A stretch of DNA of 64,000 bases. It comes from an uncultured Poribacteria bacterium. GTDB taxonomy: Bacteria; Poribacteria; WGA-4E; PCPOR2b. The notes beneath the pieces were generated by a model. The model ran no database searches and was not told the DNA's origin. It saw nothing but the letters and a program-made list of their open reading frames with translations. The stretch's first letter is position 1; the number at the start of each line of letters is the position of its first letter. The stretch spans positions 3,195,623 through 3,259,622 of the forward strand of contig OY282444.1 in the NCBI GenBank assembly GCA_958296125.1, read 5' to 3'. This document shows positions 1-64,000 of the stretch, one piece after another. The position numbers and the translations under genes are program-made.

Positions 1-789
1 TTTTTGGAGCAGCCCCCCGAGCTGCATCGGGGTTGTCCCTGTGACGATAATCGGCGAGCAGGACATCAGCTTCGCCACTTCGTGCGGCAGTGTCCCTTCT
101 GCATCGCCGGCGGTGATAAAAATTTGGGCATTGTACTTCTGATGTAACCGGTCCCCCACTTGTGCAAATCCCATTTTTGACCAGCGACGGGACTCAGACC
201 CCGCCCCAGGGTTCAATCCGATCAGGGGTCGATCCGAAAGAACACCAACACCGGCGAGGAAATCGTCCGCCCACCCTTGTGCCGCCCCATTCACAAACAT
301 CTCGGGCACCTCGCTGTCCGGTTTAATCCCAATACCGCGCACAACGTCAAGATATCTAGCTGTCTCATGTTGATTAATATTATTGGGAACGGAAACATGC
401 AGTAAGCGTCCCTTACCAGAGTTGGTCTCAAAGCCGATCCGAAATGGGATGCGTGCGAGGAAGGTGTGCAACACAAGGCGAAACGTTGGTTGGAGAACAA
501 CTGCCATCTGGAATGACCTTTTCGCTATCTCATAAATTAGCTTGGGAATCGACACGCTGTAAGTAATCACCTCGTCCAGATTCGGGTTTTCAGAAACGAG
601 GGCTTCGCGCCCTGGAGCGACCATGTAAGTGATGTATGCCTCCGGAAAACGTTGCCGCAACGCCCGGATCACAGGGGTCGTCAGGAGCGTCTCACCGAGG
701 GGTCCCATGCGGAGAATCAGGAGGCGCCGAACCTCATCGAGATCGAATCGCCTGCTGAATTGTTTAGAACGAGGTTCCGAGATTGACAT
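1..789 (-). CDS. GT9 family glycosyltransferase (heptosyltransferase-like), 3' end outside window
   Basis: Continuous open frame of 263 codons running off the left edge, so the C-terminus is missing. The N-terminal Rossmann-like part reads RRLLILRMGPLGETLLTTP (about residues 21-39) and the second half has GLNPGAGSESRRW (191-203) followed by ITAGDAEG. This NPGAG-type motif and the layout are typical of ADP-heptose:LPS heptosyltransferases of family GT9, which add sugars to the lipopolysaccharide core on the cytoplasmic face. The ATG at 789 is preceded by GGAGGG at good spacing and lies inside the last 26 bases of the Omp85 gene, so the two are probably translationally coupled. The acceptor sugar cannot be told from sequence. 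Confidence 0.85.
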   Translation of the reverse strand, partial: MSISEPRSKQFSRRFDLDEVRRLLILRMGPLGETLLTTPVIRALRQRFPEAYITYMVAPGREALVSENPNLDEVITYSVSIPKLIYEIAKRSFQMAVVLQPTFRLVLHTFLARIPFRIGFETNSGKGRLLHVSVPNNINQHETARYLDVVRGIGIKPDSEVPEMFVNGAAQGWADDFLAGVGVLSDRPLIGLNPGAGSESRRWSKMGFAQVGDRLHQKYNAQIFITAGDAEGTLPHEVAKLMSCSPIIVTGTTPMQLGGLLQK

Positions 790-2587
790 GGATTTTTCCC
801 TCCAAAACCGAGCGACCTTCAGCAAGTCCGCAATCCATCCGTAGCAACCCACCCTTTGATTCAAGCCGCATACCGAATCCGTAACCGACGCGGAGCGGGT
901 CAAAAACGGTAGGCTGATCTACTTGGGTAACTGTCCCCAGATCGGTGAATACAAAGAACTGCGATGTGCGTCCAACCAACAGCCGGTATTCAAGGTTCGC
1001 ATAGAGGCGGCGGGCCCCAAAAAACCAGTCTTCGTCGTAACCACGCAACGTGTTCGCCCCACCGAGATAAAAAAACTCCGTCGGCGGAATGTTATCTCCC
1101 CACGCCGCCGCACCGTGTAAACCGATGGCAATCACCTGCCGATGCCATGTCGGGAAGTAAGCCCGCAGATCAACCCACAGTTTGCGCAGCTTGAAATCCC
1201 CTCGTGAAAACTCAAACGCTACATGGTCAAGGTGTCCGCGGGTTGGGTTCAGAAAGTAATCCCTGCTATCGCGGGTCAGTCCCAAAGTCACACCGTACTT
1301 CACACCGCTTTGCGCTGCTGGGTCTGCCACATCTGTAATTGGTGAGTGGATGGACGGGGAGGTAGTAGGAAGGGGCAGGAGGGGAGTGGCACCTGTGGGA
1401 AACCCAATTCGTTTATAGGAGAACCTTAGTGAACCTTCAAATAAGCGTTGGAAACGGGCACCAATGGTCACGGAGGCAGCACGCTCATTTGACTCAGCAT
1501 CGGTAAACTGGTTTCTCTGCCTCACCTGCGAATACTCGACACCGATTTTGATCGGCTTTCCAAACGCCCACGGTTCAGTGTAACCAATTTTTAACATCCG
1601 AAGTAAGCCGGATTTCCAAAGAAAATTTGCCCCCCGTCCTGTCCCCAAAAGATTGGTCTCCGTCGCTTCAATCACGCCTGTCAGTTGTGGCGCGCCCTCA
1701 AATTCCGTAGTTGGCGGGGCATAGCCGATGACACCACCGAACCTGCCAGTCCGCGCCTCCGTCACCTTCGCATTAAAAATAATCTCCTCCGATGTCTCGC
1801 TCTCCTCAAACAGGGTTGGACTCACCTCGTAAAAGTAGCCAAGATTCACCAAGCGGTGGAAGCTCTGATCGATTTTGCGCTGATCAAAAACGTCGCCCGT
1901 TTGAACCGTCAACTCACGGAGGACTACTTCAGGCTTTGTTTTCTGTAGGCCGGTTAGTTTGACTGCTCCAATCCGAACCTGATTCCCCTCACGAATTTGT
2001 AGGTGCAGGTCAACCTTTCCCTGTTCCTCTGACACATGGAAGTCGGTCGGATCGATTTCTACCTTGGGATAGCCGCGCTCGCTGTACAGGGTTAAGAGCT
2101 TGTCGATTCCTTGTTCAAAGGCGGTTTGGTTAAAAAGCGTCCCCTTCCGCAAACCGAGCGCACGACGAATGTCGCTAGTCGGAAGCAGGTGATTCCCTTC
2201 AACTGTGATTTCACCTGTGCGAGCTCGTGTTCCCTCGTGGATGTGGAGGCGAATCTGCACCTGATCGGGGGAAATAGTCGTAACTTCGGGTTCGATTGAA
2301 GCGAACACAAACCCGCTTTCACGGTATTTTTCCAGCACCCGATTGAGCCCGGCGACCATTTCCGCTGGAAGGTAGGGCTGTCCTGCATCAATACCGATCA
2401 GTTTGGATAACTGCTTCTGGTTCAGGTGTTCAATTCCTTCAAAGGTAATCTGACGAATCAGGTAAGGCGTTTCGACGTTGTCGGAGGAGGGGAGGGGCGG
2501 CTGCTCCGAATCGCTAATTGCGAATGGAGAAAGGACTAGATAGAGCGAAACATGAAACACAAAGGAAATCCGGCAAAATGGACTCAC
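764..2587 (-). CDS. Omp85/BamA-TamA family outer membrane protein with POTRA domains
   Basis: 607 residues. A signal peptide covers about residues 1-25 (hydrophobic stretch ending in LSPFAISDS). Three POTRA-like repeats follow, each with the pattern 'I.FEG...L....L.....G..Y' and a final 'Y...G...A.I.P' (about 42-110, 118-195 and 196-270). The remaining 330 residues look like a beta-barrel with a GGANTLRGY-type segment and end in a terminal phenylalanine, the usual outer-membrane sorting signal. Omp85 proteins insert barrels into the outer membrane or move polypeptides and lipids. Three POTRAs and about 600 residues fit TamA-like proteins better than five-POTRA BamA. Start is GTG at 2587. It sits just upstream of a GT9 gene, which suits envelope biogenesis. 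Confidence 0.85.
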   Translation of the reverse strand: MSPFCRISFVFHVSLYLVLSPFAISDSEQPPLPSSDNVETPYLIRQITFEGIEHLNQKQLSKLIGIDAGQPYLPAEMVAGLNRVLEKYRESGFVFASIEPEVTTISPDQVQIRLHIHEGTRARTGEITVEGNHLLPTSDIRRALGLRKGTLFNQTAFEQGIDKLLTLYSERGYPKVEIDPTDFHVSEEQGKVDLHLQIREGNQVRIGAVKLTGLQKTKPEVVLRELTVQTGDVFDQRKIDQSFHRLVNLGYFYEVSPTLFEESETSEEIIFNAKVTEARTGRFGGVIGYAPPTTEFEGAPQLTGVIEATETNLLGTGRGANFLWKSGLLRMLKIGYTEPWAFGKPIKIGVEYSQVRQRNQFTDAESNERAASVTIGARFQRLFEGSLRFSYKRIGFPTGATPLLPLPTTSPSIHSPITDVADPAAQSGVKYGVTLGLTRDSRDYFLNPTRGHLDHVAFEFSRGDFKLRKLWVDLRAYFPTWHRQVIAIGLHGAAAWGDNIPPTEFFYLGGANTLRGYDEDWFFGARRLYANLEYRLLVGRTSQFFVFTDLGTVTQVDQPTVFDPLRVGYGFGMRLESKGGLLRMDCGLAEGRSVLEGKIHVNLGTSF

Positions 2588-2622
2588 AACGATCTACCTT
2601 CCTGTGTGTTAGGGAACGCAGA

Positions 2623-3048
2623 TTAATTTTTGTCAACCGGTGTGAACCCCAAGACGGTCTTCCGGCTTTCACCGGCACCTTGTTGCAAAAACATGACTTT
2701 CACCGGCATCCCAATCTTTATCGTTTCAGGGTGAAGTGTGTCAACGCCTTCAATCCGTGCGACCACCCGCGGTCCTTCGGTCAACTCAACTGCTCCCGAA
2801 CAATATGGGTTGTTCCTGTCATACCCCTCTTCAATCATCGCAGGGGGTCCGATTGCGATACAGGTAAAGGCGACGAGGTGCCCCTCCCCCGTTGTTTCCA
2901 CCCACTCCATCTCTGAGCGGTGGCATTTGGTACAGATAGCGCGTGGTGGCACAAAAAGGGCACCACACCCGACGCACCGAGCCCCCATCAGCTTATCTTC
3001 ATCCAGAAACCGCTCAAACTGGTAATCGCTTATCGGTCTGTCTGCCAC
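2623..3048 (-). CDS. Zn-ribbon/OB-fold (DUF35) acyl-CoA-associated protein
   Basis: 141 residues. A rubredoxin-like zinc ribbon CVGCGALFVPPRAICTKC (CxxC...CxxC) lies near residues 25-45 and is followed by an OB-fold half ending in TVLGFTPVDKN. This is the DUF35 architecture; family members form complexes with SCP2-type thiolases or hydratases. The GTG at 3048 is chosen because AAGGAG stands six bases upstream and it begins only two bases after the thiolase stop; the frame stays open further upstream, but that stretch lies within the thiolase gene. The thiolase-DUF35 pairing supports a joint acyl-CoA role, as in the archaeal acetoacetyl-CoA thiolase complex or steroid side-chain enzymes. Substrate unknown. 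Confidence 0.85.
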   Translation of the reverse strand: MADRPISDYQFERFLDEDKLMGARCVGCGALFVPPRAICTKCHRSEMEWVETTGEGHLVAFTCIAIGPPAMIEEGYDRNNPYCSGAVELTEGPRVVARIEGVDTLHPETIKIGMPVKVMFLQQGAGESRKTVLGFTPVDKN

Positions 3049-3050
3049 GG

Positions 3051-4316
3051 TTATCTCCTTTCCAGAATAGTAAAGGTGCAAGTGCCGCCGGTCCCGCCCA
3101 AATTGTGAGCGGCACCGATCCGCAGGTCCTCGATTGGTACGCCTCTGTCTCCTGCCTTGTTCCTCAACTGCTCCCATACCTCTATTAATTGCGCCGCACC
3201 CGTTGCCCCGACGGGATGTCCCTTACACTTGAGTCCCCCCGACGTGTTGATCGGCTTCTCGCCATCTAATCTTGTCAAACCGTCCGCCACCGCTTTGTAG
3301 CCCTCCCCCGGCTTAAAAAATCCGAGGTCTTCAATATGCAGTAGCTCTGCAATTGAGAAGCAATCGTGAACCTCTGCAAACTGAATATCCGTCGGTGTCA
3401 ACCCGGACATTTCGTAAGCCTCTTTGGCGGCGTATCGTGTCGCTTCAAAGTATGTCAAATCCTCGGCTGTATTGAGCCCTCGCCCACTTGCTTGACCAAT
3501 GCCAGCGACATATAACGGGTCATCAGTAAAGTGCTTGGCAAGCTCCTCCCCGACTAACAGGAGGCACGCCGCGCCATCGCTGATTGGACAACAATCAAAA
3601 AGGTGCATGGGCCAAGCAATCGCGGGATTGGCGATTGGGTCACGCAGGAAATCCTTCTCATCGCTCCAATCCGGCACCGCGCTCCCTTTCTCCTTCGCCC
3701 GTTTGATTTTTGACCGCGTAATATCCCGAATCGTCGTTTTATACTGCGCTTTCGGGTTTAACGGCGCATTGTCGTGGCTCTTTATGGTAATGTCCATCAG
3801 GTGTTCGCGGGACGCACCATATCTCTCAAAATACGCAGTCGCGATCGCCCCGAAAACCCCTGGGAACGTGAAGCCCGCCTTGCGTTCATAAGGGATTGCC
3901 GCCAAAGCCAAGCCCTCGGCGACCGTTTCGGTGCTCTCTTTTGACATATCCTCGACACCACCAACCAAGACTACATCGTAGAAACCCGATGCGATGGCAA
4001 AAACACCCTCCCGAAAAGCGAGTGCGCTTGAAGCGCAGGCACCCTCAATCCGTGTCGCCGGTTTGGGAACGAGCCCAAGGGAGTCCGAGAGGATTGCGCC
4101 CCAATGCGACTGATGGGCGAAAAAGTCGTTTGTAAAATTGCCGATGTACAGCGCATCAATGTCATTTGGATCGAGCCCCTTATCCACGGAGGCGTTCATT
4201 TCAACGAAGGCTTCGGTAAACAGGTCTTTTGAGTCTCGATCCTTGAACATATTGAACCCCGACATCCCCGCTCCGACCATTGCGACACCACGCCCCAACT
4301 TTCGCTGCTTATTCAT
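3051..4316 (-). CDS. SCP2-type thiolase (acetyl-CoA acyltransferase family)
   Basis: 421 residues, normal for the family. The acyl-accepting cysteine is Cys94 in EGACASS, the HDCFS motif lies near residue 317 and the catalytic histidine is in GHPVGATG near 365. The C-terminal HNLGGTGGTC replaces the classical CxG motif, as in the SCP-x/non-decarboxylating branch. It would condense or cleave acyl-CoA thioesters in the cytoplasm. The DUF35 partner gene follows after two bases and an acyl-CoA synthetase gene precedes it, so activation and thiolytic cleavage of an unknown acid could be coupled. The ATG at 4316 has AAGGAGAT upstream. Confidence 0.9.
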   Translation of the reverse strand: MNKQRKLGRGVAMVGAGMSGFNMFKDRDSKDLFTEAFVEMNASVDKGLDPNDIDALYIGNFTNDFFAHQSHWGAILSDSLGLVPKPATRIEGACASSALAFREGVFAIASGFYDVVLVGGVEDMSKESTETVAEGLALAAIPYERKAGFTFPGVFGAIATAYFERYGASREHLMDITIKSHDNAPLNPKAQYKTTIRDITRSKIKRAKEKGSAVPDWSDEKDFLRDPIANPAIAWPMHLFDCCPISDGAACLLLVGEELAKHFTDDPLYVAGIGQASGRGLNTAEDLTYFEATRYAAKEAYEMSGLTPTDIQFAEVHDCFSIAELLHIEDLGFFKPGEGYKAVADGLTRLDGEKPINTSGGLKCKGHPVGATGAAQLIEVWEQLRNKAGDRGVPIEDLRIGAAHNLGGTGGTCTFTILERR

Positions 4317-4340
4317 GTCAATCTCCTTTTTGCATTATCA

Positions 4341-4492
4341 TAACTCAAGTTGCTAGGTTCTGTTGACATTTGGGTGTCGAGATATGAATCTCGACCTACA
4401 GGCTACCTGCCGGTATTGCACCGGGTGGGAAGGTTGGGCAAGTCGCTCCTGATGAAGCATCAAGGATTCAAAGCAGCCTACTACTAGCAACT
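4341..4492. repeat. MITE-like element with AGTTGCTAG terminal inverted repeats
   Basis: The gap between the acyl-CoA synthetase and thiolase genes opens with TAACTCAAGTTGCTAG (4341-4356) and closes with CTAGCAACT (4484-4492), the exact inverse of AGTTGCTAG at 4348-4356. Inside is a perfect hairpin, GTCGAGAT ATGA ATCTCGAC (4376-4395). Parts recur near 10.6, 21.0, 31.6, 37.5 and 44.1 kb. The TAG stop of the acyl-CoA synthetase (4491-4493) lies in the right terminal repeat. There is no coding capacity, so any mobility would need a transposase supplied from elsewhere. Confidence 0.55.
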
Positions 4493-6056
4493 ATATTACT
4501 TGACTGACTTTTCCTTCCCAATACTTTGCTCTCAACTCCCGCTTGACAATTTTTCCGTAGTTATTCTTGGGCAACTCCTCCACAAAATCGACTGATTTCG
4601 GTCGTTTATAACGGGCGATATGGTCTGTGCAAAAATCAATTAGTTCCTGCTCTGTAACCTCTCTCTCAGGTGCAAGCGAGACGACCGCTTTAATCGACTC
4701 GCCCCACACTGGATCTGGAACACCGATAACGGCGACCTCTCGAACCGCGGAGTGTTGGACAATTACCTCCTCGATTTCGCGGGGATAGACGTTTTCCCCT
4801 CCGCTGATAATCAGATCCTTTGACCGATCCATCAAAAAAAGGTAGCCGCATTCATCAATGTAGCCCATGTCTCCGGTATGCAGCCATCCATTCCGTAAAG
4901 TTTCGGCGGTAGCTTCGGGATCTCGCCAATATCCTTTCATCACGAGATCCGAGCGTGTAACGATCTCCCCCATTTCGCCGGTGGAGAGTTCATTATCATC
5001 GGAATCGACAATCTTCACTTCGACATCGGTGCGTGGAATACCCGCCGATGCGAGTCGCTTCATCTGATTCGGATCCCCGTTAAGGACGTGGTCATCGTGG
5101 GAGAGATAGGTAATGGTCATGGGAGATTCCGCCTGCCCGTACAGTTGGACAAGGCAGGGCCCCAGTTTTTCCATCGCCTGCATCAGATCCTCGACCAACA
5201 TCGGCGCACCGCCATAGTTTAACGCTTTCAACGAACTGTGGTCATACCGGTCTACTGCCGGGCTATCTATCAACAGCTTGATCATAGTCGGCGCAGCAAA
5301 CATATTTGTCGCACGGTACACCTCAATCGTTTTTAACACCTGCTCCGGATCAAAGGATTTTGCCTCTAAAATAACGTTAGCCGCTGCCTTGCCGATATTG
5401 GGCAGCGCATAGCATCCGCTCCCATGGGATAGGGGAGCGGCGTGGAGGGCGACATCGTTGGGACCAAATCCCGGGCACATATCAGCGTAGAAGTTCATCG
5501 TCATGCCGAGTAAGTTGCGGTGCGTCAACATCGCGCCCTTGGGCTGACCTGTCGTCCCGGATGTATAAAAGAGCCATGCCACGTCATCGGGCGCGATATC
5601 CGCATCTTCAAACTGATCCGATTCGGCGGATAGCACAGTTTCGTAATCCAGAAACGGATTCCGCGCCCCGGACACGCTGATAATATAGCTGACTTGCGGG
5701 AGGTCGTCACGGCATTTGATGATTGCCTCATTGAATTCAGGCGAAATAATCACCACTTTGGCTTCAGAATGGTTGATGATAAAGGTGAACTCTTTGGGGT
5801 GTAGACGGAAATTGATGGGTATGACACCGCAACCCGCCTTGAAGCAGGCAAACATTGACTCCAACATTTCAGGACAGTTATACATCAGCACCGCCACGTT
5901 ATCCCCTTGCTGGACGTTAAGCCTGTTAAGACCATTTGCCAGACAGTTGGCTCGCGCGTTAAATTCGGCATACGTCAATTCCTTCGATCCGGATGCAACT
6001 GCGAGATTTTCGGGAAAAGTTCGAGCCGATTTTGTCAGTAGCTTACCTATGTTCAT
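4491..6056 (-). CDS. Acyl-CoA synthetase (AMP-forming, ANL superfamily)
   Basis: 521 residues. The AMP-binding P-loop YTSGTTGQPKG is at 164-174, a YGQAES motif follows in the A5 region, the LHTGDMGYID motif (A7) and RSKDLIISGGENVYPREIE (A8 hinge) lie around 395-430, and the A10 lysine is in NNYGKIVKREL near the C-terminus. These are complete for a fatty acid or aromatic acid:CoA ligase that forms an acyl-adenylate and then the CoA thioester in the cytoplasm. Neighbouring thiolase and DUF35 genes on the same strand suggest shared acyl-CoA metabolism. The C-terminus coincides with the edge of a MITE-like repeat, so the last residues may be element-derived. Substrate not predictable. Confidence 0.9.
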   Translation of the reverse strand: MNIGKLLTKSARTFPENLAVASGSKELTYAEFNARANCLANGLNRLNVQQGDNVAVLMYNCPEMLESMFACFKAGCGVIPINFRLHPKEFTFIINHSEAKVVIISPEFNEAIIKCRDDLPQVSYIISVSGARNPFLDYETVLSAESDQFEDADIAPDDVAWLFYTSGTTGQPKGAMLTHRNLLGMTMNFYADMCPGFGPNDVALHAAPLSHGSGCYALPNIGKAAANVILEAKSFDPEQVLKTIEVYRATNMFAAPTMIKLLIDSPAVDRYDHSSLKALNYGGAPMLVEDLMQAMEKLGPCLVQLYGQAESPMTITYLSHDDHVLNGDPNQMKRLASAGIPRTDVEVKIVDSDDNELSTGEMGEIVTRSDLVMKGYWRDPEATAETLRNGWLHTGDMGYIDECGYLFLMDRSKDLIISGGENVYPREIEEVIVQHSAVREVAVIGVPDPVWGESIKAVVSLAPEREVTEQELIDFCTDHIARYKRPKSVDFVEELPKNNYGKIVKRELRAKYWEGKVSQVI

Positions 6057-6120
6057 GGCCTCACCCCGTCAATTTTTGCACTCAACTGTCCTGCCGACCC
6101 CTTTCGCGAGGGACGACGCA

Positions 6121-6660
6121 TTAATCGTCACGCACCACTTCCAGCACAGCTCCCGCGGTCACCTCATCGCGAGAGGCTTTGACCTCGATTTTATATTGAT
6201 CCGCCTGATGAAAAATTCTAACAACGATCACATCCCCTCCGATCTGGCATCGGAGGGCATTCCCAACCACCTGTACAGAAGCTGGATTCCATACAAACTC
6301 TAAGCGTTTGGCGTAAGCCGCCAAAGCGGCGTGGATTGTCGCTTCGGCGGTTCCTCCCTCAAGGAGGGTAGCGCGTCCAACGTGAGCTGCCTCGTTTGCT
6401 GCACCCGCTAAACGGTCTTGCTCCGATTCGTGCGTCCGCTGACTTTCCCGTTTTTCATTGCGTAACACCATATAGAAAATTGCACCCAACAGAACGACAA
6501 ACCCGGCTGTAATAAACACCACAGTCAGCCTCGCCTCTTCTTTGCGGAGATCCTCGCGGTGATGCGGGTAAAACGCATCATGGGAATACGCTAAATACGC
6601 TGAGAGCGTTAAACAGATCAGCGTTGTAAGCCCAATCGCAAAACATAATTTTTGGGTCAT
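6121..6660 (-). CDS. Hypothetical two-helix membrane protein
   Basis: About 179 residues from ATG 6660, which has TAGGAG eight bases upstream (a TTG one codon earlier is less likely). The first helix (about 5-26, LCFAIGLTTLICLTLSAYLAY) and the second (about 48-67, VVFITAGFVVLLGAIFYMVL) are clear. A charged linker and a soluble domain follow, with residues 100-180 containing VQVVGNALRCQIGGDVIVVRIF. No family recognised. It lies upstream of the acyl-CoA synthetase gene on the same strand with 64 bases between, behind a good sigma70-like promoter. Its C-terminal domain probably faces the cytoplasm or periplasm depending on topology; function unknown. Confidence 0.7.
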   Translation of the reverse strand: MTQKLCFAIGLTTLICLTLSAYLAYSHDAFYPHHREDLRKEEARLTVVFITAGFVVLLGAIFYMVLRNEKRESQRTHESEQDRLAGAANEAAHVGRATLLEGGTAEATIHAALAAYAKRLEFVWNPASVQVVGNALRCQIGGDVIVVRIFHQADQYKIEVKASRDEVTAGAVLEVVRDD

Positions 6661-6721
6661 CAAGTTGACTCCTATGTGTCCCCCTATCAGCGGAGGAAAA
6701 GATGAGAATAGAGCAAAATTT

Positions 6722-6751
6722 AGTATATCATACTATGGCAAAAATAATCAA
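6722..6751 (-). promoter_or_regulatory. Sigma70-like promoter for the leftward 6.7 kb unit
   Basis: On the minus strand TTGATT (6751-6746), an 18-base spacer and TATACT (6727-6722) precede the membrane protein gene whose ATG is at 6660. It is the best promoter-like match in the divergent region shared with the CPBP gene and may drive the whole leftward gene series. Confidence 0.5.
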
Positions 6752-6857
6752 TTGCAATATGCAGGACTGCGGGGGATTAGAGGGGGCATTCTACCCGCCA
6801 AAATCGGTTCTGAGTAGTTGAGATGCCTTCATTATGTGGAAAGCGGTAAATACGCTG

Positions 6858-6886
6858 TTGAAAGCCTTTGAAAGATATGCTATACT
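6858..6886 (+). promoter_or_regulatory. Sigma70-like promoter for the CPBP-family gene
   Basis: TTGAAA (6858-6863), a 17-base spacer and TATACT (6881-6886) end 39 bases before the GTG start at 6926. Spacing is ideal and the -10 box matches five of six consensus bases. Confidence 0.6.
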
Positions 6887-6925
6887 AATCACAGGGAGGC
6901 AAGCTCAGAGGAAACGAGGACAATC

Positions 6926-7648
6926 GTGAACCCTTGGATAAAAGAAAAAGGGGAAAAATACCTGCGCGGCTGGGACCGGCGGGCGACAATCGTCTTGCTC
7001 GGTGCATCTGTGCTATTGACGTTGTACCGTTTTATTGGACGCAGAAGGGTCTTTACCCAGCTTTTTGGGAAGTTCTTCATCCAGCATCCGCTCAGGAAGA
7101 TTTTTCCGTATTTTTACTGGTTCTGGATGAGCGCGGTAACACTGCTACTATTGCCGGTCCTTGTGGTCAAATTTGGCGTAAAAGACAAAATCCGCGACTA
7201 TGGCTTTCGCTTGACTCACAAGAAGTTAGGTTGGGGATTCGTCCTCGTAGGATGGTTGCTCATGCTGCCACTGATCATCCTAGCGTTACAGTTTTTCCCC
7301 GCTTTCCAGCAGAAATATCCGCTCTCCAACGTTGCCGGGACAAATTGGAAGGTGTTCATCGCTTATGAAATTTCTTATGGAGTTTACATGTTCTGTTGGG
7401 AGTTCTTCTTCCGCGGTTTCATGCTCTTCGGACTGGAGAAACGGTTTGGTAATTACAGCATTCTCATTCAAACCGTTCCGTTTGTCGTCAAGCACGCTAG
7501 CAAACCCTTTGCAGAAGCGATGGGGTCAATCATTACGGGGGTCGTGCTTGGAGTCCTCGCTCTGGAGACACGATCCTTTATCTACGGCGCGGCAGTCCAT
7601 TGGCTTGTCGCTATGTCGATGGATGTTTTCGCACTCGCGTGGAAGTGA
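6926..7648 (+). CDS. CPBP-family intramembrane protease homologue (CAAX protease-like)
   Basis: 240 residues, with about six or seven hydrophobic helices. The C-terminal half has the three CPBP/Rce1 motifs in order: WEFFFRGF (residues 158-165) in place of the canonical EExxxR, FVVKH (186-190) and HWLVAMSMD (225-233). The histidines and the second glutamate (Glu159) are present, but the first glutamate, the catalytic base in Rce1-type enzymes, is tryptophan (158). The fold is therefore safe but proteolysis is doubtful, or this is a subgroup with a shifted active site. The GTG start has GAGGAAACGAGGA upstream and a good promoter behind it. It seems to be a single-gene unit, with 424 bases before the next gene. 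Confidence 0.8.
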   Translation: MNPWIKEKGEKYLRGWDRRATIVLLGASVLLTLYRFIGRRRVFTQLFGKFFIQHPLRKIFPYFYWFWMSAVTLLLLPVLVVKFGVKDKIRDYGFRLTHKKLGWGFVLVGWLLMLPLIILALQFFPAFQQKYPLSNVAGTNWKVFIAYEISYGVYMFCWEFFFRGFMLFGLEKRFGNYSILIQTVPFVVKHASKPFAEAMGSIITGVVLGVLALETRSFIYGAAVHWLVAMSMDVFALAWK

Positions 7649-8072
7649 GAAGAAACAGTCAATATCGTCCGAATTGCATGAATCGACTTGCGAACACAGA
7701 ACGCCTCCCTATAGGCACTCGTGCAAGCTGGGATCGGCAGTTACGCATCCTTGACGGGTTAGATGTATCCTATCAATAGGGTGTGTAGAGGATATTAAGG
7801 CACGGACACGCCAGGGGTCAAAGAAGTGGAAGTGGAAATGGATTGTCATTGCTATCGGTAGGCGGTGGAAAACGTATCACACACTCTGCAAAGGTAGCGG
7901 ATTAGTCAGATACTCACCCGACTCAATTTTAGGTATAGGGTATAGAACCGTATAGGAGGCGCAGTAGGATTGTTAGGTGTCACCTAATAACCGACTTCTC
8001 ATCAACCCCTCTGACAAGAGAAAGTCCCCTGAAAAGGGGAGTTAAGACGGGGTTTCTACTGCGAAGATTTTG
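7649..8072. other. 424-base intergenic region with a palindrome and a leader repeat
   Basis: No convincing gene in either strand. It holds three close copies of TATAGG/TATAGA (about 7930-7960), a perfect 15-base palindrome TTAGGTGTCACCTAA (7973-7987) that could be an operator, and from about 8003 to the nnr start codon a leader repeat described separately. Confidence 0.6.
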
Positions 8073-8076
8073 ATGA
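8003..8076 (+). repeat. Leader repeat ending at the nnr start codon (copy 1)
   Basis: This stretch resembles, in inverse orientation, the 70 bases in front of the dinG-like gene at 34.7 kb. Shared blocks are CCCT.TGACAAG.G, then GACGGGG, then ACTGCGAAG with TTTTGATGAAA reaching through the ATG. It carries small hairpins CTCT-GACA-AGAG (8009-8020) and CCCCT-GAAA-AGGGG (8026-8039). The other copy has CCCCT-GACA-AGGGG at the first hairpin, so the stem is kept while its bases change. Confidence 0.55.
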
Positions 8077-9626
8077 AAGTTGTTACCGCACAAGAGATGC
8101 GTCAAATCGATCAGCAGACTATCGAGCGAATCGGCATCCCCGGTGCCGTATTAATGGAACATGCGGGGAGTGCTGTTGTTCGAGCCATCCGCCAGCACTT
8201 CCCTGAATGCCAGCATATCGCTGTTGTTGTCGGCAAAGGAAACAACGGCGGCGATGGATTGGTCGTTGCGAGACAACTGGCGCTCGCCGGTCAACCAATC
8301 CAGATTTTTCTCGTTTCGCCTCCAGAGAGCTTCGCCGGAGACGCGCTAACCAACTTGCAAATCGCACAAAATTTGGATCTGCCAATCACACCGATTCTTT
8401 CGGAAGGCGAGCTAAAGGGGTTGAAAAGCCAACTTGCGTCATCTGACCTCATCGTCGATTCAATTTTCGGCACCGGGTTGCGGGGCGGCGTACACGGCTT
8501 TATTGGTGAGGTTATTGGGTGTATCAACGAAACGGGACATCCAGTGGTTGCCATCGATCTGCCCTCCGGGCTAGCGGCGGATACCGGCATCGCGGAAGGT
8601 GCATGTGTCCAAGCGACTTGCACCGTCACCATGGGACTTCCCAAGCGGGGAAATCTTATCCATCCGGGGGGGACCCTCACAGGTAAACTTGAGGTTGCCG
8701 ACATCGGTTTCCCGCCGAGCGTCATTGATGTCCAAAACATTCAGATTAACTGGACTCAACCGTCTGACGCGGCGCGAATCTTACCACCGCGTCCGATGCA
8801 TTCGCACAAAGGCACTTATGGGCGTGTTTTTGTCGTGGCTGCCTCCACCGGTATGACAGGGGCTGCAGCCTTGACGAGTGAAGGGGCATTGCGCGTCGGG
8901 GCAGGCTTAGTGACACTCGGAACCCCGAAAAGCCTCAACTCGATTTTGGAGGTGAAACTCACCGAAGTGATGACGCTTCCCCTGCCTGAAACAGCGGAAG
9001 GGACTTTGGCATTGGAAGCGAAACCGCATATCATCGAAGCGGTCGAGCGGACCCAATCGGCTCTCGCTATTGGTCCTGGGCTTTCACAGCACCCTGAAAC
9101 CGTTGCACTCGTTCACAGCTTGATTCGCGAAAGCGATGCCCCAACTGTCATCGATGCCGATGGGATAAACGCCCTCTCAAAATCGAAAGAGATTCTCTCA
9201 TCGTTATCACCTCAAACAGTGCTCACCCCCCATCCGGGCGAAATGGCGAGGCTTATCGGCGGGACTGTCGAAGGGTTGGAACGCGATCGGATTGGCATCG
9301 CCCAACGATTCGCGCAAGCACATCACGTTACGCTCGTTCTCAAAGGGGCACCGACGGTCATTGCACGCGGGAATGGGGAGGTGTGGATTAATTCAACTGG
9401 AAATGCCGGTATGGCAACCGGTGGCATGGGAGACGTATTGACGGGACTCATTGTGGGGTTGATGGCGCAAAAAGTCTCTCCCTTTGATGCCGCTGTGTTA
9501 GGTGTTTACCTCCATGGACTTGCAGGGGACATTGTCGCCGAATCGATCGGAATGCACGGATTAATGGCAGGGGATGTATTGAACAACCTCCCCAAAGCGA
9601 TAAGGCTCTGCGGTGCACAGTCCTAA
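8073..9626 (+). CDS. nnr: Bifunctional NAD(P)HX epimerase / ADP-dependent dehydratase
   Basis: About 517 residues, the usual length of the YjeF fusion. The N-terminal YjeF_N epimerase domain (1-220) has VVGKGNNGGDGLVVAR and the DLPSGL motif. The C-terminal ribokinase-like dehydratase domain (240-515) has SHKGTYGRVFVVAAS, LTPHPGEMARL and the nucleotide-binding GNAGMATGGMGDVLTG. The enzyme repairs hydrated NADH and NADPH (NADHX, NADPHX) in the cytoplasm: the first domain equilibrates the epimers, the second dehydrates them. ATG 8073 is chosen; a TTG one codon earlier is also in frame. There is no clear Shine-Dalgarno, because the start lies at the end of a repeated leader element that may control translation. 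Confidence 0.95.
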   Translation: MKVVTAQEMRQIDQQTIERIGIPGAVLMEHAGSAVVRAIRQHFPECQHIAVVVGKGNNGGDGLVVARQLALAGQPIQIFLVSPPESFAGDALTNLQIAQNLDLPITPILSEGELKGLKSQLASSDLIVDSIFGTGLRGGVHGFIGEVIGCINETGHPVVAIDLPSGLAADTGIAEGACVQATCTVTMGLPKRGNLIHPGGTLTGKLEVADIGFPPSVIDVQNIQINWTQPSDAARILPPRPMHSHKGTYGRVFVVAASTGMTGAAALTSEGALRVGAGLVTLGTPKSLNSILEVKLTEVMTLPLPETAEGTLALEAKPHIIEAVERTQSALAIGPGLSQHPETVALVHSLIRESDAPTVIDADGINALSKSKEILSSLSPQTVLTPHPGEMARLIGGTVEGLERDRIGIAQRFAQAHHVTLVLKGAPTVIARGNGEVWINSTGNAGMATGGMGDVLTGLIVGLMAQKVSPFDAAVLGVYLHGLAGDIVAESIGMHGLMAGDVLNNLPKAIRLCGAQS

Positions 9627-9650
9627 TACCCAAAGAAGAAAGGATTAGCC

Positions 9651-10595
9651 ATGAAAATTATTACCCATCGTTTGAGTGAAGAACAACTCGCAGCCGCTCG
9701 CGCAATCGCACCTGATGCTGATTTTGTGACGGCGGCAACGGATGAAGAGCTACAGCGCGAGATTGAGGATGCGGATGCCATTTTTGGTGGGGTAACGCCC
9801 AAACTGATCCGTCGCGCCAAAAAACTCCGTTGGATTCAAACCGGAGGTGTTGGTGTTGAAGGGCTCAGATTTCCTGAGTTAATCAACAGTGATATTGTCC
9901 TCGCAAATGCCCGTGGCACGACAGCGGTCAACATCGCCGAGCATGTTATGGCACTCATCCTTGCCTTCACGCGCACACTCAATCTCACAATCAAACGGCA
10001 GATGGAGAAGGTGTGGGAAAGTCGCGCAAATATGCCGGTGCTTGAAATTGCCGGGGAAACAATTGGGATCCTCGGTCTCGGCAGCATCGGGTTACAGGTC
10101 GCCAAGCGTGCAACCGCTTTTGATATGCACATTCTTGCCGTTGATCCGACGCAGACGCACAAGCCTGATTACGTTGAATCTCTCTGGAAAACCGATAGGT
10201 TGCACGATATGTTAAGTCAATCGGATTGGGTTGCCATCTGCTGTCCGCTGACGACGGAGACAGAGGGCATTATGGGCGCGGCTGAATTTCGTGCGATGAA
10301 ACCGACCGCATTCCTGATTAACATTGCGAGGGGAAAAATTGTTGACCAAGCCGCATTGGTTGAAGCCTTGCGATCGAAAGAACTCGCCGGGGCTGGGCTT
10401 GACGCTTTGGATCCGGAGCCGCTCCCGCAGGATAGCCCGCTATGGGAAATGGAAAATGTTATCATCACACCGCATCACGCCGGTCAGTCTCCGAAAGCAC
10501 CCAATCGTGTCTTTGAACTCTTCTGTGAAAATCTCAAACGTTTTGTCGCAGGCGAATCGTTGATCAATGTGGTTGATAAGACACGGTGGTACTAA
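9651..10595 (+). CDS. D-isomer-specific 2-hydroxyacid dehydrogenase
   Basis: 314 residues. The NAD-binding motif GILGLGSIG lies at about 140-148 and is followed by a basic/acidic switch typical of NAD use (LAVDPT). The catalytic Arg is in NIARGKIVDQ (about 223-232), the Glu in DPEPLP and the His in ITPHHAG near 275. It reduces or oxidises an alpha-keto or D-2-hydroxy acid. AAGAAAGGA stands before the ATG. pdxA is the next gene after 264 bases, so a role like PdxB (4-phosphoerythronate dehydrogenase) comes to mind, but the long PdxB C-terminal domain is absent, so a general D-hydroxyacid or phosphoglycerate-type role is just as likely. Confidence 0.9.
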   Translation: MKIITHRLSEEQLAAARAIAPDADFVTAATDEELQREIEDADAIFGGVTPKLIRRAKKLRWIQTGGVGVEGLRFPELINSDIVLANARGTTAVNIAEHVMALILAFTRTLNLTIKRQMEKVWESRANMPVLEIAGETIGILGLGSIGLQVAKRATAFDMHILAVDPTQTHKPDYVESLWKTDRLHDMLSQSDWVAICCPLTTETEGIMGAAEFRAMKPTAFLINIARGKIVDQAALVEALRSKELAGAGLDALDPEPLPQDSPLWEMENVIITPHHAGQSPKAPNRVFELFCENLKRFVAGESLINVVDKTRWY

Positions 10596-10597
10596 GA

Positions 10598-10615
10598 TAA
10601 CGCAAGTTGCTAGTA
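10598..10615 (+). repeat. Partial copy of the CAAGTTGCTAG repeat
   Basis: TAACGCAAGTTGCTAG starts three bases after the stop codon of the hydroxyacid dehydrogenase and continues as TAGTAGG. AGTTGCTAGTAGTAGG matches the inverse of 4477-4492 exactly over 16 bases. No partner inverted end was found in the rest of the 264-base gap (10596-10859), which otherwise shows nothing recognisable. Confidence 0.45.
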
Positions 10616-10859
10616 GTAGGCAAACTCCGTATGCCGTAAGTTTCGTCGCATCAACCCATTGAGTTCAAGAGTTCATTCATTGCACCGATGAGCCAACATA
10701 GCTCCAGTTGCTTTGAATCTCGATCTTATCGGGGAGGAGCGTAATAGATAGTGGCACAGAGCCTGCTCTCAATGAAATTGGGGTTTTCAACCTGTGATAG
10801 CTCCGCAGATTAGGAAACCTGCGCCACGATTGGATTGTAATTTTTAGGGGGCAACTGAC

Positions 10860-11918
10860 ATGCAAAATGAAGTATTACCAACAATTGCAATTACCACCGG
10901 CGATCCGGCTGGCATCGGGCCCGAAGTTGTCCTCAAAGCATTGGCGGATCGGGAATTGTTAAAAACTGCCCGCTGGGTAGTCACCGGTGATGCAGCCATT
11001 CTTAACATGGAGGGGAAGCGGATTGGTCTGAAGCCACCGGATTGTATCGTCCAAGATGGTGAACAAATTTCTGCACAATGGTCCTGTTATAAAGCAGGGC
11101 AGCAGGGGGCCAGAACCGCACAGGTGTGCCTGCTAGACTTAGGTCAACTTGAGCCTTCCCAGTTTACCATAGGAAAACTGAGCACTGCCTGTGGTCGTGC
11201 CGCTCTCGAATATGTGCGCACGGCGACGCAGCTCTGCCTTGACAGTCAGGCAGATGCTATGGTCACCGCCCCTTTGAATAAAGAAGCAGTGTCCCTGACC
11301 GGGCAAAGCTTCTCAGGTCATACGGAATTTATCGCCGACCTGTCCGGGGCGGCTGAATCACGGATGTTGCTCGTCAACGACCACCTCCGGGTCATCCACG
11401 TTTCGACCCACCGCCCCCTGCGGAGTGCCTGTGAATTGGAGACCCCCAGTATTCTGCGTACCATTCAGCTTGGCAACGAGGCACTTCAATCACTTGGTTT
11501 TTCCAAGCCACGAATCGCTGTATGTGGACTCAACCCGCACGCCGGCGAAAATGGGTTATTTGGGAGTGAGGATCTCGAATTAATCGCCCCTGCCATCCAA
11601 TCCGCCCAGAATATGGGGATGATGTGCGAAGGCCCGTTTCCTGCTGATGCGCTCTTTATAAAAGCGGTCAGGGGTGCATATGATCTGGTGGTGGCAATGT
11701 ATCATGATCAGGGGCATGTCCCCATGAAGCTGCTGGACTTTGAAAACACGATCAACGTCTCCCTAGGACTTCCCATTATTCGGACATCTGTTGACCACGG
11801 CACGGCATTCGACATCGCTGGGAAAAATCAGGCGGACCCTAGCAGTATGAAGGCAGCGATGAAACTAGCAGTCGCTATATCCCTGAATCGGCGCGAAGGT
11901 GATATTGCTTCTGTTTAA
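10860..11918 (+). CDS. pdxA: 4-hydroxythreonine-4-phosphate dehydrogenase (PdxA family)
   Basis: 352 residues, slightly longer than the usual 330. TTGDPAGIGPEVVLKA opens the protein, the metal-binding histidines are in FSGHTEF (about 155), THRPL and YHDQGHVPMK (about 280), and substrate contacts are in VTAPLNKEA. In the DXP-dependent route PdxA oxidises 4-phosphohydroxy-L-threonine to feed PdxJ in pyridoxal phosphate synthesis. Related PdxA2 enzymes act on D-threonate or erythronate phosphates, and no pdxJ is in the window, so the exact substrate is open. GGGGGCAACTGAC precedes the ATG. The TPR gene follows closely (32 bases). Confidence 0.9.
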   Translation: MQNEVLPTIAITTGDPAGIGPEVVLKALADRELLKTARWVVTGDAAILNMEGKRIGLKPPDCIVQDGEQISAQWSCYKAGQQGARTAQVCLLDLGQLEPSQFTIGKLSTACGRAALEYVRTATQLCLDSQADAMVTAPLNKEAVSLTGQSFSGHTEFIADLSGAAESRMLLVNDHLRVIHVSTHRPLRSACELETPSILRTIQLGNEALQSLGFSKPRIAVCGLNPHAGENGLFGSEDLELIAPAIQSAQNMGMMCEGPFPADALFIKAVRGAYDLVVAMYHDQGHVPMKLLDFENTINVSLGLPIIRTSVDHGTAFDIAGKNQADPSSMKAAMKLAVAISLNRREGDIASV

Positions 11919-11950
11919 TCACACTGTTATAGTGAGAAGGGGTGGGACAC

Positions 11951-14824
11951 ATGAAATTATTAAAACCTACACTGTTTCGATTCCTGTTACTGACCTTGAT
12001 ATCTTCAATCGTAACACCTGCGATTACGGTGGCACTTGAACAATCACGCGAAGCTATTGAAAAAGATTACCGGAACGTCCTCAAAGAGAAGAAACCTGAA
12101 AAACAGGTCAAAAAGCATCGAGACTTGGTCAACAAGTGGAAAGAGAAAGGCCATCTCGAAGACCTGATCTCCCTTTATGAAACCGATGCAGAGACAGAAC
12201 GCGCCAACGCAGGTCTACACTATGGCTTGGGATACGCTTACGTCACACAAGGAAGGATAGACACGACACGAACCGCTGCCCTCTTTGAAAAGGCTGCGAA
12301 CCAATTTGAGCGGACTATCTCGCTCGTCCCAACCTTGTCACAAGCACATTTTAGCCTCGGTGCAATTTATCAAGAACAGGAAAAGTTAGAGCTCGCAGCC
12401 CAAGCGATGGAAATGTGCTTGCAGTTGAACCCCAAGTATTACCCCGCTTACTATCGGCTTGGCGAAATCTACCTCCAACAGGATAACCCCGAAGCTGCGC
12501 TTGAGTCGTTTCAGGCAGTGCAGAAAATCAACGCAAAATGGGCGCGTCCTTACTACGGAATCGGATTGGCACATTTCAAACAGGGAAACGACAACGCTGC
12601 CAGAGAAGCCTTTGAGGAGGCAATTTACCGCGCCCCAAAATTTGCCCCCGCCCACTTCAAACTGGGTCAAGTCCTCGCAAAGGACGGCTTCTTCGACGAT
12701 GCCTGGGGTGAATATGAGGTAGGACGGAAATATCAGCCTTACACCGCAGAGAATCTGTATGCGCTTGGTACGATTTTCGCCCAAGAAGGGAACCAAGAGG
12801 GCGCGATCCGTATATTTCGACGTATTATCGATGGTATTGACCCAACACATACCGCTGCCCTCCTCCAACTCGGCGAAATCTATTACGCCACAGGAGAAGA
12901 AGCGATTGCGATTGAACATTATAAACAAGCAATCGAAGCGGAGGCTTCTCTCAAGGACTACTTCATGGAACAGCTAGCCCCCTATCATGCCGGATTGATG
13001 GGGAGGGACGAGGCGAAATCCATCCTCAAACGGTTTTTGGTTGTCATTCCTGAGGATCCACGGGCACCGTTCTACTACGCTCAAATTGAGGTTGACGCGG
13101 GCAACTTGACTGCCGCTATCCAATATTATGAAAAGACCATTGCGTTGATTGAATCGGATGAGACCCATCTGGATGTCGAATTCGCACCGGAACACCTTCT
13201 GGACACTTATAGATTTCTAGGAGATGCCTATTACCAACAAGGAGCTCATGGAAAGGCGAGGACGTTTTATAAACGCACAATTGAATCGGATCCGGCACTG
13301 GAGCGGTATTTCTTCAATCAGGGCAGATCTGCTTTCGATGCCGAGCAATTTAATCTGGCAATAGAGTCTTATAGCAAGTTTCTCCTTATCTATCCGGAGG
13401 ACATCGAAGCAACATACCTGCTTGGACGCAGCCACGAAGCTTCCGGGGATACCGAAAATGCGTTGCGGGTTTATGCACGAACCCTCGAACTTGGTGCGAA
13501 CTATGCGGATGTCCTGATGCGCTCGGCGCGACTTTATCGCGGACAAAATGAACCGCAAAACGCGCTGACGATGTTGATGAAGTTAATCTCAATCGAACCG
13601 ACAAATGTTGAGGCGAACTATCTTTCAGGGATGTCATACGTTGAATTAGGACGTTCTGAGGAAGCCCTTGATGCTTTCTTGGCAACCACTCGGCTCGATC
13701 CAGGACACCGTGATGCACACCATCGAGTTGCGTCCTTGTATGAACAGCAAGGGGATACTGATAATGCTATCAAGTGGTATGAAACGATAATCAAACTCGA
13801 TTCATCCAAGGCAGATCCGTTCCTTCGACTTGGGGCATTGTATCTTCAGCGTGGTGATAAAGATAACGTCATCCGCGTGTATGAACCCGGTCTGGAAATT
13901 GAACGGAACCATCCGCAAGCGCAGTATGACCTCGCGGTGCTCTTTGAAGAACGCAAGGAAACCGAAAAAGCTATCAAGCACTTCGGACTTGCAAACCGAT
14001 ATGACGAAGCACATTTTGATTGGCACTTCCGCTACGCCCGTTTGCTCGATCGTTATGCCGAAACATTGGAGGATTATGATGCGTATGCCGCAATGGCGGT
14101 TGAGGAATACAACAAGACGATCAATCTAAAAAACGATTATGCACCAGCCTACCTCTATCGGGGATTGATTACCCGTCGCTACAAACAGATTGGCGACACA
14201 CTTTATCGATATAGCCAGATTGCGGAGGATTTCAAACAGGTAATCGCCCTTGAACCGAATAATTCCGATGCACATTACCACCTCGGCATGACATATATAG
14301 ACCTGGATCAATACCAAAATGCCAAAGAGATACTTCTGAAAACCCTCCAATTCAATAAAAAGTACAAAGGCATATACCTTCAGCTTGGACTGATTGCAGA
14401 ACGGGACGGGAAACATAGAGAAGCGATCAGCCATTTTGAAAAGGAACTCGAAATCGATTCGGAATCCGTCACAGCCTATCAACGGCTTGGCGATCTTTAT
14501 AGCAATTATAGCGCAGACTTCGGGCGTGCTAAGGAGGCATTGGAGAAAGCTTTGAAGCGGCAACCGAACCATGTCTCAACGCTGCTCAATTACGCAAGCA
14601 CACTCTATTATCTGGACCAGCTCGGCGCAGCAACGGAGCAGTTTGAAATTGTGATTCAATTGAATCACAAGAATTTGACAGCAAACTATAACCTTGCTTT
14701 GATGTATGAGTACACGGGCAAAAAGCAGCAAGCCATTAATCGATGGAAAAAGTTCCTTGAACTGAATCCACCTGCCGAATGGAAGGAAGATGCCGAACAA
14801 CACTTACGGCAACTTCAGCCATAG
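11951..14824 (+). CDS. Large exported TPR-repeat protein
   Basis: About 957 residues from ATG 11951, which has GAAGGGG upstream; a GTG three codons earlier is in frame. An N-terminal signal segment (LKPTLFRFLLLTLISSIVTPAITVA) is followed by a charged linker and then about twenty tetratricopeptide repeats covering residues 70-955, with the usual 'A.Y.LG..Y...G....A...Y..AL.L.P' pattern (for example AHFSLGAIYQEQEKLELAAQ). TPR solenoids mediate protein contacts. Export suggests a periplasmic or envelope scaffold; outer-membrane complexes of this kind occur in secretion, exopolysaccharide and lipoprotein systems. No catalytic domain is seen. The partner is unknown. Confidence 0.85.
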   Translation: MKLLKPTLFRFLLLTLISSIVTPAITVALEQSREAIEKDYRNVLKEKKPEKQVKKHRDLVNKWKEKGHLEDLISLYETDAETERANAGLHYGLGYAYVTQGRIDTTRTAALFEKAANQFERTISLVPTLSQAHFSLGAIYQEQEKLELAAQAMEMCLQLNPKYYPAYYRLGEIYLQQDNPEAALESFQAVQKINAKWARPYYGIGLAHFKQGNDNAAREAFEEAIYRAPKFAPAHFKLGQVLAKDGFFDDAWGEYEVGRKYQPYTAENLYALGTIFAQEGNQEGAIRIFRRIIDGIDPTHTAALLQLGEIYYATGEEAIAIEHYKQAIEAEASLKDYFMEQLAPYHAGLMGRDEAKSILKRFLVVIPEDPRAPFYYAQIEVDAGNLTAAIQYYEKTIALIESDETHLDVEFAPEHLLDTYRFLGDAYYQQGAHGKARTFYKRTIESDPALERYFFNQGRSAFDAEQFNLAIESYSKFLLIYPEDIEATYLLGRSHEASGDTENALRVYARTLELGANYADVLMRSARLYRGQNEPQNALTMLMKLISIEPTNVEANYLSGMSYVELGRSEEALDAFLATTRLDPGHRDAHHRVASLYEQQGDTDNAIKWYETIIKLDSSKADPFLRLGALYLQRGDKDNVIRVYEPGLEIERNHPQAQYDLAVLFEERKETEKAIKHFGLANRYDEAHFDWHFRYARLLDRYAETLEDYDAYAAMAVEEYNKTINLKNDYAPAYLYRGLITRRYKQIGDTLYRYSQIAEDFKQVIALEPNNSDAHYHLGMTYIDLDQYQNAKEILLKTLQFNKKYKGIYLQLGLIAERDGKHREAISHFEKELEIDSESVTAYQRLGDLYSNYSADFGRAKEALEKALKRQPNHVSTLLNYASTLYYLDQLGAATEQFEIVIQLNHKNLTANYNLALMYEYTGKKQQAINRWKKFLELNPPAEWKEDAEQHLRQLQP

Positions 14825-15087
14825 CTCAGTTTTTCCTTCTTTGCCGAGATCGGTCGGGAGTGTGTCAATAACGATTTATATTTAAATCCCAATTCAATAA
14901 ATTCTTGCGCTCATACAAAAAATTAGTGCAACAGAAACCCCAGACACTTTCATCCCGATTTATCAGGGGATGACTCTCCCCCTGCTTGCGGGAGGATTAA
15001 GGGGGGTACGGAGGGCGTTTCTCTTCGCGCTTTGCACTTTCTTTTGACATGAGCCAATTCTTTTATGAGATACGGAGGGAAAAATTC
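14825..15087. other. Intergenic region with a G-rich hairpin element
   Basis: No gene is visible. From 14976 to 15006 it holds a C-rich then G-rich block around CTGCTTGCGGGAGGATTAAGG, which resembles blocks at 6767-6787 and 55767-55828. A hairpin-like ATCCCGATTTATCAGGGGAT lies at 14952-14971. Confidence 0.5.
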
Positions 15088-16038
15088 ATGTCGAAATTAC
15101 AGGTCGCTTTAATCGGTTGCGGTGGACGTGGTCGCGGGCATGTACGGGTTCTCCAAGAATTTGACGATGTAGAACTGGTTGCTGTTTGTGATCCGGTTGA
15201 GGCAGCGAGAAATGCCGCAGGCGATGAGTTCAACATAGCAGGACGTTATGCCAGTGTAGATGAGATGCTAGACGCAGAATCGCTGGATGCAGTGTTCGTC
15301 GCAACGCCAGCACACCTCAACGGGCAAGCAGCGTTGCCTTGTCTAGAACGCGGCATCAACACTCTGCTGGAAAAACCGCCGGGGATGAGCGTCGCAGAAA
15401 CCACCGCTTTGCGCGATGCCGCCGCCCGCACAGGAGCCAAAGGCATGGTCGGCTGGAACCGTCGTTTCCATCCCATCATTGTCAAAGCGCGAGAGATGGT
15501 CGAAGCACGAGGGCCAGTGACGCAACTTGTCGGGGAGTTCCACAAAAGCGTTACCGGATTCATAAAATCCGGTCGCTTTCCCGAACATCTGATGGACAAT
15601 CTGTTTCTCGAAACGCCCATACACGCGCTCGACATCGTTCGCTCTCTTGCGGGGGCGGAGGTTGAGGAGGTGCATAGTGTCGTGCGTCGCACAATCTCTA
15701 ATTACAAAGATGTCCATGCCGCGCTCATCCTGTTCGAGAACGGTTGTGTCGCCCACCTTGCCGCTAACTACACGACGGATGCCCGCCTCGAACGTTACGA
15801 AATTCACGGACGGGATATCTCCGCCTATCTCGAAGGGGTATCGCACGGGACCGTTTTCTGTGATAGTCAGCAACACCAGTTGAGCGGCAGGGGCACCAGC
15901 GGTACAGAGGAACAGACCCGATACTTCCTCGATTGTATCAAAGCGGATCGTCCGATTTCACTGCCCGCAGCGAATCTAGATGAAGCGATTAAGACGATGG
16001 AATTGGCAGAGGCAATCTTATCGGGCGTGCGCTCTTAG
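15088..16038 (+). CDS. Gfo/Idh/MocA family oxidoreductase (1)
   Basis: 316 residues. The N-terminal NAD(P)-binding fold starts VALIGCGGRGRGHVRVL, and the family motif EKPPGMS lies near residue 95 (usually EKP). The C-terminal beta-sheet half contains ETPIHALDIVRSLAG, where the histidine-aspartate pair is the usual substrate site. Such enzymes oxidise or reduce sugars, inositols or related cyclic polyols. ATG 15088 is chosen over an in-frame ATG 13 codons earlier because GGAGGGA lies at the right distance. The PhyH gene follows after 76 bases, so the two may act on the same compound. Substrate not predictable. Confidence 0.9.
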   Translation: MSKLQVALIGCGGRGRGHVRVLQEFDDVELVAVCDPVEAARNAAGDEFNIAGRYASVDEMLDAESLDAVFVATPAHLNGQAALPCLERGINTLLEKPPGMSVAETTALRDAAARTGAKGMVGWNRRFHPIIVKAREMVEARGPVTQLVGEFHKSVTGFIKSGRFPEHLMDNLFLETPIHALDIVRSLAGAEVEEVHSVVRRTISNYKDVHAALILFENGCVAHLAANYTTDARLERYEIHGRDISAYLEGVSHGTVFCDSQQHQLSGRGTSGTEEQTRYFLDCIKADRPISLPAANLDEAIKTMELAEAILSGVRS

Positions 16039-16114
16039 TCAGGATTGGGGGCACAGATTTCCCCGACCTATTGGAAAGGTAGCAAATCGAGATTACGTTT
16101 AGAGAGGATTGTCA

Positions 16115-17008
16115 ATGAAACTCACGCAAGCACAGGTCGAGGGCTTTCATCAGGACGGCTATTTGGTTGTGGAAAATGCTTTAAGTGATGAAGACCTGAA
16201 TCCGTTGATTGCGGATTTTGAGGAGCTGATTGATACTATTGCCGATGAACTATACGCGGAAGGTAAAATCGGAGAACGTCATGAGACCCAGCCCTTTGAG
16301 CGGCGTATCGCTTGGTTGACCAAAGAGGCAGGCGATTCCCTTCAGGGACAGGTGTCATTTCCGGTGAATCTGCGCCGCCCAATCTTCGACTTCCTGCATA
16401 ACGCGAATCTACTAAATCTGCTTGAATCAATTATCGGTCCGGAGATTTACTGCAATCCAACGCATCATGTGCGACCAAAATTACCTGAACCCCTGATGGA
16501 CGAAGGATTTGATAATTGGATACAACAGTCGCCATTCCATCAGGATGCCGCTGTGCTGCTGCCGGAGGCGGACGATACGCTCGTTGTGACGACGTGGATT
16601 CCCCTCATAGACGCAACCGTAGAAAATGGAACAATACACCTCTATCCGGGCCTGCATCGCGGCGAGATTCGGAGGCATGTGAGGTGTCCCTACGGTTGGA
16701 TGATTGCCCCGGAGGTAATGCCCGAAGGTGAGCCGATGACGATACCGGTGAAGAAAGGCGGGGTGATTTTCATCCACTGTCGCACTCCACACGGTTCACT
16801 TCCGAATCTATCGGATGCAGTTCGCTGGAGCTTAGACCTCCGTTGGCACGATGCGCGGAAACCGGGCGGCAGACCGTTACCCGGGATTCATGTGCGTAGC
16901 CGAGAACAGCCGGACAAAGTGACGCGAGACCCCCAAGCTTGGATAGATGCTTGGAAGGCGGCAAAGGCAGACCCAACACCGAGAAAGATGTACCGTTGGG
17001 AAGATTAA
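16115..17008 (+). CDS. Phytanoyl-CoA dioxygenase family protein (PhyH 1)
   Basis: About 297 residues. The double-stranded beta-helix Fe(II)/2-oxoglutarate motif is complete: SPFHQD (HxD, near 142-145), distal histidine in CRTPHGS (near 225), and the arginine ten residues later in AVRWSLDLRW that should bind 2-oxoglutarate. The N-terminus has the typical QVEGFHQDGYLVVENAL. Members hydroxylate C-H bonds of diverse small molecules; this branch is common in marine symbiont genomes. AGAGAGGA precedes ATG 16115. It is paired with a Gfo/Idh/MocA gene immediately upstream. Substrate unknown. Confidence 0.85.
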   Translation: MKLTQAQVEGFHQDGYLVVENALSDEDLNPLIADFEELIDTIADELYAEGKIGERHETQPFERRIAWLTKEAGDSLQGQVSFPVNLRRPIFDFLHNANLLNLLESIIGPEIYCNPTHHVRPKLPEPLMDEGFDNWIQQSPFHQDAAVLLPEADDTLVVTTWIPLIDATVENGTIHLYPGLHRGEIRRHVRCPYGWMIAPEVMPEGEPMTIPVKKGGVIFIHCRTPHGSLPNLSDAVRWSLDLRWHDARKPGGRPLPGIHVRSREQPDKVTRDPQAWIDAWKAAKADPTPRKMYRWED

Positions 17009-17263
17009 AGTATGAATGGCTTCGCGATAAAGTAAGTGCCTCAGTCATTTATGATATATGTTTTGTAAGCGCAGAATAGTCCCTAAGCCATCTCTGACCA
17101 GAAGCTAAGGGAGAGCAGGACAGTAATAACATAATTATGTAGGGTTGAGATTTATTTATGAGAGTTATTTAGAGTCAGACAGTCTCAAACTCGTAATTCC
17201 ATTTGGAAGCAGGGAAAGACTCGTGAGAGTCCTACCTATACTTACTAACTCTTAACTGAATAT

Positions 17264-17503
17264 ATGGAATCGAATCCAACAAAAAAACTCAACGAAGGTG
17301 AAATGGTTGCGCTCGCTCAACAGCGTTTATCGGAACTTGGCATTGCGGAGGCATCGATTTATCCTCACAAGAAAATTGTGAGGATACAGGTCGCAGCATC
17401 TGATTTCGATAGAGCCATTCAGATACGTGAAACAATCGTGGAACGGATGAAAACAATCGGTTACCGATTTGTCGCCCTAGATTTCGACGAAAAAGTGGAT
17501 TAG
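17264..17503 (+). CDS. Small protein resembling the C-terminal tail of LarE
   Basis: 79 residues. The segment from 24 to 75 (ASIYPHKKIVRIQVAASDF then AIQIRETIVERMKTIGYRF and VALDF) closely follows the C-terminal element of LarE sulfur transferases, which typically reads like 'VRHHGDLARIEVP...REEIVEALKALGFRYVTLDL'. LarE supplies sulfur for the nickel-pincer cofactor of lactate racemase. The PP-loop ATPase part of LarE is missing, and the 255 bases upstream show no remnant of it. It could be a stand-alone domain or the end of a decayed gene. No clear Shine-Dalgarno. The homology is recalled, not computed. Confidence 0.6.
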   Translation: MESNPTKKLNEGEMVALAQQRLSELGIAEASIYPHKKIVRIQVAASDFDRAIQIRETIVERMKTIGYRFVALDFDEKVD

Positions 17504-17531
17504 AATTGCTAAGCTGGGGTTTCCCGCCCGA

Positions 17532-17798
17532 GTGCTTTTTATCGTCGTCGGTTTCATTGGGCAGGTGGCGATCTATTTTTATCGGACCGCGCAAAACGAT
17601 AAGAAAATCGACAAACTTGGTGAGACGTTCTTTCATACCTTAGCACAGTTTGAAGATCGGATGGATAAACGGTTCGCTGAGGTGATGTCTACTCATAATC
17701 AGCAAATCTCTGATGTCAGACAAGAAATTGCTTCTGTCAGAGATGAATTGAGCAAACTCAACCAGAATCACATTGACCACTCGACACATCATGATTAA
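17532..17798 (+). CDS. Small membrane-anchored coiled-coil protein
   Basis: 88 residues. An N-terminal transmembrane helix (about 1-18, LFIVVGFIGQVAIYFY) is followed by a charged helix rich in heptads (EDRMDKRFAEVMSTHN, then EIASVRDELSKLNQ) and a histidine-rich end. The GTG at 17532 lacks a Shine-Dalgarno; the frame is open back to the stop of the preceding gene, so initiation at an ATT or CTG a few codons earlier is possible. It lies 28 bases after the LarE-tail-like gene and its stop overlaps ATG 17791 of the next frame, so all three may be one transcript. Function unknown. Confidence 0.6.
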   Translation: MLFIVVGFIGQVAIYFYRTAQNDKKIDKLGETFFHTLAQFEDRMDKRFAEVMSTHNQQISDVRQEIASVRDELSKLNQNHIDHSTHHD

Positions 17799-17814
17799 TA
17801 TCCAAAAACAAAGC

Positions 17815-20800
17815 ATGAGCAATTCTCAATCAGATTCAAGTTTATTTCAATCCCTCAAATGGCGTTGTATCGGCCCACCACGGGGAGGGCGCGTTGTTGC
17901 TGTGGCGGGGCATCCCACAGAGCCAGCGGTTTTCTACTTTGGGGCGTGCGCCGGGGGTGTCTGGAAAACTGACGATGCCGGAACGTACTGGGAAAATATC
18001 TCAGACGGGTTCTTCAATAGTGCTGCGGTAGGAGCTATCGCGGTGGCAGAAGCCGATCCGAACGTCATCTATGCCGGCACCGGTGAAACCACCATCCGCC
18101 TTGATGTCTCTTACGGCGATGGGGTGTACAAGTCCACCAATGGCGGTAAAACTTGGGAAAATATTGGATTGAAGGAAACCCGCCATATCGGCAAAATTCG
18201 CATTCACCCACAGAACCCGGATCTGGTCTATGTCGCAGCCCTCGGTCATGCCTTTGGACCCAACGAAGAACGCGGTGTTTTTCGTTCTAAAGATGGTGGG
18301 ACAACTTGGGAAAATATCTTGTTTCGTAGCGAAAAAGCGGGCGCGGTTGATCTGGCAATGGACCCGAACAACCCCCGCATTCTCTACGCGGCGATATGGG
18401 AAACCTACCGCAATTTTTGGGAGCTGTCGAGCGGTGGGCCCGACAGCAGCTTTTACAAATCAACCGATGGCGGCGATAGTTGGGAGGAGATTACGAATAA
18501 CCCTGGCCTTCCCAAAGGCCTCAAGGGCAAAATTGGCGTTGCTGCCTCCCCTACCAAGTCTAATCGGGTCTGGGCAATCGTTGAGGCGGAGAAGGGCGGT
18601 CTGCACCGTTCAGACGATGGCGGTGAAACGTGGGAACTATTAACGGCTAACCGTGACCTATGGCATCGTCCCTTTTATTACTGCCATATCTTCGCTGACT
18701 CACAGGACTCCGACACCGTGTATGTCCTGAACCTCAAGATGTGGAAATCAATCGATGGAGGGCATACCTTCACGGAGATTCCCACGCCGCATGGAGACAA
18801 TCACGACTTGTGGATTGATCCGCACAACCCTCGGCGCATGATCGAAGGCAACGATGGCGGTGCATGTGTTTCGTTCAATGGAGGTGAGAGCTGGACGACC
18901 ATCTACAACCAACTTACCGCGCAGTTCTATCGCATCGATACTGACAACCGATTCCCCTACCGCGTCTACGCCACACAGCAGGATAATTCCAGTATCAGCG
19001 TTCCCAGTGCCAGCGAATATGGCGGTATCCATTGGGTTGACTGTTACCCAGCTGGCACCGGTGAGAGTGGTGACATTGTAGTTCACCCCGACAACCCCGA
19101 TATCGCCTACATCGGTGCGGTGGGTAGCTCGCCGGGGGGCAGTGGGGTACTCCAGCGGTACGATCATCGTACCCGCCAGATTCGGTTAGTCAATGTCTGG
19201 CCCGAAGAGTATATCGGCTTGGGGCCAAAAGATCTCAAGTATCGCTTCTCATGGACGTTTCCTATCGCGTTCTCACCCCACGATCCGAATATTCTCTATA
19301 CAGCGGGCAATCTAATCTTCCGCTCGACAGACGAAGGCAGTAGTTGGGAGCCGATTAGCCCGGATCTGACCCGTAACGACGTAACTAAACTGGAAGCATC
19401 AGGGGGTCCCATTACCAAAGATGCCAGCGGTGCAGAACATTACGCGACCGTGTACGCCTTTGTTGAATCTCTACATGAGCCCGGTGTCTTCTGGGCTGGC
19501 AGCGATGATGGCTTGATCCACATTTCTAGGGATGGAGGGCAGCATTGGGAGAATATTACCCCACCGGATTTGCTTGAGTGGTCGTTGATTAGTAATATCG
19601 AAGCCTCCCCACACGACCCGGCGACAGCGTATGTAGCTGTCACCCGATACAAGCTGGATGACTATCAACCCTATCTGTACAGAACAGATGATTACGGGGA
19701 AACATGGCGTATAATCAGCGGAAACTTCCCCGATGGTGAGATTACCCGCGTGATTCGGGAGGACCCGGTTCGGTCAGGCCTCCTCTATGTCGGAACGGAA
19801 ACAGGAATCTATGTCTCATTGGACGATGGCGAGAATTGGCACCGCTTGCAAAACAACCTCCCGGTTGTCCCGGTTTACGACCTAAAGATCAAGGACGGGG
19901 ATCTGGTCGCGGGAACTCACGGCAGATCTTTCTGGATTTTGGACGACGTGACACCGCTACGCCAACTGACAGAGGAAGCAGCGCAGGGACCCCTCCACCT
20001 GTTCGAGCCTCGGGCCACCTATCGCCGCTGGCTACAATGGGGGGCGGGCATGTTCCGTAGCGAGACAGGGAAAAACTATCTGATGGGGTTGGGTGCCGCC
20101 GCAACCTTCTACGTGGAAAAATCGTCTGAGGGGGAACGCACGCGCAGATTCCTCGATGCCGGAGAAGGACCGCCGCAGGGTGTGATTGTCTACTACCTCT
20201 TGGGAGATACACCCGCTGATTCCGTTGAAATCACGTTTCTCGATGCTGGTGGGGCAGAAATCAAAACCTTCACAACTAAACCAGAGGATGCCGACGATGC
20301 CGAAGCTGATGAAACAAACTCGGATAAGGCAGACCGCTACATCCCAGCGGTGCCAGGATTGAACCGCTTTGTGTGGGATATGTGCTATCCGGATTCGCAA
20401 GCAGTGACGGAATCCCTAAGCGATGAACAGGGAACGCCAGATAAGCCGAAGAATGGCCCCCTCGCCTCACCGGGAACCTATCAGGCCCAGCTCAAGGTTG
20501 GTGAGCAGATGCATACGCAAACCTTTGAAATCTGCAAAGACCCACGGGTGACCGCCAGCCAAGCAGATTTCGATGCCCAGTTTGAGTTGTGGATCCAGAT
20601 TCGTGATAAGCTTTCGGAGATAAATGAAGCAATCAATTGCCTCCGCCGAATACAACGACAGGTGAATGAGTGGAAGAAACGCATAGATACGAGGGAGGAC
20701 ACCAATACTGGAGCAATCTGCGAAGCCGCTGAAGCCTTACAGGAAAAGCTGAAAACCATCGAAGGGGAGCTGATACAGACCGGAGCGGATACCATCGGCG

Positions 20801-21024
20801 ATCGACTTCGGCTGCCTACAATGTTAAGCGGTAAGCTCGCCGGGTTGGTTAGTGTTGTGTCAGTTGCTGACTTCGCTCCGCCGAAACAGGCGTATGAGCT
20901 CTTTGAGGATCTGTCAAGCCAGATCGATGCCCAACTGGATCAACTCAAGTCAGTAATTGAGGAAGATGTCGCCGCTTTTAACGACCTCATCAGCGAAGCC
21001 AGTATACCAGCGGTTGTAACCTAA
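17815..21024 (+). CDS. BNR/sortilin-type beta-propeller protein (VPS10-like, WD40/YVTN repeats)
   Basis: About 1069 residues. Residues 1-700 carry many Asp-box-like repeats such as SKDGGTTWENI, STDGGDSWEEI, SDDGGETWELL and SRDGGQHWENI, which form one or two BNR propellers. They are followed by a PVYDLKIKDGDLVAGTHGRSFWILDD segment and, from about 880, a mostly helical charged tail. Related proteins are often annotated as glycosyl hydrolases or sortilin-like, but no catalytic pair could be identified. ATG 17815 is near the conserved start (LFQSLKWRCIGPPRGGR); ATG 17791 and TTG 17773 are in frame. There is no obvious signal peptide, which is odd for this family. Confidence 0.8.
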   Translation: MSNSQSDSSLFQSLKWRCIGPPRGGRVVAVAGHPTEPAVFYFGACAGGVWKTDDAGTYWENISDGFFNSAAVGAIAVAEADPNVIYAGTGETTIRLDVSYGDGVYKSTNGGKTWENIGLKETRHIGKIRIHPQNPDLVYVAALGHAFGPNEERGVFRSKDGGTTWENILFRSEKAGAVDLAMDPNNPRILYAAIWETYRNFWELSSGGPDSSFYKSTDGGDSWEEITNNPGLPKGLKGKIGVAASPTKSNRVWAIVEAEKGGLHRSDDGGETWELLTANRDLWHRPFYYCHIFADSQDSDTVYVLNLKMWKSIDGGHTFTEIPTPHGDNHDLWIDPHNPRRMIEGNDGGACVSFNGGESWTTIYNQLTAQFYRIDTDNRFPYRVYATQQDNSSISVPSASEYGGIHWVDCYPAGTGESGDIVVHPDNPDIAYIGAVGSSPGGSGVLQRYDHRTRQIRLVNVWPEEYIGLGPKDLKYRFSWTFPIAFSPHDPNILYTAGNLIFRSTDEGSSWEPISPDLTRNDVTKLEASGGPITKDASGAEHYATVYAFVESLHEPGVFWAGSDDGLIHISRDGGQHWENITPPDLLEWSLISNIEASPHDPATAYVAVTRYKLDDYQPYLYRTDDYGETWRIISGNFPDGEITRVIREDPVRSGLLYVGTETGIYVSLDDGENWHRLQNNLPVVPVYDLKIKDGDLVAGTHGRSFWILDDVTPLRQLTEEAAQGPLHLFEPRATYRRWLQWGAGMFRSETGKNYLMGLGAAATFYVEKSSEGERTRRFLDAGEGPPQGVIVYYLLGDTPADSVEITFLDAGGAEIKTFTTKPEDADDAEADETNSDKADRYIPAVPGLNRFVWDMCYPDSQAVTESLSDEQGTPDKPKNGPLASPGTYQAQLKVGEQMHTQTFEICKDPRVTASQADFDAQFELWIQIRDKLSEINEAINCLRRIQRQVNEWKKRIDTREDTNTGAICEAAEALQEKLKTIEGELIQTGADTIGDRLRLPTMLSGKLAGLVSVVSVADFAPPKQAYELFEDLSSQIDAQLDQLKSVIEEDVAAFNDLISEASIPAVVT

Positions 21025-21027
21025 AAA

Positions 21028-21167
21028 TAACGCAAGTTGCCGCTTATAGGAAATGTTGTAAACCGGGTGAATGTGAGCTAAATTGAATCGATCCCTGCTC
21101 GCAGTGGATTGACAAATCCGGTGTACAAGATAGCTAGCACATTCTGTCAAATGTCAACAGAACCTAG
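21028..21167. repeat. MITE-like repeat copy after the propeller gene
   Basis: TAACGCAAGTTGC begins three bases after the stop codon (21028-21040). At 21148-21167 there is a 20-base stretch ending ACAGAACCTAG that is the exact inverse of 4353-4372. The 140-base length is close to the copy at 4341-4492. The rest of the gap to the transporter gene shows nothing else. Confidence 0.5.
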
Positions 21168-21296
21168 TCCCTAAGGTAGGGTCATTGGATATTGGTGTTT
21201 CGGTGAATCGGATTACAGCACCATTCCAACTCGCTAGCAGCTGTCTTCTGTTTCTCAGTCGGTTGATTAAATCGCACAAACTTTTTGGCTCTGCCG

Positions 21297-22517
21297 ATGT
21301 GTCAACTTAACTTCCACACCCCTACCTTAGATATGGCAATGAAGTGCCCACTCAATTTCATCAATATCACGGGTGCTGATTTCATCGTACGCTCCGCTTA
21401 TCAGATGGGAAAGACACCGCTCCTGCCGATTTTCGCAAGGAGGCTGGGGGCGGGCGATGCGTTTCTCGGGTTTATTGTCTCTGTTTCCACCCTGACCGGC
21501 ATGGTTCTCAAGCCAGCAATCGGGATGCTTTCTGACCGCTGGGGACGACGTTGGTGGCTGATTGTTGGGACCGTGTTTTTTGCTGGCATGCCCTTTTTGT
21601 ATCGCGTTGTCCACACCCCGGCAGAGCTGTTTGGTATACGTATTATCCACGGTTTAGCCACAGCCATTTACGGGCCCGTGACCCTCGCCTTCGTGGCGGA
21701 AGGTGCAAAAGACCGACTGGCGGAGAAGTTAGGCTGGTTCAGCATGGCTCGCAGTGCCGGCTATATTGTTGGCCCCGCGGCTGCGGGTTGGCTATTAGCC
21801 GCAGAGGTGAGCCCTGTTAGTGTTTTTACTATCATCGGATTGTTCAGTTGCCTCGCTTTTGTCCCGATTCTATTACTCTCAGAACCTGTAGCACGTATCA
21901 AGGCCGTTAACCCTCCGATACGTCAGCAGATTGTCCATGCCCTAAAGTCTGGCACACACACCCCATCTGTTTGGCTATCCGGTGGGCTAGAAGCTACCGT
22001 GTTTACTGCCCTCTACACTGTCAAAACATTTCTGCCCATCTATGCCCTTTCTATGGGGATTAGCGTTGCCTGGGTAGGGGCTTTTTTCTCAGTGCAGGAG
22101 GGGATGCACACGGTGTTAAAACCTATTGGGGGTAAAACTGGTGATCGCTTGGGGTATTTTGGGGCAATATGTCTGGGCATGGCTCTCATGGGAATTGCGA
22201 TCCCCTTGATTACATTGACGCATGGTGTTTTAGGCTTGATGGTGCTGGCGGTGTTGATTGGTGTTGCACAAGCCCTAGTATTTCCATCTACGGTCGCACT
22301 CGTATCCACGCAAATTAGTGCACTGCACATTGGCGCGGGGATGGGGCTCATTGGCACACTCAAAAATGCTGGCAAGGTTGTAGGTCCCATTCTAGGCGGA
22401 TTCCTGATTCAGTGGCTCGATTTCTCACCGATGTTCTGGTCAATGGGACTGCTATTATTTCTCGGCGCAGGCACAGTGCGGTACTGGGGACAACGTAGAG
22501 AAACGCAGATCCAGTGA
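21297..22517 (+). CDS. Major facilitator superfamily transporter
   Basis: About 406 residues with some twelve hydrophobic segments. The MFS signature in loop 2-3 is GMLSDRWGRRWWL (about 78-90), and a similar GGKTGDRLGYFG lies in the second half near 280, as expected for two six-helix bundles. It would move a small molecule across the inner membrane by a proton or solute gradient. Starts at 21297 or 21333 are both possible; neither has a clear Shine-Dalgarno. Helices pack closely, with no large extra domain. Substrate not predictable; the nearby catabolic genes start 600 bases downstream. Confidence 0.9.
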   Translation: MCQLNFHTPTLDMAMKCPLNFINITGADFIVRSAYQMGKTPLLPIFARRLGAGDAFLGFIVSVSTLTGMVLKPAIGMLSDRWGRRWWLIVGTVFFAGMPFLYRVVHTPAELFGIRIIHGLATAIYGPVTLAFVAEGAKDRLAEKLGWFSMARSAGYIVGPAAAGWLLAAEVSPVSVFTIIGLFSCLAFVPILLLSEPVARIKAVNPPIRQQIVHALKSGTHTPSVWLSGGLEATVFTALYTVKTFLPIYALSMGISVAWVGAFFSVQEGMHTVLKPIGGKTGDRLGYFGAICLGMALMGIAIPLITLTHGVLGLMVLAVLIGVAQALVFPSTVALVSTQISALHIGAGMGLIGTLKNAGKVVGPILGGFLIQWLDFSPMFWSMGLLLFLGAGTVRYWGQRRETQIQ

Positions 22518-22556
22518 TAATTTATTCACGGTACGCTTGACTCAACTAGAAACTTC

Positions 22557-23027
22557 ATGACATTCCTACCTGCTTTGATACAATGGATTCACGTCGGATC
22601 GGTTGTGCTGTTGATTGGCGGCTTTTTCTTTCTCCGCGTAATTTTGCTGCCTTCTGTCAAAGTGCTTCCCGAAAACCAGCAACCTAAGCTTGTGGAAGCG
22701 GCATTTCGTCGATTTAGGGTTGTTATCTGGAGTGCATTGCTGACAATTCTATTTTCAGGCGTTTACAATTTTATCGCCTTCCTGAGGTCAACGGGGTCTC
22801 TGTCTCAAGATCCCCCCAAAGAACCTGTTGAGGACCTTTCCATCTATATCCTTGTATTAGGGGTTAAGCTCTTTATCGTCTTTATCATATTTACCTTCGG
22901 CGTGTTGTTGACGTTTCCTTACCCTGTTTTTACACCGATTCAGAACCGGCCCGCACCGTGGCTGAATTTGACGCTCATTTTGGGGCTAGTCGTAATCTTC
23001 CTATCAGCACTTTTGCGGCGGCTATAA
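22557..23027 (+). CDS. CopD-like four-helix membrane protein
   Basis: 156 residues with four transmembrane helices (about 5-27, 48-70, 92-115 and 130-152). The opening LPALIQWIHVGSVVLLIGG with a histidine inside helix 1 resembles the CopD/copper-resistance membrane domain and related DUF families with haem- or metal-binding histidines. It follows the transporter gene by 40 bases on the same strand and may be cotranscribed. A direct copper role cannot be supported because no CopC or metal-rich partner is near. Confidence 0.6.
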   Translation: MTFLPALIQWIHVGSVVLLIGGFFFLRVILLPSVKVLPENQQPKLVEAAFRRFRVVIWSALLTILFSGVYNFIAFLRSTGSLSQDPPKEPVEDLSIYILVLGVKLFIVFIIFTFGVLLTFPYPVFTPIQNRPAPWLNLTLILGLVVIFLSALLRRL

Positions 23028-23133
23028 CTTGGCTCCGTTGCCCTGCGATCAGAGGTATGTTATGTAGGGGCAACCCTTGTGGTTGTCAATGTCGGGCAGG
23101 CACAAGACCTGCCCCTACTGAAATGAGGTGTTT

Positions 23134-24606
23134 ATGAACAATCAAGACGCTTTGACACAACGTCCTAATCTGCTGTACATCCATTCCGATCAGCACAACC
23201 CTGCCGTGACCGGCTGTTACGGTGATCCGTTGGTACAGACACCGAATCTGGACGGACTGGCAGCGCGAGGTGTTGTATTTGATAATGTCTACTGTCCCTC
23301 CCCGATTTGTGTCCCTTCGCGGATGTCGATGTTGAACGGACGCTACCCCCATGAAAATGAGGTTTGGACGAACAGCCACATCCTTGACTCCGGGAGTCCG
23401 ACTTTTGCACACGCAATGGGGGCGGCTGGCTACCGTCCCGTGCTGATTGGACGGATGCATTCGCTAGGACCGGATCAGCTGCACGGTTACGCTGAACGGC
23501 TGGTCGGAGACCACGGATCCAATTATCTCGGTGGGAAGGGAGTCGATCACGGGACGCTTACGGGCACGGCGGGCCCTGCACGTGTTAGCCTCGAAAAGTC
23601 AGGGCCCGGTCAAAGCGCGTATCAGGTTCATGATGAGGATGTAACCGTTGCGACAGTGGATTATTTGAACCGTCTCGGTGTCCGAAAGCGGGCAGGTGTG
23701 CTGGACGAACCGTTTAGCATCTCCGTCGGATTCATGCTGCCCCATCAACCTTTTGTGGCGCGGCGAGAAGATTATGACCTCTACAATGGGGCAATGACAA
23801 TGCCAAAACACCCTGAACCGTTCTCTGATGAATTGCACCCCTATTTTCGATGGTGGCGAGAGCGGTGTGGCATTGTTGAGGTTTCCGATGCGGAGATCCT
23901 CAGAGCGCGGACAGCGTATTGGGCGTTGGTCACGCGGATGGACCGGATGATCGGCGAGATCCTGGCTGCGCTCCAAGAAAATGACTTAGCGGAGAACACA
24001 ATTATCCTCTATATGTCCGATCACGGCGAGCAGGTGGGGGAGCATGGGCTTTGGTGGAAGCAGACCTTCTATGAGGATTCGGTGAAAGTTCCCACCATCC
24101 TTTCGTGGCCTGGTGCACTGTCCGAAGGCGTGCGATGTAATCGGGTGATTAGCTCTTTAGACCTGAATGCGACGATGCTGGACGCACTTGACGCGCCGGG
24201 CTTGCCAAATTCTCGCGGCAGAAGCGTACTCCCGCTTTTGCAGCGAGAAGGGGTGGCGTGGGAGGACATCGCCTTCTCCGAGTATTGTACCGACGAGGGC
24301 TGCTATCACCGGATGCTCCGAAGTGGCGATTGGAAACTGAATTACTACCATAACCAGCCGCCGCAACTTTTCAACCTAAAGGAAGATCCGGCTGAACTGC
24401 ACAATCGGGCGGGGGATGCAACGTGCCGAGAGGTCCGGGAGACATTGACACAGCAGGTGTTGGACGGTTGGGATCCGGAGGTCATCGCGGCGAAAATGGA
24501 AGCAAAACGCGCGGCTGCGAAGATTCTAGCGGATTGGGGGGGCCGAACGCAACCCGCAGAGCAGTACCGATGGAATTTACTGCCGGAAATGGATTATTTG
24601 GATTGA
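23134..24606 (+). CDS. Type I sulfatase (formylglycine-dependent)
   Basis: 490 residues. The sulfatase signature is present: Cys59 in CVPSRMSMLNGRYP is the residue converted to formylglycine. The metal-binding aspartate is in HSDQHN (about 17-22) and the second site is in MSDHGEQVGEHG near 290. Overall length and the DQH opening fit choline-sulfatase-like or glycan sulfatases. There is no signal peptide, so it appears cytoplasmic and would desulfate an imported molecule. The ATG at 23134 is chosen since GAGG lies five bases upstream; the GTG two codons earlier overlaps that site. It opens a run of seven same-strand catabolic genes. Confidence 0.9.
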   Translation: MNNQDALTQRPNLLYIHSDQHNPAVTGCYGDPLVQTPNLDGLAARGVVFDNVYCPSPICVPSRMSMLNGRYPHENEVWTNSHILDSGSPTFAHAMGAAGYRPVLIGRMHSLGPDQLHGYAERLVGDHGSNYLGGKGVDHGTLTGTAGPARVSLEKSGPGQSAYQVHDEDVTVATVDYLNRLGVRKRAGVLDEPFSISVGFMLPHQPFVARREDYDLYNGAMTMPKHPEPFSDELHPYFRWWRERCGIVEVSDAEILRARTAYWALVTRMDRMIGEILAALQENDLAENTIILYMSDHGEQVGEHGLWWKQTFYEDSVKVPTILSWPGALSEGVRCNRVISSLDLNATMLDALDAPGLPNSRGRSVLPLLQREGVAWEDIAFSEYCTDEGCYHRMLRSGDWKLNYYHNQPPQLFNLKEDPAELHNRAGDATCREVRETLTQQVLDGWDPEVIAAKMEAKRAAAKILADWGGRTQPAEQYRWNLLPEMDYLD

Positions 24607-24658
24607 GATAAGTAAAAGATCGAATCCATAATACTATCACTTTGAGGAGCTATGTATC

Positions 24659-25414
24659 ATGAATACCACCGAATCAACGCACAATATAGACCCATTTGAA
24701 CTACGCAAACTGTACAAATATCTCCGTGTCGCTGATGTCTGCGATGCGATGGACGGGGTTGGACACTTTGATACCGGGCTGATGTCCCCTGAAGTTCGGC
24801 CGCTCTGGCACGGCATGAAATTCTGGGGCATCGCCTTCACCCTTCGTTGCGTCCCTTCCAACCGTCCAATGTGGAAACTGGATACCACCGAAGAGGTTGT
24901 TCGAGCACACGGGCTCTGGTTTAACGAAGTTGGAAACGTCAGTTATCGCGATCAGATCCAGCAAGGACATGTCATCGTAACGGATACAGGCGGTGCGCGG
25001 GAAGTCGGTTTTTGGGGATCTGCTAATAGCTTGAACATGATTGCATCGGGCGCGGTTGGAATTATCACGGATGGGTACTGTCGTGATACAGATGAGTTGA
25101 TTCTCCAACAGACCCCGATCTGTTCCCGTGCGCGTGGACGCACGATTATTCCTGGCCGTATTCAGGCGGTGGAGGTCCAAACCCCCATCGGCTGTGGCGG
25201 GATACAGGTGCGTCCCGGCGATATTGTCGGCTGTGATGGCGATGGCGTGGTCGTTGTGCCAGTTGAACTTGCCGAAGAGGTTGCGGTGCATGCGCGGGCG
25301 GTGCTACTGGCGGACATGCGTGGACGGGCGGAACTCTATAAACGCTTGGACATGATGCCGGACGAAACGGTTGACCATGAAACCGTAGCGGCTTATTACC
25401 GCCAATTTGAATAG
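24659..25414 (+). CDS. RraA-like / HMG-CHA aldolase family protein
   Basis: 251 residues. The fold signature is seen as VADVCDAMDGVG (about 22-33), GSANSLNMIASGAVGIITDGYCRDTDEL (about 120-147) with the key Arg-Asp pair, and VRPGDIVGCDGDGVVVVP near 183-200. Family members include RraA (RNase E inhibitor) and class II aldolases cleaving 4-hydroxy-4-methyl-2-oxoglutarate or similar pyruvate-forming substrates. The Arg-Asp pair and catabolic neighbours favour a lyase, releasing pyruvate or oxaloacetate-type products. GAGGAGC precedes the ATG; the gene lies 52 bases after the sulfatase. True substrate unknown. Confidence 0.85.
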   Translation: MNTTESTHNIDPFELRKLYKYLRVADVCDAMDGVGHFDTGLMSPEVRPLWHGMKFWGIAFTLRCVPSNRPMWKLDTTEEVVRAHGLWFNEVGNVSYRDQIQQGHVIVTDTGGAREVGFWGSANSLNMIASGAVGIITDGYCRDTDELILQQTPICSRARGRTIIPGRIQAVEVQTPIGCGGIQVRPGDIVGCDGDGVVVVPVELAEEVAVHARAVLLADMRGRAELYKRLDMMPDETVDHETVAAYYRQFE

Positions 25415-25491
25415 AGAGGTCTACTGTTCCACACAGCATCTGCGGTATTAACCTAAGTTTCGACCTCTCAATCGTTAATGAGGAAAGACCT

Positions 25492-26667
25492 ATGAAGACA
25501 ACATATCGCGCAGGAGCGATCGGAAGGACGGGCAAGGGTGACTATGGCCACGGTCTCGATGTGGCATTTCAAATTCCGCCTAATTCCATTGAAGGGCTTT
25601 CGGAGGTAGAGTTCGTTTCTATTGCCGATTCAGACCCGGCGGGGCTTCGGGCAGCTGGGGAACGAACTGGGGCAGAGCGGCTCTACCTAGACTACCGTGA
25701 AATGCTGGAAAAGGAGAATCTAGACTTGGTGAGCGTCGGTCCTCGTTGGATCGACTGTCATGCAGAGATGGTCATCGCTTGCGCCAATGCCGGCGTGAAA
25801 GGAATTTTGTGCGAGAAGCCATTCGCTCGAACCCTAGCGGAAGCCGATGCCATGATGGAAGCCTGCGATCGTAACGGGGTGAGGGTAGCTGTCGCACATC
25901 GGCGGGCGTGCGCCTACGAACAACACGCTAAGAAACTGGTTGATGAAGGCGTAATTGGGAAAATTCAGGTGCTGCGCGGTCACGGCAAAGCCGATCACCG
26001 GGCTGGAGCGATGGATCTGATGGTGCTGGGAACGCATATAATGGATAGTATGCGATATTTTGCCGGTGCTGATGTCGCATGGGCGCATGGGCATGTGACT
26101 CAAGATGGTCAAGAAGTTACGGCTGCAGACATTCGAGAGGGAGATGAGGGCGTTGGATTGCTTGCTGGCAACGGTTTGGCGGCGTATTACGTCTTCGAGA
26201 ACGGAATCACAGCCCACTATGAATCGTATCGGGGGAAACCTTCCGGCAACCACTCGAGCAGCCGCTGGTTCGGATTTGAGGTCCATGGTACAGAGGGAAT
26301 TATCTCGCTGCGAAACTCACCTAGCGGAGAGATGTACCTCTATCCTCACGGTCTGTGGATTCCGGGGGAAGGGGAATGGGAACGTCTCCTTCTGGACGAG
26401 TGGGAGAAACGACCAGATGGTACCAGCCGATCAGGTCACGAGCAGATGCACCTTAGTAACCAGATGATTGTGAGAGAACTGATCCAAGCCATCGAGGAGG
26501 ATCGGAATGTGGTTGCCGTTTCCAGTGGAGCGGATGCACGCGCGGCACTGGAGATGATTATGGCAGTCCATGAGTCACAACGCCTGAGAACACGGGTATC
26601 CTTCCCGCTAGAGAATCGAGAAAATCCTTATGAAATCTGGCGAGGTGGGAAGCGAGATTTGTTGTGA
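25492..26667 (+). CDS. Gfo/Idh/MocA family oxidoreductase (2)
   Basis: 391 residues, longer than the first paralogue in this window. The N-terminal nucleotide fold is slightly unusual (YRAGAIGRTGKGDYGHGLD), with an insertion before the first helix. The motif LCEKPFART lies near 110, and the substrate-side half contains DLMVLGTHIMDSMRYF (histidine-aspartate-like pair near 185). Probably a cytoplasmic NAD(P)-dependent dehydrogenase of a sugar acid or polyol. GAGGAAAG stands before the ATG. It follows the RraA-like gene by 77 bases and precedes the dimethylformamidase-like gene by 261 bases. Confidence 0.88.
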   Translation: MKTTYRAGAIGRTGKGDYGHGLDVAFQIPPNSIEGLSEVEFVSIADSDPAGLRAAGERTGAERLYLDYREMLEKENLDLVSVGPRWIDCHAEMVIACANAGVKGILCEKPFARTLAEADAMMEACDRNGVRVAVAHRRACAYEQHAKKLVDEGVIGKIQVLRGHGKADHRAGAMDLMVLGTHIMDSMRYFAGADVAWAHGHVTQDGQEVTAADIREGDEGVGLLAGNGLAAYYVFENGITAHYESYRGKPSGNHSSSRWFGFEVHGTEGIISLRNSPSGEMYLYPHGLWIPGEGEWERLLLDEWEKRPDGTSRSGHEQMHLSNQMIVRELIQAIEEDRNVVAVSSGADARAALEMIMAVHESQRLRTRVSFPLENRENPYEIWRGGKRDLL

Positions 26668-26928
26668 TGCCAATTTCTTCGGCGGCAGTGATACCGACGA
26701 ACCCACCCTCAACACGAGGAAAATCGTTGACATAAAATTTAACGGCTGCTAAACTTTTACCTAGGGCTATTTAGTTTTCCGTTTTGGGTCATGCCCTGCT
26801 GTTCGTAGGGAACATCCATCGTTGGGCCTCCCCGGTCACGTCCCGATTTCATCGGGATTCTCGTGAAACGGAAGGTTCCTCTCGAACTTGCCCCTTAATA
26901 ATCAGAGCTCTGTTCTTGGAGGTATATT
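26668..26928. other. Intergenic region with a small repeat and hairpin
   Basis: No gene. CCTAGGGCTATTTAGTT (26760-26776) is repeated exactly at 55582-55598, and in both copies a T-rich stretch and a CCCTG follow. A perfect hairpin TCCCGAT-TTC-ATCGGGA is at 26841-26857; without a T-run it is a weak terminator at best. Confidence 0.5.
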
Positions 26929-28524
26929 ATGCTGATTGGATATGTCAGCGACGAGCGCTATGTAGCACTTCCCGATGTGTTGTTAGAATTTGTAAACGAA
27001 TCAGGTTCGTTTGAAGCCCGTTCGCGAGCGACGGGCGCGATCTACGCGGCCCTGTCCCCAGGACCTTACAAGGTAACGCTCTATAAACCCGGCTTCGGCG
27101 CGAAGAGCGTTAACATGACAGTCCGAGAAGGTCAACCTTATCAGTTTCGCTTGCTTTCGGACTGTTTGCTAGGGTATGCTTGGCCAAAGTGGGTTCGCTC
27201 CGGTGAGAAATCTGAATTCCGTGTTCATGCTGTCGAAGCGTATCAGCTTTCGTTGTGGCGATATGGGTTGCAGAAGGAGTTCATCCGAGACCTCGGCTGG
27301 CATGATGAGCATGGACCCCGCGCAACGATGCAAATCTCCCCTGACGGAGATTTCACCCAAACTGGCATCGAGTGGAACAAGTTTGGATATACGAATCCTC
27401 ATCACCTCCAGTTCGTCGAAGCACCGGCTCGAAGTGGGCTCTACTATTTTTACGCCAAGGGGGAGTCGGGTGAGTTCTTTTCCTTTCCGTGGATTGTTGC
27501 GCCGGCGAAGCCGCAGGCACCCATCGCCGTATTGGCTTCCAACATCAACTGGAACGCCTACAACAACTTCGGCGGTCGGAGTAACTATATCCATCCCGAT
27601 CAGTTTCCACCGACCCCCACCATCAACGCTCGACTCGATCTGAAGCGATACACCAACCGAGAACACAAGCACTTCGATGCCGACGAATATGCACCGCTGT
27701 CGTTTGATCGGCCCGAACTGATTAACTTTATCTCTGAAGATACGGAAATTACGGATCCAGTTGAGGGGCGTTCTGCCTGTCACGTCGCCCCCGCCGAATG
27801 GCGGCTCTTCGGTTGGCTGGAGCGCGAAGGGTTTGATTACGACCTCTACGCCGAGACACAGTTTCACCAAGGCGTTTTGAACTTGGAGGATTACAAAGTT
27901 CTTATGATCAGCACCCACCCCGAATACTGGTCAGCGGATATGTACTTTCGACTCAAAGCGTGGGTTTTCGAGGGCGGTGGCAAGCTGATGTATCTCGGAG
28001 GCAATGGCTTGAACTGTGAGGTCGAATTCCTTGACGAATACACGATGGTCGTTCACAACGAGAACTGTGGCAGCGGCAGCTTCACTACGCTGCAGGATGT
28101 TGGATTTGAAAGCCGATTCCACCTGCGTCACGAATCCGAAGCCAATCTCCTAGGCGTTGTCTGTACCGACACCGGCATTATGACCGGCGCGCCTTATCGG
28201 GTGATCGATGATTCTCATTGGATTTTTGAGGGTACAGGCCTGAAGAGTGGAGATGTATTCGGGGAAAAGAGCTTACATATGCGTTGTCCCGGCGGGGCTT
28301 CAGGCCACGAAATGGACAAGATCTCCGCAAGTTCTCCGAAGAACACTCAGCTGCTCGCCAAGGGGCTCAACCCCGACGATGGCGGTGCCGAAATCGTTTA
28401 CCACGAACCCGGTGGTGGTGGTGCCGTATTCTCTGTCGGCTCGATCACCTATCCCTGTTCTGTGTTAGTGGACGACACGATTTCAAAAATTACCACTAAT
28501 GTGTTGAAACGGTTCCTAGAATGA
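26929..28524 (+). CDS. N,N-dimethylformamidase large-subunit-like protein with N-terminal Ig-like domain
   Basis: 531 residues. Residues 1-80 resemble a carboxypeptidase-regulatory-like beta-sandwich (VLLEFVNESGSFEARSRATG then ALSPGPYKVTLYKPGF). Most of the rest matches the DMF beta-subunit C-terminal domain: SNINWNAYNNFGGRSNY, then WLEREGFDYDLYAETQFH, then VLMISTHPEYWSADMYF and KLMYLGGNGLN. In Paracoccus the enzyme uses a tyrosine/glutamate-bound iron to hydrolyse dimethylformamide; tyrosines in the corresponding places (Tyr-Asp-Leu-Tyr, Glu-Tyr-Trp) are seen here, but exact equivalence needs an alignment. GGAGG precedes ATG. The substrate is more likely some natural amide than DMF itself. 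Confidence 0.78.
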   Translation: MLIGYVSDERYVALPDVLLEFVNESGSFEARSRATGAIYAALSPGPYKVTLYKPGFGAKSVNMTVREGQPYQFRLLSDCLLGYAWPKWVRSGEKSEFRVHAVEAYQLSLWRYGLQKEFIRDLGWHDEHGPRATMQISPDGDFTQTGIEWNKFGYTNPHHLQFVEAPARSGLYYFYAKGESGEFFSFPWIVAPAKPQAPIAVLASNINWNAYNNFGGRSNYIHPDQFPPTPTINARLDLKRYTNREHKHFDADEYAPLSFDRPELINFISEDTEITDPVEGRSACHVAPAEWRLFGWLEREGFDYDLYAETQFHQGVLNLEDYKVLMISTHPEYWSADMYFRLKAWVFEGGGKLMYLGGNGLNCEVEFLDEYTMVVHNENCGSGSFTTLQDVGFESRFHLRHESEANLLGVVCTDTGIMTGAPYRVIDDSHWIFEGTGLKSGDVFGEKSLHMRCPGGASGHEMDKISASSPKNTQLLAKGLNPDDGGAEIVYHEPGGGGAVFSVGSITYPCSVLVDDTISKITTNVLKRFLE

Positions 28525-28586
28525 GAGATTACGCACGATGGTGTCCTTACGAAGAGGGACATCGCAATTTTCCGGAGGAGATGCAG

Positions 28587-29360
28587 ATGCACATCAACCA
28601 AGACGATTATAATCATTACTGGGAAAAGGGTTGGGTGGCTATCGAAGGTGTTTACAACCCCGACGAAGTTGAGCGCATCGCTCAAATTGCCATTGAGGTC
28701 AGTGACCGTGATATGACGCGCTCAATGGATCCCGATGCAGCCACGGATAAGGGTGTCGGTTACGCCGTTGATCGAGCGGAAGACGGTACAATTGCACCGC
28801 GCAAAATTGAGGGTCCTTTCCTCAAAGCACCCGCTTTCCAATCCTTTGTACTCGACCCCCGTCTCTCGCTCATCATCAAGGATCTTATCGGTGTGGAGCC
28901 GGCACTGGTCACCGATCAGATTTTCATGAAACCGCCGCATTTCGGTAGCGCGAAACCGTACCACCAAGATAATTACTACTTCAAATGTGATCCGGCTGAT
29001 CACGTCATCACCGCTTGGATTGCGATGGACGACGTAGATGAATCGAATGGCTGCCTCCGCTATATCGAAGGTTCACACAAGGGACCGGTGCTGCCACACG
29101 AAACCCCGGATCCAGATGAGCCATATAACCTTGTGCCTCCACCCGAACTGATCAATCTATCGAAAGAGGCACTGGCGGAGGTCAAAAAGGGCGGTGTCGT
29201 GTTTCACCACTGTAAGACACTGCATACATCTCATCGTAACGAATCCGACCGCTGGCGGCGCGGTTACGCTACACATTGGGCGAGCGCACAAACGACGTGT
29301 GAAATCGACACAATTAAGAACGGTTATTTTCAGCGAGACGATTTTCCGGGAACCAATTGA
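28587..29360 (+). CDS. Phytanoyl-CoA dioxygenase family protein (PhyH 2)
   Basis: About 257 residues from ATG 28587, chosen because GGAGGAG lies six bases upstream. An ATG at 28521 overlaps the stop of the preceding gene (ATGA) and would add 22 residues. The facial triad is KPYHQD (HxD) and the distal His in CKTLHTSHRN, with RRGYATHW offering the 2-oxoglutarate Arg. The domain is complete, of the non-mammalian PhyH branch. With the dimethylformamidase-like gene directly upstream it may oxidise an N-alkyl or side-chain carbon before or after amide cleavage, an inference from position only. Confidence 0.85.
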   Translation: MHINQDDYNHYWEKGWVAIEGVYNPDEVERIAQIAIEVSDRDMTRSMDPDAATDKGVGYAVDRAEDGTIAPRKIEGPFLKAPAFQSFVLDPRLSLIIKDLIGVEPALVTDQIFMKPPHFGSAKPYHQDNYYFKCDPADHVITAWIAMDDVDESNGCLRYIEGSHKGPVLPHETPDPDEPYNLVPPPELINLSKEALAEVKKGGVVFHHCKTLHTSHRNESDRWRRGYATHWASAQTTCEIDTIKNGYFQRDDFPGTN

Positions 29361-29393
29361 CATACTTCCACACTCTAAAGGGATGAGGTATTG
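29357..29393 (+). repeat. Short TTGACATACT element (copy 1), IS200/IS605-end-like
   Basis: Directly after the PhyH stop, TTGACATACT.CC..A..CTAAAGGG.T resembles the sequence at 42916-42952 and the palindromic ends of IS200/IS605 elements (pattern CATACTCCC, CCTAAAGG, GGGATTCTT). This copy is degenerate. No transposase is present. Confidence 0.35.
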
Positions 29394-29551
29394 CACGCAA
29401 TTTTTGGTAAGCTTCAATTTCTGATACCAATCAACATGAGAAAGGAAATGAACTTTGAGAGGTTAATAAATCGTTGCAACCCGAGGCGGAGCACTACAGT
29501 ATTCCCCTTGACAATGCAGGCCAAATGGCTGAATCTTGCAGGAGTGGCACC

Positions 29552-30487
29552 ATGAACTATCGGCGTTTGGGGCGGACCAACCTGCAAGTATCAGAGATTT
29601 CGCTGGGGACTGTAGAGCTAGGAATGGACTACGGCATCCCTGTGCAAGGCGAACATCGACAACCGTCCGAGGCGGATGCCGCCCGCTTACTCAACCGTGC
29701 GCTCGATTTGGGTGTCAATTTAATCGATACAGCGCGGGTTTATGGGGAGAGCGAAGCTATTATCGGGCGGGCCCTGAAATCGCGGCGGGAGGAATATATC
29801 CTCGCGACGAAGATTGCCGCCTTGAGTTGGGAGGGGTATACTGGCAAGGGATTGCGAGAGCATGTGGAAACATCAATCACCGAATCCCTGCGATCACTAC
29901 AGACGGACATCATTGACATCCTCTACATTCACAATGCCACTCCTGAGCTCATTCAACGTGGGGAAATTGTAGAGATTATGCAGCGGGCGCAACAGGTAGG
30001 TTACGCCTGTTTTATTGGCACAACCACCTATGGCGAAGCTGCACCGTTAGCCGTGTTAAAAGATGGTCGTTTCGACTGCGTGCAGGTTGCCTATAATCTA
30101 TTAGACCGTCAGTTTGAAGAACGGGTGTTGCCGCTGGCTAAAGAAAACGATGTGGGGATCGCGATCCGATCCGTCCTCCTGAAAGGCGCATTGACCTATC
30201 GCTACACACACCTTCCTGAAGAACTCCGCGAACTGCGGGCTGCGGTCGAGGCGGTAAACTCATTGTGTGGTGCACAAGCTAACAGTTTGCCGAAATTGGC
30301 TTACCGTTTCGTGCTCGCCCATCCTGCGGTTTCCACCGCGTTGGTGGGCACCAGTCGTGTGCATGAGTTGCAAGAAATCGTTTCATTTGCAGGGTGCGGT
30401 GCGCTTTCGCCGGAGCTGCTCAACGACATTCGAGAGATTGTCGTGCATCCGGACCAACTCAACCCGGGCACCTGGCCCTTCCAGTAA
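29552..30487 (+). CDS. Aldo/keto reductase
   Basis: 311 residues from ATG 29552 with AGGAG eight bases upstream; the open frame continues 26 codons further up but without a start signal. N-terminal MNYRRLGRTNLQVSEISLGT is typical of AKR. The tetrad is visible: Asp-Tyr in LIDTARVYGESE, Lys in ATKIAAL and His in LYIHNAT. The usual NADPH-binding end motif VGTSRVHEL lies near 280. It would reduce an aldehyde or ketone, or run the reverse. It lies between PhyH and the nitrilase-family gene in the same transcription direction, so it could process an aldehyde released by the dioxygenase. Confidence 0.9.
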   Translation: MNYRRLGRTNLQVSEISLGTVELGMDYGIPVQGEHRQPSEADAARLLNRALDLGVNLIDTARVYGESEAIIGRALKSRREEYILATKIAALSWEGYTGKGLREHVETSITESLRSLQTDIIDILYIHNATPELIQRGEIVEIMQRAQQVGYACFIGTTTYGEAAPLAVLKDGRFDCVQVAYNLLDRQFEERVLPLAKENDVGIAIRSVLLKGALTYRYTHLPEELRELRAAVEAVNSLCGAQANSLPKLAYRFVLAHPAVSTALVGTSRVHELQEIVSFAGCGALSPELLNDIREIVVHPDQLNPGTWPFQ

Positions 30488-30552
30488 ATAGGCGAACTTA
30501 TTTCCGACCTCGTGGAAATCAGGGCTCCGTTCACGTATAAATGAGGTGAAGC

Positions 30553-31380
30553 ATGTATAACTCAGTCAAGGTCGCGGCGATTTCGATTAAACCAAAGAAG
30601 TGGGATAAAGCCGCAAACGCTGACAAGATGGAGGCATTTTTCGTTGAAGCCGCCAAGGAACAGCCGCAGGTGATTTTGACGACAGAAGGGGTGCTCGAGG
30701 GCTATGTCGTCATGGAGGTCATCGAGAATCGGGAAACGGCGGAGAAGCTGCTTGACATCGCCGAACCGATTGATGGTCCCTATATTCGGCGTTTTCAGCA
30801 GCTTGCCAAACAGTTGGGGATTTGCCTCTGCTTCGGTTTTGCTGAACGTATCGCCGATGAGGCTTATAATTGTGCTGTATTTATCGATCACAACGGCGAA
30901 ATGTGTGGCAAGTATCACAAAACACAACTCGCTGAAGGCACCCATCCCTCTTGGAACTTTAACCGTATCGGCAAGACACTGCGCGCTTTTGATACACCGA
31001 TCGGTCGTGCTGGGGCGGTCATCTGTAATGACCGATGGAATCCGATGATTACGCGCACACTTGTCCTTGATGGAGCAAGGCTTATCTTCATCCCATCCTA
31101 TGGATCGAAGAGCAAAGGGCAAAACGAAACGGTGCTTGCACGGGCGCGGGAAAACGGAGTGCCAATCGTCGAAGCGAATGTCGGCATGAACCTCATTATC
31201 AGCAAGGGCGAGATTGTCGCTTACAAGTGGGGTAACGACCAAATTTCAACCGCGGTTATCGACATCCCCGAACCTCCATCGCAAGAGATAGCGCGTTATG
31301 CCGAACAGGAGTACCTGCAGCTGCAGAAGCCGGAGATGGAGAAACGCTATCGGAAAACGATGGAGAAGCTCACCCAGTGA
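30553..31380 (+). CDS. Nitrilase-superfamily carbon-nitrogen hydrolase
   Basis: 275 residues. The catalytic triad is complete: Glu45 in LTTEGVLEG, Lys123 in GKYHKTQLAEG and Cys158 in GAVICNDRWNP. The superfamily hydrolyses nitriles, amides, N-carbamoyl compounds or ureido groups. GAGGTGAAGC precedes the ATG. It is the last gene of the run that starts with the sulfatase; with a dimethylformamidase-like enzyme in the same run, two separate C-N bond hydrolases are present. Substrate class (aliphatic amidase or N-carbamoyl amidase) cannot be fixed from sequence. Confidence 0.9.
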   Translation: MYNSVKVAAISIKPKKWDKAANADKMEAFFVEAAKEQPQVILTTEGVLEGYVVMEVIENRETAEKLLDIAEPIDGPYIRRFQQLAKQLGICLCFGFAERIADEAYNCAVFIDHNGEMCGKYHKTQLAEGTHPSWNFNRIGKTLRAFDTPIGRAGAVICNDRWNPMITRTLVLDGARLIFIPSYGSKSKGQNETVLARARENGVPIVEANVGMNLIISKGEIVAYKWGNDQISTAVIDIPEPPSQEIARYAEQEYLQLQKPEMEKRYRKTMEKLTQ

Positions 31381-31559
31381 AGCTGCAATCGCTGCACTGC
31401 CCCCTATAACAGCAGCAATTATAGTTGATCCAACTATGGTAATCGGTGCTTTTGCCTCTTCCGGCTGTACCAGTGACAAAAACAGTATGGCGATTGCCCG
31501 TTTCAAATACAGAAAATGACTGCTTTGAAGTTGCAATTACACCATGATGTGATATACTA

Positions 31560-31700
31560 TAATGCGAGTTGCTACTTGTTACTCCGGTGCCGGTCTGAAT
31601 AGTGAAACGTAATGCGTAAGAAGTTCATTTGGGGTTGAGAATTACCAAGTTAATTTTGTGTTTGAACTAAAAGTAGAGGTATGCTATACTAGCAACTTAA
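31560..31700. repeat. MITE-like repeat copy with AGTTGCTA terminal inverted repeats
   Basis: AGTTGCTA (31567-31574) and its inverse TAGCAACT (31690-31697) bound about 130 bases. Size and ends match the copies at 4341-4492 and 21028-21167. The right end is fused to a -10 box (TATACT, 31685-31690), so the repeat may help to drive the lipoprotein gene downstream. Confidence 0.5.
31662..31690 (+). promoter_or_regulatory. Sigma70-like promoter within the repeat, upstream of the lipoprotein gene
   Basis: TTGAAC (31662-31667), a 17-base spacer and TATACT (31685-31690). The next plus-strand start is the lipoprotein ATG at 31863, giving a 5' leader of about 165 bases. Confidence 0.5.
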
Positions 31701-31862
31701 CGAGAAATCCTTGATATCATCAAGTTACCGGATATGAGCACCTTCGGCATGATTTGATAGATTTTTGGGTGTTGAGGCAAAAGCATGAATTTTGAAACGG
31801 TTATGCCTAATTAATAAAATGCCCATCACGAGTGATGGACGAACAAGGAGGCAAGATTCAGC

Positions 31863-32639
31863 ATGAAAAAATTAAATGGAGGCTCATGGATAAGCAGCGC
31901 TGCGCTGTTTGTATTAATCTTATTGGTTGCTGGCTGTTCAACAGCAACATCACTAAAAAATCTTCCCGCCGTTCAACCGGCTGAGATGTTACCAGAGAAC
32001 GTTGTGCTTGAAGGGATTAACCCAGAGGCGTTTAAAATTCGCGCCAAGGGAAAGATACTCTCGATCACTAAAGATGACGTTACGGTTCAGATTGCCTATT
32101 GGCGCCGTGCAGACCTGGATCGCAAGTATAATCGTGGAAATGCCTACTCTCCGTTCTATGAAACGGAAGCATTACACCAAGGTGACAAGACAGATGTCTT
32201 TTATGTCAAAATTACAAACAATGCTGCTACCCCCGTTGTCTATCGAACCAGAGGCACTCGACAAGTCCCTTGCGAAATAGTCGATCAAGGGGATAATCGT
32301 TACGGGTCATTGGATTACGATGCCCTAAAAGAACGTCTGACTTACATGTCTCGTGCTGCGGGGATATATGTCACGAACGGACTCAAAAAGGCGAGAGAGA
32401 TTTTGATAGAAACACAGATTCCAGACACGGAAAAGGGGATACCCCCCGGAGCAAGCATTGAGGGTTTCCTCCCGTTCTATCAGATGAAGCACAATGCCGA
32501 AACATTAGTCGTTATCATTCCGCTTGAGCTAAAACCGCCGGAAGGCACCGCGACCCGTTACAAAAGATTAGTATACGAATTTCCCTTTATACACCATAAA
32601 GGGATTCGGCTTGCACAACCGGCACCGCATCGATACTAA
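31863..32639 (+). CDS. Hypothetical outer-membrane-type lipoprotein
   Basis: 258 residues. The signal peptide has a textbook lipobox LLVAGC, with Cys25 as the lipidated residue, followed by STATS, which has no aspartate at +2 and so predicts outer-membrane sorting. The mature part is mostly beta-like, with VTVQIAYWRRADLDRKYN near 75-92 and a C-terminal ETLVVIIPLELKPPEGT that suggests a DUF-type adhesion or turnover protein, but no family is recognised. ACAAGGAGGCAAGATTCAGC precedes the ATG. It converges with the dinG-like gene over a long hairpin. Confidence 0.75.
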   Translation: MKKLNGGSWISSAALFVLILLVAGCSTATSLKNLPAVQPAEMLPENVVLEGINPEAFKIRAKGKILSITKDDVTVQIAYWRRADLDRKYNRGNAYSPFYETEALHQGDKTDVFYVKITNNAATPVVYRTRGTRQVPCEIVDQGDNRYGSLDYDALKERLTYMSRAAGIYVTNGLKKAREILIETQIPDTEKGIPPGASIEGFLPFYQMKHNAETLVVIIPLELKPPEGTATRYKRLVYEFPFIHHKGIRLAQPAPHRY

Positions 32640-32651
32640 CGATGGACAATA

Positions 32652-32700
32652 AGTGTTAAATGATGAGTGAAACCGGATGGGTCACTCATCACTTAACACT
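32652..32700. terminator. Bidirectional hairpin between convergent genes
   Basis: A 19-base arm AGTGTTAAATGATGAGTGA (32652-32670) faces its inverse (32682-32700) with one mismatch and an 11-base loop. It stands between the stop codons of the lipoprotein (plus) and dinG-like (minus) genes. There is no long T-run, so it may act as mRNA-end protection as much as a terminator. Confidence 0.6.
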
Positions 32701-32737
32701 CGTTACATCTCATTGTGCACTGAATTGTCCTGTATCA

Positions 32738-34714
32738 TCAGTCCGCTACGATTTTGCAGGGGGGCAACGAGTTCAAAAATTGCTTACCATAAAACTTGGT
32801 CTTGATGCGCGCATCTAGGGTAACAAAAATTCCCGTGTCCGTTTTTGTGCGAATCAAGCGTCCAAATCCTTGCTTGAACCGGATAATCGCTTCCGGCAAG
32901 CTAAACTCCATAAACGGATTCCCCCCTCGCTCTTCGATTTGCTTGACTCTCGCTTCTATCACCGGATGTGTGGGGACTTCAAAAGGTAGTTTGGTAATAA
33001 TCACGCTGCTGAGCGATTCACCCCGCACGTCAACCCCCTCCCAAAAGCTGGAAGTTCCAAACAGGACCGAATTTATATTCTCCCTAAATTCTGTCAACAT
33101 TGCGCTACGCGAAAGCCCCGCTCCTTGCTTGAATACGTCAATCCCAAGCTGCTCAAGGTCAGGTTGAATTTCCTCATAAACCTCGTTCATCATTCGATAG
33201 CTTGTAAATAGGACGAAGGCTTTGCCATGCGTGAGTTTGAGGTAATTCAGGATCTGCGCGGTAGCAGCCTGCGTGAAGGCGCGATTTCGTGGATCTGGCA
33301 TCCGCGAAGGGACATGGATCTCAACTTGATCTTGATAGTTGAAGGGCGATCCGACCAGTAATTCGCGGCAGCGGGATAGACCGATCCGCCCCTGAAAGTA
33401 GTCGAAATTCTGGTTGGTCGCCAGTGTGGCGCTGGTCATGATGATACTGTCCAGTTTTTCAAAGAGGTGGGCGTTCAATTCTTCACTCACGTTGATTGGG
33501 GTCGCCCGCAGCACAGTTCGAGCGAATCGTCCGCGTGTCGAGGTGTTGATCCAGTAGACGTAATCCGGGAGTGTGTGGCTAAGCATTATATCTAAGTCGT
33601 TACGGAGTTCACGACAGCGACGCAGATGGGCATCAATTTCTTGCTGATCATCTTCAGTTGTCGCGGCATCTTTCAGCCCCTTTAACCGGCTCTGGAGCTC
33701 GCCCAAAGGGGCATCCAACACATTGTGCACAAAGTTGGCTTGATTGATGGTTTGTGTGACCCCATGCCCCTGGTCTCTCGCCCCTTTCCGCTCTAACCAG
33801 CTCAGAATCGAAGTAAACTGTTGGTTTGCCTCCTCCCGGGCGTTTTCGACAAGCCGAATCGAACCCGTTGATTGGAATCGAATAAAGAGCCCCGCCTTCC
33901 CCTGTGGATTACAAAGAGAATCCAAGAACCTCTTGACTCGTGCATTGCTAAATTCAATACTTGTGTATTCCGTTGCGGTTGCTTCAAGGTGGTGCGCTTC
34001 ATCAAGGATTAGGTATCTATATTCTGGTAATATAGCGGCATAAGGATTGGCTTTCCGAAGCACCCAATCTGCAAAAAGCAGGTGATGGTTCACAATAATA
34101 AGGTCGGCTTCATTCACCCGCGCCCGCGCTTTGAAATAGAAGCATGTTTCGTAGGTCGGACATCTCTGCCGCAGGCAGTTATCCGTATCTGAAGCCACCT
34201 TATTCCAAATTGCAAACATTGGCTGCGGTTCAAGGTCCGCCTTACTTCCATCTTCAGTGACGTTTACCCACTCCACAATGCGAGCGAGGTTTTCTACCTC
34301 TGTCTTTGTGTCAAATAGGGCGCGCTCATAAGTCAACAGACTGTCTAGCCGACGACGCGAGAGATAGTTTCCACGTCCCTTGGCGAGCGCAGCGGTGAAA
34401 GGCTGTGGGAGCACTTGTTGGAGAAAGGGTATATCCTTGTTAATCAGTTGTTCTTGCAGGTTGATAGTATTGGTCGAAATCACCACCGGCTCCTGCGTAT
34501 CAAGGGCGAGATTGATTGCGGGTAGGAGGTAGGCGAAACTTTTACCGACACCTGTGCCAGCTTCAACCACAAGATGCTCGTTGGACGACAGCGCACTGGC
34601 AACCGCTTCTGCCATTTCAAGCTGTTGCGGTCGAAACTCATAGCCTGTTAGCTGTTTCGCAATCAACCCGCCGGGACCAAGGACTTTCCGTAAATTTGAT
34701 AGATGTTTTTTCAT
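32738..34714 (-). CDS. dinG: DinG/XPD-like superfamily 2 DNA helicase
   Basis: 658 residues from ATG 34714 (a TTG one codon earlier is also in frame). Motif I VVEAGTGVGKSFAY is near residue 55, DEAHH is at about 240, and later motifs are FGTSSFWEGVDVRGES and QGFGRLIRTKTDTG. Three cysteines of the Fe-S insertion are clear (CLRQRCPTYETC), but the first position, usually a cysteine in KGRxNYxC, is Ser119 (KGRGNYLSRRR). DinG and YoaA helicases unwind DNA and R-loops 5'-3' with a [4Fe-4S] cluster, so this one either uses another ligand or lost the cluster. Its start coincides with the repeated leader shared with nnr. Confidence 0.88.
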   Translation of the reverse strand: MKKHLSNLRKVLGPGGLIAKQLTGYEFRPQQLEMAEAVASALSSNEHLVVEAGTGVGKSFAYLLPAINLALDTQEPVVISTNTINLQEQLINKDIPFLQQVLPQPFTAALAKGRGNYLSRRRLDSLLTYERALFDTKTEVENLARIVEWVNVTEDGSKADLEPQPMFAIWNKVASDTDNCLRQRCPTYETCFYFKARARVNEADLIIVNHHLLFADWVLRKANPYAAILPEYRYLILDEAHHLEATATEYTSIEFSNARVKRFLDSLCNPQGKAGLFIRFQSTGSIRLVENAREEANQQFTSILSWLERKGARDQGHGVTQTINQANFVHNVLDAPLGELQSRLKGLKDAATTEDDQQEIDAHLRRCRELRNDLDIMLSHTLPDYVYWINTSTRGRFARTVLRATPINVSEELNAHLFEKLDSIIMTSATLATNQNFDYFQGRIGLSRCRELLVGSPFNYQDQVEIHVPSRMPDPRNRAFTQAATAQILNYLKLTHGKAFVLFTSYRMMNEVYEEIQPDLEQLGIDVFKQGAGLSRSAMLTEFRENINSVLFGTSSFWEGVDVRGESLSSVIITKLPFEVPTHPVIEARVKQIEERGGNPFMEFSLPEAIIRFKQGFGRLIRTKTDTGIFVTLDARIKTKFYGKQFLNSLPPCKIVAD

Positions 34715-34790
34715 CAAAACTTCGCAGTGGAGCCCCCGTCCTGACTCTCCAATCCCTCTTATCTTCTCCCCTTGTCAGGGGCGTTGGGGC
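34712..34790 (-). repeat. Leader repeat ending at the dinG-like start codon (copy 2)
   Basis: Read on the minus strand this region goes CCCCTGACAAGGGG, about 40 bases, GGACGGGGG, then CACTGCGAAG and TTTTGATGAAA including the ATG. It matches the leader of nnr (8003-8076). The hairpin CCCCT-GACA-AGGGG (34768-34781) is the counterpart of CTCT-GACA-AGAG there. Confidence 0.55.
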
Positions 34791-34816
34791 GGGGAGGAAA
34801 CTGCGACTCCTTTTTT

Positions 34817-34846
34817 CTGATAATATCGGGGAAAATGTGGTATAAT
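34817..34846 (+). promoter_or_regulatory. Possible plus-strand promoter (TATAAT) for a structured RNA
   Basis: TATAAT (34841-34846) with CTGATA (34817-34822) at an 18-base spacing. No plus-strand protein gene follows; the predicted start site near 34853 falls at the first base of the nested hairpin at 34854-34923. The -35 match is four of six. Confidence 0.35.
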
Positions 34847-34853
34847 TCAGTTG

Positions 34854-34923
34854 GCTTTCGTGGGAGAGGTCAACGCCGACGCTCGTCGGTGTCTCCCACA
34901 CCCATTGACCGGGAATCGAAAGC
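34854..34923 (+). ncRNA. Candidate structured RNA with three nested stems
   Basis: The outer stem is GCTTTCG (34854-34860) with CGAAAGC (34917-34923). Next comes GTGGGAGA (34860-34867) with TCTCCCAC (34892-34899), then GCCGAC (34875-34880) with GTCGGT (34885-34890) around the loop GCTC. A promoter-like TATAAT lies seven bases upstream. It could equally be a repeat-type palindrome; no covariation data are available. Confidence 0.35.
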
Positions 34924-35074
34924 TGGGAATCCAAATTCTATAATTAAAACATACATTCAAGCAAGCCAAAATACTGTTCGTGTGGCTTGAAACACTACGA
35001 AACTTGTATAGTATCGCTGTTCTTCGATATACGCTCGGCGTGGAGTGGAAATCCAGCGGGATCGGTGTGATGCT

Positions 35075-36472
35075 TCACTCTTGATTGATTTTAACCGTAA
35101 CAATTTCCGTCCCTTTTTCAGTATAGGCGTTCTTGATTTCAAAAGCGACCTCCGACTTACCGAGCGCGTCTTTCAACGCTTTGTCGTAATCGGTCATGTT
35201 CTTGATTCGCTGACCGTTGATTCCCACGATTAATGTTCCGAGTGCAACTCCGGCGCTAGGGGCAGGACCGCCGAGACGCACCTCTTCAATAATGACCCCC
35301 TCATCCTCAAGGCTCAAGTAGGTGTAACGCTCAAAGTTGTGGTCGCCTAGCTCACTGACAACTATACCCAACTTCGTCCAAGATTCCGAATCTGGTTCCA
35401 TTTCCAGTCCTGTGTAACGCCGTGGCATCCTACCAATCGTTACGGAGAGTTTTGTGCGTTCGCCGCGGCGAATGACTGTAAATGCTGCCTCCTCACCAAC
35501 CATCGACTCGGCGATTAGGAATCTGAATTTACGAATTTCTCGCATTTCACTTCCGTTGTATTCGACAATGATATCGCCCACTTCCATCCCGCCTTGTTTG
35601 GCGGGTGATGGATTAGGAAATCGGGTCACCCGAATACCTTCGGGGTGGGGTGCCATAAAAATCCCTAGCCACCCGCGTATCACCTGTCCATTCACAATGA
35701 GCTGGTCGCTGACCTTCTTCACGAGGTTGATGGGAATAGCGAAACCGGCTCCGGCTTTGACTGCCTCTGTCGCTGGCACATTGTCCGGGCGACGAATTGC
35801 AGAGTTGATGCCGATGACTTCGCCGCGGATGTTAAGTAAGGGGCCGCCGCTGTTTCCCCTGTTGATCCACGCATCAGTCTGGATAAAATCTTGATAGCGG
35901 AGCATCGCTGGCAACAGCGAACGTCCTTTTCCACTGATAATCCCGGTGGTGACTGTATAGTTAAGTTGGAATGGATTGCCGATTGCGATTGCGAATTGTC
36001 CGACTTTAACCTTATCCGAATCGGCAAAGGGAAGCACGGACAGTGCCGCTTGTGCATCAATTTTTAACACAGCGATGTCCGTGTTTGGGTCAACCCCAAC
36101 CAGTTGAGCATCTTTGAACTCTCTGCCGTCAAATAGGCGAATCGTGATCCGTTTCGCACCGTTTACGACATGATTATTGGTTAAAACATAACCATCTTTG
36201 CGAAAAATAAAACCCGTTCCCTCCTGTCGGTCAGAGCCTCGAGAGCGGACTCCCTTCAAGTCTAATGCAGTGATGCCAACAATGGCGGGGTTACTCTTTT
36301 CCGCAATACTAACGAAGGCATTTTCAATCGATTCTAATAATTGGACACCAGAGGGCGGAGAGATGGTGCTGTGGGTCGGATCGATGGCGTGGAGTTGAAC
36401 CTTGTTACAGGCAAAAAGTAGAAGCAACAAAACGAAGGGTATGGCAAGACTGAAGAAACAACGGTTTCTCAT
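35075..36472 (-). CDS. HtrA/DegP-type serine protease lipoprotein with two PDZ domains
   Basis: 465 residues from ATG 36472, which has AGAGG upstream and opens a signal peptide with a lipobox-like LLLLLFAC (Cys22). The trypsin-like domain shows the triad: His near 100 in TNNHVVNG, Asp near 130 in DPNTDIAVLK, and Ser near 205 in NRGNSGGPLL. Two PDZ domains follow (about 260-335 with GWLGIFMAP and 375-455 with GVIIEEVRLGG). It would refold or degrade damaged periplasmic proteins; the cysteine suggests it is held at a membrane. A strong promoter lies 160 bases upstream. Confidence 0.9.
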   Translation of the reverse strand: MRNRCFFSLAIPFVLLLLLFACNKVQLHAIDPTHSTISPPSGVQLLESIENAFVSIAEKSNPAIVGITALDLKGVRSRGSDRQEGTGFIFRKDGYVLTNNHVVNGAKRITIRLFDGREFKDAQLVGVDPNTDIAVLKIDAQAALSVLPFADSDKVKVGQFAIAIGNPFQLNYTVTTGIISGKGRSLLPAMLRYQDFIQTDAWINRGNSGGPLLNIRGEVIGINSAIRRPDNVPATEAVKAGAGFAIPINLVKKVSDQLIVNGQVIRGWLGIFMAPHPEGIRVTRFPNPSPAKQGGMEVGDIIVEYNGSEMREIRKFRFLIAESMVGEEAAFTVIRRGERTKLSVTIGRMPRRYTGLEMEPDSESWTKLGIVVSELGDHNFERYTYLSLEDEGVIIEEVRLGGPAPSAGVALGTLIVGINGQRIKNMTDYDKALKDALGKSEVAFEIKNAYTEKGTEIVTVKINQE

Positions 36473-36630
36473 AATAATTTCCTCTATCAAGCACCGACTT
36501 TGACGGATTGGAGCGATCCGATCAACGCCGAGCATCCCCGATTCCGTAAGCGTCGTAACAACGCAACGGGATCGGGATCTGTGAAGTCGTATTTGCGGGT
36601 GGACGATGGTGGAAAATGCAAACTTATGTT

Positions 36631-36660
36631 ATTATACTGATGCTTGGTTCAATGTGTCAA
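36631..36660 (-). promoter_or_regulatory. Strong sigma70-like promoter of the htrA-type gene
   Basis: On the minus strand TTGACA (36660-36655), an 18-base spacer and TATAAT (36636-36631). Both boxes are perfect. The expected transcript starts near 36624 with a leader of about 150 bases before ATG 36472. Confidence 0.75.
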
Positions 36661-36724
36661 GTGCCAAGTAGTTAGGGTCGAGTTTAGAAATTCATAAAAC
36701 AACTCAAGAATCTGGAGGGCGGGT

Positions 36725-37492
36725 ATGGCAATTTCAAATCTTTTTTCATTGGAAGGGCGGGTGGCATTGGTCACTGGAGCAAGTCGAGGGATCGGTAAAG
36801 GCATCGCAGTTGGTCTCGCCGGTGCCGGGGCGAAGCTCGCACTTGTTGCGAGATCCGAGTCAACACTCATCGAGGCGCAGCAGGGAATACGGGCTATCGG
36901 CGTTCAAGCGGAGATTTTCCCTTGTGACCTGAACCAAACAGAGGGCATTTCGGATTTGGTTGCAGCGGTGAGCGCGTCTTATGGACGGATCGATATTCTG
37001 GTCAACAACGCCGGCACAACGCACCGCGATGATGCTGTCGATTTTCCGGAAGAACGGTGGGATGATGTGGTGCGGGTTAATTTGAAGTCGGTGTGGCTGC
37101 TCTCTCAACAGATTGGACGGGGTATGGTCGATCGTGGCAGCGGAAAGATTATTAATATTGCATCACTGTTGAGTTTTTCGGGCGGTATCCGGGCATCAGC
37201 GTATGCTGCAAGCAAAGGCGGCGTGGCGCAACTGACGAAAGCACTCGCCAATGAATGGGCTTCAAAAGGCGTTAACGTGAACGCAATCGCACCGGGATAT
37301 ATCAAAACTGATATGGCAAGTGGGCTCCTGAACAATCCGGTGCGAGCCGCGCAACTGATGGATCGAATCCCGGCTGGTCAGTTTGGGACACCGGATCATA
37401 TCGCAGGCGCGGCAGTCTTTCTGGCATCTGAAGCGGCTTCATACATTCACGGGCACATTTTGACTGTCGATGGGGGGTGGATGGCACGGTGA
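36725..37492 (+). CDS. SDR family oxidoreductase (3-oxoacyl-ACP reductase-like)
   Basis: 255 residues, the size of classical short-chain dehydrogenases. The cofactor motif TGASRGIGKG is at 18-27, NNAGTTH lies around 92-98, and the catalytic Ser-Tyr-Lys set is in SLLSF...YAASKGG (Tyr near 160, Lys near 164). The C-terminal IHGHILTVDGGWMAR is the usual end. GGAGGGCGGGT precedes the ATG. It reduces or oxidises a hydroxyl/keto group using NAD(P); candidates include gluconate or sugar dehydrogenases. It stands alone between the htrA-type gene and a convergent TIM-barrel gene. Confidence 0.9.
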   Translation: MAISNLFSLEGRVALVTGASRGIGKGIAVGLAGAGAKLALVARSESTLIEAQQGIRAIGVQAEIFPCDLNQTEGISDLVAAVSASYGRIDILVNNAGTTHRDDAVDFPEERWDDVVRVNLKSVWLLSQQIGRGMVDRGSGKIINIASLLSFSGGIRASAYAASKGGVAQLTKALANEWASKGVNVNAIAPGYIKTDMASGLLNNPVRAAQLMDRIPAGQFGTPDHIAGAAVFLASEAASYIHGHILTVDGGWMAR

Positions 37493-37534
37493 GAACAATT
37501 TTTCTATACACCTATCGTCCTGCTTTGTTTAGGT

Positions 37535-37548
37535 GGCAACTTGAGTTA
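37535..37548 (-). repeat. Short copy of the CAAGTTGCC repeat end
   Basis: On the minus strand TAACTCAAGTTGCC, matching the first 13 bases of 4341-4356. It lies between two convergent genes, 43 bases after the SDR stop. No partner end was found. Confidence 0.35.
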
Positions 37549-37565
37549 ATTAGCAGAGGCCCCTC

Positions 37566-38405
37566 TCACTCCTGACAGATTTCAGCGACCATCGCGGCGT
37601 TCTCGCCAATCTGATCTCCAAACTTCTGATACATGCCGATGAGGAGAGCGTCGGTGGGTTTGATGTGCTTTAATGCGAACGCGAACTCCTCTCGAATCTG
37701 TTCCTTCGATCCAACCGCCCGCCCTGCGGCGAGTACCTTGAAAACGATACACGGTTTGTCTGTTTGCTGGATCTGCTCACACATCTTGAGACGGTGTTCA
37801 CGCAGATAGACCTCCCCCAAAGGCGGGTAACCAAACTTCCCTTCAAACTCCTCCCTGCCCCCACGAAGGTTGTAGAGGGCGGCCATATAGTAATCGACAT
37901 CCCAATCCTCGTTCTCTGCGATGCTGATGAGCTTGGGGTCGTGAGCGGACAACCCGACCAAAACGCCGGTATCCCGAATGCGCTTGAGGATGTCTTTGAG
38001 CAGATTGAGTCTGTTTTCCCGGAGACAACGATCGCCAATTCCGCCGCCATGGGGTGCCATACCGATTGGATGATGACGTGCGACTTCCGCGACGCGGTGC
38101 GGTTCATCGTACCACTGCGATGTACTGAGACATAGCCACTGAATCATGCCGCCTTCCTCCCGGTAGCGAAGTAAATCAGAGAGTGAACGCTCGGTGATTG
38201 TGTTCTGCCAAGCGTTGATCCCGACAGCTTCGGCGCGTCTCAGCGTCGCCATCACCGGATCCGATGAGTGCGCTTCCTGTTGGTGCTGAGAAAGAAGTTG
38301 GTTGAAGTGCGAATAGCCGTAGATTGGGTTGTCACCGATGATGAGTCGGCTCACCTGATACGGACCGAGTGAGATGGTTGGCAAGGTGGGAACGGTTGTG
38401 TGCAT
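37566..38405 (-). CDS. Aldo/keto-reductase-like TIM-barrel protein of unknown function
   Basis: 279 residues. It opens with ISLGPYQVSRLIIGDNPIYGYSHF, a beta-strand start reminiscent of aldo/keto reductases, and alternates strands and helices to the end (GVLVGLSAHDPKLISIAENE, then CIVFKVLAAGRAVG and TDALLIGMYQKFGDQ). The classical AKR tetrad (Asp-Tyr-Lys-His) cannot be placed with confidence, so a different chemistry is possible. Several proteins of this kind occur in Poribacteria-type genomes, often near sugar or sulfate-ester catabolism. A weak AAGGAGGCATTAACG lies before the ATG. Confidence 0.65.
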   Translation of the reverse strand: MHTTVPTLPTISLGPYQVSRLIIGDNPIYGYSHFNQLLSQHQQEAHSSDPVMATLRRAEAVGINAWQNTITERSLSDLLRYREEGGMIQWLCLSTSQWYDEPHRVAEVARHHPIGMAPHGGGIGDRCLRENRLNLLKDILKRIRDTGVLVGLSAHDPKLISIAENEDWDVDYYMAALYNLRGGREEFEGKFGYPPLGEVYLREHRLKMCEQIQQTDKPCIVFKVLAAGRAVGSKEQIREEFAFALKHIKPTDALLIGMYQKFGDQIGENAAMVAEICQE

Positions 38406-38496
38406 CGTTAATGCCTCCTTCAGATTCTGATTACTTGCATTATAAATAACCCAATGCCCGTTGTCAATAGCCTTCTGACCCTCACTGGGTTTTCGT

Positions 38497-38526
38497 TTGA
38501 CTTCCCAAACCCCGCTGTGATAGAAT
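38497..38526 (+). promoter_or_regulatory. Possible promoter for the M48 peptidase gene
   Basis: TTGACT (38497-38502), an 18-base spacer and TAGAAT (38521-38526), about 145 bases before ATG 38670. No other plus-strand gene lies between. Confidence 0.4.
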
Positions 38527-38669
38527 ACAATACCGATGATTTATGTTAATTAACGCCAATCTGACCCCATTTAACTACGCCGCACAAGGAATACAGTTGC
38601 CACCGACGGAAAAGGCATCTTTTGGAAAAAGGTTGCGTTAGACATCTCTTTACAGATAGGAATACAGTA

Positions 38670-40019
38670 ATGGGCCAGATTAGCATTGTTTTAATCGCAG
38701 GGTTGATTTTTCTGTTTTTCTTTGAACCCTCGCGGGGAGCCGGGGAGTTTAATCAACTGCTTACCCTGACCGTCACGGTCACAGTAACCATCTTACCGTC
38801 GGTGCTTGTTTATTTTCTTGGATCTTACGCGACACGCACATTGCCGACCAATCAGGATGCCCAGCTACGTCAATTGTACCTCATCAAACGATCCGCGATT
38901 GTCTTTGAATGCCTCCTGCTGATCGGTTATATCTGCGATGTATACCTGTTGAATCTGCCGCTGTTAATTGGCAAGGGGTTGGAGTGGTTTCCGTTAATTT
39001 ATACCCAGCACCTTGTGGGGATTGTCCCGCTGATCGCTGGACTGATGCTTATCCGCTTCGCGCTTTATGAAGTTGAGCAGCGGGTAACGCCACGGAACTG
39101 GAAACGGTGGGAGCTTCTCAGCGTCCACCTGAAATTTCTGCTACTGCCACTGTTGCCGCTATTTGTTTACCTGTCCCTGCTAGATCTGACTGCACACATC
39201 CCGTTTCTCGCCGAGCACGTATACTTGCCTATCGCGCTTATGGCATCGCTGATTTTTTTAGCGTATATTTATGCCCCTTTGTTATTGGGTCTTATCTGGC
39301 GGACGGGCCCGTTGGCTGATGTCAATCTAAGGAACAAGCTCCGCCGATTGGCTGCCCAAGACAACATTAAATACAAAGACATCGTTGTTTGGCAGACGGA
39401 GTTAGTTGCTAACGCGGCTGTGGCTGGAATTGTCCCATGGTCCCGCCAGATCTTCCTGACGGCCGCCCTGCTGAAACACTTTTCCGACGATGAAATTGAA
39501 GCCATTGTGGCGCATGAGTTTGGGCATGTCCGTTATAAGCATATTTTGACCTATCTCATGTTTTTGATTGCCTACTTCCTCAGCTATGCTATTTATTACA
39601 TCTACATCGGTCAGTCGCTTGAGTCAATTCTATCCCCCTCCGCCCTCATCCCAGCGATTGGTTTGGTCTTTTTCATTTTCCTTTATTTTATTATCATTTT
39701 CCGCGCCCTGTCGAGACGTTTTGAGCATCAAGCAGATCTATACGCCGTTGCACTGACAGGCAAGCCACAGGCACTCCAACTCGCCTTGGTCCGACTCGCA
39801 TACCTCAACCACACGCCCCGATCCATCCAGCGTCTGTTTGAGCTATTTCAGACGCATCCTTCGGTTGACCGACGAATCGACTTTGTTGAGCGGTTCAAGG
39901 GGGGTGATCCGTCTGCTTTACGCTACCAAAACTACCTGCTTGAGGTTAAGCTGCTCCTCGCTTTGTTACCGGTGCTCGCTTGTATCCTCTTTTTTAGCAA
40001 CTTGTTCGAGTTAGGGTGA
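38670..40019 (+). CDS. M48 family membrane metallopeptidase (HtpX/Ste24-like)
   Basis: 449 residues. The HExxH zinc motif is HEFGH at 282-286 and the third ligand is Glu352 in FEHQAD. Five or six transmembrane helices precede and two follow (about 320-350). Family members cut misfolded membrane proteins or, as Ste24, process lipidated peptides. TAGGAATACAGTA precedes ATG 38670; a TTG at 38622 is possible but has no Shine-Dalgarno. The C-terminal segment (FELFQTHPSVDRRIDFVERF) is typical of M48. glnD follows after 72 bases. Confidence 0.9.
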   Translation: MGQISIVLIAGLIFLFFFEPSRGAGEFNQLLTLTVTVTVTILPSVLVYFLGSYATRTLPTNQDAQLRQLYLIKRSAIVFECLLLIGYICDVYLLNLPLLIGKGLEWFPLIYTQHLVGIVPLIAGLMLIRFALYEVEQRVTPRNWKRWELLSVHLKFLLLPLLPLFVYLSLLDLTAHIPFLAEHVYLPIALMASLIFLAYIYAPLLLGLIWRTGPLADVNLRNKLRRLAAQDNIKYKDIVVWQTELVANAAVAGIVPWSRQIFLTAALLKHFSDDEIEAIVAHEFGHVRYKHILTYLMFLIAYFLSYAIYYIYIGQSLESILSPSALIPAIGLVFFIFLYFIIIFRALSRRFEHQADLYAVALTGKPQALQLALVRLAYLNHTPRSIQRLFELFQTHPSVDRRIDFVERFKGGDPSALRYQNYLLEVKLLLALLPVLACILFFSNLFELG

Positions 40020-40091
40020 CAACCTACTGAATCTTTGAAAGTTTCAATATTTCAGATTGTGGACTCTCGGTGCTTCACCGGAGGAAGACAA

Positions 40092-42767
40092 GTGCAACAG
40101 CAACATAACCGTAAACTTGTGGAAGAACTAAAAGACTTTTGTGCTAAAGAACGTGAGCGCATCTATTCTCGCCACCGCTTTGGAATTGGTGGCAGGGAGG
40201 TTGTCGAAGAATATACCCGCCTCGCAGACAACGTGATCCAACGCATCTATCAATCTGCGGTCAAAGCAGACTACGGCGTGCCCAGATTATCTGAAGATGC
40301 TCCCATCGCCATCCTCGCATTGGGTGGCTATGGACGGGAGATGCTGAATCCATATTCAGATATTGACATCATGCTGGTCTATGATCCATCGCAACTGAAC
40401 GTGAGACAGGTGGAGCCGTTTGCCAACCAGTTGATTACGACGCTGTGGGACATCGGCTTTGAGGTTGGGCATAGCTGTCGATCACTCAAGGAGTGTGTTC
40501 GCGCAACCTACGACGATATTTTCTCTAAAACTTCGATGCTTGAAGCGCGATACATTGTCGGCGCGAAATCGGTGTATCGCCAATTTCAGAAATTGACCTC
40601 CAAGCACTTCTTCAAGAAGCAGGTAGGGAAGTTTATCGCGAAAACGATTAAGGAATGGAGCACCCGTCACGAATCTTACGGCGCAACGATTTATCTTCAG
40701 GAGCCGAACATCAAAGAGAGTGCCGGAGGCCTGCGGGACTTTCATACAGGCATCTGGGTTGCGGCGGTCCGTTTTGGTATCAAAGACCTTGAGGAGCTCC
40801 AAAAGCGAGGGATTATCCCCCAAACAGTAGCGACATCGTGTGAGGAGTCGCTCAATTTTCTGTGGCAGTTGCGCAATGAACTGCATTATGTGAATCAAAG
40901 AAGAAGCGATCAGTTAGTCTTAGATGTGCAAGAAACGATCGCTAAAAATCTCGGATACGAGGATAACGAGCATTCCCTCGCAGAGACAACGATGATGCGG
41001 GATTACTATCTACACGCGGAGCATCTCTATGAATTTGCAAAATTGATTATAGATCGGGTGAAGTATCGGGCATCCCCGCTACACCGATGGCTTGACCGAT
41101 GGCAGACCAAAACACTGTCTGATGGATTCGCGATTGTAAGGAACGAAATCGGTTTTCAGGATGGACATTTCGATTTCAGAGGGGACACAACACGGATTAT
41201 GAAGGTATTCGCGCACCGCCAACGACTGGGAAATCGAATCAGCGCGGATGTGCGGCATCAGATCGCTGCAAATCTTCATCTTATTGATGAAAATTTCCGA
41301 CATTCACCTGAAGTCGCCGAATGTTTCCTGTCGATTCTCCGTTACCCGCAGGCGGTTGCTGAAGTGCTACGTCGGATGCATCGCTGGCAGGTGCTAGATC
41401 GCTATTTGCCTGAGTTTGGCAAGGTGCGATCGCTTGTGCGGTCGGATCGGCCGCATCAATACACCGTTGATGAACATACCCTGTACGCGATTGAAAACCT
41501 TGAAGAAGCAACGCTGACACAGTTGAAGGACGGGCAGGCTTTTCCCAACATTCTCAAAGAGGTGGAGAAACCTGAATTGCTGCGGCTGGCAACCTTATTA
41601 CACGATGTGGGGAAAGGGGTCAATGGGCCGGGAGGACATGATGAGCGTGGGTTTAAAATGGCACAAACCGCCTTGGAACGTATGGGGTTGGATACCGTGG
41701 ATAAAGAGATGGTGCTATTTCTCATTTTGAGGCACCTGGATATGATTCACACCGCCCAGCAGCGAGACCTTGATGACCCGAAAGTCATCGAACGCTTTGC
41801 AGAGTTGGTGCAGGATGAGCAGCATCTGAAGATGCTGTATCTCTTGACATTTGCAGACATGCGCGCTGTGAGTCCAGAGATTTGGAACCAATGGAATGCG
41901 ATGCTACTTTGGCAGCTCTACACACGAACACTCGAGTTCCTGCAGGGCAAGATGGAGTTCTTGAAAGTAGAAGAACTTCAAGCCCGCGTCACTCAACGCC
42001 TTGGCAAAGCGGTTGGAGAGGCTGCAATTGCACGACACTTTGAAACAATGCCGGACCAAGGGTTGGTTTCGCAGGCACCCGACCTAATTAGCAAACAGAT
42101 TCAACTCGTTGAGAAGCTAGGAGATCACCCGATCGCTGTGTCCCATTTTGCCGAGAATCAGAGTTATACGCAAATCGGAATCTGCACCCGCAATGCGCGG
42201 GGGATTTTTCGGCAAATTACAGGTGTATGCACGGTTGAGAATGTTAATATACTGAGTGCTATGATTAACACGCGTAGCGATGGAATTGTAATCGATGTCT
42301 TGAATGTGACGGATGGACGGACGGGCAAAGGTCCAATTTTAGATTGGTATCGCCAAATTGAAGAGACGCTAACAGCTGTCTGGAATGGGGAAGTTGATGT
42401 GGAAACCGTTTTGCAGCAGCAACGCGAATCGGATTTGACCCCGCGCCGCCAACGGCGTTATATCCAGCCAAAAATCCGAATTGACAATGGGGGTTCAGAC
42501 CGTGCAACGATTATTGACATCCGCGCCCACGATCAGGTAGGTCTGCTCTACACAATCTCGGATACCTTCTATAAACTGGGCTTGGATATTCATCTCGCCA
42601 AGATTACGACCGAAGCATTTATCGCAGAGGATTCATTCTACGTGACGGACACAAATGGGGCAAAGATTACAGATCCGACTCGACTGAAAAAGACTCAGGA
42701 GGCATTGGCGCAGTTGGAAATTTTTAAGCCACCCTCCGGCGATGTAATCTGGGCAGAACAGGATTGA
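40092..42767 (+). CDS. glnD: [Protein-PII] uridylyltransferase / uridylyl-removing enzyme
   Basis: 891 residues from GTG 40092, chosen for the preceding GGAGGAAGACAA; the frame stays open to a TTG 19 codons upstream. Domain order is standard: nucleotidyltransferase with GGYGREMLNPYSDIDIML (residues 78-95, Asp90 and Asp92), helical GlnE-like part, HD domain with LLHDVGKG...GGHDERG around 500-525, and two ACT domains at the C-terminus (about 690-765 and 805-880). GlnD modifies PII proteins in response to glutamine, controlling nitrogen assimilation. No glnB or glnK lies nearby. It is the clearest core-chromosome gene of the region. Confidence 0.95.
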   Translation: MQQQHNRKLVEELKDFCAKERERIYSRHRFGIGGREVVEEYTRLADNVIQRIYQSAVKADYGVPRLSEDAPIAILALGGYGREMLNPYSDIDIMLVYDPSQLNVRQVEPFANQLITTLWDIGFEVGHSCRSLKECVRATYDDIFSKTSMLEARYIVGAKSVYRQFQKLTSKHFFKKQVGKFIAKTIKEWSTRHESYGATIYLQEPNIKESAGGLRDFHTGIWVAAVRFGIKDLEELQKRGIIPQTVATSCEESLNFLWQLRNELHYVNQRRSDQLVLDVQETIAKNLGYEDNEHSLAETTMMRDYYLHAEHLYEFAKLIIDRVKYRASPLHRWLDRWQTKTLSDGFAIVRNEIGFQDGHFDFRGDTTRIMKVFAHRQRLGNRISADVRHQIAANLHLIDENFRHSPEVAECFLSILRYPQAVAEVLRRMHRWQVLDRYLPEFGKVRSLVRSDRPHQYTVDEHTLYAIENLEEATLTQLKDGQAFPNILKEVEKPELLRLATLLHDVGKGVNGPGGHDERGFKMAQTALERMGLDTVDKEMVLFLILRHLDMIHTAQQRDLDDPKVIERFAELVQDEQHLKMLYLLTFADMRAVSPEIWNQWNAMLLWQLYTRTLEFLQGKMEFLKVEELQARVTQRLGKAVGEAAIARHFETMPDQGLVSQAPDLISKQIQLVEKLGDHPIAVSHFAENQSYTQIGICTRNARGIFRQITGVCTVENVNILSAMINTRSDGIVIDVLNVTDGRTGKGPILDWYRQIEETLTAVWNGEVDVETVLQQQRESDLTPRRQRRYIQPKIRIDNGGSDRATIIDIRAHDQVGLLYTISDTFYKLGLDIHLAKITTEAFIAEDSFYVTDTNGAKITDPTRLKKTQEALAQLEIFKPPSGDVIWAEQD

Positions 42768-42915
42768 GATGGCAGCCCGGAAAAAAGTTACCCATTTTAC
42801 ACGCGAAAAAGGTGGTATGGAGCCTCACGAGTGTAGTGGTAGCTCCCCGCGTTCAAGCGGTTCCGGGCATTGTTCCCTGAAAATGCTGGCGAATAAAGGG
42901 CCAGGCACCTGCTTT

Positions 42916-42952
42916 TTGACATACTCCCAAACCTAAAGGATTGGGATTCTTA
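42916..42952 (+). repeat. IS200/IS605-end-like hairpin (copy 2)
   Basis: TTGACATACTCCCAA, then ACCTAAAGG, then ATTGGGATTCTT forms an imperfect hairpin (CCCAA 42926-42930 with TTGGG 42941-42945, inner CCT/AGG). This matches the general form of IS200/IS605 and TnpB-element ends. No tnpA or tnpB gene is nearby, and the 237-base gap 42768-43004 holds no gene. Confidence 0.4.
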
Positions 42953-43004
42953 TCCCCGTCCGATAAGCGTCGAGCAATCTTCGCGTTTTAATGCTGATGG
43001 CACG

Positions 43005-44030
43005 CTATTTTTCTCCGGATTGATCGCACGCTACAACGCCAAAGAGATCGGTGTTATCCATCACGCCAGAGATACGTGCTGCATTGGGGCCCCAACCATA
43101 CACAGGGATGTTTGTTGTGGTATGACCGCCGGTGGACCAGGAGACGGTTGGAAAATTGCCCTTGCCGTTGTTTTCAAGGACTTTCAAGCCGCCGGTTTCG
43201 TGGTCAGCCGTTACGATGATGAGGGTGTCTGCCTGTCCCTTTGCCCAATCAATCGCAACTTGTATCGTTTTAGAGAACTCAATTGTCTCGCAGACATTGC
43301 GCTCAATGTCGTTAGAGTGTCCGGCGTGATCGATCCTACCCCCCTCAACCATCAGAAAGAAACCGGCTGGGTTTTCCGCTAATACCTTCAGCGCGGTTGC
43401 AGTCATTTCGGACAGGTGAGGTAAATCCCCAAGTCCATCAAATTCATAGGGTAGATTTGTGTCGCCAAACTGACCGGAAACTCGCGGGACATTTTCGGTG
43501 TCTAGGGATAGGAGCCCGTCCCGATCCGTCACAACCGTGTAGCCAGCTGCTTCTGCTGCTGCTTCAGCCATCCCATTGCCACCGCCGCCGAGCAGGACAT
43601 TTGGACGGGTCTGATTCAGGTAATCCTCGGCAATCTCCGCTAAATTGCCGCGTTTGGGCTCGTGGGCACCGAAGGCGGCCGGTGTGGCGTGGGTGATGAA
43701 GGTTGTGGAGACCAGGCCCGTGCTCTTGCCCTGGTCCTTGAAATGCTCTAGGAGTGTATAGAGTTCTCTGCCATCGCCCGGCAAAGCGGTGCTGATGACA
43801 CCATTGTTGACCTTGAAACCGGTCGCCATAGCGGTTGCAGCTGCCGCCGAGTCGGTCATCGGAGCGTCGGCTGAGTGTGTCATCACCTCGCCTTGATAAG
43901 GGAACGCTTCAAATGATAGCGTTCCAACCTCGCCGTGGGCGTACATGCCGGCCGCTTTGACTTTCTCGAATCCCATCCCATCGCCGATACAGAAGATAAC
44001 GTTTGTCGGCGAAGTCAGTATTTTGTTCAT
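43005..44030 (-). CDS. Alkaline phosphatase (PhoA family)
   Basis: 341 residues from ATG 44030 with AAGGA seven bases upstream. Metal and catalytic motifs: VIFCIGDGMG (11-20), MTDSAAAATA with the nucleophilic serine at 61, VEGGRIDHAGHSND, VTADHETGG and GGHTTTNIPVYGWGP. All are present, so it should hydrolyse phosphate monoesters. It is much shorter than the 450-550 residues of exported PhoA and begins directly at the first catalytic strand with no signal peptide, so a cytoplasmic enzyme or one specific for an intracellular phosphoester is suggested. It is a single-gene unit. Confidence 0.88.
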   Translation of the reverse strand: MNKILTSPTNVIFCIGDGMGFEKVKAAGMYAHGEVGTLSFEAFPYQGEVMTHSADAPMTDSAAAATAMATGFKVNNGVISTALPGDGRELYTLLEHFKDQGKSTGLVSTTFITHATPAAFGAHEPKRGNLAEIAEDYLNQTRPNVLLGGGGNGMAEAAAEAAGYTVVTDRDGLLSLDTENVPRVSGQFGDTNLPYEFDGLGDLPHLSEMTATALKVLAENPAGFFLMVEGGRIDHAGHSNDIERNVCETIEFSKTIQVAIDWAKGQADTLIIVTADHETGGLKVLENNGKGNFPTVSWSTGGHTTTNIPVYGWGPNAARISGVMDNTDLFGVVACDQSGEK

Positions 44031-44126
44031 CAATAGTCCTTTCGGGTCATTTCTAGATTGCGTCGTTCAGACATGAGCGACTCCCCTAGTCCTTCTATCT
44101 TTCTTTTTCTATGCCCACACATCTAT

Positions 44127-44184
44127 CCTAACTCAAGTTGCTAGATACCTTGCAGGTCGAGATTCATATCTCGACACCGAAATG
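44127..44184. repeat. Repeat copy with the GTCGAGAT hairpin
   Basis: TAACTCAAGTTGCTAG (44127-44142) is identical to 4341-4356, and the hairpin GTCGAGAT-TCAT-ATCTCGAC (44154-44173) is the exact inverse of that at 4376-4395. The flanking 33 bases (44152-44184) match the inverse of 4365-4397 with one difference. The inner part is thus flipped relative to the end sequence. Confidence 0.5.
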
Positions 44185-44279
44185 TCGGTTTTGGAAAATC
44201 GACCTGTGGAAGCCCTTATCCTGTTGGGTTTCACTCCATCTATTCAACCCAACCCTGCACTTTTCCTTCACCTATATGC

Positions 44280-45557
44280 TTATTCTACCAACCGATCGGG
44301 GGTGCCCATCACCTTCTCGAATGCTTCGACGTACAACTTCATCAGGTTGAGGTCATTCGGAGGGTTCACGTCAAAGAGGTAGAAATGGGAATCGATGAAC
44401 GCGGTGGCGTTAGGATAATCCGCTTTCCGATATTCTATCGGCTGGGCATGACCGCAGGTCCATGGACATCCTTTTCCGTAGCCGATCTGAGCTTGAAAGA
44501 TTTCCTGCGCCGGTACAGGTCTCCTTTGCCACTGTCCGACGTGCAGCCCTTCGGCGGCTAACGCTTCTTGAACCGTTTCGCGGAAGGCTCTCGGCGAGAC
44601 AGAAAGCCCCAATTCCTCTGGTTTGACACCAACCACATAGTTATAGTAGACGGATTCACACTGCGGTGGGACATACGGTGTTTCGATGCCCTTGATTTTG
44701 GAGAGGTGTTCCGTGAGAAAGTTGCAGTTTCGGATGCGTAAGGCGTTATTCGTATCTAGCCTTTTTAGCTGGCTGCGGATAAACGCTTGACCAAACACAT
44801 CGCCGCGATACATCCACCCTAACCCAAAAGCATTGTATTCCTGCTCCTGCCGTTCTCTGCCCGGCACAACCAATTCGCCGAAGTATTGAAGCAGCGCTGC
44901 TTGTTTGTGATAATCCTCATCATCGGTGACGAATAGACCGCCCTCACTCCCTGTCGTCAGCGTTTTTGACATCTGCGTGCTAAAGCCTGCGACATCTCCT
45001 ATCGCACCGCACGGCACCCCTTTATACCTTGAGCCGTGTGCCTGCGCGGCATCTTCGATAACTTTGAGACCGTGTTGCCCGGCAACCGCGAGCACTCCGT
45101 CCATATCCGCCGGCATCCCGTGAATGTGAACGGCGATAACCGCTCGCGTCCGTTCGGAGAGCTTGGCTTCAATCTGCGCGGGGTCAATGCAGAATGTCTT
45201 GGGATCGATGTCAACGAAGATTGGGATAGCGTTGTGGTGGAGGACAGCGGCTGCCGTTGCCCAGAACGTAAAGGCTGGAACGATGACTTCGTCGCCCGGC
45301 TCGATTCCCAAAGCGGCGATGCACATGTGGAGTGCGGCGGTGCCGCTGTTGGCCGGGATACAGTACTTTCGTCCCACGTATGCTGCCCACTCTTGGGACA
45401 ACGCCTCGGATTGAATCTTGCGTTGTTCGTTGATGCTTTCGCTGGATAGCACCTCCATCACCGCTTGCCGATCTGCATCGGTAATGTGGGGCCAAGGTTT
45501 AATCGTCCCTTCTGGAATTGTCGGTTGTCCACCGTGAATTGCGAGTTGTTCTGACAT
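44280..45557 (-). CDS. DegT/DnrJ/EryC1/StrS family PLP aminotransferase
   Basis: 425 residues. The PLP lysine is in GFSTQMSKTLTTGSEGG (about residue 197), preceded by DAAQAHGSRYKGVPCGAIGDV and VIVPAFTFWATAAAV. The family transfers amino groups to sugar nucleotides (or acts as a dehydratase) and supplies amino sugars for surface polysaccharides or antibiotics. The C-terminal part (from about 290) is also typical. Close downstream of a PhyH gene on the same strand, with about 44 bases between, so the two may be one transcript; no sugar nucleotide partner genes are in the window. A glycan or secondary-metabolite role is not resolvable. Confidence 0.9.
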   Translation of the reverse strand: MSEQLAIHGGQPTIPEGTIKPWPHITDADRQAVMEVLSSESINEQRKIQSEALSQEWAAYVGRKYCIPANSGTAALHMCIAALGIEPGDEVIVPAFTFWATAAAVLHHNAIPIFVDIDPKTFCIDPAQIEAKLSERTRAVIAVHIHGMPADMDGVLAVAGQHGLKVIEDAAQAHGSRYKGVPCGAIGDVAGFSTQMSKTLTTGSEGGLFVTDDEDYHKQAALLQYFGELVVPGRERQEQEYNAFGLGWMYRGDVFGQAFIRSQLKRLDTNNALRIRNCNFLTEHLSKIKGIETPYVPPQCESVYYNYVVGVKPEELGLSVSPRAFRETVQEALAAEGLHVGQWQRRPVPAQEIFQAQIGYGKGCPWTCGHAQPIEYRKADYPNATAFIDSHFYLFDVNPPNDLNLMKLYVEAFEKVMGTPDRLVE

Positions 45558-45601
45558 GAGTTATCCTTTCCGTTGATTTTTCGGTTGAGACGGCAAGGGA
45601 C

Positions 45602-46357
45602 TCAAGTTTCCATAATATCCCGCAGCCCTTCCCACTCCAACCAGATATCTGTCATCGCTTCGGGCCGGTAGTCGGGGTGATCGACATGGCGCAAGCGGAA
45701 AAAGATTGCGTATCGTGTGTGGGGCGAGACATTTGGTGCCGCAGTATGCGCGATCTGGTAGTGTGCCAGAATAACATCGCCGGGCTCGCCGGTGATTTGA
45801 TGTGGCTCCGGCAGTTCGACCGGCGGCATCCCCTCAAGAAGCGATTCGGGCCCATGTTCCTGAAAATACTTCTCGTAGACGTGATGGGTCCCGGGCCAGA
45901 CGGTGAAATTGCCGGCGTATGGATGCGGCACATGGCTGAGATACACCGCCGCTAGCATTGTGAAGTTTCGGATCACCCCTTTGGGGACACCATTGTGTGG
46001 TGAGTGCATTCCATCGAGATGGCCGCCCGGTTTCGGCGGCGGGTCCTGTCTGCTCGGAAACCGAAGCGCGATTTGGCCGCCGGTGGGGCGATTAATGTTT
46101 CCGACCCCAATCGCAGACTCTGCTAACCCCCATGCGGGTGTCCGGTTTAGTAGGTCTGTAATGAGGGGGGTACCCTGAAGTTCCGGACAGTAGGATCTAG
46201 ATCGGAAAGTGGTCATATCATCAACGTTCATCCCTTCACCCACAGAGCTATTGATTGCCCGGAGGGCTGCATCCACCATCACTTGCGGCACAACGCCAGG
46301 AATCTTGACAAACCCGTTCTTGAAGATTTCCTGTTTTTGTGCATAGGTCAGTTCCAT
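45602..46357 (-). CDS. Phytanoyl-CoA dioxygenase family protein (PhyH 3)
   Basis: 251 residues. The HxD pair is in KPGGHLDGMH (about 125-131), the distal histidine lies in AHYQIAHTAAPN (about 207) and the arginine in THTRYAIFFRLR binds 2-oxoglutarate. The opening GFVKIPGVVP is usual. Overall divergent from PhyH 1, 2 and 4. It precedes the DegT aminotransferase gene. GGGAG lies twelve bases before the ATG. Confidence 0.82.
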   Translation of the reverse strand: MELTYAQKQEIFKNGFVKIPGVVPQVMVDAALRAINSSVGEGMNVDDMTTFRSRSYCPELQGTPLITDLLNRTPAWGLAESAIGVGNINRPTGGQIALRFPSRQDPPPKPGGHLDGMHSPHNGVPKGVIRNFTMLAAVYLSHVPHPYAGNFTVWPGTHHVYEKYFQEHGPESLLEGMPPVELPEPHQITGEPGDVILAHYQIAHTAAPNVSPHTRYAIFFRLRHVDHPDYRPEAMTDIWLEWEGLRDIMET

Positions 46358-46488
46358 AAGTTGTCGTTACTCCCTTCATCGGAAAGTTGGATAGATCTTG
46401 AAATAAAAAGTATGTCATGATAGTATACGAAAGTCAACTGCAAAAAAGACATCAACCCCGATCCGAAGGATAAATTCCAAAAAAAACC

Positions 46489-46517
46489 TTGACAACTCGG
46501 AGGGAATCTATTACAAT
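46489..46517 (+). promoter_or_regulatory. Strong promoter of the tRNA cluster
   Basis: Perfect TTGACA (46489-46494), exactly 17 bases, and TACAAT (46512-46517). Transcription would begin near 46524, about 27 bases before the mature tRNA-Leu 5' end. Confidence 0.8.
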
Positions 46518-46550
46518 AGGGTTCGTTGGAATTCAATGCGTCCTTGCCGC

Positions 46551-46638
46551 GGGCGAGTGGTGGAATGGCAGACACAATGGACTTAAAATCCATCGCCCGT
46601 AAATGGGTGTGAGGGTTCAAATCCCTCCTCGCCCACCA
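46551..46638 (+). tRNA. tRNA-Leu (anticodon UAA)
   Basis: A complete cloverleaf: acceptor GGGCGAG with CUCGCCC, a long variable arm (GCCCGTAAATGGGTG), anticodon loop CTTAAAA giving UAA, T loop GTTCAAATC, discriminator A and encoded CCA (46636-46638). The long variable arm places it in class II, as expected for leucine. It follows a strong promoter and begins a three-tRNA cluster. Confidence 0.95.
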
Positions 46639-46658
46639 TTTCCTCACCTCAAGCTTGG

Positions 46659-46735
<77 letters not shown>

Positions 46736-46766
46736 TTTGGTGCTATTACGAGGTAGGAAAGCCTAC

Positions 46767-46804
46767 GGGAAATGTGCTTGTTCAAGTGCATTTCCCTTTT
46801 TTCT
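46767..46804 (+). terminator. Intrinsic terminator between tRNA-fMet and the third tRNA
   Basis: GGGAAATGTGCTTG (46767-46780) folds with CAAGTGCATTTCCC (46783-46796), nearly perfect with two G-U pairs, and is followed by an eight-base pyrimidine run starting TTTTTT. The next tRNA starts four bases later. Confidence 0.8.
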
Positions 46805-46807
46805 TAT

Positions 46808-46879
46808 GCCGGTGTAGCTCAGTGGTAGAGCACACGACTCATAATCGTGCTGTCTGGAGTTCAACTCTCCACACCGGCA
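46808..46879 (+). tRNA. tRNA with CAU anticodon (elongator Met or Ile2)
   Basis: 72 bases, acceptor GCCGGTG with CACCGGC, D arm GCTCAGTGGTAGAGC, anticodon stem CACGA/TCGTG around loop CTCATAA, T arm TGGAG/CTCCA. No CCA is encoded, unlike the two neighbours. The loop fits both Met elongators and the CAU isoleucine tRNA modified by TilS; the gene stands 130 bases before tilS. The acceptor sequence does not settle the identity. Confidence 0.8.
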
Positions 46880-47009
46880 CTCACAAGCAATTATCTAGCC
46901 CCCTTGCACGGCTCTTTTATTTTTGATCCGCGAGATCCATCCGTAATTTGGAATCCGTCCACCTTGCGAAGGTTCCAAACCGTCGCAGGATTAAATCCGA
47001 GATTCTGTT

Positions 47010-48443
47010 ATGGCTGCTAGCTTTGTGCAATACACCCACCGTTTTATCACCCACCATCAGATGATTCAACCCAAGGAAACCGTGCTTGTCGGTGTTTCTG
47101 GGGGTGTTGATTCACTTGCCTTGCTTTACGCTTTGCACGCACTACGCCATCAACTCGATTGTCAACTTCATGTTGCTCACCTGGATCACAGTTTTCGTGA
47201 AGATTCGGCCGCGGATGCAGCGTATGTCGCAAAGCAGTCAGATGGCTTGGGCATCCCGATTTCAAGCACTAGGATTGACGTGCCCCAACTGATGCAGGAA
47301 CAGAAACTCTCCGCTGAAGTGGCAGCACGACGCACACGATACCAGTTCTATGAATGTGTCTCCGAACGGATTGGGGCACCGAAGATTGCGCTGGGACATC
47401 ACCGTGGCGATCAGGCGGAAACGGTCTTGATGAACCTATTACGCGGTGCAGGTGCGCCCGGGTTAAAAGGGATACTTCCGGTAAGAGAAGGAAAGTTCAT
47501 CCGTCCCTTGCTCGCTTTTTCACGAGAGGAGATCGAGGACTTTGTGGCGCAGCTCGGATTACAGCCGCGCCGTGACGCTACCAATTATCAACTCAACTAT
47601 CTCCGCAATCGGGTTCGTTTAGAACTTATCCCCGTTTTAGAGCGTGCTTACAATTCCAACCTCCAGAACACCTTGAATCAGACCGCCGACCTGTTACGCG
47701 CTGAATCGGATTATCTGGAGACGCTCGCTCATGACGCGTTTCAAGCGTGCCGGATAGAATCGTGCACGCCCGATACCGTTGTTCTGGATCGCCGCTTATT
47801 TCGAGAGCATCATCTCGCTTTGCGGCGGCGAATCCTGCGTTTGGCTGCCGCGGAAAGTTTAGGAGCGGTCCGGGATCTTTGCTTCAAGCATTTTGAATCG
47901 ATGTTAAATTTGATTGATGGGGAAGCCCCGAATAGCTCTTTGCATCTGCCCAACGGGGGGGAATTTCGACGGGCATATAACCATATCCTTATCCAGAAAT
48001 CGACAAACAACGAGGTCCCTTTTGAATATGAGGTTGCGGTGCCGGGGCATACCGCGCTTCCGCTATTAGCTGCGGAGATGATCGCTACCGTTGTGGAACA
48101 CCCAATGAACTACGCAGCGGCGGATAAATTTCCTGATGGTAAATTTCAAGCGGTGTTTGATCTAGATCGGCTGCAACTTCCGCTGAAGCTTCGACAGCGG
48201 CGAGATAGCGACCGGTTTCATCCGTTTGGAATGCAAGGCACAAAAAAACTGAAGGACCTGTTAATTGATGCCAAAACCCCTCGACAGGAGCGGGGACGAG
48301 TTCCGGTGCTGGTGAATGGGGTTGAGATTATTTGGGTCGTTGGCTACCGAACGAGTGAACCGTTCAAAGTCCGCGCTGAGACGAAGCGTCGGCTATATTT
48401 GAATTACTTACCTGCGGTTGAAATTGATGAAAATCGAAATTGA
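47010..48443 (+). CDS. tilS: tRNA(Ile)-lysidine synthase
   Basis: 477 residues. The PP-loop ATPase motif VSGGVDSLALL is at 29-39, the N-terminal part ends with a region GHHRGDQAETVLMNLLRGAG (about 130-150) and the C-terminal substrate domains include RQRRDSDRFHPFGMQGTKKLKDLLID near 395-420. The enzyme converts C34 of CAU-bearing tRNA-Ile to lysidine, so that it reads AUA. Length matches the long form of the family. hpt overlaps its end by 17 bases, the common tilS-hpt arrangement (usually followed by ftsH, which is absent). A tRNA with the CAU anticodon is the immediate upstream gene. Confidence 0.95.
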   Translation: MAASFVQYTHRFITHHQMIQPKETVLVGVSGGVDSLALLYALHALRHQLDCQLHVAHLDHSFREDSAADAAYVAKQSDGLGIPISSTRIDVPQLMQEQKLSAEVAARRTRYQFYECVSERIGAPKIALGHHRGDQAETVLMNLLRGAGAPGLKGILPVREGKFIRPLLAFSREEIEDFVAQLGLQPRRDATNYQLNYLRNRVRLELIPVLERAYNSNLQNTLNQTADLLRAESDYLETLAHDAFQACRIESCTPDTVVLDRRLFREHHLALRRRILRLAAAESLGAVRDLCFKHFESMLNLIDGEAPNSSLHLPNGGEFRRAYNHILIQKSTNNEVPFEYEVAVPGHTALPLLAAEMIATVVEHPMNYAAADKFPDGKFQAVFDLDRLQLPLKLRQRRDSDRFHPFGMQGTKKLKDLLIDAKTPRQERGRVPVLVNGVEIIWVVGYRTSEPFKVRAETKRRLYLNYLPAVEIDENRN

Positions 48444-48951
48444 ATCCACTCTGATTTCTGAAGCAGAGATCCAAAGGCGTGTCCGCGAATTGGGTCAACA
48501 AATCTCCGAAGATCACCACAACCGTGAGTTGGTGCTCGTCTGTGTGCTCAAAGGTGCAGCCCTATTCTTCGCAGATCTGTTCCGTGCGCTCTCGATTCCT
48601 GTGCGTTGCGAGTTTATCCAACTGGCAAGTTATGACGATAGGACGGAATCATCGGGGCATGTTCGGATAGTTCAGGGATTGAACGAAAATCTTCGCAACT
48701 CGGACGTGGTGATTGTGGAGGATATTGTTGACACAGGGCAGACCTTGACTGTTCTCATGGAGGAGATTCAGGCGTTGGAACCCGCAAGCGTGAAAGTGTG
48801 CAGCTTGCTAGATAAGCCAACACGAAGAACAGTGACAGCGACGATCGATTATGTCGGTTTTGAGATTCCGGATGCCTTTGTCGTCGGATACGGTTTGGAT
48901 TACGCGCAAAAGTATCGGAACTTGCGTGAGATTTTCTGTATCAAAACGTAA
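48427..48951 (+). CDS. hpt: Hypoxanthine phosphoribosyltransferase
   Basis: 174 residues. The PRPP motif VVIVEDIVDTGQTLT lies near 95-110 and LVCVLKGAALFFADL near 35-50, with the hood residues QLASYDDRTESSG. It salvages hypoxanthine and guanine to IMP and GMP in the cytoplasm. ATG 48427 overlaps the 3' end of tilS by 17 bases, so translation is probably coupled; a TTG three codons earlier is possible. The conserved C-terminal YALDYAQKYRNL-type motif is present as GYGLDYAQKYRNLREI. Confidence 0.95.
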   Translation: MKIEIESTLISEAEIQRRVRELGQQISEDHHNRELVLVCVLKGAALFFADLFRALSIPVRCEFIQLASYDDRTESSGHVRIVQGLNENLRNSDVVIVEDIVDTGQTLTVLMEEIQALEPASVKVCSLLDKPTRRTVTATIDYVGFEIPDAFVVGYGLDYAQKYRNLREIFCIKT

Positions 48952-49032
48952 TAACCTAGCCGAGGAGACCTCGCCCCTACGACACGGGCACGTCTCACAT
49001 AAATCTCAACACGCCCTAGCAATTTGATCTGT

Positions 49033-49776
49033 TTAAATCTGCCTCAATAGCCACCGAACGGCGTTTTGCTGAATCGTCACGTATGCCGGGTTCCACAGCG
49101 CAGCAACGGTATGCCCGGGTGCAAGATAACAAATCCGTCCCTTCCCGTAGTCGTATGCCCACCCCGCCTCGCAGGAGGCCCCGTGCTCGGTGTGTGTGAG
49201 TCCATCTTCGTTGACGCTCCGTATGAAAACATGCGCCGGATCACCATCGTAGGTCATAAAGTGCTGCTCGTCGGTTACAATGAAATCGCTGGCACCCTGA
49301 GTGATGGGGTGGTCTGGGTTACTGAGCGTGACCTTGAACGGTCGAACCGGCGGATGCCCTTCGGTCGCTGCCCCTAACACCGCGCGAAAGGTCGCATTGC
49401 CCCTGGCGATGTAGGTCGAATTGTGATAAAACAGCGCGACACCACCATTTTCCACAAAATCTTTGACCGCCTGCGCTTGTACCTCGGTGATCCAATCTAT
49501 GGCAGTCGCCTCGACTTCTGGCACCGGTGGTTCACTCACGTTTGGGGGCAGCGATCCCGCCGCGCCGTAACCATCAGGCCAGATCATGCCATCCCGAAAG
49601 GTAATCAGCATTTTGTAGCTTTGCAGCGTTTCTGCGTTGAGCAGCTTCACGTCGTCGGTGAAGTCGATGGTGAGTCCAAGGTCTCGCACTAGGGTTTTGC
49701 CCAGCGCGGTCCGAATGTAGTCTGAATTATGATAGCGATCGCCGATCACGGCAAACGCTGTGCTTTTTTCTGGCAT
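49033..49776 (-). CDS. ThuA-like (trehalose utilisation) domain protein
   Basis: 247 residues from ATG 49776; GGAG lies eleven bases upstream and the start is 20 bases after the stop of the restriction enzyme gene. The ThuA fold, a class I glutamine amidotransferase relative, is visible: FAVIGDRYHNSDYIR, LITFRDGMIWPDG, then VKDFVENGGVALFYHNSTY and the end region GRICYLAPGHTVAALWNPAY. No catalytic Cys is in the usual nucleophile elbow, as in other ThuA proteins. Often found near sugar dehydrogenases. Its place downstream of a restriction-modification gene looks accidental or polycistronic. Confidence 0.85.
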   Translation of the reverse strand: MPEKSTAFAVIGDRYHNSDYIRTALGKTLVRDLGLTIDFTDDVKLLNAETLQSYKMLITFRDGMIWPDGYGAAGSLPPNVSEPPVPEVEATAIDWITEVQAQAVKDFVENGGVALFYHNSTYIARGNATFRAVLGAATEGHPPVRPFKVTLSNPDHPITQGASDFIVTDEQHFMTYDGDPAHVFIRSVNEDGLTHTEHGASCEAGWAYDYGKGRICYLAPGHTVAALWNPAYVTIQQNAVRWLLRQI

Positions 49777-49795
49777 GTTTGGTTGGTCTCCTATG

Positions 49796-52700
49796 TTATT
49801 TGTCCTCCACAACGGCGATTTCCTCATCGGTCAAGCCGTAGAGCTGATAGACCACCTGATCAATGAGTGCGTCGGCCTGCTGAATGTGGGTGAGCAAGGG
49901 GTTGAGTTTGTCAAGGCTAGCTGTAAACTCGCGCCCCAACGATTCTTGGAAACTTCGCCTTGATAGATCAATGGGGATGGATCGACGGTTTTTCTTGAGG
50001 ACCCCAAGCAGTTCTTCAAGCGACAGATTGAAGTAAGCCTGAATCGCGGTCTTGTTCTTGAGTGCCTCAATTTCGACCCCGATTTCCCGTTCCAGCCAGC
50101 GCAGGAAGCCCCGAATCTCCTCCCCCTTGGCTTTGTTCAGCTCAACCATCTGCTCCGCGAGGAAGGCGAGCAGATCATGGACGAGGTCGGAACGCTCTGG
50201 ATCGGCGGCGAGATGGTGTTTCACAAAGCCGAGAACGCAGTCTACGCTCCCTTTGTTGAGGCAGAATTGGTAGAGGGTTTTGGCTTTTTCGAGTTGGCGG
50301 TCGCGTTCGTCGTCGGGGGTGGTGAAGTTGATGCGGCGGATGGGCAAATATTTCAAATACTCACGATATTCGATGTACCCTCCTCGAATAGCAATAGCTT
50401 CAAACAGCAGCTTATAGTACCAATCAAGGCATTTTGAGTTCAGCAGTGATGTCACATAGAGAAGTGTAAGATTGGAATGCTCGTTAGGAATGAGTGCGTA
50501 AATTGTATTCAGCGGGTAAAAGTAACTTTCATTCAGACCTAGATCCGGAACAGCCGTCAGTGACGGTGCAATCCGCTTGATGAGAATTTTCTCGGTTTCC
50601 AAGACTTCAAGTGATTTGGCATTGTATAGCTCGTTAGGTAGATAGTGAAGCCATTTACCTTCCCAAGCGATAGTGTATTGCTCAATATTTGCTCCATCTA
50701 GCATTTTTCGACAGGCCATTCTGACATCTTCAGGTGCTGAAGCATAATGCTCCTCATCCAGTACGAGCACCCGCCTTTTTGCTTGGCTACCGATACGGAT
50801 ACACTGCTCAATATCAAACATATCACTTAAACTGAATGACAATTCATCAAACCTCTGAATCAAATACCATAACCCATCTGAAAGACGCAGGCAGATCACG
50901 TTTTCGGGTGTTCGGTTGAACCTCGACTGAGGTATTTCGGTAGTAATTACCAACTCACTGCTGCTATCGCTGATTAACTCCGGTGCATCCGGTGGAACCC
51001 GCACAACGAGGATTTTGTGATCTGAGGATGGTGGCCCTTTTTTCACTATTGGCAAACATGGGTAAGTTGTGGGGTCTGGAAATACACGGCATTGAGAAAT
51101 ATCGACAAACTGTTCGATCTGTGTTTGCCCTAACAAGAAATTCCGAAGTGTTTTGCCATTAGCATAAATTGCAAATTTAATCGGTTGGATAAAACCGAAC
51201 ATTCCACTCCTTCGCAGCAAACGAAGCACCTGCTCGGCAAAAGTTATGTAAAGATCAAAACGACCAGTTGCTGTGGTGAATTGCTTCAACAGGTAATTAC
51301 GGAAGTCAGGCTCAATATTGGTAACACTCACATACGGCGGATTTCCTATCACCGCGTCAAACCCCGGATTGTCCTTCTCGCGTCCGTGCTTATCACGAAA
51401 GACTTCGGGGAACTCTATCTCCCAATGGAAGAACCGTTTCTCTGTCGCGATCTCCTGCGCCCGACGATAGGAAAGCAAATTTTCAAGGGCATTGGTATCT
51501 TTGGAGCGGAGGGCATTCAACGCTTGATGATAGGTGGCGCGGGAGACATCGTTTCCGAAGTAAACGCTCGTCCAGAGGTTCGCCACCCCTTTGTGATAGC
51601 GGAGCATCGTTTGGGCGATGTCTAATTGGTGTTCCTTCGCGTGGATCTGGTCGGCGGTGCGGCTCTCGGTCCCTTCGATCCAGAGATAGTGTCCGATGGC
51701 GGTGGCGACGGTGTCGGTGAAAGGGAAGGGCATGGCAAATTCTGTCTGGGTTTCGCTCGTTTTGCGGCGGCTTTTCTTCAGTTCCGGTAGATGTGACAGG
51801 TTCTCAATCTTCGCACCGATCAGGGAATTGCTACAACGGATGTGATGGTCGAGGAACGAGAGCGGCTCGCCTTTTGCCACTGTGTGGAGCCAGAGGGAGA
51901 GTTTTGCCAACTCCACCGCCATCGGGTTGAGGTCAACGCCATAAACGCAGGACTCGACAACGCGCCGCCGCCAGTATGCGAGCTCTGTCTCCTCGCTCGC
52001 CGTTTCGGTCATGAACGCTGTATCCGAGTGTGTAGTCAGTTCTTCGGCGAGATAATCGACAACGCCGACGAGAAAATGACCGCTCCCTGTGGCAGGATCG
52101 AGGATTTTGATCGATAGAATCTCATCAACGGTTTTGGCCTTACAGAGCGGGGCGAGTGTATTTTCGACGATGTAGCGGACGATGTAATCGGGGGTGTAGT
52201 AGCTCCCGGTCGCCTTCCGATCGCCCTTGTCGGTCAGGAGGTAGACCTCTCCTTTCGGATAGGCGGTCTCTTGATTGGAGGAGGATTTTGGCGCGACCGT
52301 CTCGCCCCCCTTCTTTGAAACGATGACTAGATCTTGGTCGGCAATTTGGGGCTGATATTCCAGCAAGCCTTCGTAGATATCTCCGAGATGGCGCACGTCA
52401 AGATCACGGTAGGCGATGCGTTCTCCCTTTGCTGTGCGTGTTAGGAGTTCGATAACCTGTGCCAGCGCATCGTTTCCAATTTCGTTGTCCTCAAGAAACG
52501 GGTGATACTCCGGATTGAAAAGTCCGCCGTTGTATTGCGGGATAAGATTACTCCAACCGTCGTTGATGAGTGCAAAGAGTCCGCGCAGCCGCGCCCAATA
52601 ATCGCTGATCGTCGGGATGATGAGATCCCCCCGATCCAGCGTTTCGTGAACCGTCTCCGCGAGGGCTGCAAGGCTATAACCTGCGGCGTAATCAGGATTT

Positions 52701-53614
52701 TCGACCGGCAGTAGCCCGCGACTTTCGGCGTAGAGAATAAACAGGACACGGTATAACAAAATCAAGCAGTTGGTGTGGATCTCATCGAGCGGCGGGTTGG
52801 CTTTGTCGAAACGGTTGCGGGGGAAAGCAAGGAAGCCGCCGATGAGCAGGCGTAGGGCATCGTAGACACGGTTCTTCAGGTCATCGGAAACGGCGACGGT
52901 GTATTGCTGACTCTCCCCCAATACAAGATCGAGGAATGACCTCCCGCTCGGATCGGGGGTGAAGGCATCGCACCGAAAGAGGCAGTAGAAATAGCGGAAG
53001 GTCTCTAGGGCTCCGTTGTCAGAGAGCAGTGCGGCGAGGTCTACTTCGTAGCAGCTATCGAGCCGATAACTGGTCTGACGGTGGTAGAGTCGCCATTGTC
53101 TACCGTTGGTCAAGATGCCCCAGTCTTTAGCCGTGCCTCGCAGATAGAAGTCGATCTGGTAGTTCGGATTTTGATTGTTGAACGGGTCGCCTCCGCCCTG
53201 CGCTTTCCGATCCAGGTTGCGTGACCACGCCTTGGCATCGCCGACAGCGAGGGCGGTTTTGAAGAACTGATTGGTGTTGACGTGAGACAGTGCCGCATTG
53301 TGGGCATCGCTCGATGGGAAGAGGGCGTAATCGGGTCGTTTGGTCCCCTGCGATGTTTGGAGTGCCGGCTGCACCTCGAAAACGTGCCCGAGCTGTTCTA
53401 GTAGCGGTTGGATGAATTCGTGTTCGGTTTGCGCCTCGTTGAGATGTTCTGCGTTGGGTGCGACGGTGTCGAAGAGTTCCTTGATTGCTGCGTAATCGGA
53501 TTCGATGTTGGGTGTATTGACCCACTGCGGTTGGTCGACGATGCGGGAATCGAGGTAGTAGTTTGAAAAGAGCGATTGATTTTTAACAGCGTTGGGTAGG
53601 TTTTGAGTGTTCAT
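49796..53614 (-). CDS. Single-chain type IIG restriction-modification enzyme (Eco57I-like)
   Basis: 1272 residues. N-terminal PD-(D/E)xK-type nuclease part: KRPDYALFP near residue 96 and LAVGDAKAWSRN near 125. The adenine-methyltransferase centre has motif I LDPATGSGHFLVGV near 508 and motif IV IGNPPYVS near 758, between which lies VYGVDLNPMAVELAKLSLWL. The C-terminal third is the target-recognition part, ending in a charged helical tail. In type IIG enzymes one polypeptide cuts and methylates, needing S-adenosylmethionine. The gene has no separate S or R partner and its flanking genes are metabolic. Recognition site unknown. ATG 53614 lacks a strong Shine-Dalgarno. Confidence 0.85.
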   Translation of the reverse strand: MNTQNLPNAVKNQSLFSNYYLDSRIVDQPQWVNTPNIESDYAAIKELFDTVAPNAEHLNEAQTEHEFIQPLLEQLGHVFEVQPALQTSQGTKRPDYALFPSSDAHNAALSHVNTNQFFKTALAVGDAKAWSRNLDRKAQGGGDPFNNQNPNYQIDFYLRGTAKDWGILTNGRQWRLYHRQTSYRLDSCYEVDLAALLSDNGALETFRYFYCLFRCDAFTPDPSGRSFLDLVLGESQQYTVAVSDDLKNRVYDALRLLIGGFLAFPRNRFDKANPPLDEIHTNCLILLYRVLFILYAESRGLLPVENPDYAAGYSLAALAETVHETLDRGDLIIPTISDYWARLRGLFALINDGWSNLIPQYNGGLFNPEYHPFLEDNEIGNDALAQVIELLTRTAKGERIAYRDLDVRHLGDIYEGLLEYQPQIADQDLVIVSKKGGETVAPKSSSNQETAYPKGEVYLLTDKGDRKATGSYYTPDYIVRYIVENTLAPLCKAKTVDEILSIKILDPATGSGHFLVGVVDYLAEELTTHSDTAFMTETASEETELAYWRRRVVESCVYGVDLNPMAVELAKLSLWLHTVAKGEPLSFLDHHIRCSNSLIGAKIENLSHLPELKKSRRKTSETQTEFAMPFPFTDTVATAIGHYLWIEGTESRTADQIHAKEHQLDIAQTMLRYHKGVANLWTSVYFGNDVSRATYHQALNALRSKDTNALENLLSYRRAQEIATEKRFFHWEIEFPEVFRDKHGREKDNPGFDAVIGNPPYVSVTNIEPDFRNYLLKQFTTATGRFDLYITFAEQVLRLLRRSGMFGFIQPIKFAIYANGKTLRNFLLGQTQIEQFVDISQCRVFPDPTTYPCLPIVKKGPPSSDHKILVVRVPPDAPELISDSSSELVITTEIPQSRFNRTPENVICLRLSDGLWYLIQRFDELSFSLSDMFDIEQCIRIGSQAKRRVLVLDEEHYASAPEDVRMACRKMLDGANIEQYTIAWEGKWLHYLPNELYNAKSLEVLETEKILIKRIAPSLTAVPDLGLNESYFYPLNTIYALIPNEHSNLTLLYVTSLLNSKCLDWYYKLLFEAIAIRGGYIEYREYLKYLPIRRINFTTPDDERDRQLEKAKTLYQFCLNKGSVDCVLGFVKHHLAADPERSDLVHDLLAFLAEQMVELNKAKGEEIRGFLRWLEREIGVEIEALKNKTAIQAYFNLSLEELLGVLKKNRRSIPIDLSRRSFQESLGREFTASLDKLNPLLTHIQQADALIDQVVYQLYGLTDEEIAVVEDK

Positions 53615-53699
53615 AGATGAGGAATAAAAGGAGGCGTGGGGTTGTCATATCAATGCCTCAATTTGAATCTGTGAGCGTGTCCCCCACTCAGCACGACAA

Positions 53700-54554
53700 T
53701 CAAACAGCATCTTCTGCTAACACGAACCGTTCCAAAGCCGCTGCAACGCCATCTGAATCATTCGAGGCCGTCACGTAGAATCCCTGTTGTTTGAGCGAGT
53801 CATCTGCATTCTCCATGACCACGCCCGTTCCCGCAAATTGTAACATATCCAGATCGTTATAGTTGTCACCAACTGCAAGGATTTCCGATGGGTGTATCTC
53901 CATCTGTTTGGCAAGGTAGCGTAACGGCAGATCTTTACCAACCGTTGCGTGAGAAAGACCGAGAAAAGCGAGATGTCCGTTACTGAGGATTACAAGAATC
54001 GGTTTGACCTGTCCATCTAAGCGTGTTTGAAAAGTTGCAGCGATCTCATGCGCCGCCTCTGTAGGAACGACGCAGATGATTTCAATCACATCGCCCGGCA
54101 GATCGGCTGCGAGATCGTCAACCCGTTTCAGGTGGGCTTGATTCTCCTGAAGATATCCACGTTGCCAGTCGTCAAGTTGGTCGCGGTAGTCCTCAACGAG
54201 GAGGTTTGCTTCATCCTGCGTTCCTTCAAAAACAACTGGGCAGAGCCCAAGTTCCTTCGCAATCTGGACAACCTTTTCTGCAACAGCGCAAGGCAGCAAT
54301 TGGTGATGGAGGAGTTCACCGTCGAGACGCTTGAGGATTGCGCCGTTATGTGCCGCCAACAACACCCCCGGGAGCTCAAGCTGTAAAACCCTCGGTTTTG
54401 CTGTGAAGAAACGTCGTCCAGTTGCAACGACGATGGTCGCCCCTGTTTGGGTAACACGATGTAAAACTTCCTTTGTTCGCGTTGTAATCCTTCCATTAGA
54501 ATCAGCGAGTGTCCCATCAATGTCCAAGGCAATCAGTTTATATTTTATCATCAT
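53700..54554 (-). CDS. Cof-type HAD-IIB hydrolase
   Basis: 284 residues. Motif I LDIDGTLAD (Asp11, Asp13), motif II VVATGRRF near 43, a lysine in VGKDLPLRYL near 205 and motif IV GDNYNDLDMLQ near 228. The type IIB cap with CPVVFEGTQDEANLLVED sits between. These phosphatases act on sugar phosphates, phosphoglycolate-like or flavin intermediates. Its ATG overlaps by one base the stop of the upstream gene (TAATG), so the two are coupled in translation. 85 bases separate it from the restriction-modification gene. Confidence 0.9.
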   Translation of the reverse strand: MMIKYKLIALDIDGTLADSNGRITTRTKEVLHRVTQTGATIVVATGRRFFTAKPRVLQLELPGVLLAAHNGAILKRLDGELLHHQLLPCAVAEKVVQIAKELGLCPVVFEGTQDEANLLVEDYRDQLDDWQRGYLQENQAHLKRVDDLAADLPGDVIEIICVVPTEAAHEIAATFQTRLDGQVKPILVILSNGHLAFLGLSHATVGKDLPLRYLAKQMEIHPSEILAVGDNYNDLDMLQFAGTGVVMENADDSLKQQGFYVTASNDSDGVAAALERFVLAEDAV

Positions 54555-55489
54555 TAATTAGCCTTGTTGAGCAGCTCCGCCTGCGCGGTCAATACCGTTT
54601 CGACCGACAACTGTTCGTCCCCTTTGGCGGTGCTACATTTCGTGCCAAGGAATATCGGTTGAGGATTGGACGCTAGCACAGAAGCGCAGGACATGGCATC
54701 TTCTTCGGTAAAGCCGCTCTGAGGGTCAAGGTGCGAATTGTGAGAGTCCGTGAATCCGTTCGCAGAAGGACCGGCTCCGGACAAAATAACACCTGACAAC
54801 GGCACTTCCGAGTCCAGAATCTCGTGTATGCTTGATAGGGGTGTATCGCCATTGACCAGAAGGCGGCCCCAATTTACCATGAGCGCGATGGGAGGCCCTG
54901 ACAAGTTTTCTCGATTTATGAAGGCGAGCGTCTGGATAAGGTCAGGTAACGTCAGTGAAGCCTTCTTGGCTGAAGGGAACGGTATCGGATGGTCGGAAGG
55001 GAGGCTGTCCGTCACCTCCACTGCCAGCGTGGTGTCCGGCAGGATAGCAGAGGCCAATTGGTGCAAGTCGGTCAAACTCCGATGGAATGCGATGGCGTGT
55101 GGGATGGTTTCTCCAGAGCGGCCTCCAGTGTGGACGAAGACATTACGAATAGGGATGCCACCCTCGGATAACGCCACACATTGCTGCAAGGATGAGCAGA
55201 CATCTACCATCGCTGCTTGACGAGACGATTCCTCCAGCGAGGACAAGCCGTATGCTGGGTTCTTCTGCCCAACCGTTGCCCACTGCGCCACAAGGGTGAC
55301 CACAAGCGAGGCAGATAGTTCGGTGAATACATCAACTAACTCCGGGGCTAACGGGACACCAGCTAAAATTGGAACTTCAAAGGTGTTGACATTCCACTCT
55401 TCCACCGCCTTGCGATACCAATCCGCTTGTTCGGTTGGCGAAAGCGTTCCAACGATAGTATATGCTCCTAGCACTTTTTCGGTAATCAT
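54554..55489 (-). CDS. TIM-barrel protein resembling DUF4862
   Basis: 311 residues, alternating beta strands and helices in a TIM-barrel rhythm (TFEVPILAGVPLAP, LVVTLVAQWATVG, TTLAVEVTDSLPS, ALMVNWGRLLVNG). The pattern recalls DUF4862 and xylose-isomerase-like sugar phosphate isomerases, a weak assignment from memory. Its stop shares one base with the start of the HAD hydrolase, so the two products probably act on the same compound: an isomerase or aldolase next to a phosphatase is reasonable. No metal ligands could be placed with certainty. Confidence 0.6.
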   Translation of the reverse strand: MITEKVLGAYTIVGTLSPTEQADWYRKAVEEWNVNTFEVPILAGVPLAPELVDVFTELSASLVVTLVAQWATVGQKNPAYGLSSLEESSRQAAMVDVCSSLQQCVALSEGGIPIRNVFVHTGGRSGETIPHAIAFHRSLTDLHQLASAILPDTTLAVEVTDSLPSDHPIPFPSAKKASLTLPDLIQTLAFINRENLSGPPIALMVNWGRLLVNGDTPLSSIHEILDSEVPLSGVILSGAGPSANGFTDSHNSHLDPQSGFTEEDAMSCASVLASNPQPIFLGTKCSTAKGDEQLSVETVLTAQAELLNKAN

Positions 55490-56042
55490 TCTGTTGTCCT
55501 TTCATAATAGGGGTCGATCGTGTTAGAAAGGGGAAAAATCGTAACAGACTCTCGCCTTTTTGTCAAGCGTTTTCTCCCAAACCTAGGGCTATTTAGTTAT
55601 CGGTTTTCGCCCTGTCCCGCGACTTGCCCGACTCATGCACTAATGAACTAATGCACCGAGATAACACTCAAAAAAACGGGGGTCAGTGAAATTGGAACAA
55701 CGATAAGAGTATTGGTCTGAATTGCTAAATCCAAACCACCCTCATCGAAAAGTCAGCCGCCTTATTCCCCCCGCTTGCGGGGGGATAGAGGGGGGGCTTG
55801 TTGGGGGATAAAGGGGGGGCCTTGTTATTGAAGGGGTGTATTACATCCAAAATAGCGAACTGCCGTTCCAGTGCTTAGATGAAATTATTCAAAAAGCCAG
55901 CCGCCCCCACAACAAATATCAGTTGACAGATGGGTTGCAGTTGATGTTAAAATAGGGCGAGCAGGTGCAGGTTGAGTGCATTCACTCGTTGCATTGCGGT
56001 ACGTCAGATCAACTGTCAGAAGTGTATTTTTGAGAACCCATA
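55490..56042. other. 553-base intergenic region with repeats
   Basis: No gene. It holds a second copy of CCTAGGGCTATTTAGTT (55582-55598), the hairpin CCCCCCGC-TT-GCGGGGGG (55767-55784), two tandem units of about 23 bases with G-rich cores and ending CTTGTT (55781-55828), and the promoter-like sequence at 55923-55952. The G-tracts could slip or form unusual structures. Confidence 0.55.
55923..55952 (+). promoter_or_regulatory. Possible promoter of the MazG-like gene
   Basis: TTGACA (55923-55928), an 18-base spacer and TTAAAA (55947-55952); TAAAAT one base later is an alternative -10 box. It lies 90 bases before ATG 56043. Confidence 0.4.
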
Positions 56043-56327
56043 ATGACTATTCAAGAATTTCAAAATCTGATCGAGCAAATCTACTATAATCGAGATGCTG
56101 AACGCGGTGTAGAGGGCACATTTGTTTGGTTCACCGAAGAGGTTGGCGAACTTGCCAAAGAGATTCGGCGTGAGCAACGGGACCTGGAACGACTACGCGC
56201 TGAGTTTGCCGATGTATTGGCGTGGCTGTCAACACTCGCTAGTTTGCTCGGTGTCGATCTCACTGAAGCCGCAAAAATTTATGCTGATGGCTGTCCAAAG
56301 TGTCGATCTACGCCCTGTGGCTGTTAG
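56043..56327 (+). CDS. MazG-like nucleotide pyrophosphohydrolase with cysteine tail
   Basis: 94 residues. The all-alpha NTP-pyrophosphatase motif is present: FTEEVGELAKEI (EExxE, about 30-41) and FADVLAWLSTLA (ExxD, about 59-70). It removes pyrophosphate from non-canonical or excess nucleoside triphosphates. The C-terminal CPKCRSTPCGC (about 83-93) has four cysteines able to bind zinc, a tail seen in several short MazG proteins. A PhyH gene follows after 75 bases. Its start codon follows a relatively weak promoter and no good Shine-Dalgarno. Confidence 0.85.
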   Translation: MTIQEFQNLIEQIYYNRDAERGVEGTFVWFTEEVGELAKEIRREQRDLERLRAEFADVLAWLSTLASLLGVDLTEAAKIYADGCPKCRSTPCGC

Positions 56328-56402
56328 ATAAACTGTGCCTTTATTGTTAAGACTAATTGAGAGTATAGACTTATAACTTTTGGTGCTGGTAAGGAGGTCA
56401 TC

Positions 56403-57230
56403 ATGGACACAGCTCCGTTAATTGAAGGACAGAAAAGTGTCTTAACCGAAAAACAGAAGCAGCGGTGGAAGGAAGATGGTTATCTCGTTCTGAAAGGCAT
56501 CCTTTCTTCAGAGGAAATCGAGAACCTGACCGCCGCCGTTGATCAGATGTATGAGGAACATCTCCAACAATCCAATGTGAAGCCGGATGCCGGGTTGGAT
56601 CAGCGAAATGTCATGGAGAACCACGACATCTTCGTTGATCTGATGGATCATCCTGCGACGTTTCCGGTCGTGCTTGAGTTGATGGGCCCTTACATGCACT
56701 TGAGCATGTCTGAAGTCGTTATCCGGCCAACAGACCCTGAAGGGAAGGGGCTTCTACACACAGATGGCGGTCAAGCAATGCGACAGATAAGGGTGAGTGA
56801 CAGCAGCTTGCCATTCCAGATCAAGCTCCAATACTTCCTGACAGATCTGCCTGAGCCGGATATGGGCAACTTCACGGTTGTCCCCGGTAGTCATAATCGC
56901 CTCTTTCCAGAAGGAGGATTTAAGGAGGGGCCGTATATCCCCGAAGCGTTACCGCTATGCGTAGAGGCAGGCGACGTGGCTATTTTTCCTCATGCGATGT
57001 GGCACGGTTTTGTTGCAAACAGATCGGATAAACCTCGCAAAACGCTGATTTATTGCTACGTCCATCAATGTCTCCGGGCGTTCGATTTTGAAAAGGCATC
57101 GCCGGAACTGTTGGAGCGGTGTACCCCTCGACAGCGACGGTTAATTGGGGATATTGGCGAATGGAAGGCTGGTTCTTATTTCTATTCGCCTCCGGATCAG
57201 GTGGAGGTGATGATGGGTGCTGAGTCGTGA
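56403..57230 (+). CDS. Phytanoyl-CoA dioxygenase family protein (PhyH 4)
   Basis: 275 residues. The HxD pair is in GLLHTDGGQ (about 120), the distal His in AMWHGFVANRSDKPRKT (about 195) and the arginine follows within ten residues. The first part, QRWKEDGYLVLKGILSSEE, is typical of the family. It is distinct in motif spacing from the other three PhyH proteins of the window. AAGGAGG lies upstream of the ATG. Substrate unknown; the neighbouring alcohol dehydrogenase is convergent with it. Confidence 0.85.
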   Translation: MDTAPLIEGQKSVLTEKQKQRWKEDGYLVLKGILSSEEIENLTAAVDQMYEEHLQQSNVKPDAGLDQRNVMENHDIFVDLMDHPATFPVVLELMGPYMHLSMSEVVIRPTDPEGKGLLHTDGGQAMRQIRVSDSSLPFQIKLQYFLTDLPEPDMGNFTVVPGSHNRLFPEGGFKEGPYIPEALPLCVEAGDVAIFPHAMWHGFVANRSDKPRKTLIYCYVHQCLRAFDFEKASPELLERCTPRQRRLIGDIGEWKAGSYFYSPPDQVEVMMGAES

Positions 57231-57256
57231 GGCAAGTATATCCCGATTTGGCGAGA

Positions 57257-58405
57257 TCAGCCGCTATCTGCATTCGGCAGGATGGTGGCTTTGACACAAC
57301 GCATCTCTAGCGCACTCTGCACCGCCTCCGCTATTCCCGCTTCGGTAAAGGGGAATTCCGTTTGCATCCGACTCCAAGGGTAGTGATCACGGGCGCGATC
57401 AAGCATGTCAATACCTGCGGGGAGGTCGTTAGCAGTAATACCCCAGCTTCCCACCAACTTTATGTCCTTGATGCAGATGCGGTGCCAGTTGGTTTCGATG
57501 GAACCCGCGTCGGTGAACTGCCCCATCTCTACGTAAGTTCCTCCGTCCCGAAGCATCTCAATGCCTTCCGGACCCGCTGAGGGGTGACCGCTGCAATCGA
57601 TCACAAAATCTGCGCCAAAACCGCCAACAATCTCACGGACAGCGTCAATCCGGGCTTGCACCGTTCTATGTTCCTCAATCGACACGGTAGCCTCCGCGCC
57701 AAACTCTCGACACAGCGCGAGTCGTGGATTCTCAGGGGCCCCCACCATGATGACACGGCCCGCCCCCATCTCCTTGGCGGCGGTAATCATCAATACACCA
57801 ATTGGACCTGAACCTTGGATGACCACAGTGTCACCGAACCGGAAGCCGTTGATTGACGCGGCGCGGTTGAGTGCCCGGATGCAACAGGCTAGCGGCTCGG
57901 TCAATGCCCCCAACATCAATGACATGTCGTCCGGCAAACGGTAAATCTTCGTCGCTGGCAACATCTCCAAGTCAACATAGACCATCTCCGCCCATCCGCC
58001 CCATAGATGCGGCGGCTTATCAAAGGGCAGATAGCGGCCATAGTAGGTTGGGTTGAGGCAACGATTGGCGTGCTCCGGATAGTGTGCACAATAGTAACAT
58101 TCCCCGCAAGGCATGAGCGGTGGCAGCATGACCTTGCTCCCAACGGCCAAGGGTTTGCCCATAAAGTCTACTTCCAAGGCAGATCCCTTTTCAACAATCA
58201 CGCCAGCCAATTCATGGCCCAGCGTAAAGGGCCAGGGCAAGGGCTTGGGCCAATGCCCCTTGAGGATATGGAGGTCGGTCCCGCACACCCCACAGGCACC
58301 GATTTGGATCAATGCCGCTTTGTCGGGAACATTCGGTCGGGGAACGGTCCGAATCTGGGGCTCCGCTCCGGGCCCATCAAAGGTTGCCACACGGACTGTT
58401 TGCAT
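57257..58405 (-). CDS. Zinc-dependent alcohol dehydrogenase (MDR superfamily)
   Basis: 382 residues from ATG 58405, which has GGAG six bases upstream; an ATG six codons earlier is in frame. The catalytic zinc ligand is in CGVCGTDLH (about 40), the structural zinc cysteines in CGECYYCAHYPEHANRC (about 100-115) and the cofactor motif is GSGPIGVLMITAAKEMG near 195-210. NAD-dependent oxidation of a secondary alcohol or a polyol is probable. It lies immediately downstream of the CocE hydrolase gene on the same strand (59 bases), suggesting that the alcohol released from an ester or amide is oxidised here. Confidence 0.9.
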   Translation of the reverse strand: MQTVRVATFDGPGAEPQIRTVPRPNVPDKAALIQIGACGVCGTDLHILKGHWPKPLPWPFTLGHELAGVIVEKGSALEVDFMGKPLAVGSKVMLPPLMPCGECYYCAHYPEHANRCLNPTYYGRYLPFDKPPHLWGGWAEMVYVDLEMLPATKIYRLPDDMSLMLGALTEPLACCIRALNRAASINGFRFGDTVVIQGSGPIGVLMITAAKEMGAGRVIMVGAPENPRLALCREFGAEATVSIEEHRTVQARIDAVREIVGGFGADFVIDCSGHPSAGPEGIEMLRDGGTYVEMGQFTDAGSIETNWHRICIKDIKLVGSWGITANDLPAGIDMLDRARDHYPWSRMQTEFPFTEAGIAEAVQSALEMRCVKATILPNADSG

Positions 58406-58464
58406 ACGCGACTCCAATTTCATGAGATGTTGATACTATCAGGCTTTCACAGCTGCAACACCAT

Positions 58465-60381
58465 TCACCGGGGAATGATAGGCAGCACAATGTGCGAAGG
58501 GCGGTCATGGTCAAGGTACACCGTATTTTGTGCTACGACGGTATGTGTATGTCGGCCCATCGGCTCACCGGTGTTTGGGTTGATGTCGAATCGCGGGAAG
58601 TTGCTGCTCGATATATCTATCCGAATCCGGTGCCCTGCCTTGAAAATATTACAGGTCGGTGGCAAGGCGATCTGAACTTGATAAACCTCACCCGGTTCCA
58701 TCAACTTCGCTTGTTCCCAACCGTCCCGGTATCGGGTGCGGATAATAGAATCAACGAGGTTCAGATGGTAGCCAGCGGGGTAATCCTCGTTTGGCGGGTA
58801 GACATCAATTAGTTTTGCGGTGAAGTCGGTGTCTACCGCCGAAGACGAAATCCATAGCCTCACCATCGTTGCCCCGGTCACCTCAATGTCTTCCTCCAAC
58901 GGGAATGTCTGAAACACGAGGACATCCGGTCTTGCCGCGAGGGGAAGATACGGTGGTTTAGCTCCGACGATGCCGGGCTCTTCCTTCTGATGCGCCGCAC
59001 CATCCATAACGATACTATGCATCCGCGCTCTGGGCGGCGTATACTGGGGCACCATCCCTTCTCCCAACGCTACCTGTTCATAGAACCCTGTGACGTTTGC
59101 AGCGATAGTCGGCACTGGGTTGTCTGGATTGTGGAGGAAACAGGAAGGTGAGTCATGCTCTCCCGGCATATTTGGGGTCAACCTTCCACTAGCGTGGCAG
59201 TAATAGGGGATATATTTCGTGCGGGCAAGGGGCCACTCTTTTTCTGGCCGCCACACGCCGCCGTGCTTCAAACGTCCTTCGCTGTTGCGTCTACCATCGC
59301 CTCCGCCCATCACAAAGATGCGGACTGGTGGGTCATCCTCCACCCCATTTGGCACATCCTTCAGCCAATGATCGAACCAGCGGAGACGCTCCTTATTGTA
59401 TATCCGGTCGCCCCATACGGCATCGGCCCCGAAGTCCACGTCGCCCACGTATGAGGCACCCTCGCCCCGCATGGCACCATGATTCCAGGGGCCCATCACC
59501 AACCGTTGGGGGGTACTGTTCTGCTTGCACATCGTCGCAAAGTAGTTTGTCGTGGCAACCGAGAAGGGGTCGTACCAACCACCACTGAAGACTGAAGGAG
59601 CATCTATGTGTCGATCGAAGTAACGCTCCTGATCACAACAATCCTGCTGCCAAAATTCATCATACTCACCACGATAGTAGTAGTTGAAAAGGGTCTGCTC
59701 AAGGTTGGGAACCACAGATAGCGGTGTGTGTCCTTGCTTAAACGGTGTCGAAAAGACCAACTCACGCATACGCTCCATCGCCTGTGCAATCGAATGCTTC
59801 GCTACAGGGTTGTCCCGAATCTCCTGTGCATCATGGGCGTGCAGGAACAGTGCACCGAACATGTGGAGTGCCATCGCCCCGCCTTCCCGCGCCTCGTGTG
59901 CGTAAATGTTGGTGGGGCCCACATCCTGCCACAGCGCCGTTAGGTGCGGCGGCTGATAAAGTGCCATCACGCTCTGGACAATCGCACCGTGTGAACTGCC
60001 CACGGTCCCCACGCGCCCATTCGACCAAGGTTGGGCGGCGATCCACTCCACGGTATCGTACCCATCGCGTCCTTCATTGACGTTGGCTGTGTGGAAGTAT
60101 TGCCCTGTGCCTTCCGAACGCTGGCGGCCCCGCAAGTCTTGGATGACCGTCACGTATCCGTGCCGGGTAAAGAATTCAGCCACCGGCTCCACCCATATCT
60201 GCGGACTGTTCTTGTCGTAAGATGTGCGCCCCAGAATGGCGGGAAATGTGCCGGGGACTAGCTCTCCGTCGAGCGCGGGCAGATAGATGTCGGTCGCTAA
60301 TCGAACTCCATCGCGCATCGGCACCATTACGTCCTTAAATATGACAATCCCGTACTTCGGTTCTGATCTATTCATAGGCAT
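58465..60381 (-). CDS. CocE/NonD family alpha/beta hydrolase (X-Pro dipeptidyl-peptidase-like)
   Basis: About 638 residues. VMVPMRDGVRLATDIYLP opens the domain, the nucleophile is in VGSSHGAIV near residue 130, and the C-terminal jelly-roll of this family ends in LPII. CocE-type serine hydrolases cleave esters (cocaine esterase) or glutaryl-7-ACA amides. ATG 60381 shares its first base with the stop of the upstream gene (TAATG); an ATG two codons later (60375) is an alternative, and the frame is open 24 codons further upstream. No signal peptide is visible. Confidence 0.88.
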   Translation of the reverse strand: MPMNRSEPKYGIVIFKDVMVPMRDGVRLATDIYLPALDGELVPGTFPAILGRTSYDKNSPQIWVEPVAEFFTRHGYVTVIQDLRGRQRSEGTGQYFHTANVNEGRDGYDTVEWIAAQPWSNGRVGTVGSSHGAIVQSVMALYQPPHLTALWQDVGPTNIYAHEAREGGAMALHMFGALFLHAHDAQEIRDNPVAKHSIAQAMERMRELVFSTPFKQGHTPLSVVPNLEQTLFNYYYRGEYDEFWQQDCCDQERYFDRHIDAPSVFSGGWYDPFSVATTNYFATMCKQNSTPQRLVMGPWNHGAMRGEGASYVGDVDFGADAVWGDRIYNKERLRWFDHWLKDVPNGVEDDPPVRIFVMGGGDGRRNSEGRLKHGGVWRPEKEWPLARTKYIPYYCHASGRLTPNMPGEHDSPSCFLHNPDNPVPTIAANVTGFYEQVALGEGMVPQYTPPRARMHSIVMDGAAHQKEEPGIVGAKPPYLPLAARPDVLVFQTFPLEEDIEVTGATMVRLWISSSAVDTDFTAKLIDVYPPNEDYPAGYHLNLVDSIIRTRYRDGWEQAKLMEPGEVYQVQIALPPTCNIFKAGHRIRIDISSSNFPRFDINPNTGEPMGRHTHTVVAQNTVYLDHDRPSHIVLPIIPR

Positions 60382-61016
60382 TACAATTCTTGCAGAAATG
60401 GGTTCTCGCGCTTCTCTCTCCCGATTGTGGTCCGTGGACCGTGCCCGGGACAAACAATCGTATCATCGTCCAGCTGCCATAGCTTTTCCCGGATGGAATC
60501 CAGTAACTGCTCATAATCTCCACCCCACAGATCGGTGCGTCCAATACTGCCTTGAAAAAGCGTATCACCTGCGAAAAGAATCTGCTCGCCTTCAAGGTTC
60601 AAACAGACACCGCCGGGGCTATGCCCGGGGGTTTCAATCACGGACAGCGTATACTGGCCCCAATCAATCCGATCCCCTTCACAAATGTACTTGTCTACAG
60701 TTGGCGGTGCTGGCGATGTGAGTCCAAACATTGTGCCTTGTAGTGTCAAATTATCCAAGAGAATCTGGTCCGCTTCGTGGATGAGAACCGGCGTGCCCCG
60801 CTCTTGTTGGATAGCAGCGGTGGCAGAAACATGGTCTAGATGTCCGTGTGTATGTATCAGGTATTTGACCGTCAACTTGTGTGCTTTCAACGTTTTAAGG
60901 ATGCCGGCTTCGTTTCCCGGATCAATCACAACAGCTTCTTCTGCTTCATTGCAACCGAGAATCCAGCAGTTTGACTCGAATGGTGGAACAATCAAACATT
61001 CCAATAGCAATTTCAT
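60381..61016 (-). CDS. MBL-fold metallo-hydrolase (glyoxalase II / YcbL-like)
   Basis: 211 residues. The zinc-binding HTHGHLDH is at 55-62, with the further ligands in ETPGHSPGG (near 130) and CPGHGP (near 190). Short members of the family hydrolyse S-lactoylglutathione-type or other thioesters. TGGGGTGAGTC precedes the ATG. Its stop overlaps the CocE start by one base; with the alcohol dehydrogenase it makes a run of three likely cotranscribed hydrolytic genes. Confidence 0.88.
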   Translation of the reverse strand: MKLLLECLIVPPFESNCWILGCNEAEEAVVIDPGNEAGILKTLKAHKLTVKYLIHTHGHLDHVSATAAIQQERGTPVLIHEADQILLDNLTLQGTMFGLTSPAPPTVDKYICEGDRIDWGQYTLSVIETPGHSPGGVCLNLEGEQILFAGDTLFQGSIGRTDLWGGDYEQLLDSIREKLWQLDDDTIVCPGHGPRTTIGREKRENPFLQEL

Positions 61017-61229
61017 TGACTCACCCCAATGAATTTTATCATACTAGTTTTTTACTTGTCTATGTTATATCAACCTAACCTAAGCGGGTATCTATTTCCA
61101 TTTCAGTTTAGAAGGAGAGAGTGGAAGGGAAGGAAGACTGGAGGAGGTGTAATTCAACAGAAGTGTTCTCAAAAATCTAAGGGAAGAATCTACCTCTACT
61201 AAGAGGCGGATTCTTCCGGTGTGAGAGCA
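61017..61229. other. Intergenic region, nothing recognised
   Basis: 213 bases between two minus-strand genes. Several purine-rich stretches (GGAGAGAGTGGAAGGGAAGG) are seen, but no hairpin with a T-run and no promoter of good quality. Confidence 0.4.
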
Positions 61230-61808
61230 CTAGAACTGCCAGTTGTTGATTAATAGGTGCATCGCCAACCCCGAAATTAACGGCATCGTTACATTATCAT
61301 CTACTCCAGTGGGCAAGAGTTCGATCAATGTTGCAACGAGTGCCCCGGTGATTGCAACAATCGGGTGAAACCCTATCAGCAGCGCAACCGTTGTGCACAC
61401 GATGAAACAGGCAAGGCTGCCTTCTAGGCTTTTTCGGGAAAAGAGTTTAATCCGTCCCCACTGCTTCCCGATCAACGCTGCGAACAGGTCCCCCAAGGTA
61501 AGGAAGCAGAGACAAACGATTGCCAGCGTTTTATCGAAGAGAAGTATGCAGAGAAAGGATCCGATAAGGTAGTATGTGGCACCGGTGAGCCCACCCCTCC
61601 GCTCTTGAGAACGCAGCATCGGGGATAAAATACGCATGAACATAGCCCGAAAGGCTGGAAGAAATGCCTTGAGCAGTTCAACCCCAAGAGCGATGGCTAG
61701 GAGGACACCGACAGCGATAATCGCTGTGTGCCGCGTGGTGAAGAGGTATAGGATAGGAAAGACTAACCCTAAAAGATGGATACTTTTGCGTTTTAATTCT
61801 CGTGCCAT
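61230..61808 (-). CDS. Diacylglycerol/polyprenol kinase-like membrane protein
   Basis: 192 residues with about six transmembrane helices. It starts RELKRKSIHLLGLVFPILY, has RRGGLTGATYYLIGSF, then TLGDLFAALIGKQWGRIK and SLEGSLACFIVC. This order (K-R-K..H, G.TYYL, D..AA..G...G, S.EGS) is the SEC59/DGK1/VTE5-type lipid kinase family, which uses CTP or ATP to phosphorylate prenols or diacylglycerol. The C-terminal IELLPTGVDDNVTMPL is typical. It is read toward the metallo-hydrolase gene, 213 bases away. Confidence 0.8.
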   Translation of the reverse strand: MARELKRKSIHLLGLVFPILYLFTTRHTAIIAVGVLLAIALGVELLKAFLPAFRAMFMRILSPMLRSQERRGGLTGATYYLIGSFLCILLFDKTLAIVCLCFLTLGDLFAALIGKQWGRIKLFSRKSLEGSLACFIVCTTVALLIGFHPIVAITGALVATLIELLPTGVDDNVTMPLISGLAMHLLINNWQF

Positions 61809-62029
61809 GCTATCACCGCCTGTTTTTACGTCATATTCTCAGACGATGATGGTATAGCAAGAATTATACCAACTGACGCGGCACCCGGAAGCCTCAAAGA
61901 CACAAGGGGGAAACTGTAAAACCTACCTGAATACACGCCATTCACTACGCAAAATTTACGAGAGTGTGCAAAATTTGCACGGAAAAGAGAGGCAAACGAG
62001 ACAGGCAGAATCACAGCCAATAGGAGATT

Positions 62030-63187
62030 TCAATCCAAACGGCGAGAAGCAAGCACATCTTCATTCAGCTTTGACCCCAGTCCGGGCAGATCCGACGGGA
62101 TGAGTTCACCGTTCTCAATCTGGAGGGGCGGATCGATTAAGTCATGTTCCCATGCTGCCTCCGGTGCTGTGCCGGCATACTCCATATAGAGCAGATTCGG
62201 TATCGTCGTGCAGACGTGAGCCGTTGCCCGCGTGAGCACGGGCCCGCACCAGTTATGTGGTGCCAGCTTGACATCGTGAACCTCTGCCAGTGCTGCAACC
62301 TTGCAGGTCTCAAGAATTCCGCCATTATTGCCTGTTTCTGGCTGAAGAATTTGGATGCCGCCGTGGGCGAGGACTTTTTCCGTCCCTCGACGTTCGGAGA
62401 GCCGCTCCCCTGTGGCAATAGGTATCGCTGTCGAATCTGCAATCTGCTTGAGGAGGTCGGGTTGATCCGGCGGATCGGTCGGTTCTTCAAAGAAGAAGGG
62501 GTTTAAGGGCTCTAGTGCCTTGATAGTCATCAGTGCGCCTTCGGGGCTAAACCGCGCGTGTGCATCAATCGCCATATTGAAGTCGGTGCCTAGTGCCTCC
62601 CGCACTGCTTCTACTTCTTTTATCGCTTTGTCTAGCTGTGCTACCTCTGGTGTGCCTTGAATCCCATAATATCCGAACGGATCCCATTTGAACATATCGA
62701 AACCTGCCTGCTTTGTACGCACCGCTCGTTCAACCCGCTCTTCGACAGTCTTAGACTCACCGAAGACACCATGATTGGCGTAGAGCGGAATTCGCTCTCG
62801 GACCCGCCCGCCGAGTAGGGTATAAATGGGAAGGCCCGCCCTCTGGCCCAAAATATCCCACATCGCAATCTCGATAGCACTGACCGCCGCGAACCACTCC
62901 CAACCTGAACCTTGCTGGGAACATTGGTTCAGAAAGGCTTGAATTTCCAGTGGATTTGTGCCTTCAAGTTCTCCCGCAATTGAGCCCACGAAGTCTCGAA
63001 TTGCCAATGACCGGGCCTCCCCAGAGGCGTGACACTCTCCGATACCGTCAATCCCTTGGTCCGTCCGGATTCTGACAATCAGAAATGCGAATCCACGGGT
63101 TGTTGGCTTAATCAAAATCGGCTCCACCGCAACAATTTTTATGGATTGACTTATTTTTGATACCGTTTCTGAGTGAGGTTGTTCCAT
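62030..63187 (-). CDS. Enolase-superfamily dehydratase (mandelate racemase-like)
   Basis: 385 residues. The barrel contains the metal-binding Asp-Glu-Glu: IDAHARFSP near 210, FFFEEPTDPP near 240 and ATGERLSERR near 265. The catalytic histidine is in LAPHNWCGP near 330, and DAHAR adds a histidine. This combination resembles galactonate or other acid-sugar dehydratases of the MR branch (DAHARF-FFFEEP is close to D-galactonate dehydratase), which dehydrate D-aldonic acids to 2-keto-3-deoxy acids. GGAAGGGAAAACG precedes ATG 63187. A promoter with TATAAT lies upstream. Confidence 0.88.
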   Translation of the reverse strand: MEQPHSETVSKISQSIKIVAVEPILIKPTTRGFAFLIVRIRTDQGIDGIGECHASGEARSLAIRDFVGSIAGELEGTNPLEIQAFLNQCSQQGSGWEWFAAVSAIEIAMWDILGQRAGLPIYTLLGGRVRERIPLYANHGVFGESKTVEERVERAVRTKQAGFDMFKWDPFGYYGIQGTPEVAQLDKAIKEVEAVREALGTDFNMAIDAHARFSPEGALMTIKALEPLNPFFFEEPTDPPDQPDLLKQIADSTAIPIATGERLSERRGTEKVLAHGGIQILQPETGNNGGILETCKVAALAEVHDVKLAPHNWCGPVLTRATAHVCTTIPNLLYMEYAGTAPEAAWEHDLIDPPLQIENGELIPSDLPGLGSKLNEDVLASRRLD

Positions 63188-63234
63188 CGTTTTCCCTTCC
63201 TTCAAGAATTATAGGAGCTTAAACTACAAATAGT

Positions 63235-63263
63235 ATTATATCGCTATCAACTTGCGTTGTAAA
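63235..63263 (-). promoter_or_regulatory. Promoter of the enolase-superfamily gene
   Basis: On the minus strand TTTACA (63263-63258), 17 bases and TATAAT (63240-63235). The -35 region lies inside a short copy of the CAACGCAAGTTG repeat, inverted. Confidence 0.55.
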
Positions 63264-63590
63264 GTGTATTTTGCCGATTGGATAGGGGAGTTGCATCTGT
63301 TATAGAAGTTGGGCAATTGATCAATCTGAACATTGGGTGAAACCCCCTCGTGGCGCAGGTTTGCTAACCCCGATTTCATCGAGGGCAGGTTGCCCTGGTC
63401 ACGCCTGCTCTCCCTGCCCCGTGCCGAGGGCCCCGCGAACGGGACAGGCAGGCAAGCGGGCCTGGTCTGTCCGTGCCGAGACCGGGCAGGCAGGCGGAAC
63501 GGACACAGGCCTGCACACGGAACGGAGGCACGGACAGCGCAGCGGAAATCCCATCTTTTTTATACCTGCTAAATTTTTCGCATTTTTTGC

Positions 63591-63619
63591 TTGACACATT
63601 TTGTAAGGCGTGATATATA
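63591..63619 (+). promoter_or_regulatory. Promoter of the last gene
   Basis: TTGACA (63591-63596), 17 bases and TATATA (63614-63619), or TATACT two bases later at 19-base spacing. The next start is about 70 bases away. Confidence 0.6.
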
Positions 63620-63692
63620 CTCTTATCGTTTGCTTCGTCTGGAGTGTATCCAAATAGATTGTGTCTCACGGTGGTAAGGAGATCTGGTGCCT

Positions 63693-64000
63693 ATGACCTT
63701 AAAGTACCTGATACTCGGTGGAAGTGCCCTGCTTCTCGGATTTCTGTTTTTTCCACGTGGAGAGGTTGTCTCGGTTGACGATCAAGGTTTTATCGCGCCT
63801 GTTCGCACCCTCGATAATGAACCGCTCCATTACACGGGTATTCTGCGAACGGATCCGATTGTCACAACGTATGATTTAGGGTTTGTGTATAGGATTGATA
63901 AAGCACAAATCCACTTTGAGAACCCCGATGAGAGCGGTCCTGGGCAGTATGATATCCTTGTTCACACCGACCGCGCCGGGCAGCGGTTTGAACGCGCTTT
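63693..64000 (+). CDS. Membrane-anchored protein, 3' end outside window
   Basis: 102 residues visible. The N-terminal helix (MTLKYLILGGSALLLGFLFFP) is a signal anchor or cleavable signal; residues 25-102 form a beta-rich region (GEVVSVDDQGFIAPVRTL, then LGFVYRIDKAQIHFENPDE) that suggests an extracytoplasmic domain. No family recognised from this part. The GTG at 63687 has AAGGAG five bases away and ATG 63693 is two codons later; either could be the start. Opposite orientation to the enolase-superfamily gene, with its own promoter. Confidence 0.65.
   Translation, partial: MTLKYLILGGSALLLGFLFFPRGEVVSVDDQGFIAPVRTLDNEPLHYTGILRTDPIVTTYDLGFVYRIDKAQIHFENPDESGPGQYDILVHTDRAGQRFERA

Follow-up and report, generated by a model that had tools for sequence, protein, structure and literature searches.

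Seven genes for catabolic enzymes lie side by side on one strand in an uncultured, sponge-symbiont Poribacteria bacterium, and the question raised by this locus is whether they form a single pathway centred on a dimethylformamidase-like (DMFase-like) amidohydrolase, as a sequence-only reading of the DNA had proposed. The window, meaning the whole stretch of 64,000 nucleotides that was analysed, lies at 3,195,623-3,259,622 on one contig of 5.16 Mb, the closest named relatives being Candidatus Poribacteria MAGs.

Gene content and gene starts

All seven ORFs were found intact on the + strand, at the expected places and with their families correctly named. Each protein matched its Pfam family well over the cut-off, and the active-site motifs expected for each family were found in all seven (Table 1). 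The sequence-only reading had also named a second C-N hydrolase in the block, and this was borne out by the Glu-Lys-Cys triad motifs of the nitrilase-type protein.

Two gene starts were corrected. The PhyH ORF opens at 28521, with a 4-base overlap with the DMFase-like gene; because similarity to relatives begins about 20 residues into the ORF, the start is likely M21 or M23 (28581/28587). The aldo/keto reductase (AKR) gene most likely starts at ATG 29552 rather than at the ORF-opening TTG 29474. For the sulfatase gene, an alternative start at ATG 23134 is also possible. With the corrected starts, the intergenic gaps are about 52, 77, 261, 56, 191, and 65 bases. The same-strand run of the block is not special, because + strand genes span positions 6926 to 32639 and thus extend past the seven genes.

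A promoter candidate before the DMFase-like gene (26727, TTGACA-17-TAAACT) was rejected, since it sits in window-specific sequence that is missing from relatives. Elsewhere in the window, positions 49796-53614 encode a large Eco57I-type restriction-modification protein with a TaqI-like specificity domain.

Table 1. Features of the locus, with positions in the window
Feature	Position	Strand	Evidence
Sulfatase, type I, formylglycine type, choline-sulfatase-like without choline clamp	23128..24606	+	PF00884, 157 bits
RraA-like / HMG-aldolase-family lyase	24659..25414	+	PF03737, 101 bits; GxxRD motif at 139
Gfo/Idh/MocA-family dehydrogenase	25492..26667	+	PF01408 (GFO_IDH_MocA), 63 bits; EKP at 108
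DMFase-like Fe(III) amidohydrolase (predicted)	26929..28524	+	PF20254 (DMFA2_C), 186 bits
PhyH-family Fe/2-oxoglutarate dioxygenase	28581..29360	+	PF05721, 128 bits; HQD at 128; distal His/Arg motif
Putative scar region, antitoxin leader-like sequence abutting last codons of ParE-like toxin	29400..29500	+	PhyH-AKR gap alignment
Aldo/keto reductase (AKR)	29552..30487	+	PF00248 (Aldo_ket_red), 170 bits; Asp, Tyr, Lys, His motifs
Nitrilase-superfamily C-N hydrolase	30553..31380	+	PF00795 (CN_hydrolase), 113 bits; E45, K123, C158 motifs

Catalytic residues and domains of the DMFase-like protein

In 2020, one pollutant-degrading amidohydrolase was reported to hold its iron by two tyrosines and one glutamate (PMC7686228). 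The iron ligands of the Paracoccus dimethylformamidase are Y399, Y440, and E521, and mutants of its H519, N547, and E657 are inactive (PMC7686228). The DMFase-like protein of the window matched DMFA2_C (PF20254) with 185.8 bits against a cut-off of 27, and a sequence search with it retrieved N-acetyl-(R)-beta-phenylalanine acylase (E 3.2e-19) as well as dimethylformamidase. In an alignment of the window protein with the acylase, the dimethylformamidase, and 66 homologues, Y211, Y241, and E332 corresponded to the three Paracoccus ligands, in that order, and H330, N359, and E461 to H519, N547, and E657. Five of these residues (Y211, Y241, E332, H330, and E461) were invariant among the 66 homologues, and N359 was conserved in 64 of them. 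The comparison with the Paracoccus enzyme that the sequence-only reading had suggested therefore came out in its favour.

The protein consists of a transthyretin-like domain (residues about 1-75), an Ig-like region (about 80-190), and the catalytic DMFA2_C domain (about 190-531). For an AlphaFold2 model (mc7aff85e74a5; pLDDT 83), in which the iron-site loop 212-225 has low confidence, the best PDB fold matches were the acylase 8i59 (E 3.5e-21) and the DMFase 6lvb (E 1.4e-20). The N-terminus of the model matched the transthyretin-like domain of carboxypeptidase D, so the added N-terminal beta-sandwich noted earlier is real and is a transthyretin-like / CarboxypepD_reg domain. No segment corresponding to pentraxin domain II was detected in the 531-aa protein by profile, model, or fold comparison. 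At the locus, no extra gene separates the DMFase-like gene from the genes on either side, and the enzyme is apparently a single chain. The residues kept place the protein in the catalytic family, whereas the absence of the pentraxin domain sets it apart from dimethylformamidases sensu stricto. It is best read as a compact Fe(III) amidohydrolase that is probably cytoplasmic.

Spread of the DMFase-like family

Homologues of near-constant length and 63-75% identity were found in Latescibacterota, Planctomycetota, Gemmatimonadota, and other phyla, and 41 aligned members have more than 100 invariant columns in common. Within Poribacteria, the gene is present in only 8 of 85 genomes. In the gene tree, planctomycete, Latescibacterota, and Gemmatimonadota sequences cluster with the window's family (99/95), separately from another Poribacteria copy, G016. 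This placement suggests transfer, although G016 is a long branch. Taking Poribacteria, Latescibacterota, Planctomycetota, Gemmatimonadota, and others together, this version of the protein is 63-95% identical and keeps a constant 530-residue design. Such identity and constancy across phyla imply a common natural substrate, none being named in the literature searched. A search for reports of DMFase-like proteins in Planctomycetes found none.

Nearly all Poribacteria genomes examined in the order also carry another DMFase-like paralogue, which is shorter (about 460-510 aa) and about 30% identical (e.g. L002, G000:C1:3549122-3549622) and looks near-core in that order.

Gene order in relatives

In three sister species of Poribacteria (G001, G003, and G004), all seven genes are collinear with the window. 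In two further relatives (G002 and G005), whose contig begins inside the block, the genes on the contig are collinear as well. Synteny within the genus reaches beyond the block to the flanking MFS, CopD-like, and lipoprotein-like genes, and collinearity with G001 covers at least 20 genes. Because of this extent, genus synteny cannot single out the block, and gene order conserved within one genus should not be taken as pathway evidence.

The gaps between the same genes vary among the relatives from about 40 to 650 bases. Between the PhyH and AKR genes, G001, G002, and G004 carry a ParE-like toxin gene (PF24732 ParE_like, 48 bits in a relative) with a small antitoxin-like ORF, and the corresponding interval of the window (29361-29551) looks like a junction left by loss of this toxin-antitoxin pair, or like its empty site. 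Counting in favour of a block, the toxin-antitoxin pair is the sole foreign insertion within it, and the linkage has outlasted an insertion of 9.4 kb immediately before the sulfatase gene.

Outside the genus, the orthologues of the block genes are scattered. In G007, which belongs to the same family and order, they lie on separate contigs of a fragmented assembly (910 contigs), except for the sulfatase and RraA genes, which are adjacent at 82-84% identity; its DMFase-like gene has no flanking Gfo/Idh gene within 2.6 kb upstream and no PhyH gene within 172 nt downstream. The Gfo/Idh, PhyH, and nitrilase genes of G009 and G012 are far apart or on separate contigs. None of the six partners was found at the orthologue level in 75 DMFase-like loci of other phyla (63-75% identity), so the co-occurrence of the DMFase-like gene with the sulfatase and nitrilase genes anticipated by the sequence-only reading did not appear there. 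The linkage that it expected in close relatives thus holds within the genus, where the genes are collinear, and breaks down outside it, where they are unlinked. Linkage beyond background synteny, as a dedicated seven-gene cluster would have, was not seen among the genus relatives, in the same family, or at the 75 loci. PhyH genes do adjoin the DMFase-like gene in Latescibacterota (L037-L041), and this was rejected as the same pairing because the identity is only 25% (E about 1e-4), which points to convergence.

The adjacency kept in G007, with the rest of the genes dispersed, leaves some room for smaller units, namely a two-gene sulfatase-RraA unit that would act by desulfation followed by a lyase step, and a recent, genus-level pairing of the DMFase-like and PhyH genes. 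We consider such an arrangement rather unlikely, since RraA orthologues are absent from another Poribacteria family (f3), in which the sulfatase orthologue (73-81% identical) stands in another context, and since the DMFase-like and PhyH genes are not adjacent in G007.

Recurrent partners of the DMFase-like gene

Across phyla, a different set of genes recurs beside the DMFase-like gene. An MLE-subgroup enzyme of the enolase superfamily was found within 4 kb at 16 of 76 loci, downstream on the same strand at 14 of these, often less than 100 bases away and overlapping or abutting in two cases; all 16 matches lie within the innermost 46% of the flanking sequence. The other 60 loci have no adjoining MLE gene. 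An MFS transporter was found near the DMFase-like gene at 13 loci; its nearest relatives are D-galactonate-type carriers, and by sequence it resembles an anion/sugar-acid-type transporter. In the cultured Singulisphaera acidiphila (locus L069), the gene that comes after the DMFase-like gene is that of the MFS transporter. On the DMFase-like gene tree, the MLE label requires 10 changes and the MFS label 9, with at least eight forced by supported branches in each case. Because both labels are scattered over the tree, these linkages are not one clade's accident.

An Amidohydro_2 protein recurs by the DMFase-like gene in one lineage, and in Fuerstiella (L091 and L094), two tandem DMFase-like genes, the transporter, the Amidohydro_2 gene, and the MLE gene constitute one cluster. 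The two genes of the Fuerstiella tandem lie at L091 10001-13162 and L094 10001-13186, and the second copy is only 52-53% identical to the window protein. In the genome of the window, adjacent MLE and Amidohydro_2 orthologues occupy 1.125-1.127 Mb (MLE at G000:C1:1126157-1127251), at a distance of 2.1 Mb from the DMFase-like gene; this MLE shares 60-69% identity with ten of the linked MLEs, and the Amidohydro_2 protein is 70-71% identical to that of the Fuerstiella cluster. In family f1, the distribution of the Amidohydro_2 orthologue coincides with that of the DMFase-like gene (7 of 7), which one gain could explain; the orthologue is missing from G006 and G008 of this family (best match 45%).

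The MLE partner has the motifs KxK, DxN, EQP, ADES, and KxGG and is nearest, in NCBIfam and the PDB, to muconate/chloromuconate cycloisomerases. These features, together with a transporter like sugar-acid/anion carriers, would suit a DMFase-like enzyme that cleaves a lactone or cyclic ester/amide formed by an MLE-type cycloisomerase and not a linear amide, in the manner of muconolactone-type routes. We regard this as improbable, since the catalytic domain has two characterised structural relatives and both cleave amides, and since the MLE partner scores under every NCBIfam cut-off (for TIGR02534, 253 bits for L144 and 221 for L098 vs 335) and its subgroup also contains epimerases and racemases.

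QueC and QueF are the enzymes that make and reduce 7-cyano-7-deazaguanine. One or both of their genes stand beside the DMFase-like gene, in place of MLE, in one large Latescibacterota-Gemmatimonadota clade (L057, L065, L066, L067, L070, L073, L075, L076, L078, L080, L088, L093, and L108). This linkage was rejected as functional, since it is confined to one clade (4 changes). An OSBS-like MR/MLE gene near Gemmatimonadota/Latescibacterota loci, lying beyond CoaA, was likewise rejected as a partner, since it belongs to a different subfamily and is convergent.

Other contexts of the neighbouring genes

The type I active site of the sulfatase is complete, with the CxPxR motif and metal site present (C61-V-P-S-R65, D21, Q22, D298, and H299) and the metal and catalytic residues of 6fny kept. 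Choline-O-sulfate was rejected as its substrate because the choline clamp is missing. In a large part of family f3, the sulfatase and nitrilase genes are near-core, and their contexts there are unrelated. A conserved neighbourhood of that family (L193, L194, L196, L197, and L203) contains the sulfatase orthologue, a different PhyH gene, an amidase-signature protein, and a gene judged by eye to be SMP-30-like. This combination of sulfatase, dioxygenase, and amide hydrolase is the best remaining hint for the theme of the sequence-only reading. A literature search for Poribacteria with sulfatase and phytanoyl found no report.

The nitrilase-type protein had no equivalog assignment and no PDB relative at E 1e-18 or better. 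Its orthologue (73-82% identical) occurs in other contexts in most of the Poribacteria examined. It lies in a conserved cluster with MR/MLE-like and Gfo/Idh/MocA genes in f3, and between creatininase-family and RraA-family genes in f2 (L134-L137 and L145-L147 for the two families). The histories and contexts of the sulfatase, RraA, Gfo/Idh, PhyH, AKR, and nitrilase genes in other families are separate; the sulfatase and RraA genes may be a genuine pair, and all six could still have a common pathway within this genus.

A single pathway in which all seven enzymes desulfate, oxidise, and cleave the amides of a sulfated, N-acylated, sponge-derived compound would account for catabolic enzymes on the same strand in an order kept in the genus, and for the similar chemistries of the f3 neighbourhood, but it is very doubtful given that linkage of the partners is absent from the same family and order and from all 75 other loci, that genus synteny is not block-specific, and that relatives carry a toxin-antitoxin pair inside the block.

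Proposed role of the DMFase-like enzyme

We therefore find it reasonably probable that seven separate catabolic enzymes stand side by side in one Poribacteria genus, and that the DMFase-like Fe(III) amidohydrolase works with a dispersed organic-acid pathway. The six adjoining genes are probably no more than neighbours, because the recurrent partners of the DMFase-like gene elsewhere are a different enzyme set, which in this genome lies 2 million bases away. The most likely functional partners are the MLE-subgroup enzyme, the Amidohydro_2 protein, and the organic-anion MFS importer.

Carrying the mechanism over from the Paracoccus DMFase, the iron held by Y211, Y241, and E332 would activate water, with E461 acting as the base, N359 stabilising the oxyanion, and H330 assisting; the activated water would then attack an amide carbonyl, or possibly a lactone. 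The enzyme probably acts on an N-acyl or amide acid. The MFS transporter would import the acid and the MLE would abstract a proton alpha to a carboxylate. Together, the DMFase-like enzyme, MLE, Amidohydro_2 protein, and importer may serve the uptake and breakdown of an N-acyl or amide-bearing organic acid.

A wider proposal is put forward tentatively, as one that may or may not hold: the compact, transthyretin-fused iron amidohydrolases with two Tyr and one Glu would be a widespread and unusually conserved family, transferred between phyla, that serves an undescribed pathway with MLE, Amidohydro_2, and an organic-anion transporter. The recurrence of these partners turns the substrate of the DMFase-like enzyme into a testable question.

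Comparison with known systems

Among the neighbours, the best sequence relative of the sulfatase is choline-O-sulfatase (6fny, TIGR03417), with which it shares the formylglycine Cys, the metal ligands, N75, H201, and K309. In contrast, the choline clamp of 6fny (W129 and H145) and its Asn146 gate are replaced by G136, P150, and A151, and the protein does not reach the TIGR03417 equivalog cut-off (304.9 vs 433.45 bits). The MLE partner has the enolase-superfamily fold and the KxK...DxN...E...D...K pattern in common with the muconate/chloromuconate cycloisomerase group (TIGR02534); it scores below all NCBIfam cut-offs and may be an epimerase or a dehydratase.

The nearest solved relative of the DMFase-like protein, by both sequence and fold, is N-acetyl-(R)-beta-phenylalanine acylase (8huy, 8i59, and 8i5a), which has about 775 aa, another N-terminal part, and about 18-19% identity to the window protein by structure alignment. 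With the Paracoccus DmfA2 (6lvb; PMC7686228), the protein shares the catalytic DMFA2_C domain, the Tyr/Tyr/Glu ligands, and the His, Asn, and Glu residues, whereas whole-chain alignment with 6lvb gives only 15% identity. Dimethylformamidase has a 15 kDa small subunit, and no small-subunit gene was seen adjoining the DMFase-like gene of the window. The window protein has 531 aa and not 762; its N-terminus is transthyretin-like, and the pentraxin domain II of the three-domain large subunit is missing.
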